Shown here in pieces: positions 1 through 35,614 of a stretch of DNA of 35,614 nucleotides; within the stretch, counting starts at the first letter, position 1, and each line of letters begins with the position of its first letter. A model generated the notes under the pieces. The model made no database searches and was not told the origin of the DNA. It worked only from the letters and a program-made list of their open reading frames with translations. The position numbers and the translations under genes are program-made. The DNA is from Methylococcaceae bacterium TMED69. Lineage in GTDB: Bacteria; Pseudomonadota; Gammaproteobacteria; Ga0077536. Location of the stretch: assembly GCA_002170535.1 (NCBI GenBank), contig NHDW01000001.1, forward strand, positions 123,899-159,512, read 5' to 3'.

Positions 1-718
1 CAAGTCCATTCCTAGCGATTCAATTGATTACGCAGTAGTAGAACATTGCCCAGGCAAATTACCGATCAAAATGGTGCCCTTAAAAGCCGGTTGGAACGAT
101 TTAGGGTCTTGGGATGCTGTTTGGCAGGTAGGAGATAAAGACCTATGCGGTAATGTTAGTACTGGTGATGTTGTAATTTCGGAGGCTAACAATAATTTAA
201 TTTTCGCTGATAACAGACTTGTAACTTTGGTTGATGTCGACAATCTGGTAGTAATAGAGACCTCTGATGCCGTCTTAGTTGCAAATAAATCTGAAAGTCA
301 AAATGTTAAAAACATTGTTGATAAACTCGCTTTGGGTGGCAGAGAGGAGCATAGCGTTCACAGAAAAGTGTATCGTCCTTGGGGCTGGTTCGATAGCGTC
401 GATGAAGGTGACAGATTTATTGTAAAGCGTATTCAGGTTAAACCAGGCGCAAGCCTTAGTTTGCAAAAACATCAGCATAGAGCAGAGCACTGGATTGTGG
501 TGAAGGGTACTGCCGAGATAATTTGTGGTGAAAAAAAATTGACGCTTTCCGAGAATCAATCTACCTACATACCGCTTGGGGAGAAACACAGGCTCTCGAA
601 TCCTTATGATACCCCCCTTGAAATTGTAGAAGTCCAGTCTGGAAGTTATTTAGGAGAAGATGATATTGTCAGATTCGAAGACCACTACGGTAGAGAAAAA
701 AGTAATGGTGAAAGTTAG
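1..718 (+). CDS. manC: Mannose-1-phosphate guanylyltransferase / mannose-6-phosphate isomerase, C-terminal part (5'-truncated)
   Basis: The reading frame is open from the first bases, so the gene begins outside the window; about 238 residues remain of a family that is usually near 470-480. The retained end of the nucleotidyltransferase domain shows the family signature SIDYAVVE followed by PLKAGWNDLGSWDAVW. The C-terminal cupin (type II mannose-6-phosphate isomerase) domain follows, with RPWGWFDSVDEGDRFIVKRI and HQHRAEHWIVVKGTAE. Enzymes of this type interconvert fructose-6-P and mannose-6-P and make GDP-mannose from mannose-1-P in the cytoplasm, feeding exopolysaccharide, capsule or O-antigen synthesis. 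A polysaccharide cluster may therefore lie upstream, outside the window. The identification is confident; which polysaccharide it serves cannot be told. Confidence 0.93.
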   Translation, partial: KSIPSDSIDYAVVEHCPGKLPIKMVPLKAGWNDLGSWDAVWQVGDKDLCGNVSTGDVVISEANNNLIFADNRLVTLVDVDNLVVIETSDAVLVANKSESQNVKNIVDKLALGGREEHSVHRKVYRPWGWFDSVDEGDRFIVKRIQVKPGASLSLQKHQHRAEHWIVVKGTAEIICGEKKLTLSENQSTYIPLGEKHRLSNPYDTPLEIVEVQSGSYLGEDDIVRFEDHYGREKSNGES

Positions 719-999
719 GGTTTATATAGCGGAGCAGCAAAGATTGGTTGGATCAGTAAATTTCGTCTAAATAAATTATAAGATCTTGTAGAAATAATAG
801 GATAGATATAAATTTATTTAAGATTTTATCTCGATATTCTGTTAAATGATTCGATTATCTTTATCATTGTTAGTAAATCACAGTCCGACCAGCATTTATA
901 CTCCATGAAAGATCCCTTTTAATTTTATTTTTTGAGGCCCGTGACATAAACTTACTATTCTAGCCACGAATTTAATAACTAGGTTTAAAAGGTTTATAA

Positions 1000-1431
1000 A
1001 TGTTAAAAAGCACACTAATAGTTGCCACAGTTTTCTTGATTCTCCCATCGGTCAGTTTTGCAGCGTATGGCGCAAAAAATTTAGATTTAAAATTATTTTG
1101 TGTCCCGCTAAATACTGAAACTGAATCTGATAGGAAGCAAACCGGTCCTTTCCCTATAAGTTTGGTTTTCAAGGGAAAAAGAGCCTATGAAAATAAGATA
1201 GAATTAAATAATAAAAATACGTTGACCTCGAAATCAGGTAAATCTTACAGCTATACAGTTTACGTAGATAAAATAGCTCTAAAGCAAAAAGGAGGCAATC
1301 AGCGACTATCGCTAGACAAGAATACTTTGACCTTAAAAGGTACTGAGAATTTTAATGAAATGAAATGCGAATCGAAATCAGATAGTGAATTGAAAGAGGA
1401 GTTTAATAAGATTTTATCTCAATCTAATTAG
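1000..1431 (+). CDS. Small secreted hypothetical protein
   Basis: 143 residues with a clear Sec signal peptide: Lys near the N-terminus, hydrophobic core LIVATVFLILPSVSF, and probable cleavage after an AXA-like site around residues 20-23. The mature part is hydrophilic and Lys/Asn-rich and has two cysteines (in LKLFCVP and EMKCES) that could form a disulfide. An AAAGG element about 10 bases upstream supports this ATG. It stands alone, with about 280 bases before it and 510 after it. I recognise no family; a periplasmic or secreted protein of unknown function is the most that can be said. Confidence 0.7.
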   Translation: MLKSTLIVATVFLILPSVSFAAYGAKNLDLKLFCVPLNTETESDRKQTGPFPISLVFKGKRAYENKIELNNKNTLTSKSGKSYSYTVYVDKIALKQKGGNQRLSLDKNTLTLKGTENFNEMKCESKSDSELKEEFNKILSQSN

Positions 1432-1941
1432 ACTAATTTTATTGCCAAGTTCTACAACTTCTGCTTCCAAAAAAGTTGTTCAAATCTACTCGGATTCGAC
1501 TCAAGCGGTGTTCCACATAACTGCCGCTGTTACATTTGTCTTGCTATGAATTAAAAGATTGAAAGAACACTGAAATGCACGTAATAAAAATAGTGGGTTT
1601 AAGACATAAAGTCCAGTAGGAAAAATTAAAAATTCCATGCCTAATTTTTGATTGATAAAAAAAGAAAATTACTAAGAATATTAGCGTAACAGAATTAAAA
1701 GCCATTAGTGTTGTTTTAAGTAATCCTGATTGAGACGCAAAATGTGTTATTTATTCAAATGGACTCATTTTCTTAAATTTTCACAGGTTATTTATGAGCA
1801 CCCAGATGATCAATAAAGAGATCACTGAGAGTGGAAAAAGTGCACCGAGAATTTTGTCCTTGATGACTATTTTTAGAAGAAAACACCACAAAGACAATAG
1901 GATTATTAAGAAGAGCATATAAAATTAATTTTTCTAATTGA
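1432..1941. other. Long intergenic stretch with a weak hairpin and one doubtful 42-codon ORF
   Basis: Between the secreted protein and the convergent hypothetical gene there is no supported gene. A 7-bp inverted repeat, ACAACTT (1454-1460) with AAGTTGT (1473-1479), lies about 20 bases after the stop at 1431. It could act in termination but has no U-tract. A plus-strand ORF from ATG 1794 to the stop at 1920-1922 encodes 42 residues (begins MSTQMINKEI, basic C-terminus). It has a poor ribosome site and no recognisable motif, so I do not call it a gene. Confidence 0.4.
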
Positions 1942-2412
1942 TTATTTCTTACATAGATCTGGAAATGACTCAATTATCTCTAAAAAGTCTTTCGAAAATG
2001 TTGCGGACCTAGTATTGTAGATTGACCTCATTGAACATTGATCATACAACCCTTTCAGTCCGGCGAGCTTTGAATTCCAAGTCGCCTGATCCATCAAACC
2101 TTCCCTGAATTGATAAAAATCATTCTCATAAACAAAATAGCCCAAATGAACGGCATTCCGGTGACTTATCTCGATAGGACTAAATTCATAATTATAATTT
2201 TTTTCGAAGTAAACGGATTGAACATCGAAGCCTTTTTCGTCTACCGCTCTTACTACTTGTGCCGTTAATGCCGAACGCGCTTGATGTTGCCCTGCTATCG
2301 CTATCTTTTGGGTTTGGCGCATTTCCAAGCCAACAAATAACAGCGAACCAATAATTCCTAGCATGCCGAATAACTGAATTATTGATCCGAAATCGGGTTT
2401 GCTCTTTACCAT
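1942..2412 (-). CDS. Membrane-anchored hypothetical protein, paralogue A of a three-copy family
   Basis: 156 residues. The N-terminus carries one hydrophobic helix (IIQLFGMLGIIGSLLFVGLE) followed by the near-invariant stretch RQTQKIAIAGQHQAR. Further shared motifs are ENDFYQF, GLMDQATWNSK and a C-terminal SFPDLC. The same motifs occur in the genes at 2415-2906 and 21663-22130, so this is a true paralogous family rather than a chance ORF. The pattern suggests an N-terminal membrane anchor and a small helical soluble domain. The gene sits two bases downstream of its tandem paralogue, so the two are almost certainly co-transcribed. I do not recognise a named domain and assign no function. Confidence 0.8.
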   Translation of the reverse strand: MVKSKPDFGSIIQLFGMLGIIGSLLFVGLEMRQTQKIAIAGQHQARSALTAQVVRAVDEKGFDVQSVYFEKNYNYEFSPIEISHRNAVHLGYFVYENDFYQFREGLMDQATWNSKLAGLKGLYDQCSMRSIYNTRSATFSKDFLEIIESFPDLCKK

Positions 2413-2414
2413 TG

Positions 2415-2906
2415 CTATTGAGTATTACCTTGTTTTCCTAAATTACACTTATCTGGAAAACTCTTGACGATCTCACTGAAAGCAGCGGAAAACATGTTTG
2501 CTCTTACGTCAAATAGTGGCCGTAATTCGCAGTTGTTATAGATCCACTGCATTCCAATTATTTTAGCTTGCCACGTAGCTTCATCCATAAGGCCTTGCTG
2601 ATATTGATATAAATCGTTTTCAAATAGAAACCAAACTGCATGCACTGAATTCCTGTGCGCTATTTCTTGTTTAGAGAGATTTTTATTTTTATCCAATTCA
2701 AAAAATATAGATTGAAAATCGACATTGTTTATGCTGTAACCCTCAATGATTTTCATACCTAAGGCGGCTCTGCCTTGTTGCTGTCCGGCAATGGCAATTT
2801 TTTGGGTTTGTACAATTTCTAGAGCGACAAAAATTAATGAGCCAATTATCCCAGCCATCCCCAGAAGCTGAATCAAAATATTAAAATCTACTTTAACTTT
2901 TATCAT
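2415..2906 (-). CDS. Membrane-anchored hypothetical protein, paralogue B of a three-copy family
   Basis: 163 residues, first gene of the tandem pair. It has an N-terminal hydrophobic helix (ILIQLLGMAGIIGSLIFVAL), then EIVQTQKIAIAGQQQGRAAL, then the conserved ENDLYQYQQGLMDEATWQAK block and SFPDKC near the C-terminus. The ATG at 2904-2906 has GGGAA directly upstream, which is rather close for a ribosome site. It is clearly homologous to the gene at 1942-2412 and to the one at 21663-22130. The two conserved C-terminal-half cysteines (here in NNCELR and PDKC) occur in all three copies and may form a disulfide if the domain is periplasmic. Function unknown. Confidence 0.8.
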   Translation of the reverse strand: MIKVKVDFNILIQLLGMAGIIGSLIFVALEIVQTQKIAIAGQQQGRAALGMKIIEGYSINNVDFQSIFFELDKNKNLSKQEIAHRNSVHAVWFLFENDLYQYQQGLMDEATWQAKIIGMQWIYNNCELRPLFDVRANMFSAAFSEIVKSFPDKCNLGKQGNTQ

Positions 2907-3124
2907 TTCCCGTATCTGTGTTCTTTCAGCAACTGTTGTTGGTTATAAATAACTATAACATCTAGTATTCTATTTTAAAGGTTTATATGGCAAAAAATGA
3001 GCGTGGATAGACTATTCACCTGTATTCTTGGTAAAGGAAATACAAGCTTGCTTTAATAAATTTTTAGGGGATGATAAAATTCTATGACCCATATTCATAA
3101 GTTTTATTCTAAAAAGGGTTAGCT

Positions 3125-3991
3125 GTGACTAAAAAAATTGGGATTATTAAAGACATAATTCGTTATCCCGTGAAATCTATGGCAGGGGAGTCCGTTGATA
3201 AATGTCAACTGTCAGAACTAGGGATCCCTGGGGATAGAGGATGGGCTATTATCGATGAGGCTAGTAAGGAGATACGAGGGGCGAAGAAACTTCCTAAACT
3301 AATGCAATGCAAGGCTGCTTTTATTGAAGAACCTTTAGGTAAAGACATTCCCCATGTAAAAATAATTTTTCCTGATGGCACTCAGGTAGACAGCGATGCA
3401 CCTAAAATTGATGAGAAGCTATCAGATTTTTTAGGTGTCAAGGTAAACCTGATGCCACGAAAAGATCCTACTGATGAAGAGCATTATCGGAGAAAACAAC
3501 CTCTAGACGAAAAAGCTATTCGAGAAATGATGGGTCGCGATGAGTCAGAAGAGCTACCAGACTTTGACATTTTTCCGAAAGAAATATTAGACGAGATAAC
3601 TACATACTCTACTCCGAGGGGTACATATTTTGACGCATACCCGCTTCATATTTTAACCATGAGTTGGCTGGAAGCATTGCAAAAAGCATCACCGGATTCT
3701 AAATTTCACGCGGAGAGATTTCGTCCTAATTTCGTTATCGATACCGATGAAGAGGGCTTAGCTGAATTGGCCTGGTGTGGAAAAAAAATTCAGATTGGAC
3801 ATTCTGCTGTAATTTTATGTGATATTCCGACTGTGAGGTGTAGCATGACAGCACATGCTACGGATAATCTCCCCAAAGACCCTTTAGTGCTTCGTACGAT
3901 AGTGAAAGCTACCGATCAAAATGCGGGTGCTTACGCTAACATCATCAATGATGGAGAAATAACCATCGGGGATGATATAAAACTATTCTAA
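3125..3991 (+). CDS. MOSC domain protein (YcbX/mARC-like)
   Basis: 288 residues starting at a GTG with AAGGG about 7 bases upstream. The N-terminal MOSC beta-barrel domain shows the hallmark RYPVKSMAGE and LGIPGDRGWAI. The C-terminal MOSC domain contains IPTVRCSMT, with the conserved cysteine that binds the molybdenum cofactor in YcbX/mARC relatives, followed by DPLVLRTI and AGAYANI. Such proteins reduce N-hydroxylated bases or carry sulfurated Moco; the exact substrate cannot be read from the sequence. No ferredoxin domain follows, unlike E. coli YcbX, so a separate redox partner would be needed. It appears monocistronic. Confidence 0.85.
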   Translation: MTKKIGIIKDIIRYPVKSMAGESVDKCQLSELGIPGDRGWAIIDEASKEIRGAKKLPKLMQCKAAFIEEPLGKDIPHVKIIFPDGTQVDSDAPKIDEKLSDFLGVKVNLMPRKDPTDEEHYRRKQPLDEKAIREMMGRDESEELPDFDIFPKEILDEITTYSTPRGTYFDAYPLHILTMSWLEALQKASPDSKFHAERFRPNFVIDTDEEGLAELAWCGKKIQIGHSAVILCDIPTVRCSMTAHATDNLPKDPLVLRTIVKATDQNAGAYANIINDGEITIGDDIKLF

Positions 3992-4086
3992 TCAATAGAT
4001 TATATTTCTTATCTAAAGGCAGCCTTAATCTCTGCTCCTGCCTAGGCCTAAATCTTTGTCCAATCTAAATTTCTGAAAATTTTCTT

Positions 4087-4116
4087 TGTAACAGTTTTGT
4101 AACACTTACTTGTTAC
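4087..4116 (+). promoter_or_regulatory. Pho-box-like direct repeat upstream of the porin gene
   Basis: TGTAACA occurs at 4087-4093 and again at 4098-4104, so the 7-bp units recur with an 11-base period as in PhoB boxes (7-bp half site plus 4-bp spacer). A weaker third unit ending in TTGTTAC lies at 4110-4116. The element sits about 90 bases before the porin start. It differs from the E. coli consensus (TGTCATA-type half sites), so PhoB binding is an inference. Confidence 0.45.
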
Positions 4117-4195
4117 TTTGCCTTGGTGCTACACAGCACATAACTGCCAGACATGGTAAAATGGGGTCTTACTCAAGCATAAAAGGAGTGCAAAA

Positions 4196-5419
4196 GTGAA
4201 AGCAAAATTGAAATTATTTGTTGTAGCTGCTGTGATGATGTTCACTGCAACTACGACTTATGGTGCAAACGAGTCTATGATGGACTTATTAAAAATCTTA
4301 AGGGATAAAGGAACGCTTACTTCGAGCGAGTACGAGCTTCTTGTCAATGCTTCCAAAGCTGACAAAGAGCGAGTTGAAATAATCAAGAACGAAACAATTG
4401 GTACAGTGTCCAAGCAGCTCAAGAAAGCTAAGAAAGCAGAAGGCTGGGCGACCAAAGTCAAAGTCAAAGGTGATATAAGGTTACGTTACCAATATCAAGA
4501 CACTGACGGTGGTAACGCACGTTCGCGTGGACGTTATAGAGCACGAATCGGTATCATTGGCAAACCTGTAGACAATTTCGAAGCAGGAGTCGGGATAGCT
4601 TCAGGCGGTACTGACCCACGTTCTACAAATGAAACCTTTGATGACACTTTCGAGACCAAGGGAGCTCAGATGGACTACGGTTACCTTCAATATAAGAACG
4701 GTGGTCTACAAGCGATAGGTGGTAAGTTCAAACGTAAGAAGTATCTTTATCAATCCACCGATTTAATGTGGGATGGAGATGTGAATCCAGAAGGATTTGC
4801 CACGAAGTACACAGCGAAGAATGCTTACGGGAAAGCTTATGCTGCTGCCGGAATTTTAGTACTCGATGAACAAGGTGGATCTTCAGATGATCCTTTTATG
4901 TACTATGGGCAGATTGGTCAAAAATTTAAGTCTGGTAATATCTATGGTCAGATAGCTGGAATGTACTACGCGTTATCCGATTATAACACTGGAACCTCTG
5001 ATAACGGAGGTGAACATTCTGCTGGCACTAACACTGATGATAACTTTGGTGGATTCGTGATTAGTTCAGAGCTCGGGACAAAAATGGGTGGCGCTAAAGT
5101 AAGTGTGATTTCAGACTATATAAACAATCTATCAACAAATACTAATGAAGACTCAGCCTATGCTGTGGGATTCAAATGGAAATATGGTAAATGGAAGGCT
5201 AAATATATTTACGCTGATCTGGAACATAATGCGGTGCCTGACTTTTTACCTGACTCCGATAGATTTAATGGTGATACAGGAATCAAGGGCCATGAGTTTG
5301 CGATAGGATACAAGCTTAACAAGCGAGTATCACTTGGACTAGACTTTTATGCCACGGAAGACGACGTTACTAACGTTAACCAAGAAATACTTCAGCTTGA
5401 CTTGAAGATGAAGTTCTAA
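4196..5419 (+). CDS. Putative outer-membrane porin
   Basis: 407 residues from a GTG start with a strong AAGGAG site 8-13 bases upstream. A signal peptide (VVAAVMMFTATTTYGA) is followed by a short helical N-terminal segment (SMMDLLKILRDKGTLTSSEY, then a Lys-rich coil to about residue 88). The rest is an alternating-polarity beta-barrel rich in Gly, Tyr and aromatic pairs: KVKGDIRLRYQYQ, RSRGRYRARIGI and ending in LQLDLKMKF. The terminal Phe is the usual BAM-recognition residue. The architecture matches the putative porin families of marine gammaproteobacteria. Substrate is unknown; the Pho-box-like repeat in front suggests an anion such as phosphate, but that is inference. A partly deleted copy follows at 5624. 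Confidence 0.85.
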   Translation: MKAKLKLFVVAAVMMFTATTTYGANESMMDLLKILRDKGTLTSSEYELLVNASKADKERVEIIKNETIGTVSKQLKKAKKAEGWATKVKVKGDIRLRYQYQDTDGGNARSRGRYRARIGIIGKPVDNFEAGVGIASGGTDPRSTNETFDDTFETKGAQMDYGYLQYKNGGLQAIGGKFKRKKYLYQSTDLMWDGDVNPEGFATKYTAKNAYGKAYAAAGILVLDEQGGSSDDPFMYYGQIGQKFKSGNIYGQIAGMYYALSDYNTGTSDNGGEHSAGTNTDDNFGGFVISSELGTKMGGAKVSVISDYINNLSTNTNEDSAYAVGFKWKYGKWKAKYIYADLEHNAVPDFLPDSDRFNGDTGIKGHEFAIGYKLNKRVSLGLDFYATEDDVTNVNQEILQLDLKMKF

Positions 5420-5477
5420 AACAAATATAAAACAAGCAAATTTTCACCTCGGTGGTCCCCTTACCGACGTGTCTAAC

Positions 5478-5499
5478 GGAGACGGCTCTCGCCGTCTCC
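5478..5499 (+). terminator. Rho-independent-like terminator after the porin gene
   Basis: A perfect 9-bp GC-rich stem, GGAGACGGC (5478-5486) with GCCGTCTCC (5491-5499), closes a TCTC tetraloop. It is followed by ACCTCTTT, a short and imperfect T-run. It lies about 60 bases after the porin stop codon. Confidence 0.75.
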
Positions 5500-5559
5500 A
5501 CCTCTTTAAAAATAACCAAAGTCTTATAGCCTTGCTACCCCAGTTAGGGTTTTTAATGT

Positions 5560-5588
5560 TTGTCAATCGCAACGGTTAGATATGATAT
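5560..5588 (+). promoter_or_regulatory. Candidate sigma-70 promoter of the porin remnant
   Basis: TTGTCA at 5560-5565 and TGATAT at 5583-5588 are separated by 17 bases and lie 36 bases before the ATG of the degenerate porin copy. The pair matches the usual -35/-10 layout. No expression evidence is possible here. Confidence 0.4.
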
Positions 5589-5623
5589 GATTTCGCTTTA
5601 CTTGGTAAAATAAAGGAAAGTCA

Positions 5624-5831
5624 ATGGGGTTAGGGAGCAAAATTTTGACTATGGCTATCTGCTTGATTTTGATAGCGAGTCCAATTCATGCCGCAAACCA
5701 GTCCATGATGGAATTGTTAAGAATCTTAAAGGGATAAAGGGACGCTTACTCAGAATGAGTATGGGCTTTTGGTGAAGGCGTCTAAAGCTGATCAGGAAAT
5801 ACTTCAGCTTGATGTAGAAATGGGGTTTTAG
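5624..5831 (+). pseudogene. Degenerate, internally deleted copy of the adjacent porin
   Basis: An AAAGGA site precedes an ATG and an intact signal peptide (ILTMAICLILIASPIHAANQ), followed by SMMELLRILK, which parallels SMMDLLKILR of the porin at 4196. One extra A (TTAAAGGG here, TTAAGGG in the parent) shifts the frame and gives an immediate stop. Restoring the frame gives DKGTLTQNEYGLLVKASKAD, which then joins directly to QEILQLDVEMGF, the equivalent of the parent's last 12 residues. About 330 codons of barrel are therefore missing. It is a decayed duplicate and cannot encode a porin. Confidence 0.85.
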
Positions 5832-5946
5832 ACAAAATTATAGGTAGTATTCTATCTTTTTGCTTTATTGATGTTCTACCATTTGTAAGAAGGTAGATTT
5901 TTGATTATGGTTATGTCAGCGCTTTTAGAAATCGCCAGCTTTTTAT

Positions 5947-5964
5947 GATATGTTATAACGTCTC
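5947..5964 (+). promoter_or_regulatory. Zur-box-like palindrome
   Basis: GATATGTTATAACGTCTC contains the perfect palindrome GTTATAAC (5952-5959) with three of five flanking positions also paired. This resembles gammaproteobacterial Zur operators built on GTTATA/TATAAC. It lies about 42 bases before the start of the ZrgA-like gene, and a Zur gene is the next gene downstream. Zur repression of this operon when zinc is plentiful is a reasonable inference. Confidence 0.6.
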
Positions 5965-6005
5965 GTAGCTATGAAGTTTACTTATGCCTAGGAGCCAAAA
6001 CAGTT

Positions 6006-6602
6006 ATGTGCAAAAAAATTGATTTTTTATTCCTATTTCTGACTATTGCACTCGGTAATTTGTTAGTTCTAAATAGTGCTTTTGGCGAAGAAAATCATCA
6101 CAGTTCCCATGCGCATATTCATGGTGAGGCAGATGCTAATATTGCAATGATAGGTTCTTCGCTGGAAATAGAATTTATTTCGCCTGCACATAACCTTATC
6201 GGGTTTGAGTACGAGGCACGTACTTCAGCCGAAATTGCTAAAGTAAAGCAAACTGAGAGTGTGCTCGGCGACCCAGCAAAAATTCTTCAATTGACAGGGG
6301 GCGAATGTGATTTCGTAGATATAGCGATTGAAAGTGGTTTTTCTTTAAAAGATGAAGACAATCATGATGATCATAACCACAGTCATGCCCATCATGGTTT
6401 AGAAGAAAATAAAACTGATACTCATTCTAATTTCAAAGTTAAATATCATACTTCTTGTGATTCTGGCTTATTCCCCAATTCAATAGAATTCTTGTTATTT
6501 AAACATTTTAAAAATTTAAGTAGGGTAAATGTAAAATGGATTTCAGAAAATAAACAGGGTTCTAAACGACTAACAGCTAATAATTCAGTCGTAGGTTTTT
6601 AG
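6006..6602 (+). CDS. DUF2796 (ZrgA-like) periplasmic zinc-binding protein
   Basis: 198 residues with a signal peptide (FLFLFLTIALGNLLVLNSAFG). The mature N-terminus begins with a His-rich motif, HHSSHAHIHGEADANIAM, the hallmark of the DUF2796/ZrgA family. A second His/Asp-rich loop (HDDHNHSHAHH) lies near residues 119-130 and resembles the metal-capture loops of ZnuA-type proteins. Other family features are EFISPAHNLIGFEYEA and a C-terminal part with LFPNSIEFLLFKHF. Known relatives (V. cholerae ZrgA) are zinc-regulated and aid zinc uptake. The Zur-like operator in front, the Zur gene three bases behind, and the nearby ABC genes support a zinc acquisition role. Confidence 0.88.
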   Translation: MCKKIDFLFLFLTIALGNLLVLNSAFGEENHHSSHAHIHGEADANIAMIGSSLEIEFISPAHNLIGFEYEARTSAEIAKVKQTESVLGDPAKILQLTGGECDFVDIAIESGFSLKDEDNHDDHNHSHAHHGLEENKTDTHSNFKVKYHTSCDSGLFPNSIEFLLFKHFKNLSRVNVKWISENKQGSKRLTANNSVVGF

Positions 6603-6605
6603 TGC

Positions 6606-7073
6606 ATGGGCAAACAAACAACTATTAAAAGTGTTGAAAAGTTTTGTAACGAACAAAACATTAAACTTACTACGAGAAGGAAAGAAATCTTATCAAGCCT
6701 ACTAAATTCTGACAAAGCGTTATCAGCTTATGATTTAATAAAAATTTTAGACACTCAAATTGGTTCATCAATTCCGGCGATGTCGGTTTACCGTATCTTA
6801 GATTTTTTAGAAAATAATAGTCTTGTGCACAAACTAAAACTGACAAATAAATATGTTGCTTGTTCGCATATTACATGTGATCATGGACATGCCTCGTCGC
6901 AATTTTTAATATGTAACGATTGTGATTCAGTAAAAGAAATTTCAGTTGATCAGCAGGTAATGGCCGCACTAAAAAGTAAAGTGAAGAGTGCAGGATTTTC
7001 GTTGCGATCCCCACAGATTGAAATGGATTGTGTTTGTTCTAAATGTGACCAATTAATGGAAAAAACCAATTGA
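6606..7073 (+). CDS. zur: Fur-family regulator, Zur
   Basis: 155 residues, cytoplasmic. The N-terminal winged helix contains the family segments KLTTRRKEILSSLL, ALSAYDLIKIL and IPAMSVYRILDFLENNSLVHKL. The C-terminal half has HITCDHGHASSQFLICNDC and the final pair CVCSKC, giving the CxxC-type structural zinc site (two Cys pairs) and His/Cys ligands for the regulatory site. The spacing and the neighbour genes fit Zur better than Fur or PerR. The start lies three bases after the stop of the ZrgA-like gene, so they are translationally linked and the regulator probably controls its own operon. Confidence 0.87.
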   Translation: MGKQTTIKSVEKFCNEQNIKLTTRRKEILSSLLNSDKALSAYDLIKILDTQIGSSIPAMSVYRILDFLENNSLVHKLKLTNKYVACSHITCDHGHASSQFLICNDCDSVKEISVDQQVMAALKSKVKSAGFSLRSPQIEMDCVCSKCDQLMEKTN

Positions 7074-7086
7074 TAGGAGCCTTTTT

Positions 7087-7482
7087 ATGACGGTTTTTCG
7101 TTCCTTTACCGATTTCTTTTCGATCGGATTATCAGCTGCTTGTGCAGTACATTGCTTAATTTGGCCTATCTTGGCGATTATTTTTCCGTTGATTCCTGCA
7201 TTTCAACAAGATGGAGAAAATTTTCATTTCTCGATTTTATTGTTTGCGATACCAAGTAGTGTTGTGGCCATGACGATGGGTTGCAGACTGCATAAAACCT
7301 ATTCATTTTTCCTTATCGCGTTTATTGGCCTTCTTTTTCTGTCGGCAGGGCCATTATTAGGAATAGAACAGATACTTTTTTTTAACGAAAAAATGATTAC
7401 AGTTTTTGGTGCTTGTTTTTTGGTATTTGCTCACTATAGAAATTTCAAAGCTTGCAATACTTCAAAGCAATGCTCATCCTAA
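7087..7482 (+). CDS. MerC-domain inner-membrane protein
   Basis: 131 residues with four predicted membrane helices and an AGGAG site 7 bases before the ATG. The N-terminus reads FFSIGLSAACAVHCLIWPIL, the Cys-x-x-x-Cys pattern of the MerC family in the first helix, which in mercury transporters carries Hg(II). No merA, merT or merR gene is near. The gene is third in an operon with the ZrgA-like protein and Zur, so a role in zinc or other soft-metal handling is more likely than mercury resistance. That reassignment is inference from context. The C-terminal tail ends CNTSKQCSS, with two more cysteines that could bind metal. Confidence 0.8.
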   Translation: MTVFRSFTDFFSIGLSAACAVHCLIWPILAIIFPLIPAFQQDGENFHFSILLFAIPSSVVAMTMGCRLHKTYSFFLIAFIGLLFLSAGPLLGIEQILFFNEKMITVFGACFLVFAHYRNFKACNTSKQCSS

Positions 7483-7497
7483 ATATAGCAAGTTAGC

Positions 7498-8058
7498 TTA
7501 ATCTTCTCGGTAGACTTCATATAAATCCATCGTCATGGTGTAAGCAGCCGTAGCCATGTCTTTCTCTACAAGAGACGTTTGAAGCTCTCCCGAAATCCAG
7601 AAAGGCGTGTAAAGAGATTTTAGTGGCACCCCCTTGGGAAAATTTACGAGTATTATTTGATTGGGCGGTGGAGGTGGAAGATGTAAACATGCGCCGAAAA
7701 AAGGGACAAAGAAGAATTGAATTACCATCTCTTCATTTTCAAATTCTAGTGGCACTATAAATCCAGGGATTCGAATTTTTTTTCCATCCATTGTTGTGAC
7801 GATTTTTTCCGACCGCAGTGCCTGCTGATATCTATCATTAACATTTGTATTGGCCTTATTCTTAAGGCGACTTTGAATCGAGTCCTCTGGAGAGCCATCC
7901 TCTATCTCTGTTAAGTATTCAGGAGGGTTGAGTAAGGCCTCCAGGTCATCGGGTGGTAAAAGATCTATCCATTCTATTGTATTATATTGCGCCTCAGCGG
8001 CGAAAGAACAATTGAGCGCAAGGAGAAAATAGGTTATCCAAATTTTTAGATTGGTCAT
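7498..8058 (-). CDS. DUF3299 exported protein
   Basis: 186 residues with a signal peptide (IWITYFLLALNCSFAAEA). The conserved DUF3299 region includes IEWIDLLPPDDLEALL, then KIRIPGFIVPLEFE, then FFFVPFFGACLHLPPPPPNQ and a C-terminal SGELQT. The cysteine and histidine in ACLHLPPPPPNQ are typical of the family. It is convergent with the MerC gene (15 bases between stops) and divergent from the ABC ATPase gene (53 bases between this start and the first possible start opposite). DUF3299 proteins are commonly found beside DUF2796 and ABC genes in zinc loci, but no biochemical role is established as far as I know. The N-terminal half of the mature protein is acidic. Confidence 0.82.
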   Translation of the reverse strand: MTNLKIWITYFLLALNCSFAAEAQYNTIEWIDLLPPDDLEALLNPPEYLTEIEDGSPEDSIQSRLKNKANTNVNDRYQQALRSEKIVTTMDGKKIRIPGFIVPLEFENEEMVIQFFFVPFFGACLHLPPPPPNQIILVNFPKGVPLKSLYTPFWISGELQTSLVEKDMATAAYTMTMDLYEVYRED

Positions 8059-8153
8059 GATCCTTGAGACCTATTTGGTAAATTTTATTCTTTAAATATT
8101 ATACTAATTAGGTGACAATTTGTATTATTGAGTTTTGTTGTTATAAAAATATT

Positions 8154-8822
8154 ATGTCTATTAAGTTTTCAAATGTCATTCATTCTTATGCGTCGTCTTC
8201 TGACCACTGGACCCTAAAAATTTCAGATTGGGAAATTGGAGGAAATGAAAGTATTTTTATTCACGGCCCATCAGGATGTGGTAAAACAACGCTACTACGG
8301 TTGATAGCCGGTCTAATAAGTCCACTTCAGGGTTCAATAAGTGTGTTCAATCAAAGAATTGATTTAATGAACCAAAGGGAAAAGGATAGGTTTCGGGCAA
8401 ACAACGTAGGATTTGTTTTCCAAGAATTCAATTTAATTCCATACTTATCTGCTATAGAAAATGTTCGTCTTGCCCAAAAGTTTGCTGGACAGCAAATCAA
8501 AATGGCAGAATTATTTGGTTTATTTGCAGAGTTAAATTTGAAGGATCATGATTTGCATAAACCAACCAATCAGTTGAGTATCGGAGAAAAACAAAGAGTT
8601 GCGATCGTTCGGGCCATGATAAATAGGCCCAATCTGCTTATTGTAGATGAACCAACATCCTCACTAGATAAAACAAATAAAGATGATTTTATGCGGCTAT
8701 TGATGGATAGTTCTGAAAGCAATGGAACGCTTCTTTTGTTTGTTAGTCACGAATACCATCTATCGAGTTTTTTTAATAAAGCAATTGCCCTTTATGAGAT
8801 TGCTCAAATACAGCGTTCTTGA
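8154..8822 (+). CDS. ABC transporter ATP-binding protein (LolD/MacB type)
   Basis: 222 residues from ATG 8154; a GTG at 8112 would add 14 residues that do not resemble the family, so the ATG is preferred even though neither start has a strong ribosome site. The Walker A is GPSGCGKTT, the Q-loop region GFVFQEFNLIPYLSAIENV, the signature LSIGEKQRVAIVRA, the Walker B LLIVDEPTSSLD and the switch histidine lies in FVSHE. The length and the NLIP.LSA.ENV block place it with the LolD/MacB family of small ATPases. It overlaps or abuts the following permease and is presumed to energise it. Context suggests a zinc-linked function, as in zrg-type loci. Confidence 0.88.
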   Translation: MSIKFSNVIHSYASSSDHWTLKISDWEIGGNESIFIHGPSGCGKTTLLRLIAGLISPLQGSISVFNQRIDLMNQREKDRFRANNVGFVFQEFNLIPYLSAIENVRLAQKFAGQQIKMAELFGLFAELNLKDHDLHKPTNQLSIGEKQRVAIVRAMINRPNLLIVDEPTSSLDKTNKDDFMRLLMDSSESNGTLLLFVSHEYHLSSFFNKAIALYEIAQIQRS

Positions 8823-8824
8823 TT

Positions 8825-10054
8825 ATGTTTCTTACTTTAGCAGTAAAAAGCTTATTACATCGGAAAGTTGCTGTCAGTTTATCCGTGATTGCAATGAGTG
8901 TTAGCGTTTTTGCTTTGCTCGGGGTGGAGCATGCTCGTCATCAAATAAAGGATAATTTTTATAATACGGTTTCAGGAGTTGATCTTATTGTTGGGAGTAG
9001 AACCAGTAATATAAATCTTTTGCTGTATTCTGTTTTTAGAGTTGGCTCTCCTACTAGAAATATCAAGCATGAAAGATATGAAGAGCTTTTAGGTGATCAA
9101 AATATAAAGTGGTCAGTCCCGATATCTTTGGGTGATTCTCACGATGGTTTTAGGGTTGTAGGAACGATTCCAGTTTATTTTGATAAAATAAAATTTGGTA
9201 AGAAAAAAGATTTATCTTTTTCATTCGGCCGGAGTTTTGCTGAACCATTTGAGTTAGTTTTAGGTTCAGAAGTATCTTCGGCTCTAGGTTATAAGATCGG
9301 AGATCAAATTACTCTTTCACATGGTATATCCAAATCCAGTTTCTTAGAGCACAAAAATTTTCCTTTTACCGTGACAGGTATTTTAGAAGCAACAGGAACC
9401 CCAATAGATCGAGCTCTTTATGTAGGTTTGTCGGGGCTGGAGCTTATTCACATGCCCCCAAATCAGGTAAGACAGTCTATAAAAGAATTAAAAAAAGGGG
9501 TGCCAATTAACGTTGATGAAATAACTGCGGTCATGCTGGGCCTTGAGAATAGGCTCACAACTTTCAAAATTCAAGAAAAAATTAATCGTTTTCAAAAAGA
9601 ACCTTTGATAGCAGTTATACCGGGGGTAGCTTTATCTGAGCTTTGGCAAATGGTTCGTTTACTAGAAAATAGTCTACTATTAGTAACGATTTTGGTTTTT
9701 GTTGCAGCCTGTCTTGGTTTAAGTGCTATGTTGTTATCGTCCATAAGAGAGAGACATAAAGAAATTCAGTTATTAAGGATTATTGGTGCACCCTCGATTT
9801 TCTTATTTTTATTAATTGAACTTGAGTCGCTATTGATTACAGTGATAAGTATTTTTATTGGTATGTTTTTTCTTAGTTTTTCGATTTTCATCCTACAAGA
9901 TTCTTTAATTAGTTTTTTTACTATGTCAATAACACCAAATATTTTTAATAGAGATACGATTAGAATTTTGGTTATTTTAATTGTTGCGGCGTTTGTGACT
10001 TCAATTGTTCCATCTTTCCTCGCCTATCGGAGTTCAAAAAACCTGGTGATATGA
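8825..10054 (+). CDS. ABC transporter permease (FtsX/MacB-like)
   Basis: 409 residues from ATG 8825; a TTG at 8819 overlapping the upstream stop is possible but less likely. One N-terminal membrane helix (VSLSVIAMSVSVFALLGVE) precedes a periplasmic domain of about 240 residues that includes VDLIVGSRTSNINLLLYSVF. Three C-terminal helices follow, the first within LLLVTILVFVAACLGLSAML, next to the coupling segment SIRERHKEIQLLRIIGA. This 1+3 topology is the FtsX/MacB class, which works on the periplasmic side by mechanotransmission rather than by classical import. It pairs with the ATPase directly upstream. Together with the ZrgA-like and DUF3299 proteins it resembles the zinc-regulated zrg locus. 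Confidence 0.87.
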   Translation: MFLTLAVKSLLHRKVAVSLSVIAMSVSVFALLGVEHARHQIKDNFYNTVSGVDLIVGSRTSNINLLLYSVFRVGSPTRNIKHERYEELLGDQNIKWSVPISLGDSHDGFRVVGTIPVYFDKIKFGKKKDLSFSFGRSFAEPFELVLGSEVSSALGYKIGDQITLSHGISKSSFLEHKNFPFTVTGILEATGTPIDRALYVGLSGLELIHMPPNQVRQSIKELKKGVPINVDEITAVMLGLENRLTTFKIQEKINRFQKEPLIAVIPGVALSELWQMVRLLENSLLLVTILVFVAACLGLSAMLLSSIRERHKEIQLLRIIGAPSIFLFLLIELESLLITVISIFIGMFFLSFSIFILQDSLISFFTMSITPNIFNRDTIRILVILIVAAFVTSIVPSFLAYRSSKNLVI

Positions 10055-10103
10055 ATAAAAAAGGCAAGAAATGATATCGATTTCAAAAAGTTTTTTTTAA
10101 TCT

Positions 10104-10131
10104 TTGAGGTTTATGGGTATTATTTTATAGA
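10104..10131 (+). promoter_or_regulatory. Candidate promoter of the eight-gene envelope operon
   Basis: TTGAGG at 10104-10109 and TATAGA at 10126-10131 are separated by 16 bases and lie about 55 bases before the first gene of the operon at 10185. No other equally good pair is visible in the 130-base gap after the ABC permease. Confidence 0.4.
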
Positions 10132-10184
10132 CAAATAGTCTAAGTTGAATATGAAGTTTCAAACTAAAAGCAAAAAGTTAAGCG

Positions 10185-10847
10185 ATGAGAATGAAAATTG
10201 AGAGTACTTTTAATTATTTTTCTATTATAACAATATGGGCAATAGTACTGAATGGTTTATTTACCTATCATTCAAAAGCGGACCAAACATTATTGAACTG
10301 CGCAGAAATTAGCAACGGGATTATCGTGAGCCCAGGCGCTCCTAAAACTAAAGAAGAGGAAATTCTTCAACTCGAATCTCAATATTTTAATCAACTATCA
10401 AAATTTGCGCCTTGCCGTAAAGATGAGGGCAGTTTAGGAACGATTGATAATTCAAAAACTAGTGTCCTTAACGGTGGTACTAGCAATGGCATTGATACAA
10501 ATAATCAATACTTGACTGATAAGAAAAACGAATTAGAACGTATTAGTCAACAAAAAGCTAAAGCTAATATTGAAAGCGTTAAGTCAATTTCGACTAATTT
10601 AAAAGCAAACGACTATGGTTCTTTGAGCATTGATAGTGGAGGTTTCCAGATACTGGAAAGATTGGAGTCTGACTTTTCCGAGGATATGACTAAGAAACCT
10701 GAAGTAATATCTAATGGTAGTCTACACAGCAAGTTAGAAAATGTTGATAATATGAAAATACTAAAGGAGCAGTTGCGAGAAAGAGCTGAAAAGGAAACAG
10801 ATCCGCAGGTAAAGAAAAGCTTAATGAAAAGATATGAGGAGCTTTAA
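10185..10847 (+). CDS. Secreted hypothetical protein, first gene of the envelope operon
   Basis: 220 residues. A basic N-terminus and hydrophobic stretch (SIITIWAIVLNGLFTYHSKA) form a probable signal peptide or membrane anchor. The mature protein is polar and largely helical, with two cysteines (in LLNCAEIS and FAPCRKDE) in its first part and a charged C-terminus, LKEQLRERAEKETD followed by VKKSLMKRYEEL, that may be a short coiled coil. Either of two ATGs (10185, 10191) could be the start. Its stop TAA shares one base with the ATG of the lipoprotein gene, so the two are coupled. I recognise no domain. Its job is probably periplasmic and linked to the downstream channel and vWA proteins. Confidence 0.72.
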   Translation: MRMKIESTFNYFSIITIWAIVLNGLFTYHSKADQTLLNCAEISNGIIVSPGAPKTKEEEILQLESQYFNQLSKFAPCRKDEGSLGTIDNSKTSVLNGGTSNGIDTNNQYLTDKKNELERISQQKAKANIESVKSISTNLKANDYGSLSIDSGGFQILERLESDFSEDMTKKPEVISNGSLHSKLENVDNMKILKEQLRERAEKETDPQVKKSLMKRYEEL

Positions 10848-12097
10848 TGTTTGGTAAACTTGATTATAAACTTTATGTGATTTTAGCATTGGTCCTGCTT
10901 CAGAGCTGTAATTCTGGTGGAGGAGGCTATAAAGGTAATGCGTCTTATTCAGTCGGACCTGACGCAAGCTTTTATGAAAAAAATGGCATTAAAAGTTCTC
11001 AAGAAAGGGGAAATGTAAAAGATCTATCGATTTTGATAGTTCCGTTTGATCCTAATCTTCCGAATGACACGGAAGACTATGCCAAGAAAAATATTTGGCC
11101 CGAATTGCGAAGAGCTGAAGCCAATCGATTTGCCGTTCAGACGCGAGATGCTATAACCGATACCAATGTTTTTGAGATTGCTCAAGTATCACCCACAAAA
11201 AATGCAACTGCTCATTTTTATTTAGATGGAAAGATAGTGGAGTCGAATGGGGCATATTTGTCCCTTTCTATTAACTTAGTTTCAATTGATCAGAGGAAGC
11301 TTATTACTAACAAGAAATACAAACACGAAGTTAAATATTATGACTTAAACAATCCTAGAAACGAGGAAAACTACGACCTTTATAAACCTTTATTTCAAGC
11401 CATTGCTAAAGATGTTGCTAAAGCAGTATCAAAATTATCAAAACAAAAAGCTGACTCCTTGAAAATAATCGAAGAGCTAAGATTTGCGGAAACCTTTTCT
11501 CCCGAATATTTTAGTAAATACCTCGACAATTCTAGTTCGATAACGAAGATAAAATTTGCTCCTTCCGACGATGATAAGATGCTGCAACGAATTCGGGCTT
11601 TACGGATAAGAGATAAAATGTTTATTGATAGTATTCAAAGTGATTATGACAAATTTTCTATGAGGATGGCGCCTGATTATTTGAATTGGCAAAGAGGAGC
11701 TTATTTAGAGACAAAAGCAGCTGAGGAGGCTAGGAGAAAAAGTTTAGGGAAAAAGCTGTTGGGTTTAGCTGCTATTACAGGTGGTATTGCTTTAGCGGCC
11801 ACTGCTGACCCTTACTCTACTCGGGGAAGTTTGAGTGCGATAGGGGGCACTGTCGTGGCTGGCGCTGGAATAGCGGGTATTGCAAGCAGTTTTGAGGATT
11901 CGGCGGATGCAAAAATGTATGAATCGAGTTTAAGTGAATTGGGAAGCTCTTTGAATATTGAGTTAGCACCACGAGTTATAGAAATGGAAAATAAAAACAT
12001 AGAGTTCAAGGGCGATGCTTCGGAACAGTATATTATTTGGAGAAAGTATTTGTCTGATTTATATGAGCTCGAAAAAACCCCAGACATCATACTATAA
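10847..12097 (+). CDS. Lipoprotein with a glycine-zipper-like segment
   Basis: 416 residues. The signal peptide ends in the lipobox LQSC, with Cys21 as the lipidation site, followed by NSGGGG, which should allow sorting to the outer membrane. Residues about 58-165 contain SILIVPFDPNLP, then ANRFAVQTRDAITDTNVFE and AHFYLDGKIVESNGAYLSLS. This arrangement recalls the alpha/beta domain of LpoB/TolB-N-like envelope lipoproteins, but I would not assign it firmly. Residues about 301-350 are Gly/Ala-rich and hydrophobic (LLGLAAITGGIALAA and AIGGTVVAGAGIAGIA), like glycine-zipper membrane segments. It is the second gene of the operon and the natural outer-membrane partner of the inner-membrane proteins encoded downstream. 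Confidence 0.78.
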   Translation: MFGKLDYKLYVILALVLLQSCNSGGGGYKGNASYSVGPDASFYEKNGIKSSQERGNVKDLSILIVPFDPNLPNDTEDYAKKNIWPELRRAEANRFAVQTRDAITDTNVFEIAQVSPTKNATAHFYLDGKIVESNGAYLSLSINLVSIDQRKLITNKKYKHEVKYYDLNNPRNEENYDLYKPLFQAIAKDVAKAVSKLSKQKADSLKIIEELRFAETFSPEYFSKYLDNSSSITKIKFAPSDDDKMLQRIRALRIRDKMFIDSIQSDYDKFSMRMAPDYLNWQRGAYLETKAAEEARRKSLGKKLLGLAAITGGIALAATADPYSTRGSLSAIGGTVVAGAGIAGIASSFEDSADAKMYESSLSELGSSLNIELAPRVIEMENKNIEFKGDASEQYIIWRKYLSDLYELEKTPDIIL

Positions 12098-12122
12098 AAA
12101 GTTTTGATAAAAGGGATCAGTT

Positions 12123-13553
12123 TTGAATAGTAAGTTAGATCTAAAAATTAAATCTGCAGTTAGCGAAAAAAAACGGATCACTTACCTGCTTACTGCCTTA
12201 ACATTAGCTATTTTTAGTGGCCTTGTCTTTCTTTTGACGTTTATCAATAACGAAACAAACAGTAGGGAAGAAGACGAATTAAATATACATTTGCCACTTG
12301 ACTCACTGAAGAATAAAAAGTCAGCAAAAATTGAGTTAGCACCAGCCCAAGATATAGAAGATTTTTCTTATTCAGAAGCTAAATCTATTTTAGAAGTAAT
12401 CTCTGGCAAGAAAGAAAACAAAACTTTTTATAGTAGTAGGGCTCAAGAGCTACTAGAGTTATTAGATGGGCTTGATAGAACATCCTGGAGCGATAAAAGA
12501 CGAGCTGAATCTATTGTCGAAAGGGTTGAAAAATTTATTAAACAAATTAATGTGCTTGAAACTGAGTATATTCAAAATTTAACGGCTGCTTTTTCAAATA
12601 GAGATGTCGGTGCGTTTGAAAGTAACTTAAAAAGTTTGAAAGGAATAAGTTATGATGAAGCAATTTATAATAAGTGGACTGAAGCTTTAGGAAAACTAGA
12701 AAAGATTAAAAAAGTTTCTCTGAGAGCAGTTAGTGCTCGAGCTGTAAATGATTTAAAAAATGAACTGGACGCTTTAAACAATCTCAAAGTTCTTACCACA
12801 CTTGAACCTGAGGAGGAAGACAGACTGCGGTCTCTAGAAGCGAGTTATAGAGAGCTTAGATATAACGAGTATATAAAAGAATCCAAAAATTATTTAACAC
12901 TTAAGCAATATTTTTCAGCAAAAAAAGCGACTTTATCTGCATTAGCCCTATTTGCTGAAAGGAAAGAGGCTATCGCACTCCAGGAGCAAATTGAATTTGA
13001 GATGAAATATGAAAATTTTACTAAAGCAGTCCAAGCGGCAAATAAATTTATCGAAGATGATAATTGGCTTGATGCTGAAGAAAAACTTAAGAGTGCGAAC
13101 TTATCATTCCCGACAGATGATAACATTAGGGAAAAGCTAAACTTGTCGCGAACAATTAATAGATTGATTGATGAATTAAAGTTTCTTATAAAACAGCCTA
13201 TGAGACTAAATGATACGAATGTACGGGAATATGCATTAAATTTGATAGGAAATAACACCACGGTATTCGGTAAAAGTAATGAGGCTAAAAAATTAAAAAA
13301 TAATCTGTTAAAGCTCTTGGAAGAACTGAAAGTGCCACGCGAGATTAATTTGATTTCAGACGGAAGGGCAAGAATCGAGATAAAAAAGGTGGGATATATA
13401 GAGCCAACTAGTAATAAGATGATTTTACTATATCCAGGCTCATATGAGTTTGTCGCAAAATGCAAAAGCCATAAAGATAATTTTAAAAAAGTTAAGATTC
13501 CTATTGATGAGACGAAAATCGTAGTAAGGATTGGTTGTGGCGAGCAAATTTGA
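12123..13553 (+). CDS. Membrane-anchored helical-repeat protein with PEGA-like C-terminus
   Basis: 476 residues. An in-frame stop at 12108-12110 and AAGGGA at 12111-12116 leave TTG 12123 as the only well-placed start. One membrane helix spans about residues 20-41 (YLLTALTLAIFSGLVFLLTF), with a short cytoplasmic tail. A long, strongly helical periplasmic region follows (about 60-400), with TPR/coiled-coil-like segments such as YLTLKQYFSAKKATLSALAL. The last 70 residues (from VPREINLISDG) look like a small beta domain: YPGSYEFVAKC and VRIGCG resemble PEGA modules, with two cysteines. The stop overlaps the start region of the next gene. No named family is recognised; a periplasmic scaffold role is inferred from architecture. 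Confidence 0.75.
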   Translation: MNSKLDLKIKSAVSEKKRITYLLTALTLAIFSGLVFLLTFINNETNSREEDELNIHLPLDSLKNKKSAKIELAPAQDIEDFSYSEAKSILEVISGKKENKTFYSSRAQELLELLDGLDRTSWSDKRRAESIVERVEKFIKQINVLETEYIQNLTAAFSNRDVGAFESNLKSLKGISYDEAIYNKWTEALGKLEKIKKVSLRAVSARAVNDLKNELDALNNLKVLTTLEPEEEDRLRSLEASYRELRYNEYIKESKNYLTLKQYFSAKKATLSALALFAERKEAIALQEQIEFEMKYENFTKAVQAANKFIEDDNWLDAEEKLKSANLSFPTDDNIREKLNLSRTINRLIDELKFLIKQPMRLNDTNVREYALNLIGNNTTVFGKSNEAKKLKNNLLKLLEELKVPREINLISDGRARIEIKKVGYIEPTSNKMILLYPGSYEFVAKCKSHKDNFKKVKIPIDETKIVVRIGCGEQI

Positions 13554-15519
13554 AAAATTAATTTTTGATGCAAAAAAGAATAAAGGTAAGCAATACACTA
13601 TTATAGTTTTAGGAACTCTATTTGTTTTTTTCTTTATTGCGTTAGGTGGTTTTTATCTAAATGCGGTAAAAATAATCGTGAATCCACCAGAAGCAAATCC
13701 GTTTAGTTTGCACTTATTGGAAGGCTCCGGATTTAGGTTGGGCGATAGATTTTTATTAAGAGGTTCAGATGCAGTTTTGAGAGTAACGTCAATTGGATTC
13801 CAAGATGAAATTGTTAGTGTTACATCCGAAACAAAAAGCAAAGGTGTTTTAATCAGAATGCTATATGAAGATGTTCGAATAGATATTAACCACGAAGCCG
13901 TGTTGACATCACCTCGGTGGGAAATTGATGGAATACTTATGTCGGAGCAAAACAAACCTTCAGTATATTTGCCGCCCGGAGAGTACTCTTTGTCTGTAAG
14001 TTCCCGATATCATAAGTCAATTACCAGAAATATAAAAATTTTGCCAGAGTTAGCAAAGTCTATTAAATTAGCATTTAAGCCAATTGATGTTGAGCTAGAG
14101 ATTAAAACTAACCCAACAGATGCCCTCGTTTTCATAGACGGTAAGCAAATAGGATCTACACCATTTAATGGCACGTTTTCAGCCGGCAAGAAAAAAATAG
14201 AAATTCGAAAGGAGGGCTACCAACCGTATTTTGAAATGTTCGAGCTCCATGGATATGGTGAAGTAAAATTAAAGAACGTGACCCTTCAAGCAATCCAACG
14301 TTTAATACCAGTAAAATATTTCCCAAAAGGCGGAAACTTATTTTTGGATGGAAATCTAATTAAGTTAGAAGAATCAATAGAAGTACCACGGGAGTCTAAA
14401 TCTTTAATTCGTTATGAAGCGCTTGGCTATCAAAGCAAAGAAATTAAGATCTCTGAATTAACAAAAACTATAGATTTCAGCCTTGAACCAAACTATGCCA
14501 CTCTTAAACTTAGTTCGGTGCCCATTTCTTCAATCTTTATTGGTGATAAATATGTTGGGGAGACACCAGAAGATTTAAAATTGTTGGTAAAGAAAAATTT
14601 TATTACGCTCCGTGCCGATGGTTATGTGCCTTATAGTTTTGAATTCGATTTAAAGGAATCTAGCTCTAATAGTTATGAGGCAGAATTAACAACTTTAAAA
14701 GATTATCGATTGATCAATAGTAAAGCCCAGTTTAGTAATTTCGCGGGAGTTAGTATGAAAAGATTTATCCCGACTAAAATGAATATCGGGGCTCCGAGAG
14801 GCCAAAAAGGCCAAATGGCTAACGAGCAATTACGAATTGTCGATTTTGATAGAAGTTTCTATATTTCTCAATTTGAAATTACTAATAAACAATTTTCTTT
14901 GTATTCTGGATCTGCTTTAGTCAATAACCTTCCTGTAAAGGGAGTGAGCTGGGAGCAAGCTGCGCTCTTTTGTAATTGGCTTAGTAAACAAGATGGATTA
15001 GAGCCGTTTTATAAAATAAGTCGAGGCAGAGTTATAGGTTTTGAGGCTAAATCATTAGGGTATAGACTGCCTACAGAAGCCGAGTGGGAATATGTGGCTA
15101 GACTTGCAAATAGGGAAAAGACGAGTATATTCGTTTGGGGGGATGAATACGAGGTGCCAACAGTGGCCGGAAATTTAGCTGATTTATCGGCTAAAGGAAC
15201 AGTGGAAGTTTATTTGGGCGACTATGATGATAAATATACTTTTGAGGCCCCGGTGGGGACCTATGGTCCAGAGATTTCAGGGGTTTACGATATGGCAGGT
15301 AATGTGAGTGAATGGGTTCATGATTATTATTCCTTAGAGCCGCCAGACATGAATCGAGTATATTTTAATTATATGGGGCCAGAATTTGGTGAAAGCCGTG
15401 TAGTAAAGGGCTCTAATTATACTTCTTCTTCTTGGACTGAGCTCAGAGCTTCTTTTAAGCAAAGTTCACAAGAAGCCAGAAGTGAGGTAGGATTTCGGGT
15501 AGCGAGATATTTAAACTAA
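13537..15519 (+). CDS. PEGA-repeat protein with C-terminal FGE-like (SUMF1) domain
   Basis: 660 residues from GTG 13537, chosen because AAGGA at 13526-13530 sits 6 bases before it; TTG 13531 is too close to that site. One helix (about 20-42) anchors it in the inner membrane. Several PEGA or PEGA-like modules span about 45-385, the clearest being TNPTDALVFIDGKQIGSTPF and SSIFIGDKYVGETP. A formylglycine-generating-enzyme-like domain occupies about 406-660: RLPTEAEWEYVAR, YDMAGNVSEWV and GFRVAR are diagnostic. Where FGEs have RGGSW plus catalytic cysteines, this has VVKGSNYTSSSW with no Cys, so formylglycine chemistry is unlikely. A binding or structural role for the FGE fold is inferred. It overlaps the upstream gene by 17 bases. 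Confidence 0.88.
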   Translation: MASKFEKLIFDAKKNKGKQYTIIVLGTLFVFFFIALGGFYLNAVKIIVNPPEANPFSLHLLEGSGFRLGDRFLLRGSDAVLRVTSIGFQDEIVSVTSETKSKGVLIRMLYEDVRIDINHEAVLTSPRWEIDGILMSEQNKPSVYLPPGEYSLSVSSRYHKSITRNIKILPELAKSIKLAFKPIDVELEIKTNPTDALVFIDGKQIGSTPFNGTFSAGKKKIEIRKEGYQPYFEMFELHGYGEVKLKNVTLQAIQRLIPVKYFPKGGNLFLDGNLIKLEESIEVPRESKSLIRYEALGYQSKEIKISELTKTIDFSLEPNYATLKLSSVPISSIFIGDKYVGETPEDLKLLVKKNFITLRADGYVPYSFEFDLKESSSNSYEAELTTLKDYRLINSKAQFSNFAGVSMKRFIPTKMNIGAPRGQKGQMANEQLRIVDFDRSFYISQFEITNKQFSLYSGSALVNNLPVKGVSWEQAALFCNWLSKQDGLEPFYKISRGRVIGFEAKSLGYRLPTEAEWEYVARLANREKTSIFVWGDEYEVPTVAGNLADLSAKGTVEVYLGDYDDKYTFEAPVGTYGPEISGVYDMAGNVSEWVHDYYSLEPPDMNRVYFNYMGPEFGESRVVKGSNYTSSSWTELRASFKQSSQEARSEVGFRVARYLN

Positions 15520-15532
15520 TTATGGAAAATCA

Positions 15533-15658
15533 GTGAATATAGCTATTAGGATATTCCTATTAATAATTTTTTTGAGCTTATGTGCGTTTTCAATTAACGC
15601 GATAGTAGGTGGAAAAATTTCTTTAAATGAGCCCACACCTTTTCCCATTAATATGTAG
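15533..15658 (+). CDS. Tiny secreted or membrane peptide in the envelope operon
   Basis: GTG 15533 to TAG 15656-15658 encodes 41 residues. The first 24 form a convincing signal or anchor sequence (RIFLLIIFLSLCAFSINA) with a cleavable-looking A at the end. The rest is a short polar tail with GGKISLNEPTPFP. It starts 13 bases after the FGE-like gene's stop and ends five bases before the channel gene's ATG, filling what would otherwise be the only sizeable gap in the operon. There is no strong ribosome site, so translational coupling would be needed. It might be a small subunit of the channel complex. It could also be a chance ORF. Confidence 0.5.
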   Translation: MNIAIRIFLLIIFLSLCAFSINAIVGGKISLNEPTPFPINM

Positions 15659-15663
15659 ACCCA

Positions 15664-16434
15664 ATGAGAAAAATATTTTACCAGATTATCTTGCTTCTTG
15701 TTATTATTTTCATAGTCCATAGTCTGTATGTTGTTTGGATTAACCCAAACGTTGAAATTATTAAGCAGTTCGCATTAGAAAATGGAACTTCTTTGCCCAG
15801 AAACTTTTTTATAATTTTTAAAGACATTGAGCAAGAAATCTGTATGATTCTCTTCTTTTGGGGCATCTATTTAATTGCAGATAAATTTTATGAGACATCT
15901 GCTCAATCTTACTTATTTGATGTTGACCTTCTTGAGGATGTTAATTCTGATAGTAATGACGCCGAAAATATTCTCAAGAATCTGGAGGAATTACCAAAAG
16001 AGATTAATGATTCGCCGCTTATAAAGATTATAAGTTCTGCCCTGAGAAGATTTCTTATAACAGGAAGTGTTCAAAATGCTTCGGAATCGATTACTCCTGC
16101 TCTAGATGCTCTAATAGTAAAAAATGAAGCTGAGCTTGCTCTGGTGAAATACATTGCTTGGGCCATACCATCAATCGGTTTTTTGGGCACTGTTAGAGGT
16201 ATTGGGATGGCTATGACTCAAGCAGAGATTGCGGTTGCAGGAGATATAGGCCCAATGACCGAAAGTTTAGGTATGGCATTTAATTCAACTTTTGTTGCGC
16301 TTTTAGCCAGTATTATTATCATGCTGATGCTTTCTTTTTTAGGAAGAGCGCAGGATGAGCAGTTGGTGCGCGTTCAAGAATATTGTGAAAAATATTTAAT
16401 AAAAAGAATTAGTATTATTAAAAAGCCAGAATAA
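15664..16434 (+). CDS. MotA/TolQ/ExbB-family proton channel protein
   Basis: 256 residues. Hydrophobic helices lie at about 4-26, 56-72, 163-184 and 204-228, with a cytoplasmic domain between the second and third. The family core is visible: IPSIGFLGTVRGIGMAM in helix 3, and ESLGMAFNSTFVALLASII in helix 4, equivalent to the LGLLGTVxG and TALxxT regions that form the ion path in ExbB, TolQ and MotA. These proteins form pentameric stators that use ion flow to turn or move a central dimer of ExbD/TolR/MotB-type proteins. The two genes directly downstream encode just such N-terminal helices fused to vWA domains and are the likely partners. No tonB, tolA or tolB is nearby. Confidence 0.88.
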   Translation: MRKIFYQIILLLVIIFIVHSLYVVWINPNVEIIKQFALENGTSLPRNFFIIFKDIEQEICMILFFWGIYLIADKFYETSAQSYLFDVDLLEDVNSDSNDAENILKNLEELPKEINDSPLIKIISSALRRFLITGSVQNASESITPALDALIVKNEAELALVKYIAWAIPSIGFLGTVRGIGMAMTQAEIAVAGDIGPMTESLGMAFNSTFVALLASIIIMLMLSFLGRAQDEQLVRVQEYCEKYLIKRISIIKKPE

Positions 16435-16438
16435 TTAA

Positions 16439-17464
16439 TTGCGTAAAAGACGACCTATCAATTCCTCATCTCTTTCGTTTCTTGACATAATGGCATGTGG
16501 TCTTGGCGCAGTAATACTATTATTTTTTATTGTAGATTTCCAAGAGATACCTGAGATTCTTGATGAAATCTCAAGCGATAATACTTTGGCTAATGAGAGT
16601 CAGCTTTTAAGAATTAATGGAATGAAGGACAGAGCGAAAACTTTGTCTATCGAAATTAATAAAATGTCTCAACAGTTAGTGCAAGCCATTGAAGAAGAAG
16701 TTGTACTGAGTATGGTTAGCGCTCCAGTTAGTCAAGAAAAAAATAAATCCCAGATTGTCAACGCAAGTAACAAACCAGGATCGCTTGTTGGATTGACAAT
16801 TGAAGGACCAGAAATTTTGGTGCTTCTCGATACTAGTGCCTCGATGGCTTATTCTAAATTGGTTGATATAATTCTAGGCATAGATGAAAAAACTGGTAGC
16901 TATTTAAAAAAAGGTGAGAAATGGCGGCAGGCGCAAAATATAGCAAGATGGCTGATAGAAAACGCTCCTAAAAAAAGTAAAATACGTTCGCTAGGTTTTT
17001 CAGATAAAATAAACTTCGCAGATGGTTCCTGGCAATCGCCTTCTGATGCGTTGCAGAGTTTTAATGCAAATTTGAGGTACTTGGGTCCGAACGGTGGGAC
17101 TTCTCTTGCTGTTCCTCTAGAATATATCGTAAATTCAAAAATAAAACCAAGTGATATTTATTTGATTACCGACGGATTACCAACTTTAAGTAGAGAATCA
17201 ACTTCAAATAATATTTTTAATAAGATTAGGACAAAGATTAAAGGATGTGGTTCATTGAATAAACCATCGAAATTAGTAAGTGGAGAATGTAGACGTAATT
17301 TATTTCTTAATGCTGTTAGAGAATTCCAGGCAGTCTCTAGCGCTGTGGTAAATGTTATTTTACTTCCTCTGGAAGGGGACCCTGACGGGGCTCCACTGTA
17401 TCAAAAGTGGACCGCGCAACTGGGAGGATCATTTTTATCACCTTCTGAGGACTGGTTGCGGTGA
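16439..17464 (+). CDS. vWA-domain protein with ExbD/TolR-like N-terminal helix (1)
   Basis: 341 residues from TTG 16439, four bases after the channel gene's stop; no better start is available before the membrane helix. The N-terminus is basic (MRKRRP), then a single helix FLDIMACGLGAVILLFFI with an aspartate (residue 16) at its start. This closely resembles the FIDVMLVLLIIF helix of ExbD/TolR, where that Asp carries protons. A linker leads to a vWA domain from about residue 125 with a full MIDAS: DTSAS (131-135), Thr in GGTSLAV (221) and Asp in LITDG (245). The metal site looks functional. The domain should be periplasmic. Its stop overlaps the next start by four bases (GTGA). Confidence 0.86.
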   Translation: MRKRRPINSSSLSFLDIMACGLGAVILLFFIVDFQEIPEILDEISSDNTLANESQLLRINGMKDRAKTLSIEINKMSQQLVQAIEEEVVLSMVSAPVSQEKNKSQIVNASNKPGSLVGLTIEGPEILVLLDTSASMAYSKLVDIILGIDEKTGSYLKKGEKWRQAQNIARWLIENAPKKSKIRSLGFSDKINFADGSWQSPSDALQSFNANLRYLGPNGGTSLAVPLEYIVNSKIKPSDIYLITDGLPTLSRESTSNNIFNKIRTKIKGCGSLNKPSKLVSGECRRNLFLNAVREFQAVSSAVVNVILLPLEGDPDGAPLYQKWTAQLGGSFLSPSEDWLR

Positions 17465-18357
17465 AAAAAGTAGATAAAGAATACAATGATTTAGGGATCG
17501 CTTTTCTGGACGTTATTTCATGTGGCTTTGGAGCAATAATAATGTTGGTAATTTTAGCAAAAGATACTCCTATAAACGGGCTTAAACAAGAGTCCACCTC
17601 AAAAAATGTATCAGGTTACGAACAAAATACATCAATGGAAATTGCTGAACTCGAAGGCAAAATTGAAAAATTAGAATTCGAGCGGACAGCGATTGAAAAT
17701 CGATTAAAAAAATTAGAATCAAAAAACAAAGAACAGAGATTAGCTATTGCTGCGAACGAAAACAAAATAAAAAAAGAAAAAAATATCAGAGAAGTACAGT
17801 CAACTTTCTCAGGTGGGATTCCTGTTGATCGCGATTACGTCGTTTTTATTATTGATACGTCCGGAAGTATGAAACGTTATTGGAATGTTGTTATTCAGCA
17901 AATACAAGCGATTCTCAAAATACATCCTAAAATAAAGGGAATCCAAGTTATGAGTGATAATGGGGAGTATTTGTTGGAAGGATATTCATCTTCTTGGATC
18001 CCCGATACAAAATTAGTCCGTGATCGAATCGTGCAAAAATTGCTCACCTGGTCACCTTATTCTAACAGCAGTCCCTCCGAGGGTCTTGAAAGGGCTTTGC
18101 GATTTCATGCAAAAAAGCAAGCGTCAATTTATGTTATGGGCGACGATTTCACTGGTGCATCCTATGACCGAGTTATTCAGATGGTTAATAAATTAAATCC
18201 TTTAGAGCCAAACGGACAAAGGAGGGCAAAGATTCACGGTATTGGATTTCCATGGGGAATAGACAATAGATTTCCGACACTTATGCGTGAATTAGCTTAC
18301 CGAAATAACGGTGTGTTTTTAACAGCAAAAATTCCTAGAGAAGAGGTTATCCAATAA
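17461..18357 (+). CDS. vWA-domain protein with ExbD/TolR-like N-terminal helix (2)
   Basis: 298 residues from a GTG that overlaps the previous stop. The N-terminal helix AFLDVISCGFGAIIMLVIL again has an Asp (residue 17) in the position of the ExbD/TolR proton carrier, plus the same Cys-Gly-x-Gly-Ala pattern as its neighbour. A coiled coil follows (about 58-112; MEIAELEGKIEKLEFE and onwards, highly charged). The vWA domain begins near residue 124 with IIDTSGSM (132-137). The second MIDAS position appears as Ser in SNSSPSEG and the third as Asp in VMGDD. Despite clear relatedness in the helix, the soluble part differs from the first vWA protein, which suggests a heteromeric plug. Confidence 0.86.
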   Translation: MKKVDKEYNDLGIAFLDVISCGFGAIIMLVILAKDTPINGLKQESTSKNVSGYEQNTSMEIAELEGKIEKLEFERTAIENRLKKLESKNKEQRLAIAANENKIKKEKNIREVQSTFSGGIPVDRDYVVFIIDTSGSMKRYWNVVIQQIQAILKIHPKIKGIQVMSDNGEYLLEGYSSSWIPDTKLVRDRIVQKLLTWSPYSNSSPSEGLERALRFHAKKQASIYVMGDDFTGASYDRVIQMVNKLNPLEPNGQRRAKIHGIGFPWGIDNRFPTLMRELAYRNNGVFLTAKIPREEVIQ

Positions 18358-18375
18358 ATCGTTTAATGCAGATGA

Positions 18376-18415
18376 ATTGATCTAGTCTCTAAGAACAAAG
18401 AGTTATGAGATCAAT
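18376..18415. repeat. Nested inverted repeat after the envelope operon
   Basis: ATTGATCT (18376-18383) pairs with AGATCAAT (18408-18415), and inside it CTCT (18387-18390) can pair with AGAG (18399-18402). The structure begins about 18 bases after the last stop of the operon. There is no T-run after it, so it may be a processing or attenuating hairpin rather than a classical terminator. Confidence 0.45.
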
Positions 18416-18533
18416 ATAGTGATTGAAGTTCTAAATGTCTCTATTATAGCGAATATACATTTAGAAGAAAAAGCACATGTGTTTATTTAAAATATTATCA
18501 GCTTATGGTCGGTCCGTTTTATATACTTTTTTG

Positions 18534-18539
18534 TATAAT
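18534..18539 (+). promoter_or_regulatory. Candidate -10 element of the Maf-like gene
   Basis: TATAAT lies 33 bases before the ATG at 18573. It is a perfect -10 hexamer, but no good -35 sequence is found 16-18 bases upstream (GGTCCG). In this AT-rich background the match alone is weak evidence. Confidence 0.3.
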
Positions 18540-18572
18540 GCTATAATAATTAGATATCAGTGGCGATTTAAA

Positions 18573-19151
18573 ATGAAAAAAATTATTCTTGCAAGCACAT
18601 CAATATCAAGGAAACAGCAGTTACAAAGGCTTAATATTACATTCGATGTTATTCCTCCACTTGTAGACGAAAAGAAATTAAAACAAAAAATTAGCGATCA
18701 CTGGAAACTTTCAAGAGAGCTATCAATATCAAAAGTTCAAAGTATAAGCAAGCAATTTAATAAAGCTATAATTATAGGAGGTGATACCATAACGAGCTTT
18801 AACGGAAGTATTGTAAGCAAACCAAAAACAAAAGAAAATGCATTTAAACAGCTAAAAATGTTGAACGGAAATGAGCATCAAGTTATAACGTCAGCTGCAA
18901 TTGGCGTTAAGGATAAAGTATATATTCACACAATTATTGCAAAGATGAAAATGCGTCAATTGTCCTCTGAACAAATATCAAGATATATAGAATACGACCG
19001 ACCACTACATAGTTGCGGGTCTTGCCGACTCGATTCCATGGGAATAAGCTTATTCGATAGTATAGATTGTGAGGATTATACGTCTATTATCGGGATCCCT
19101 TTAATGTGGACCTCAAAAATTTTAAATGAACATGGTGTTGCGATTCCATAA
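18573..19151 (+). CDS. Maf-family nucleoside triphosphate pyrophosphatase (YceF type)
   Basis: 192 residues from ATG 18573; the frame is open for 32 codons upstream, but that stretch (from MCLFKIL) does not belong to the family. The Maf signature IILASTSISRKQQLQRL is at the N-terminus, followed by IIIGGDTITSFNG, VSKPKTKENAFKQLKML and, near the end, GISLFDSIDCEDYTSIIGIP. The PLHSCGS segment is like PLHCAGS of E. coli YceF, a pyrophosphatase active on m7GTP, rather than the YhdE/dTTP-UTP subgroup. The likely job is cytoplasmic clean-up of modified nucleotides. It is AT-rich and stands alone, followed by a glycosyltransferase-like gene. Confidence 0.85.
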   Translation: MKKIILASTSISRKQQLQRLNITFDVIPPLVDEKKLKQKISDHWKLSRELSISKVQSISKQFNKAIIIGGDTITSFNGSIVSKPKTKENAFKQLKMLNGNEHQVITSAAIGVKDKVYIHTIIAKMKMRQLSSEQISRYIEYDRPLHSCGSCRLDSMGISLFDSIDCEDYTSIIGIPLMWTSKILNEHGVAIP

Positions 19152-19268
19152 ATTTAAAAATTTAATGTCATCTACTAGACTTGTGTAAAAAAAATCTGTT
19201 ATCTTTTAACGTGAAATTAAATAAAAGGCCCGCCCGATAGCCGAATTTACTTGTGGTAGACTATCGCA

Positions 19269-20006
19269 ATGAAAAGTATAGAACTCCATGTTTTTACAAA
19301 TTCAACAATAAGCTCACCATCCACAGAAATGATAGAAAACACTGTCCTATCGTTTAATACAGCATTTGATAATAGTATTAAGATTGAGGTTTGGTGTGAT
19401 CCAAGCCCATATTTGGATAGCGCTAGTTTATACATTACTAATTTAAAAAAAATTTTCCCCATAGTGAACTTGTCAAAATGCCTATCAGAGGGATATGTGA
19501 GAGCTATAAAGAAAAGTAATTCTGATTTTATTTTTATGTTAGAGCATGATTGGGAATTCTTGCCTACAATAAATCACAGTTTAGGCGATATTATCGAACT
19601 AATTTACAATGAAAGAATAACGCACTTTAGATTTAATAAAAGGTCTAATATACCGAGAAAATTCGATATAAATTTAAAAGAAATTAAACACGGAGATATT
19701 CCTTATTGTTTGACCGATGGGGTAAGTAACAATCCGCATATAATAGACAGAAAAAAATACATCCAAGAAGCATTAAAATTTATAGAAATAAGCGAAAAAT
19801 CGCAGGGTATCGAAAAGCAATTATCGAATCAAGGAATTCGTGCAGCAATTTATGGTGGGAAGTATTATCCTGCTACTGTTTTACATAAAGATGGGAAACG
19901 CACCAGAAAGCTGAATGCAAAGACACCTTTGTGGAGCCCTTTAATTCGTTCTGCGAAAAATCATTTATCAAAATCTTTTGATAAATGCGTTGATCTATTT
20001 AAGTAG
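19269..20006 (+). CDS. Glycosyltransferase-like protein with a LEHDW motif
   Basis: 245 residues, soluble, no signal peptide. The N-terminus (ELHVFTNSTISSPS and SIKIEVWCDPSPY) and the central SNSDFIFMLEHDWEFL look like a GT-A fold, with the HD pair in the place of the DXD metal motif. After this come DGVSNNPHIIDR and GGKYYPATVLHKDGKR. Related short proteins with this motif occur, to my recollection, in variable surface-sugar regions and in some marine phages; I could not check that here. The gene is very AT-rich and monocistronic, with no other sugar genes beside it. Donor and acceptor are unknown, and the glycosyltransferase call rests on motif recognition only. Confidence 0.5.
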   Translation: MKSIELHVFTNSTISSPSTEMIENTVLSFNTAFDNSIKIEVWCDPSPYLDSASLYITNLKKIFPIVNLSKCLSEGYVRAIKKSNSDFIFMLEHDWEFLPTINHSLGDIIELIYNERITHFRFNKRSNIPRKFDINLKEIKHGDIPYCLTDGVSNNPHIIDRKKYIQEALKFIEISEKSQGIEKQLSNQGIRAAIYGGKYYPATVLHKDGKRTRKLNAKTPLWSPLIRSAKNHLSKSFDKCVDLFK

Positions 20007-20159
20007 ATCTATAAAACAATATTATAATCCAATAAAAGTTTAGATTTTTTAAATATCAAAAGAGTAATTAAAAGTAGCATAAAATTTTTTTCAACCACTT
20101 TTTACAAAAATAATGGTACTAAAATAGATAAGATAAATGGACTGGAGTAAGATTAAATT

Positions 20160-21629
20160 ATGAAATTTCCAATTGAAGAATTAACTATTTCCGATTTTCA
20201 CTCAGCTATTCTTTCAAAGAAAATTACCGCGACAGAGTTAGTAAACGAATATTTAGTTCGAATTAAAAATATAGATCAAAATGGACCAAAACTTAATTCA
20301 ATTATTACAATAAATGAAAAAGCTCTTCATGAAGCAAATATGTTAGATGAATATCTTAATTTAGAAGGAGAATTAAAAGGCCCACTTCACGGAGTACCCA
20401 TTGCTGTGAAAGATCAGATTGAAACAGCGGGCGTTATGACAACATTTGGTTCTATTGCCATGGACGGTTATGTCCCGACCGAAGACGCGACAATCATCAA
20501 AAAGTTAAAAGATGCTGGAGCAATCATCATAGCTAAAACAACTATGCCAGATTTTGCTACGTCCTGGTTTGGTTATTCTTCGAAAAATGGGGTCTCAAAA
20601 AACCCGTATGATTTACTTTATGATCCCGGAGGCTCTAGCGGAGGAACTGGTATTGCCATAGCAGCGAACTTGGCTATGGTTGGTATTGGCGAAGATCCTG
20701 GCGTTTCTATTCGGCTTCCTGCCTCTTGTAATAATTTGGTTGGTCTAAAAACTACTCCGGGAATGATCAGTAGGGCAGGAATGTCGCCTTTAGTGATTTT
20801 CCAAGATTCCGCCGGGCCAATGTGCCGCACAGTAGAGGATCTGGCACGTGTTCTAGACGTTATTGTTGGATTTGATGATAAAGATCCTTTTACGTCGTCA
20901 GCTCTGATATCAGGTAATAAAAACTATGTTGATTCACTTAAAGTTGAAGGGTTTAAGGGAAGAAGAGTTGGCGTTTTAAAAAGTTTGTTCGAAGATTTAC
21001 AACTTGCCGGAAGTACCCCTGTTAATCAACTGATAAGGAAAGCTCTTGGTGACCTTGAGTCTCTTGGTGCCATATTAGTTGACGTAGAGATTTCAGATTT
21101 AGACCATTATATCGAGCTGACCTCCCTTTATGTGACTCGGTCGAAGTACGATATTAATAATTTTTTAGCCACACGCGATGCGCCAATCAAGACTGTGGAA
21201 GAAATATATAATAGGAAACAATACCATCCCTCTCTTGAACTATTTGAGATGCTCGCTAATGGTCCAAGTCATCCCGAGGAGGAATCGGATTACCTTGAGC
21301 GCTATGTAGCACGCGAAAAATTTCAACAGGTGATACTTAATGAAATGGGAAAAAAAGAAGTCGATATTATTGTGTATCCAACAACAAGTATACCTACTCC
21401 AAGTCGAAAAGAATTGGATAATGGGAAATGGACCACCTTTACTTATCCAACTAATACCCTAATTGCTGCCCAAAGTTGGCTTCCCGCCATAACGGTTCCG
21501 GCAGGGTTTGTAGGAGCCCTACCTGTGGGACTAGAATTTATGGGGATCCCATACGGCGAAGATGATTTGATTTCTAAAGCATATGCATTTGAGAAGTTCA
21601 CTTCCCACCGACGCTCACCGCGCGTTTGA
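20160..21629 (+). CDS. Amidase signature family enzyme
   Basis: 489 residues. The Ser-cisSer-Lys triad is present at the usual spacing: Lys84 in HGVPIAVKDQI, Ser159 in DPGGSSGGTG and Ser183 in GEDPGVSIRLPAS. The last motif is commonly G-T-D-T-G-G-S-I-R in this family, so the oxyanion-side residues differ slightly while the nucleophile is kept. It is cytoplasmic (no signal peptide) and full length. Substrate cannot be told: family members act on amides from small acylamides to Glu-tRNA(Gln), and the absence of gatB and gatC nearby argues against GatA. It precedes the third copy of the membrane-anchored paralogue family by 33 bases and may share its transcript. Confidence 0.87.
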   Translation: MKFPIEELTISDFHSAILSKKITATELVNEYLVRIKNIDQNGPKLNSIITINEKALHEANMLDEYLNLEGELKGPLHGVPIAVKDQIETAGVMTTFGSIAMDGYVPTEDATIIKKLKDAGAIIIAKTTMPDFATSWFGYSSKNGVSKNPYDLLYDPGGSSGGTGIAIAANLAMVGIGEDPGVSIRLPASCNNLVGLKTTPGMISRAGMSPLVIFQDSAGPMCRTVEDLARVLDVIVGFDDKDPFTSSALISGNKNYVDSLKVEGFKGRRVGVLKSLFEDLQLAGSTPVNQLIRKALGDLESLGAILVDVEISDLDHYIELTSLYVTRSKYDINNFLATRDAPIKTVEEIYNRKQYHPSLELFEMLANGPSHPEEESDYLERYVAREKFQQVILNEMGKKEVDIIVYPTTSIPTPSRKELDNGKWTTFTYPTNTLIAAQSWLPAITVPAGFVGALPVGLEFMGIPYGEDDLISKAYAFEKFTSHRRSPRV

Positions 21630-21662
21630 TGGTAATAATTTTTCAACAAGGAAATTTAAAAT

Positions 21663-22130
21663 ATGAGAATTAATAATAATATACTAGTTCAAGTCATAGG
21701 AATGCTTGGTATTATTAGCTCATTAATTTTTGTAGGCTTGGAAATGCGGCAAACTCAAAAAATTGCTATTGCAGGCCAACAGCAAGCCAGATCTGCACTG
21801 GGCAACACAGTTATTTTATCCATGAATAATATAGGGGTAGATGTACAATCAATTTATTTTGAGGGCAAGAAAAAAAGTGACCTAAGTTTGGAGGAAATTG
21901 CTTTGCGAAATACTGCGCACATAGCATGGTTTTTATATGAAAATGATTTTTATCAGTTTCAGCAGGGCTTAATGGATGAAGAGACATGGAATGCCAAAGT
22001 GGTTGCAATGAAGGCGTTATTCAATAATTGCCCTGTGAGATCAATAGTCGTTACAAGGAAACCGACTTTTTCAAAACACTTAAAAGCCTTGATTGAGTCA
22101 TTTCCAGATGAGTGTGTGAGCTTAGATTAA
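21663..22130 (+). CDS. Membrane-anchored hypothetical protein, paralogue C of a three-copy family
   Basis: 155 residues, with AAGG about 11 bases before the ATG. The N-terminal helix (NILVQVIGMLGIISSLIFVG) leads into LEMRQTQKIAIAGQQQARSAL. The shared blocks ENDFYQFQQGLMDEETWNAK and ESFPDEC follow, closely matching the genes at 1942 and 2415. Two cysteines (NNCPVR and PDEC) are conserved across the three. The gene lies between an amidase and an epoxide-hydrolase-like gene on the same strand, nearly 19 kb from its paralogues. Function unknown; the near-invariant motif after the membrane helix suggests a specific interaction at the membrane face. Confidence 0.8.
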   Translation: MRINNNILVQVIGMLGIISSLIFVGLEMRQTQKIAIAGQQQARSALGNTVILSMNNIGVDVQSIYFEGKKKSDLSLEEIALRNTAHIAWFLYENDFYQFQQGLMDEETWNAKVVAMKALFNNCPVRSIVVTRKPTFSKHLKALIESFPDECVSLD

Positions 22131-22165
22131 ACCTGTTTTTTGATCGTTATTTTGAGAACCAAATT

Positions 22166-23305
22166 ATGTCTGATATTTGCCCATTTAAAATAAATGTACC
22201 AGAAAGTGAAATTCATGAACTGAGGAAACGGTTGAAAGATACACGTTGGCCTGAGAGCGCGACAATGAATGGGTGGGAACAAGGAGCTCCATTAGACTAT
22301 ACTATGGATTTAATAAATTATTGGCAGGCAGATTATGATTGGAAGGAGTGTGAATCTATCCTTAATGAGTTACCTCAATTTTCCACTTTTATAGATGGAC
22401 AGGAAATAGTTTTCATACACAAAAAATCCGAATGTAAACGGGCAAAGCCACTTATTTTGACGCACGGCTGGCCTGGTTCTGTGATTGAGTTTATTAAAAT
22501 TATTGATCATTTGGTTAACCCCATCCAGAACGGCGGAAGCGAAAATGACGCTTTCAACTTGGTTATACCGACCCTACCTGGATTTGGGTTTGCCAAAAAG
22601 CCTTCTAGAAGAGGTTGGGGTGTTGAAAAAGTTGCTAAAGCCTGGACGACGCTAATGAAGCGATTAGGTTATGACTCGTATTATGCACAGGGAGGCGATT
22701 GGGGTTCTGCTATAACAACACAAATTGGGATCAGTGAAGTTGATTTTTGTAAAGGATTGCATCTTAATATGCCGCTGGTGCATCCCAGCGAGAGCATTAA
22801 AACAGATATGACTGAATTTGAATTAAAATGCATGGAAGCAATTGATTACTATAAGACATCTGATTCTGGTTACAGCAAGATACAAAGCACTAAACCACAG
22901 ACTATAGGCTATGGATTAGTTGATTCTCCCGTGGCCCTAGCAACTTGGATAATTGATAAATTCTGGCAATGGACTGACTGTAAGGGAGACTTGGAAACAG
23001 CAGTTGGCCGACAGGATTTATTTGACAACATCTCCTACTATTGGTTTTCGAGGACTGGAGCTTCGTCTGCACGTTTTTATTGGGAAAGTTTCAATAAAGT
23101 CACGACATCTAATGAACCGGTTTTAATTCCGAGCGGAGTAAGCATTTTCCCCAAAGAAATCTTCAGAGCCTCCGAGCGTTGGTGTAAGGAGAGATATAAA
23201 AACCTTGTTTATTATAATCAACTATCCCGTGGCGGCCATTTTGCCGCTTTAGAAAGACCGACCGAATTTGTCAATGAATTAAGGAAAGCTTTCGGTTATA
23301 TGTAA
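22166..23305 (+). CDS. Epoxide-hydrolase-like alpha/beta hydrolase
   Basis: 379 residues from ATG 22166; a GTG at 22112 inside the previous gene would add 18 residues unlike the family. The N-terminal EHN domain begins CPFKINVPESEIHELRKRL with DTRWPE, as in microsomal-type epoxide hydrolases. The alpha/beta hydrolase core has the oxyanion HGWPGS, the nucleophile Asp178 in QGGDWGS and the catalytic His358 in RGGHFAALERP. These enzymes open epoxides through an ester intermediate; the physiological substrate is unknown. It directly follows the paralogue C gene, so it could be translated from a shared amidase-paralogue-hydrolase message. Detoxification or breakdown of organic compounds is a fair guess from context. 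Confidence 0.87.
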   Translation: MSDICPFKINVPESEIHELRKRLKDTRWPESATMNGWEQGAPLDYTMDLINYWQADYDWKECESILNELPQFSTFIDGQEIVFIHKKSECKRAKPLILTHGWPGSVIEFIKIIDHLVNPIQNGGSENDAFNLVIPTLPGFGFAKKPSRRGWGVEKVAKAWTTLMKRLGYDSYYAQGGDWGSAITTQIGISEVDFCKGLHLNMPLVHPSESIKTDMTEFELKCMEAIDYYKTSDSGYSKIQSTKPQTIGYGLVDSPVALATWIIDKFWQWTDCKGDLETAVGRQDLFDNISYYWFSRTGASSARFYWESFNKVTTSNEPVLIPSGVSIFPKEIFRASERWCKERYKNLVYYNQLSRGGHFAALERPTEFVNELRKAFGYM

Positions 23306-23366
23306 TCTTATGTTGGCAAAAACTACCTATCTTGATGAATTTCTCATTAATTTTCTAAATTAATTT

Positions 23367-23729
23367 TCACCAACCGCGTTGAAAAATTATTGATCCTACA
23401 ATTCCAGATATCCCGATTCCCGTAAAAAATGGATTTCCAGTAAAGAGGCAGAAAATGTAAAAAACAAGAAGCAATACTGTGCCGAAGATAAAGACTAAAT
23501 CAAATCCATTTAAATATTTAAAGTGGTTAGGAGAAGTAAACGCCCCTAATCTATATTTATCTATAAAAATAATTATGCCTGAGCTGCTTATGACAGATAA
23601 AACAATGCCAAGTAGGACGCCTAGAATAAACCCTATGAAACCTATAGAACATAGGATCAATCCAAATATTAATCCAATTGAAAAATATAAAATTTTATCT
23701 ATGTTTTTAGAAATTAAGTCGGCTATCAT
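23367..23729 (-). CDS. Small hypothetical membrane protein
   Basis: 120 residues from ATG 23729; a TTG at 23765 would add 12 residues. Two long hydrophobic stretches lie at about 14-54 (YFSIGLIFGLILCSIGFIGF and onward, probably two helices), and two more near the C-terminus (FGTVLLLVFYIFCLF and GIGISGIVGSIIF). A hydrophilic loop with DKYRLGAFTSPNHFKYLNG lies between them. Four membrane helices are likely. It converges on the epoxide-hydrolase-like gene. No family is recognised and no strong ribosome site is seen. Confidence 0.55.
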   Translation of the reverse strand: MIADLISKNIDKILYFSIGLIFGLILCSIGFIGFILGVLLGIVLSVISSSGIIIFIDKYRLGAFTSPNHFKYLNGFDLVFIFGTVLLLVFYIFCLFTGNPFFTGIGISGIVGSIIFQRGW

Positions 23730-23765
23730 ATGGTAAAACTCAGTTCTTTTATATAGTGTAACCAA

Positions 23766-24200
23766 AAATATAGGTCTAAATATGAAACTAGACTACTTCC
23801 TTGAACTATTTGTTAGAGCATTATTCATTGCCGCTCATACTGGAACAATCCGTGGTTTTTAACTAATATGCTAAAATTGCAATCAGATAAAACAATCAAT
23901 ACTAAAACAACCTATTTGAGTATTACCACATTTAAGATCCTAAGGGAAGATAATAAAAGTAATTAAGTGGGTAAGTATCGGTATTTAAATATCGATCATC
24001 ATTTGAAGTAGAAGCAATGAAAATCATTAACTTATATTTAGTCATTTAGCATCGCTAATTAAATTCTAGGCCATATTTAGGTCAGAGTTAAGCAATTTAA
24101 GGTTTATTTATTAATATTTATCTGAAAAATTTTCCCGATAGGTTTTCTCTCTAATTCTTTAAGGGGTAGGAGGAGCTGGTTTGAAGAATGATTATCAGCA
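23766..24200. other. Long intergenic stretch, no supported gene
   Basis: Between the small membrane protein and ppx, both on the minus strand, I see only AT-rich sequence. A plus-strand mini-ORF from ATG 23782 to the stop at 23860-23862 encodes 26 residues (begins MKLDYFLELF) but has no ribosome site or family signal. No tRNA, clear terminator or repeat array was found. Confidence 0.4.
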
Positions 24201-25172
24201 TTAAATATTTAATTTATCGATTTTATTATCTTGGCTCGCTAATTCATAAAGCAAACCTTCTCTCAGTGCATTCCGATTGATTTTCATTTTTTCTATTTTT
24301 AACTCATTGAACAGGGTGTATAAAATTGTTAATCCTCCGGCCAATATTTTTTTTCTTTTGTCAGATATAATTTTAAGATTTAGGTTATTGCAATGCCTTG
24401 CCTTAATCAGTAAGTGTATAAGTTTCTCAAGACTATCTTTAGTTATATATTGTTTGCCCCAGCCGTTCGCCGTTACTATTCTCTCTATAGCTAAAATGGT
24501 GCCTGAGCAACCGATGGCTTCATCCCAGCCCAATCTTTTAAAATTATGGGTAATAGGGCGAATCTCTTGCTCTGCTTTTAAGAATGCTTTACTAAAGTCA
24601 TTGGCGTTTGTCTCTCCATTAGGGAAAAATAATTTTGATTGATTTATGCATCCTAAGTGGAGACTGTCCAGCTGTATTGGATTCGTATCATCTCCGACTA
24701 TAATTTCTGTACTTCCCCCACCTATGTCGATAACTAATCTTCTTTTTTTGCAATCTTTTAGTGCAGTTGTAACTCCGAGAAATATTAATCTTGCTTCTTC
24801 CGACCCAGAGATAACATTTACTTTATGGTTTAGACTAGATTGCAAATTTTCTAAGAAATTACAGGCTTTTCTTGTAAGCCTGAACGTGCTAGTTCCTACT
24901 ATTTTTATTAAGTCTGGTTTTGATGCGTTAATTCTTTTTGCAATTTTTGACGCGCATGAAAGAGCTTTTTGCTGGGCTTTTGCACTTAATTCGTTTTCTT
25001 TGTTTAATCCAGCAGCTAATCCAATAGTTTCTTTGTATTTATCGATTATTTTAAATGTATTTTTTTCTTTTCTGGCTATAATTAAGTGAAAACTATTAGA
25101 CCCTAAGTCAAGAGCTGCGAGCGTCTTGTTCTCTGATTTAAGGGATTCTATAGAGTTTTGATTCTTTTTCAT
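24201..25172 (-). CDS. ppx: Exopolyphosphatase (Ppx/GppA family)
   Basis: 323 residues. The ASKHA fold motifs are clear: LAALDLGSNSFHLIIA (phosphate-1), VGTSTFRLTRKACNFLE, ISGSEEARLIFLGV, LVIDIGGGSTEIIVG (phosphate-2) and ECSGT-like AIGCSGTILAIERI, ending with NRNALREGLLYEL. It releases phosphate from polyphosphate, or pppGpp in the related GppA. It is short: E. coli Ppx is about 513 residues, so only the two N-terminal actin-like domains are present and the C-terminal HD-type domains are missing, as in many other bacteria. It lies 276 bases downstream of ppk1 on the same strand. Confidence 0.88.
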   Translation of the reverse strand: MKKNQNSIESLKSENKTLAALDLGSNSFHLIIARKEKNTFKIIDKYKETIGLAAGLNKENELSAKAQQKALSCASKIAKRINASKPDLIKIVGTSTFRLTRKACNFLENLQSSLNHKVNVISGSEEARLIFLGVTTALKDCKKRRLVIDIGGGSTEIIVGDDTNPIQLDSLHLGCINQSKLFFPNGETNANDFSKAFLKAEQEIRPITHNFKRLGWDEAIGCSGTILAIERIVTANGWGKQYITKDSLEKLIHLLIKARHCNNLNLKIISDKRKKILAGGLTILYTLFNELKIEKMKINRNALREGLLYELASQDNKIDKLNI

Positions 25173-25448
25173 ACGCTATGGGATTTGGAAAATAAAATTA
25201 ATTCTAGTTGATAGGATAGCATTGAAATTATTGGCTAAAATCTCTTCGATTAATATAGGCTTTCTAATAAAGTTTATATCATTGATACACATACTAGGTT
25301 ACTAATGTACACCAATAGTTGGAAGCAGTCTTCTATCTGGTTTATCTAATGCGTATTTAAACATTGTACTTATGTGTCTCATATCAGGCGCAGTTAACGC
25401 AATATCGATAATGACCTTTGTTGCAAGGTACGAGGGGTGGCACTAACC

Positions 25449-27572
25449 TCATTTAGGACCTTTCTTAAGGCTACCGGCACCCGATAGGCTGGGATTGGCA
25501 ATGAAATAATCGTGAGCGGAGAAACTATTGGGATCTTTCTTGGGACGGCTATAGCTTCCGTCAGAATTTAGATGCCAACTGTTCTTTTCATCATGCAAAA
25601 GAGCCATTAAAACCTGATTGATTACCTGTTTGCGTACTGTTGGGTTTTCGAGCTGAACAAACACTTCTACCCGACGCAACAGATTGCGAGGCATAAGGTC
25701 TGCTGATGAGATGAAAACCAGATTCTTTGGTGACCCAAGCTTCCCACCATTCGCAAAGGCATAAATACGGCCGTGTTCAAGATGGCGACCAATGACTGAA
25801 CGAACGTTTATGTTGTCTGACAAACCTGTGACACCAGGGCGAAGACAACAGATGCCCCGTGCTATGATCTCTATCATCACGCCGGCACAAGAAGCTTCGT
25901 AAAGTTTGTTGATAAGGTTACGGTCAACAAGTGCATTGCTTTTTAGCCATATCCCAGATGGCTTGCCTTTTTGGGCTGCCGCAATCTCTGCGTCAATTAG
26001 GCCATTGAGCCGCGACTTAGATTGGTGCGGTGATATAAAAATTTTCTTGAGTTTTTTAGGATGCACATGACTTGTGAGATATTTAAACACTTCATATACA
26101 TCACGGCCTACTTCCTTATCACAAGTGAAAAATGATAAATCAGTATAAATTTTTGCTGTGATTGGATGATAATTTCCCGTTCCCAAATGTGTATACGTCA
26201 CAAGCTTACCTGACTCCCGTCGAACAACGGCTGACATTTTAGCGTGAATTTTTAAATCGGTAAGTCCATAGGTCACATGTACTCCGGCCCGCTCTAGATT
26301 GCGGGCAAGCTGTATATTGTTCTTTTCATCGAATCGTGCTTTTAGTTCAATAATAGCAGTGACAGATTTACCACTTTCAGCAGCTTCAATCAGTGCTCGG
26401 ACAATCGGTGAATTTGGCGTTGTGCGGTAGAGTGTCTGGCGGATGGCTAGCACATTTGGATCCTGCGCTGCCTGCTGCAGAAATCGAATCACAACTTCAA
26501 AACTCTCATAAGGGTGATGAACGAGGATATCCTTGTTGCGAATCGCAGCGAAATAGTCGCCATCAAAGTCCCGAATCCGTTGGGGGAAACGGGGATTGAA
26601 CGTGGGGTATAGCAGATGTTTTGGCATGAAGCTAATCAACTCTGCAAAATTATCGATTGACACTGGCCCTTCTGTGCCAAAACATCTGTCTTTATCGATT
26701 GCCATCGCCTGACAGAGAACTGATAGAGTGGAAGAAGACGCATCAGAAGTCAGGGTTAATAGAACCACACTACCGCGTTTGCGTGCTCGAAGAGCTGTTT
26801 CAAACTCATTGATGAGGTCAATTGCCTCGTCATCAATCTCAATTTCTGAATCTCGAATAATACTGAAGACCGACGCCGATTTTAGAATATGTTTGGTATA
26901 AATTTTGTCAATAAAGGCTTTTATCACTGCTTCTACAAGAATGAAGCGCAGCTTGTTACCCGGTAGCTTTATAAAACGGCTCAGATTTTCCGGTAGTAGA
27001 ATTACACCATGGACTAGCTTCTTATTTGTGTCGATGAGCTCAAACAATAAACCTTTGCCCTGATTATGAAAAAAAGGAAATGGGTGTGATGGATCTAATG
27101 TTGTCGGCGTGAGCAGTGGAAGAATATTAGTAATAAAATACTTCTCTATCCATTTCGCATTTTCGTCATCATTAGGAATTTCATCAAGAATGAAAATATC
27201 TTCTGTTCTAAATTCAACGATTAGAGCTTTAAGCAGTTTGTTTTGTTTGGTCAAAAGAGCAGCGCTTCGTTGATGAAGATGAGAAATTATTGTATCAATT
27301 TCGGTGTCATCAACCGGCACTCTACGCACACCTCGTTGCTGCAACTGGCGCAGACCTGCTATCCGAACCATAAAGAACTCGTGCAGATTGTCTGCTGAAA
27401 TCGATATAAAACGCAGGCGCTCTGCAAGGGGCAACGAATCATCCTCAGCGAGCGCAAGCACGCGTTCATTGAAAGCAAGCCAGCTTAGTTCGCGATTGAA
27501 ATAGCGCACGCCTTCGTTCGCGGTTGATAGAATGGGATCAGTCACTTCCGAAAATACTTTTTTATTTGTCAT
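25449..27572 (-). CDS. ppk1: Polyphosphate kinase 1
   Basis: 707 residues, full length. All family regions are present: the N-terminal YFNRELSWLAFNERVLALA, the catalytic histidine region LTDLKIHAK (His443) followed by YTHLGTGNYHP, and the second essential histidine in GRHLEHGRIYAFANGG (His600). It polymerises the gamma-phosphate of ATP into polyphosphate. It begins 9 bases after the stop of agt, so it belongs to the plcP-agt-ppk1 transcript and would be induced with the lipid-remodelling genes. Its base composition is richer in G+C than its neighbours (45-50% in sampled 60-base lines, against 28-35% nearby), which may mean later acquisition or strong conservation. Confidence 0.94.
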   Translation of the reverse strand: MTNKKVFSEVTDPILSTANEGVRYFNRELSWLAFNERVLALAEDDSLPLAERLRFISISADNLHEFFMVRIAGLRQLQQRGVRRVPVDDTEIDTIISHLHQRSAALLTKQNKLLKALIVEFRTEDIFILDEIPNDDENAKWIEKYFITNILPLLTPTTLDPSHPFPFFHNQGKGLLFELIDTNKKLVHGVILLPENLSRFIKLPGNKLRFILVEAVIKAFIDKIYTKHILKSASVFSIIRDSEIEIDDEAIDLINEFETALRARKRGSVVLLTLTSDASSSTLSVLCQAMAIDKDRCFGTEGPVSIDNFAELISFMPKHLLYPTFNPRFPQRIRDFDGDYFAAIRNKDILVHHPYESFEVVIRFLQQAAQDPNVLAIRQTLYRTTPNSPIVRALIEAAESGKSVTAIIELKARFDEKNNIQLARNLERAGVHVTYGLTDLKIHAKMSAVVRRESGKLVTYTHLGTGNYHPITAKIYTDLSFFTCDKEVGRDVYEVFKYLTSHVHPKKLKKIFISPHQSKSRLNGLIDAEIAAAQKGKPSGIWLKSNALVDRNLINKLYEASCAGVMIEIIARGICCLRPGVTGLSDNINVRSVIGRHLEHGRIYAFANGGKLGSPKNLVFISSADLMPRNLLRRVEVFVQLENPTVRKQVINQVLMALLHDEKNSWHLNSDGSYSRPKKDPNSFSAHDYFIANPSLSGAGSLKKGPK

Positions 27573-27581
27573 TATTAATAA

Positions 27582-28634
27582 TTAAGATGGAAACGTCAAT
27601 TCACGTTTGTATTGGTACCGGGGGTGATTGAGCTTAAGATTTGATTCAAAAGTCTGAGTGCATCTATCCCAAGAAAAATTGGTTGCATAGTTAATGCAAC
27701 TATCTTTACTTATCTTTAATGCTCCAGAAATAGCATCATAAAGATTATCGTTAAGAACGCCGCAGTAGTTTTGTTTGACAATGTCTTGCGGCCCTTCAAC
27801 AGGATAGGCGGCGATTGGTAATCCACACGCCATCGCCTCTAACATTACTATTCCAAAAGTATCTGTCTTACTTGGAAAAACAAAAACATCACCGCCAGAA
27901 AGGTAACTAGCCAACTCTTTTCCACGTTTTACGCCCAAAAAATGTGTCTCAGTATAAATAGAGCTTAAGTGCTTCAAGTCTGGACCATCGCCTATTACGA
28001 CTTTCGAACCTTCCAATTTAAGGTCTAGGAAAGAGGATATATTCTTTTCAAGTGCTACTCTTCCCATGTAAATATGAATTGGTCTGGGTAGCTGGTATGG
28101 AAAGGGATTATCATTATTGAATATTTCGGTATCGACCCCCCTCGACCATATCGCTACGTTTTTAAATCCCCTCCGTTCTAGTTCAGATTTTCTAGATTTA
28201 GAGGGCACCATCACGCATTGTGATTTGCCGTGAAATAATTTTAGCCAACTATAGGTCCAATTTATTGGAACTGGTATTCGCATTCTAAGATATTCTGGAA
28301 ATTGGGTGTGGAACGAGGTGGTAAATAAAATTTTATTAGTAATACAGTACCTTCTGCCGGCTAGCCCAAGAGGTCCTTCTGTGGCAATATGTATTGCATT
28401 TGGATTGTATAATCCTAAATCCCTAGTCAATTTTTTCCGGCAGAAAACCGCTAACCTAATCTCTGGATATGTTGGACACGGTATAGAGTAATAGCTTTCT
28501 GGTGTGAAGAATTTAACATCATAATCTTTTTTTTTGAGAAAAAAGCCGGTTTTTTTTAAAGTAGTCACGACCCCATTAATTTGTGGTTCCCACGCATCTG
28601 ATATAATTGCAATTCTTTTAGGCGCAGATTTCAT
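27582..28634 (-). CDS. agt: GT4-family glycosyltransferase, probable Agt-type lipid glycosyltransferase
   Basis: 350 residues. The N-terminus IAIISDAWEPQINGVVTTL and the C-terminal SKTDTFGIVMLEAMACGLP are typical of GT4 enzymes (GT-B fold, EX7E-like motif), with the MGRVALEKN donor-side loop. Its ATG overlaps the plcP stop by four bases. In marine bacteria, Agt enzymes beside plcP transfer glucose or glucuronic acid onto diacylglycerol to make glycolipids that replace phospholipids when phosphate is scarce. That specific role is inferred from the neighbourhood; the sequence alone shows only a GT4 enzyme. UDP-sugar donor choice cannot be read. Confidence 0.8.
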   Translation of the reverse strand: MKSAPKRIAIISDAWEPQINGVVTTLKKTGFFLKKKDYDVKFFTPESYYSIPCPTYPEIRLAVFCRKKLTRDLGLYNPNAIHIATEGPLGLAGRRYCITNKILFTTSFHTQFPEYLRMRIPVPINWTYSWLKLFHGKSQCVMVPSKSRKSELERRGFKNVAIWSRGVDTEIFNNDNPFPYQLPRPIHIYMGRVALEKNISSFLDLKLEGSKVVIGDGPDLKHLSSIYTETHFLGVKRGKELASYLSGGDVFVFPSKTDTFGIVMLEAMACGLPIAAYPVEGPQDIVKQNYCGVLNDNLYDAISGALKISKDSCINYATNFSWDRCTQTFESNLKLNHPRYQYKRELTFPS

Positions 28635-29422
28635 GCAAATAAAATCTCTTCGTGTATTGAAGTCTTAATTTCTGATAGCTTTATAATTTTTAATTGGCCG
28701 TTTTTTTGTTCGACCACGGCCGAACATTGTTCTACCCAATCACCACAATTTAAATAAACAAACCCTTCTTCATAAATTCGGTTAGCTGAGTGAATATGCC
28801 CACATATGACTCCATCGAACCCTTCTCTTTTTGCCCCTACTATTACCGCTTTTTCATAATCACTAATATATTTCTTAACTGACGAGAGCTTGTTCTTTAG
28901 TGCGTTACATGGAGACCAATACGGTAATTTGACTATGGCCCTAAAAAAATTTGTGACTCTATCTAAACAAAGAAGCAACTTGTATCCTAAAGAACCAATT
29001 TTTTTTAGAAGTTTCTTTGCGTGGACTGGCTCAAATTCGTCCCCGTGGCAGACTAAAATTCTTTTCTGACTTTTAGTGTGATATTCGAAACGGTTATGAA
29101 CGTTAAACCATAATTTTAATGTTTGAATCGACCCGTTGAGTATTGAATCATGATTTCCAAGAATATAATAGACATTAATTCCTGCTTTACTTAAGCTTGC
29201 GATTTTTCCTATGACTTGTGTGTGTTTTGTATTCCACTGACCTTTTTTGGATTGTCCCATATATTCAAAGTCAATGATATCTCCAACCAAAAATAGATTT
29301 TCGCAGTTCATATTATCGAGAAAAAAAAGAAGCTCATCCACTTTAGAATCCGCAGTGCCTAAATGGACATCAGAGATCCAGACCGTTCTAAAATTAAATC
29401 TTTTTGCTCGGTTGGGGTTCAT
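28631..29422 (-). CDS. plcP: PlcP-type metallophosphoesterase (phospholipase C-like)
   Basis: 263 residues. The five metallophosphoesterase motifs are present: ISDVHLG (Asp18, His20), VGDIID (Asp48), GNHD, CHGDE and GHIHSAN. Such sequences are often annotated as LpxH-like UDP-diacylglucosamine hydrolases, but true LpxH proteins are usually smaller and not next to these genes. Here it overlaps a GT4 gene and is divergent from btaAB, the exact arrangement of the PlcP phospholipase C that strips phosphate head groups from phospholipids in phosphate-starved marine bacteria. The resulting diacylglycerol would feed Agt and BtaAB. The call combines motif and context evidence. Confidence 0.85.
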   Translation of the reverse strand: MNPNRAKRFNFRTVWISDVHLGTADSKVDELLFFLDNMNCENLFLVGDIIDFEYMGQSKKGQWNTKHTQVIGKIASLSKAGINVYYILGNHDSILNGSIQTLKLWFNVHNRFEYHTKSQKRILVCHGDEFEPVHAKKLLKKIGSLGYKLLLCLDRVTNFFRAIVKLPYWSPCNALKNKLSSVKKYISDYEKAVIVGAKREGFDGVICGHIHSANRIYEEGFVYLNCGDWVEQCSAVVEQKNGQLKIIKLSEIKTSIHEEILFA

Positions 29423-29485
29423 TAGCTATTCATTTTCCACAAAATTTGATAGAAATTTAAGTTCATAAACACACGATAGTAACGA

Positions 29486-29503
29486 TGATATAAAAATGTT
29501 ACA
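29486..29503 (-). promoter_or_regulatory. Pho-box-like element between plcP and btaA
   Basis: Read towards plcP, TGTAACA (29503 to 29497) is followed by TTTT and then TATATCA (29492 to 29486), a 7-4-7 layout like a PhoB box but with a degenerate second unit. The same TGTAACA unit is found in front of the porin and the acr3 gene. The 189-base divergent region also has AT-rich promoter-like sequence, but I could not pick single -10/-35 pairs with confidence. Confidence 0.35.
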
Positions 29504-29611
29504 AATCGGTTAAAAAAAATAATTTTTTGTAAGAATGCTACTAAATTGAAAAATTTAACTAAATTGTAATAAAAATTAATTATTCTTCTTAAAATCGCCG
29601 AGGCAACGAAG

Positions 29612-30826
29612 ATGATAAAAACTTTTAGCGAATATGTTTTTGATATGATCACAAAAAATTATCTGATTTATAACAGTTGCTGGGAGGATCCCGCAATTGA
29701 TAGGGCAGCTCTTGATATTCGTAGGCATGATACGCTTTTGACCATAGCAAGCGCTGGATGCAATACTCTCGATTATCTGTTAGATGAACCAAAAAAAATA
29801 TATGCAGTTGATCAAAACAAACAGCAGATAGCGTTGTTAGACTTGAAAATTACTGCGATCAAAAATATAGAATTTGAAGATTTTTTTAAAATATTTGGGT
29901 TAGGTCGCCACGATAATTTCTATTCCATCTATCACACTTCCCTTAGACCTCATTTGCGCCCTTACTCTGCGAAATACTGGGATAAGCATTTGGATGTTTT
30001 TACGAGCGCTAAAATCCAAAATAAAACGGGATTATATTTCCATGGACTTAGTGGTAAGTTTGCGAGGTTATTCCATTTATATCTGAAATTTCGGCCTAGA
30101 TTAAAAGCTGCTATTGAACGACTTATGGCTGCAAAAAGCTTAGGTGATCAAAAGAAAGTTTATTCTGAATATGTATCTCCTCTTCTCTGGAAGCGGCACT
30201 TATTCTGGTTGCTCTCTAATCAGATGATATTGAATCTACTAGGAGTTCCAAAATCTCAATCAGCAGAGATGACTAACGAGTCTCCTGATGATGTCGCAAG
30301 ATTTATAAAAGATTCCATTGATTTTGTTTTTCAGAATATTTATTTAAAAGAAAATTATTTTTGGTTTTTATATCTAGTAGGTAGCTACTCAAAAGATTGT
30401 TGCCCGGAATATCTTAAGAAACATAATTTTACAAACTTAAAATTAAATTTGATTGATAGAGTTACCATTTATGATGGTTCATTAACTGATTTTCTAGAGA
30501 AATTTGACGGTAAAATTTCTAAGTTCATTCTATTAGACCATATGGATTGGATGAGTTATAAGGCAAAATCAAAACTAGAATATCAGTGGCAGCTTATTTT
30601 GAAAAGAAGCACTAATAATAGCAGGCTAATCTTTAGGAGTGCAGATAAATGGCCGGAATATTTAGATGAAATTCTTATTGATGAAAACGGTAATCGTTTA
30701 ATGGAGGTTCTTAAATTCGAACCTGACTTATCTCATGAGCTTTCAAGGTTTGATCGTGTCCACACTTATGCTGGATTTCACATAGCAGAGATTACGGGAG
30801 ATATTGAATGTTTGCGAATGACTTAA
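29612..30826 (+). CDS. btaA: BtaA: S-adenosylmethionine:diacylglycerol 3-amino-3-carboxypropyl transferase
   Basis: 404 residues. The N-terminal region carries the BtaA (DUF3419) hallmarks: NSCWEDPAIDRAAL, LTIASAGCNTLDYLL (SAM-binding loop) and IYAVDQNKQQIALLDLK. BtaA transfers the aminocarboxypropyl group of SAM to diacylglycerol, the first step to the betaine lipid DGTS, which contains no phosphorus. It is the first gene of a btaA-btaB-HAD operon and diverges from plcP by 189 bases. Its last 19 bases overlap btaB. A Pho-type promoter is expected; only a weak Pho-box-like element is seen. Confidence 0.92.
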   Translation: MIKTFSEYVFDMITKNYLIYNSCWEDPAIDRAALDIRRHDTLLTIASAGCNTLDYLLDEPKKIYAVDQNKQQIALLDLKITAIKNIEFEDFFKIFGLGRHDNFYSIYHTSLRPHLRPYSAKYWDKHLDVFTSAKIQNKTGLYFHGLSGKFARLFHLYLKFRPRLKAAIERLMAAKSLGDQKKVYSEYVSPLLWKRHLFWLLSNQMILNLLGVPKSQSAEMTNESPDDVARFIKDSIDFVFQNIYLKENYFWFLYLVGSYSKDCCPEYLKKHNFTNLKLNLIDRVTIYDGSLTDFLEKFDGKISKFILLDHMDWMSYKAKSKLEYQWQLILKRSTNNSRLIFRSADKWPEYLDEILIDENGNRLMEVLKFEPDLSHELSRFDRVHTYAGFHIAEITGDIECLRMT

Positions 30827-31515
30827 AATCTGTAGCAAGTCTTGTAAAAGGAATGTCAAAAGTAGGCATTCATAAAAATAAACTTGATGATTTTTATCGG
30901 GCTCAGGCCTCATCTTACAATGATTTTAGGAGCAAACTCTTGGCAGGCCGTTTTGATATGCTAAAAAAACTCTGCATAAGAGAGGGGCATTCCATAGCCG
31001 ATTTTGGTTGTGGAACCGGGCAAGTTTTAGATTATTTGAATCCAACCTTCATCCACTCCCTTGAAAGAGTAGATCTTGTTGATATCTGTTCTCCTCTGTT
31101 AGATAAGGCGAAAGAGAAGGAAAAAAATTTTATGAACGTTAACGTGGTATCGTGTTCCGCTGAGGAATATCGACCTGATACACTTTTTGATCGAATTTAT
31201 TTTTCTTATTCAATGACAATGATGCCGACATGGTTTGAGTCTCTACGGAATGCTTATAGATTATTGAAACCATCTGGATTTATTGGGGTGGTCGATTTTT
31301 GTTCTCAGCCTCTATTAACTCCAGTCGACCTGCCTACTAAGATGTCATTTTTTTGGACAAAATGGTTTCAGCATAGTGGAGTGCATCTTAACAGAAGATA
31401 TCAATCGACTCTTATTGGAATGTTCGAAACGGTTTATCACGAATACTTCACTCAACCCTTGCCCTATCTGAGCTTTCTTAAAGCTCCATACTATATTTTT
31501 ATTGGAAGGAAATAG
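30808..31515 (+). CDS. btaB: BtaB: N-methyltransferase of betaine lipid synthesis
   Basis: 235 residues from ATG 30808, with GGAG 9-12 bases upstream inside btaA. The class I methyltransferase core is visible: ADFGCGTGQVLDYL (SAM loop), ERVDLVDICSPLLDKAKEK, VVSCSAEEY and YRLLKPSGFIGVVDFC. BtaB methylates the amino group three times to give diacylglyceryl-N,N,N-trimethylhomoserine. The overlap with btaA fits tight co-expression. It is slightly longer at the N-terminus than a minimal methyltransferase, as is usual for BtaB. Confidence 0.9.
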   Translation: MFANDLKSVASLVKGMSKVGIHKNKLDDFYRAQASSYNDFRSKLLAGRFDMLKKLCIREGHSIADFGCGTGQVLDYLNPTFIHSLERVDLVDICSPLLDKAKEKEKNFMNVNVVSCSAEEYRPDTLFDRIYFSYSMTMMPTWFESLRNAYRLLKPSGFIGVVDFCSQPLLTPVDLPTKMSFFWTKWFQHSGVHLNRRYQSTLIGMFETVYHEYFTQPLPYLSFLKAPYYIFIGRK

Positions 31516-31524
31516 TAATTTAAA

Positions 31525-32190
31525 ATGAAAGATGTATTGATTGCACTAGATTTTGACGGTTTACTCATCAACTCCTATAAATTATTGGAAAAAACTTTTT
31601 TAGAATATAATCTTGACCTTGGAGAAGAAGAGCGTTTTAAGAATAGACGCAAATTCCTCAAGTATCTTGGTGGAGGCAAGGAGTGGATTCCTAATTTAGT
31701 AAAGTTCACACTTCCAAAAAAGAGACATTTAATAGAGAATTTAACGGAAAAATATAGGGAGGAGGGAGTTGTTTATAAGGAATTTATTCCTTTTTTAAAC
31801 AGTTGTATCCAAAATCAGTCTACTCATGTTGGTGTTATAAGTCGAAACTTCACGATGGAACCAGGGATAACTATTCGAAAAGTTCTTCGTAACAGCGAAA
31901 TAGATGAAAAGAATCTAGACTTTGTTATCCCTCTTCCAATTGGCGCAAGTAAAACAGATGTTTTAAAAGCAATGAACACAACGCGATATAAGATAAAAAT
32001 TTATACTGGTGATGAAATTAGTGACTATAAAGCTGGAAAGGCTTCAGATTACAGTATGTATATTGCATCGTATGGGTTTGATAACAAAGAACGCTTACAA
32101 CATAAGGGTGGAGTTGATGATTTACAAATTTTTGAGACCCCACATCATTTGGTTAATGCTTTAGTTGCCGCTCAGAATAATCAATGTTAA
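31525..32190 (+). CDS. HAD-superfamily hydrolase in the btaAB operon
   Basis: 221 residues, nine bases after btaB. HAD motif I is LDFDGLLIN (Asp9 nucleophile, Asp11), motif II the Ser in GVISRN, motif III the Lys in GASKTDVLKA and motif IV TGDEISDYKAG. All catalytic positions are present, so a phosphatase or related phosphotransfer role is likely. The cap is helical (RRKFLKYLGGGKEWIPNLV). Its place behind btaAB suggests phosphate recovery from a small phosphate ester, for example glycerophosphate or a lipid-derived compound, but that is inference. Its stop overlaps the convergent acr3 stop by four bases. Confidence 0.82.
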   Translation: MKDVLIALDFDGLLINSYKLLEKTFLEYNLDLGEEERFKNRRKFLKYLGGGKEWIPNLVKFTLPKKRHLIENLTEKYREEGVVYKEFIPFLNSCIQNQSTHVGVISRNFTMEPGITIRKVLRNSEIDEKNLDFVIPLPIGASKTDVLKAMNTTRYKIKIYTGDEISDYKAGKASDYSMYIASYGFDNKERLQHKGGVDDLQIFETPHHLVNALVAAQNNQC

Positions 32191-33224
32191 GGTTTTTGAA
32201 GAATTTTATTCTCGTAGAATGATCTAGAGTAATTGAGTAAATAGACTATTAGTAGCATAATTGGTACTTCTACAAGCACTCCAACTACAGTAGCAAGAGC
32301 AGCCTTTGACTGTAGTCCAAATAAAGAAATTGCCGTTGCCACTGCTAGTTCGAAAAAATTACTTGCTGCTATTAAGCATGACGGAGCTGAAAGAGAGAAA
32401 TCTATTTTCATCTTAATACTTGTCAAATATCCAATCAGAGCAATGGTTAGGATTTGCAAAACGATAGGTATAGACAATGCGCCAATTAAAAATGGCATGG
32501 TGCGGATTTTGTCAGCCTGAGTACCAAATAGTAGAATTATGATTAATAAAAGCGAAATTTGCGGTAAAATATTACAAATCTTATAGATACTCTTACTGCG
32601 AGTTCCCAACCAATAACTAAAGTCTATAGTTTTTATGCATTGACCGATTGTGAAAGGAATCACAACAAATACAACAACAGTTAGTATGAGTGTCTCAATT
32701 GGAATAGAAACGTTTGAGATTGATAGGAGTAAACTCACAATAGGGACGAAAGCAATTATTAGAATGATATCGTTAACTGCCACTTGAGTTAGCGTAAATT
32801 CTTTATTACCCTTGCATAGTGAACTCCATACAAAAACCATCGCTGTGCAGGGGGCTGCCGCGAGTAATATCAAACCTGCGTGATACTCTCTCCATTCACT
32901 TTCACTGAATAAGTTAGGAATGAAAAGTCTTAGTATTAAAAACGAGAAAAAAAACATTAAAGCAGGTTTGACCAACCAGTTTAAGATTAGGGTTACGACT
33001 AATGGATTTATAAATTTTTTATATTCTGTTTTTCGATTGAAATCAACGTTAGCCATCATTGGAATGATCATCACCCATATTAGGGCGGCAACGACTAGGT
33101 TCACCTCGTAGATTTTAATTTCTGCTATAGTCTCAAAAAAAGCATAGAACAAATTTCCGAACAGTAATCCTGCTAAAATTGCCAGGCTAACCCAGAGAAA
33201 TAAATATCTTTCAAAAACATTCAT
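32187..33224 (-). CDS. acr3: ACR3-family arsenite efflux permease
   Basis: 345 residues with about ten hydrophobic helices. Family marks include the N-terminal WVSLAILAGLLFG, IWVMIIPMMANVDF, the helix-4 cysteine Cys126 in LAAAPCTAMVFVWS, and the glutamate in GVLVEVPIMLLIVYLL. ACR3 exports As(OH)3 using the proton motive force. There is no arsR or arsC beside it. The gene converges with the btaAB-HAD operon, and a TGTAACA element lies 22 bases before its start. Co-control with phosphate scavenging would make sense, since high-affinity phosphate uptake also admits arsenate. Confidence 0.9.
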   Translation of the reverse strand: MNVFERYLFLWVSLAILAGLLFGNLFYAFFETIAEIKIYEVNLVVAALIWVMIIPMMANVDFNRKTEYKKFINPLVVTLILNWLVKPALMFFFSFLILRLFIPNLFSESEWREYHAGLILLAAAPCTAMVFVWSSLCKGNKEFTLTQVAVNDIILIIAFVPIVSLLLSISNVSIPIETLILTVVVFVVIPFTIGQCIKTIDFSYWLGTRSKSIYKICNILPQISLLLIIILLFGTQADKIRTMPFLIGALSIPIVLQILTIALIGYLTSIKMKIDFSLSAPSCLIAASNFFELAVATAISLFGLQSKAALATVVGVLVEVPIMLLIVYLLNYSRSFYENKILQKP

Positions 33225-33234
33225 AGGTCATTTT

Positions 33235-33252
33235 AAGATAATTTATGTTACA
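33235..33252 (-). promoter_or_regulatory. Pho-box-like element before acr3
   Basis: Read towards acr3, TGTAACA (33252 to 33246) is followed by TAAA and TTATCTT. Only the first unit is a good match to the porin element. Listed because the same heptamer sits in front of plcP and the porin. Confidence 0.25.
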
Positions 33253-33497
33253 AACATGCTAATTTTTCCAATTTAACGCAGTTTTTTTTCAGCGAAAATC
33301 GACTGAATTATTTTCTTCGTAACCTGCTTGTGCATATTTGCAGTCTTCATATGATTTAAGGGACGTAATCATACTTGGAAAAGTTTTTCGTCACGATGAT
33401 ATCACGATGACAGAGATGGCCATTAGCTCATTTCGGCTTAACGCAGTGGACGGAAGCTCGTTTGTTAGAGCATTAAGTTATTGATTCTACTAAGTAG

Positions 33498-33574
<77 letters not shown>

Positions 33575-33584
33575 TGGATTTTCA

Positions 33585-35614
33585 TTAACCATCATCGCTC
33601 TCCAGAAAGGTTCTTAATTTTTCTGAGCGAGACGGATGTCTTAGCTTTCTTAGAGCTTTAGCTTCTATTTGCCTGATTCTCTCTCTTGTAACGTCAAATT
33701 GCTTCCCTACTTCTTCAAGGGTATGGTCGGTATTCATTTCTATTCCAAACCTCATACGGAGCACTTTAGCTTCTCGTGAGGTTAGGCCCGATAATACATC
33801 GTGTGTACTTCTACAAAGGCCTTCGAATGTAGCAAAATCGCTTGGTGTCTGCATATTAACATCCTCAATAAAGTCACCTAAATGTGAGTCCTCGTCGTCC
33901 CCGATAGGTGTTTCCATTGAAATTGGCTCCTTGGCGATTTTTAAAACTTTCCTAACTTTATCTTCTGGCATTTCCATCTTAATTGCTAACTCATCTGGCG
34001 TAGGTTCTCTACCTTGCTCTTGTAAAATCTGTCTCGATATTCTATTAAGTTTGTTTATTGTTTCTATCATATGTACGGGTATTCTTATAGTACGTGCTTG
34101 ATCGGCTATAGATCTGGTTATAGCTTGCCTAATCCACCACGTGGCATAGGTAGAAAACTTATAGCCTCTTCTGTATTCAAATTTGTCCACGGCTTTCATT
34201 AAACCTATGTTGCCCTCTTGAATTAAGTCAAGAAACAGTAAACCTCTGTTGGTATATTTTTTTGCAATTGAGATGACAAGCCTTAGGTTGGCTTCAACCA
34301 TTTCTTTTTTTGCTCTCCTTGCTTTTGCTTCACCAATCGACATTCTGCGATTAATTTCTTTAATATCGTTTATCTTAAGTAGAGCGGTTGAGGCCGTTTC
34401 AAGAAGTTTATTATCAATCGTTGATAACTCTTTCTGAAAAGGTTTGATATCCGTTTCAAAATTTTTGTCTTTGATTTTTAAAGAGTCAATAAGTTGACTC
34501 GTGATTCCATGTTTTTTGAATTGTTCTAAGAATTCACGTTTTGGAACTTTACACTCTTTGACGCATATAAACATTAAATCTTTTTCACATTGCCTAACGT
34601 TTTTAACCGCCGCTTTGACTAACGCAATTAGTTCATTTTGTAACGCATTAGATAATTTAAAAGTTAGGAAGAGTTCAGCCAAGCCATTTTTTAAGCTTGA
34701 AATTTTCTCGTTATTATAATCACTTTTATTTTGAATGTGATCTATTTTGCTAACGATTTTTACGAATTTATTAAAACGGTCTTTGACTTCTTCAGGATCT
34801 AAAACTTTCGGGTCGATTTCTTCATCATCATTCTCTTCATCTTTATTTGGTACGTTTAAATTAACCACTTCTTTTTGATTGGTCATTTCTTGTTGGTCAG
34901 TAAACCCGATTAAAAGATCAGAAGGTTTAAATTCCTCTTGTTCTAACGCGTACATGTACCTTTGGACAAGTGTTTTTGAAACTAAAGGAAAGTCTATTAA
35001 GGCAAGTTGAACCTGCTTAAGTCCCTCTTCGATTCTTTTTGCAATTTTAATTTCACCCTCACGAGTTAGCAGATCGACAGTTCCCATTTCTCTCATATAC
35101 ATTCTGACAGGGTCAGTCGTTCTTCCAAATTCATTGTCAATAGCTAAAGCAGCGGCAGCCTCTTCAGCGGCATCTTCATCAACATCAGTGTCGCTTAGAA
35201 GTAAAGAATCCGTGTCTGGTGCAGTTTCGAATACTTTGATGCCCATTGCATTTATCGTATTCACCACATCTTCAATTTGGTCTGGATCAACAATTTCTTT
35301 TGGAAGGTGATCATTTACTTCGTGATATGTTAAAAAACCCTGTTCTCTTCCTCTTTCGATCAGTTCTTTTAATGCATCTTTCTGTTGAGAAGAATTTTCA
35401 GTAAATTTGCCACCTTTAAAACCTATCTTTTCGACAACTTTTTTACTTTGCTTTTTCTTTTTAGTTGTGGCTTTCTTTTTGGCAGGTGTCTTCTTTTTAG
35501 TTGTGACCTTCCTTTTGGCGGGTGTTTTCTTTTTAGTTGTGACCTTCCTTTTGGCGGGTGTTTTCTTTTTAGTTGTGACCTTCCTTTTGGCGGGTGTTTT
35601 CTTTTTAGTTGTGA
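33585..35614 (-). CDS. rpoD: RNA polymerase primary sigma factor RpoD with lysine-rich N-terminal extension (5' end beyond window)
   Basis: The frame is open without stops from 33585 to the window edge; the GTG at 35267 is internal. Region 1.1 is upstream of it ([20 protein letters not shown], then [14 protein letters not shown]). Region 1.2 ([20 protein letters not shown]), an acidic non-conserved region, regions 2.1-2.4 ([39 protein letters not shown]), 3 and 4 ([20 protein letters not shown]) follow, and the protein ends [10 protein letters not shown]. Before region 1.1 is an unusual basic extension of [12 protein letters not shown] repeats encoded by 36-bp tandem units. It is the housekeeping sigma factor. 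The true start is not in the window. Confidence 0.95.
35461..35614 (-). repeat. 36-bp tandem repeat inside rpoD
   Basis: TTAGTTGTG begins at 35461, 35497, 35533, 35569 and 35605, a strict 36-base period with at least four full units and a fifth cut by the window edge. Each unit encodes 12 residues of the form [12 protein letters not shown] on the minus strand. Units from 35497 on are almost identical; the first has a few changes (K for R, A for V). The count beyond the window is unknown. Confidence 0.92.

Follow-up and report, generated by a model that had tools for sequence, protein, structure and literature searches.

We analyzed a window of 35,614 nucleotides (contig NHDW01000001.1 of Methylococcaceae bacterium TMED69), which belongs to a draft genome of 10 contigs that is 90% complete. 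The window harbors a compact same-strand block, plcP-agt-ppk1, divergent from btaA-btaB and a gene encoding a HAD hydrolase. All open reading frames of this locus and of the adjoining ppx were found, with the following coordinates:

24201-25172, minus strand: ppx, native-type exopolyphosphatase of 323 aa without C-terminal domain III, 276 bp beyond ppk1
25449-27572, minus strand: ppk1, polyphosphate kinase 1, SAR116-derived, 9 bp after agt
27582-28634, minus strand: agt, GT4 glycosyltransferase predicted to act in glycolipid synthesis, 4-bp overlap with plcP
28631-29422, minus strand: plcP, lipid-remodelling phospholipase C of the metallophosphoesterase type
29423-29611, no strand: divergent plcP/btaA promoter region, 189 bp
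29612-30826, plus strand: btaA, PF11899 (DUF3419)
30808-31515, plus strand: btaB, SAM methyltransferase, 19-bp overlap with btaA
31525-32190, plus strand: divergent HAD hydrolase gene, 9 bp after btaB

This layout is in agreement with an earlier note on this DNA, which had described plcP-agt-ppk1 as divergent from btaA-btaB-HAD, with ppk1 nine bases behind agt on the same strand, and had seen lipid-remodelling genes (plcP, agt and btaAB) grouped together. The same note had placed ppx just behind ppk1. The two genes do adjoin, but ppx is a separate, C-terminally shortened gene.

Profiles and homologs supported these assignments. The window ppk scored 835 bits with the PPK1 profile TIGR03705 (cut-off, 466), showed all four domains of a PPK1 as well as both catalytic His regions, and aligned to E. 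coli PPK (1xdo) across the catalytic His motifs LKIHAK and LEHxR. BtaA scored 362 bits with PF11899, was 42-46% identical to family homologs located in bta clusters, and shares one operon with the SAM methyltransferase, as a BtaA-BtaB pair should. Agt matched PF00534/PF13439, and ppx gave 219 bits with the Ppx-GppA profile PF02541. The host is a gammaproteobacterium according to RpoD, which scored 684 bits with its best-matching chain and about 655 with the E. coli protein, as opposed to 468 with the RpoD of 7ye1. Together with the 16S of a congener (85.5% to E. coli), this ruled out an early guess, derived from the ppk match, that the whole genome would be SAR116.

PlcP homologs are often annotated in databases as UDP-2,3-diacylglucosamine diphosphatase, and the gene starting at 28631 could accordingly be read as an LpxH-type lipid A enzyme, with no lipid remodelling at the locus. 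The earlier note had called it PlcP and had itself named the LpxH clade as the alternative. However, the LpxH model gave 38.3 bits with this gene, against a cut-off of 190.35, while the true LpxH of this genome lies elsewhere (G000:C7:6753-7433, 233 bits). Another candidate for the latter, G000:C5:222231, was rejected as YfcE-like. Furthermore, the 28631 gene was 36-46% identical over its full length (240+ residues; E to 1e-62) to PlcP-type genes adjacent to agt or bta, and it adjoins agt and btaAB itself. These comparisons identify the gene as plcP, and we give the LpxH-type reading next to no weight. In the plcP tree, the window gene sits on an over-long branch.

The ppk1 gene has a different history from its neighbors. 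It was 81-83% identical to the PPK1 of named SAR116 (alphaproteobacterial) genomes and 51% to that of Azospirillum, but only 42% to the ppk of the same-genus genome G001 and at most 44% to the other full-length gammaproteobacterial ppks sampled. In the tree, it was nested within SAR116 (SH-aLRT 100). Similarity to SAR116 at the DNA level was 77% and covered precisely bases 1-2124 of the SAR116 open reading frame and nothing beyond. The GC and GC3 contents of ppk were about 2.3 sd over those of 67 host ORFs. These data show a single-gene, inter-class transfer of ppk from the SAR116 lineage, and the gene is hence foreign and not an ancestral cluster member. This origin, like the shortening of ppx, had escaped the earlier note. 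We rejected the transfer of a whole plcP-agt-ppk block from SAR116, because agt was closer to the host's own family (58% to its plcP-adjacent agt; clustering with the family at SH-aLRT 99) and because the nearest donor loci lack plcP and agt beside ppk. A search for a virus or plasmid vector for ppk gave no close match, the best phage reaching 39%.

We then compared the polyphosphate genes with those of relatives. A convergent native ppx/ppk pair was seen in G001 and in other family members. In the source genome, the SAR116-type ppk was the sole ppk; a native one was not found, although it could sit in the missing part since the genome is only 90% complete. The window ppx carries PF02541 only and matched, at 43% identity, residues 1-306 of the 500-aa Ppx from the congener, which also contains domain III (PF21447). 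No trace of the lost ppx C terminus was detected. The comparison thus indicates that the native convergent pair is disrupted in this genome. The remaining ppx is probably its own transcription unit.

We analyzed the promoter regions for Pho-box-like sites (TTGTAAC-N4-TTGTAAC):

29498-29515, minus strand: TTTTAAC-CGAT-TTGTAAC upstream of plcP, 1/14 mismatched
29553-29570, plus strand: weak site with 3 mismatches, 41 bp before btaA, which may be chance
4086-4103, plus strand: perfect repeat, TTGTAACAGTTTTGTAAC, ahead of a putative porin gene at 4196-5419

A third 7-bp repeat lengthens the array upstream of plcP to 29487. This promoter thus has a pair of 7-bp direct repeats spaced by 11 bp, a form that it shares with pst promoters. 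Similar sites, oriented like the genes that they precede, were found before pstC (C3:114180), pstS (C3:198043) and the porin gene at 4196, and phoBR is present in the genome. The support for Pho control is moderate, because the motif form was selected post hoc, after two of its sites had been seen, and was not enriched genome-wide (27 matches versus 38 with the reversed control). It was used instead of an E. coli-trained Pho-box PWM, which gave the plcP promoter no high rank. The earlier note would have given up its claim for a separate ppk promoter lacking a phosphate response. That objection is weakened: the 9-bp agt-ppk gap is too short for a promoter, no convincing one was found, and the Pho-box-like array precedes plcP. 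There was also no obvious Shine-Dalgarno sequence before ppk, and a weak terminator-like hairpin lies within agt (27700-27682, minus strand), such matches being not above chance. Since the array upstream of plcP matches the sites of pstS and the pst operon, ppk is probably Pho-controlled via the plcP promoter.

The earlier note had proposed to compare plcP neighborhoods for linked ppk, and such linkage was commoner than chance predicts. Of 68 other gammaproteobacteria, 9 had the two genes at most 20 kb apart, where 0.94 were expected (P=4e-7); of the 18 genomes in the SAR116 set, 3 did, where 0.34 were expected (P=0.004). Co-directional arrangements were found in a gammaproteobacterium (plcP-agt-agt2-ppk, locus L219) and in a genome of the SAR116 set (plcP-agt-ppk-ppx, locus L223).

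Could the foreign gene be an artefact of assembly or binning, with a SAR116 fragment joined into the contig? The genome is a draft and ppk is compositionally the odd gene. However, the foreign similarity runs exactly from the start codon to the stop codon, the genes on either side are host-like, the DNA is only 77% identical to any SAR116 sequence found, its GC content (43%) falls between host and donor, and no second ppk turned up; an artefact is therefore very improbable. More serious, though still unlikely in our view, is that ppk is a hitch-hiker, a SAR116 gene that came to lie beside ppx by chance and took the place of the lost ppk, its position having no regulatory meaning. The gene does adjoin the remaining ppx, which marks the former ppk-ppx neighborhood, and in the family member G016 the lipid genes and ppk-ppx lie within about 20 kb, so that the insertion site may simply be a Pho neighborhood. 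Against this, the 9-bp spacing and the shared direction with plcP-agt imply expression from the plcP promoter by default, and the proximity of plcP and ppk is above chance, two other lineages also having the genes in the same direction.

A further question is whether phosphate from lipids is stored. The products of PlcP are DAG and phosphorylated head groups, not Pi, whereas PPK1 builds its polymer from the gamma-phosphate of ATP. The suggestion that lipid phosphate could be "directly banked" as polyphosphate is therefore not supported in that form, because Pi must first be released and ATP be made from it. The HAD protein is a candidate phosphatase for the phospho-headgroup and may supply the missing Pi-release step. 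Its HAD profile match was weak (18.9 bits, under the cut-off) and the PDB gave fold-level but no sequence matches. Nevertheless, its predicted fold is that of a HAD of the phosphoglycolate-phosphatase/beta-PGM type, its alignment contains the DxD, Lys and acidic motifs, and it is conserved at 51-54% alongside agt/bta genes in five family loci. In a dedicated banking route, PlcP would yield phosphoethanolamine or phosphoglycerol, the HAD phosphatase would free Pi, ATP synthase would make ATP and PPK1 would store it. In addition to the HAD data, this would fit the membership of ppk in the plcP operon and the plant HAD phosphatases PECP1/PS2, which perform the headgroup step during lipid remodelling (PMC6549246). 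However, the substrate of the HAD is conjectural, the relatives' HAD accompanies bta/agt mostly without ppk nearby, and making a polymer from scarce Pi during starvation is counter-intuitive. We consider such a route doubtful.

Overall, we regard as probable a Pho-regulon lipid-remodelling locus behind whose agt gene a SAR116 ppk1 was captured. The remodelling would be performed by plcP-agt, an operon of the family's type, and by the btaA-btaB-HAD operon that diverges from it: PlcP would strip phospholipids to DAG, Agt would form glycolipids and BtaAB betaine lipid. One ppk1 would have been acquired directly downstream of agt, while the native ppk, which usually converges on ppx, was presumably lost along with the 3' part of ppx. 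PhoB, acting at the repeat array, would probably turn on plcP-agt-ppk as a single transcript by read-through, so that the capacity for polyphosphate synthesis would rise together with phospholipid removal. Polyphosphate might thereby be rebuilt or buffered under phosphorus stress, headgroup Pi reaching PPK only by way of a phosphatase and ATP. With a foreign ppk at the end of a lipid-swapping operon, the cell would seem to induce the saving and the storage of phosphate at the same time. It is even conceivable that plcP-agt-ppk arose independently in three or more lineages and that saving and storage are a module under selection and common control in marine bacteria, wired here by the transfer of a lone ppk1 and with the HAD freeing headgroup phosphate. 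We put this broader idea forward tentatively, as possible but not the likelier case.

According to the discussion in PMC6925121, Sargasso Sea plankton at low phosphorus was reported to be enriched in polyphosphate, though storage should require ample phosphate. An operon tying ppk to phospholipid removal would offer a concrete genetic reason for this, and would give a prediction testable at the strain level. With one SAR116 gene taken up exactly behind plcP-agt, the locus would also be a clean case of regulation-changing gene replacement in marine bacteria.

Clusters of plcP with agt or with btaAB under Pho boxes are already known, and ppk is the new part. In marine heterotrophic bacteria, Sebastian et al. 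(PMC4796936) described plcP with agt or with btaA-btaB (context types 1 and 2), with putative Pho boxes and the same predicted glycolipid and betaine-lipid chemistry; unlike there, both modules here face each other with ppk1 behind agt, and polyphosphate is not mentioned in that paper. Similarly, the P. aeruginosa operon PA3219-PA3218 (plcP-agt1) is a gammaproteobacterial plcP-agt pair with a Pho box, but no ppk is reported in it and polyphosphate is not mentioned (PMC8528852). The SAR116 ppk-ppx-phoR-pst loci (L036, L227) contain the same ppk1 in the donor lineage, before a 503-aa ppx and phoR-pst, and these nearest donors have no adjoining plcP. The earlier note had called the combination of ppk with lipid genes unusual. 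The presence of ppk in the operon stands, but the combination is not as exceptional as stated there, because ppk generally belongs to the Pho regulon (PMC4415409) and because a flexible phosphate island has been described in the marine HIMB59 (PMC10734472). Like our locus, this island has ppk and ppx; it also contains a gene annotated as LpxH, the glycosyltransferase RfaG, DGK, phoBR and pstSCAB. It differs in being alphaproteobacterial, with no betaine-lipid genes named and a ppk not reported as foreign. Its "LpxH" is probably PlcP, and its RfaG is probably Agt.

Open reading frames checked in the window agreed with the gene coordinates of the earlier note, which had described plcP-agt-ppk1 divergent from btaA-btaB and a HAD gene. 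The two operons are separated by 189 bp of intergenic DNA and contain, together with ppx, the following genes.

28631-29422, minus strand: plcP, first gene of plcP-agt-ppk
27582-28634, minus strand: agt, 4-bp overlap with plcP; GT4 by profile search
25449-27572, minus strand: ppk, 9-bp gap after agt; PPK1 by profile search (835 bits)
24201-25172, minus strand: ppx, 276 bp beyond ppk; Ppx-GppA by profile search
plus strand: btaA, divergent from plcP; DUF3419 (BtaA) by profile search
plus strand: btaB, 19-bp overlap in the btaA-btaB-HAD run; methyltransferase by profile search
31525-32190, plus strand: HAD gene ending this run, 9-bp gap

The assignment of the 28631 gene to PlcP was upheld. LpxH is ruled out, since the protein reached 38 of the 190 bits required by the LpxH equivalog model, and a true LpxH is encoded elsewhere in the genome (contig C7, 6753-7433; 233 bits). 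Many gammaproteobacteria and genomes of the SAR116 set carry, next to agt or btaAB, genes with which the protein shares 36-46% identity along its length. Databases name such proteins UDP-2,3-diacylglucosamine diphosphatase, a common mislabel.

The host genome (1.97 Mb, 10 contigs, ~90% complete) encodes an RpoD nearest to gammaproteobacterial sigma factors (684 bits for the best chain, ~655 for E. coli and 468 for 7ye1; the RpoD structures 7xya and 7ye1 are from Pseudomonas and Caulobacter, respectively). The 16S of the same-genus genome G001 is 85.5% identical to that of E. coli. Judged by its sequence, the window ppk is foreign and of the type found in SAR116, an alphaproteobacterial lineage. 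Its product is 81-83% identical to PPK1 of three named SAR116 genomes, 48-51% to named alphaproteobacterial plasmid-borne ppks and 42% to that of G001. The same product shares 38-44% identity with the full-length ppks listed for gammaproteobacteria, drawn from 58 relatives and 369 sampled genomes, and partial matches over the conserved core reach 52%. In a tree of 58 sequences, window PPK1 fell within the SAR116 set, sister to the three named genomes (SH-aLRT 100). The 77% nucleotide similarity to the SAR116 locus spans the ppk ORF from first to last base and nothing else; GC and GC3 exceed the mean for 67 ORFs of the host by ~2.3 sd and are intermediate between host and donor. Agt clusters with homologues from the host family (SH-aLRT 99), and the operon is therefore chimeric.

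G001 and other members of the family carry ppx and ppk side by side in convergent orientation; the 500-aa ppx of G001 stops 5 bases from the ppk end. In the window, the SAR116-type ppk sits on the opposite side of ppx. The window ppx is cut down to its first two thirds (323 aa) and lacks domain III (PF21447), present in the full-length Ppx of G001; a search for a remnant of this domain found none. No native ppk was found in the host genome, 10% of which is unseen. The simplest reading is that the native ppk and the ppx tail were lost and the SAR116 gene serves as a replacement, an order of events that we infer. The shortened Ppx may be functional without domain III or may be decaying.

The sequence TTTTAAC-CGAT-TTGTAAC is found upstream of plcP, and a third repeat follows it 11 bp on (array at 29515-29487). 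Repeats of this 7-4-7 form also precede, on the gene strand in every case, a putative porin gene (4086, perfect), the pst operon, which phoBR adjoins, and pstS (two mismatches each; PstS confirmed by TIGR02136). The pstS site was found only once the motif had been fixed (chance of a match in 200 bp, ~0.003). The evidence that these repeats are Pho sites is moderate, because the motif is not enriched genome-wide (27 matches; the reversed control gave 38). For ppk, neither a promoter of its own nor a terminator rises above chance. Pho control of the gene by read-through is probable. ppk is generally known as a Pho-induced gene (PMC4415409). pstS is missing from the pst operon (locus L248, contig C3); it is found elsewhere on that contig, at a distance of ~84 kb, and has a Pho-box-like site of its own (L264). 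The one perfect TTGTAAC-N4-TTGTAAC repeat of the genome stands before the putative porin gene (PF16930; 4086-5419 including the repeat), whose product is a candidate Pho-regulated porin.

Against uniform placement, with thresholds picked after seeing the data and P values without full phylogenetic correction, plcP and ppk lay no more than 20 kb apart in 9 of the 68 other gammaproteobacteria in which both genes were placed (0.94 expected, P=4e-7; 7 genera, P=3e-5), within 5 kb in four of this set (0.23 expected, P=1e-4), and within 20 kb in 3/18 of the SAR116 set (P=0.004). Many cases adjoin pst/phoR, so part of the excess is explained by a general Pho neighbourhood. Co-directional arrangements are plcP-agt-agt2-ppk at a gammaproteobacterial locus (L219) and plcP-agt::dgkA-ppk-ppx in a SAR116-set genome (L223). 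In the latter, a 464-aa Agt-like protein (3875-5269) lies between plcP and ppk; by eye, its C-terminal part resembles a diacylglycerol kinase of the DgkA type, joined to the glycosyltransferase as a fusion.

The linkages plcP-agt and plcP-btaAB and the Pho boxes are already known, and lipid remodelling by PlcP/Agt/BtaAB-type enzymes is established in other systems (PMC4796936, PMC8528852). The HIMB59 phosphate island contains ppk, ppx, "LpxH", "RfaG", DGK and pst-phoBR (PMC10734472), and is a precedent provided that its "LpxH" and "RfaG" are PlcP and Agt. As far as our searches show, two features are new: the foreign SAR116 ppk that follows plcP-agt in a gammaproteobacterial genome, and the statistical recurrence of plcP and ppk in close proximity.

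The idea that lipid phosphate is banked directly as polyphosphate proved chemically incomplete: PlcP yields DAG and a phospho-headgroup, and PPK1 requires ATP as substrate. The HAD protein, conserved at 51-54% in five family loci, has a predicted HAD fold resembling phosphoglycolate phosphatase and beta-phosphoglucomutase (profile match under the Pfam cut-off). By analogy, we hypothesize that it may free Pi in the manner of plant PECP1/PS2 (PMC6549246). The HAD protein represents a divergent family kept with agt/bta genes across the host family. An ACR3 arsenite efflux gene (32187-33224) adjoins the cluster on the strand opposite to the HAD gene, with whose end it shares 4 bp; arsenate entering via phosphate uptake may explain this neighbourhood.
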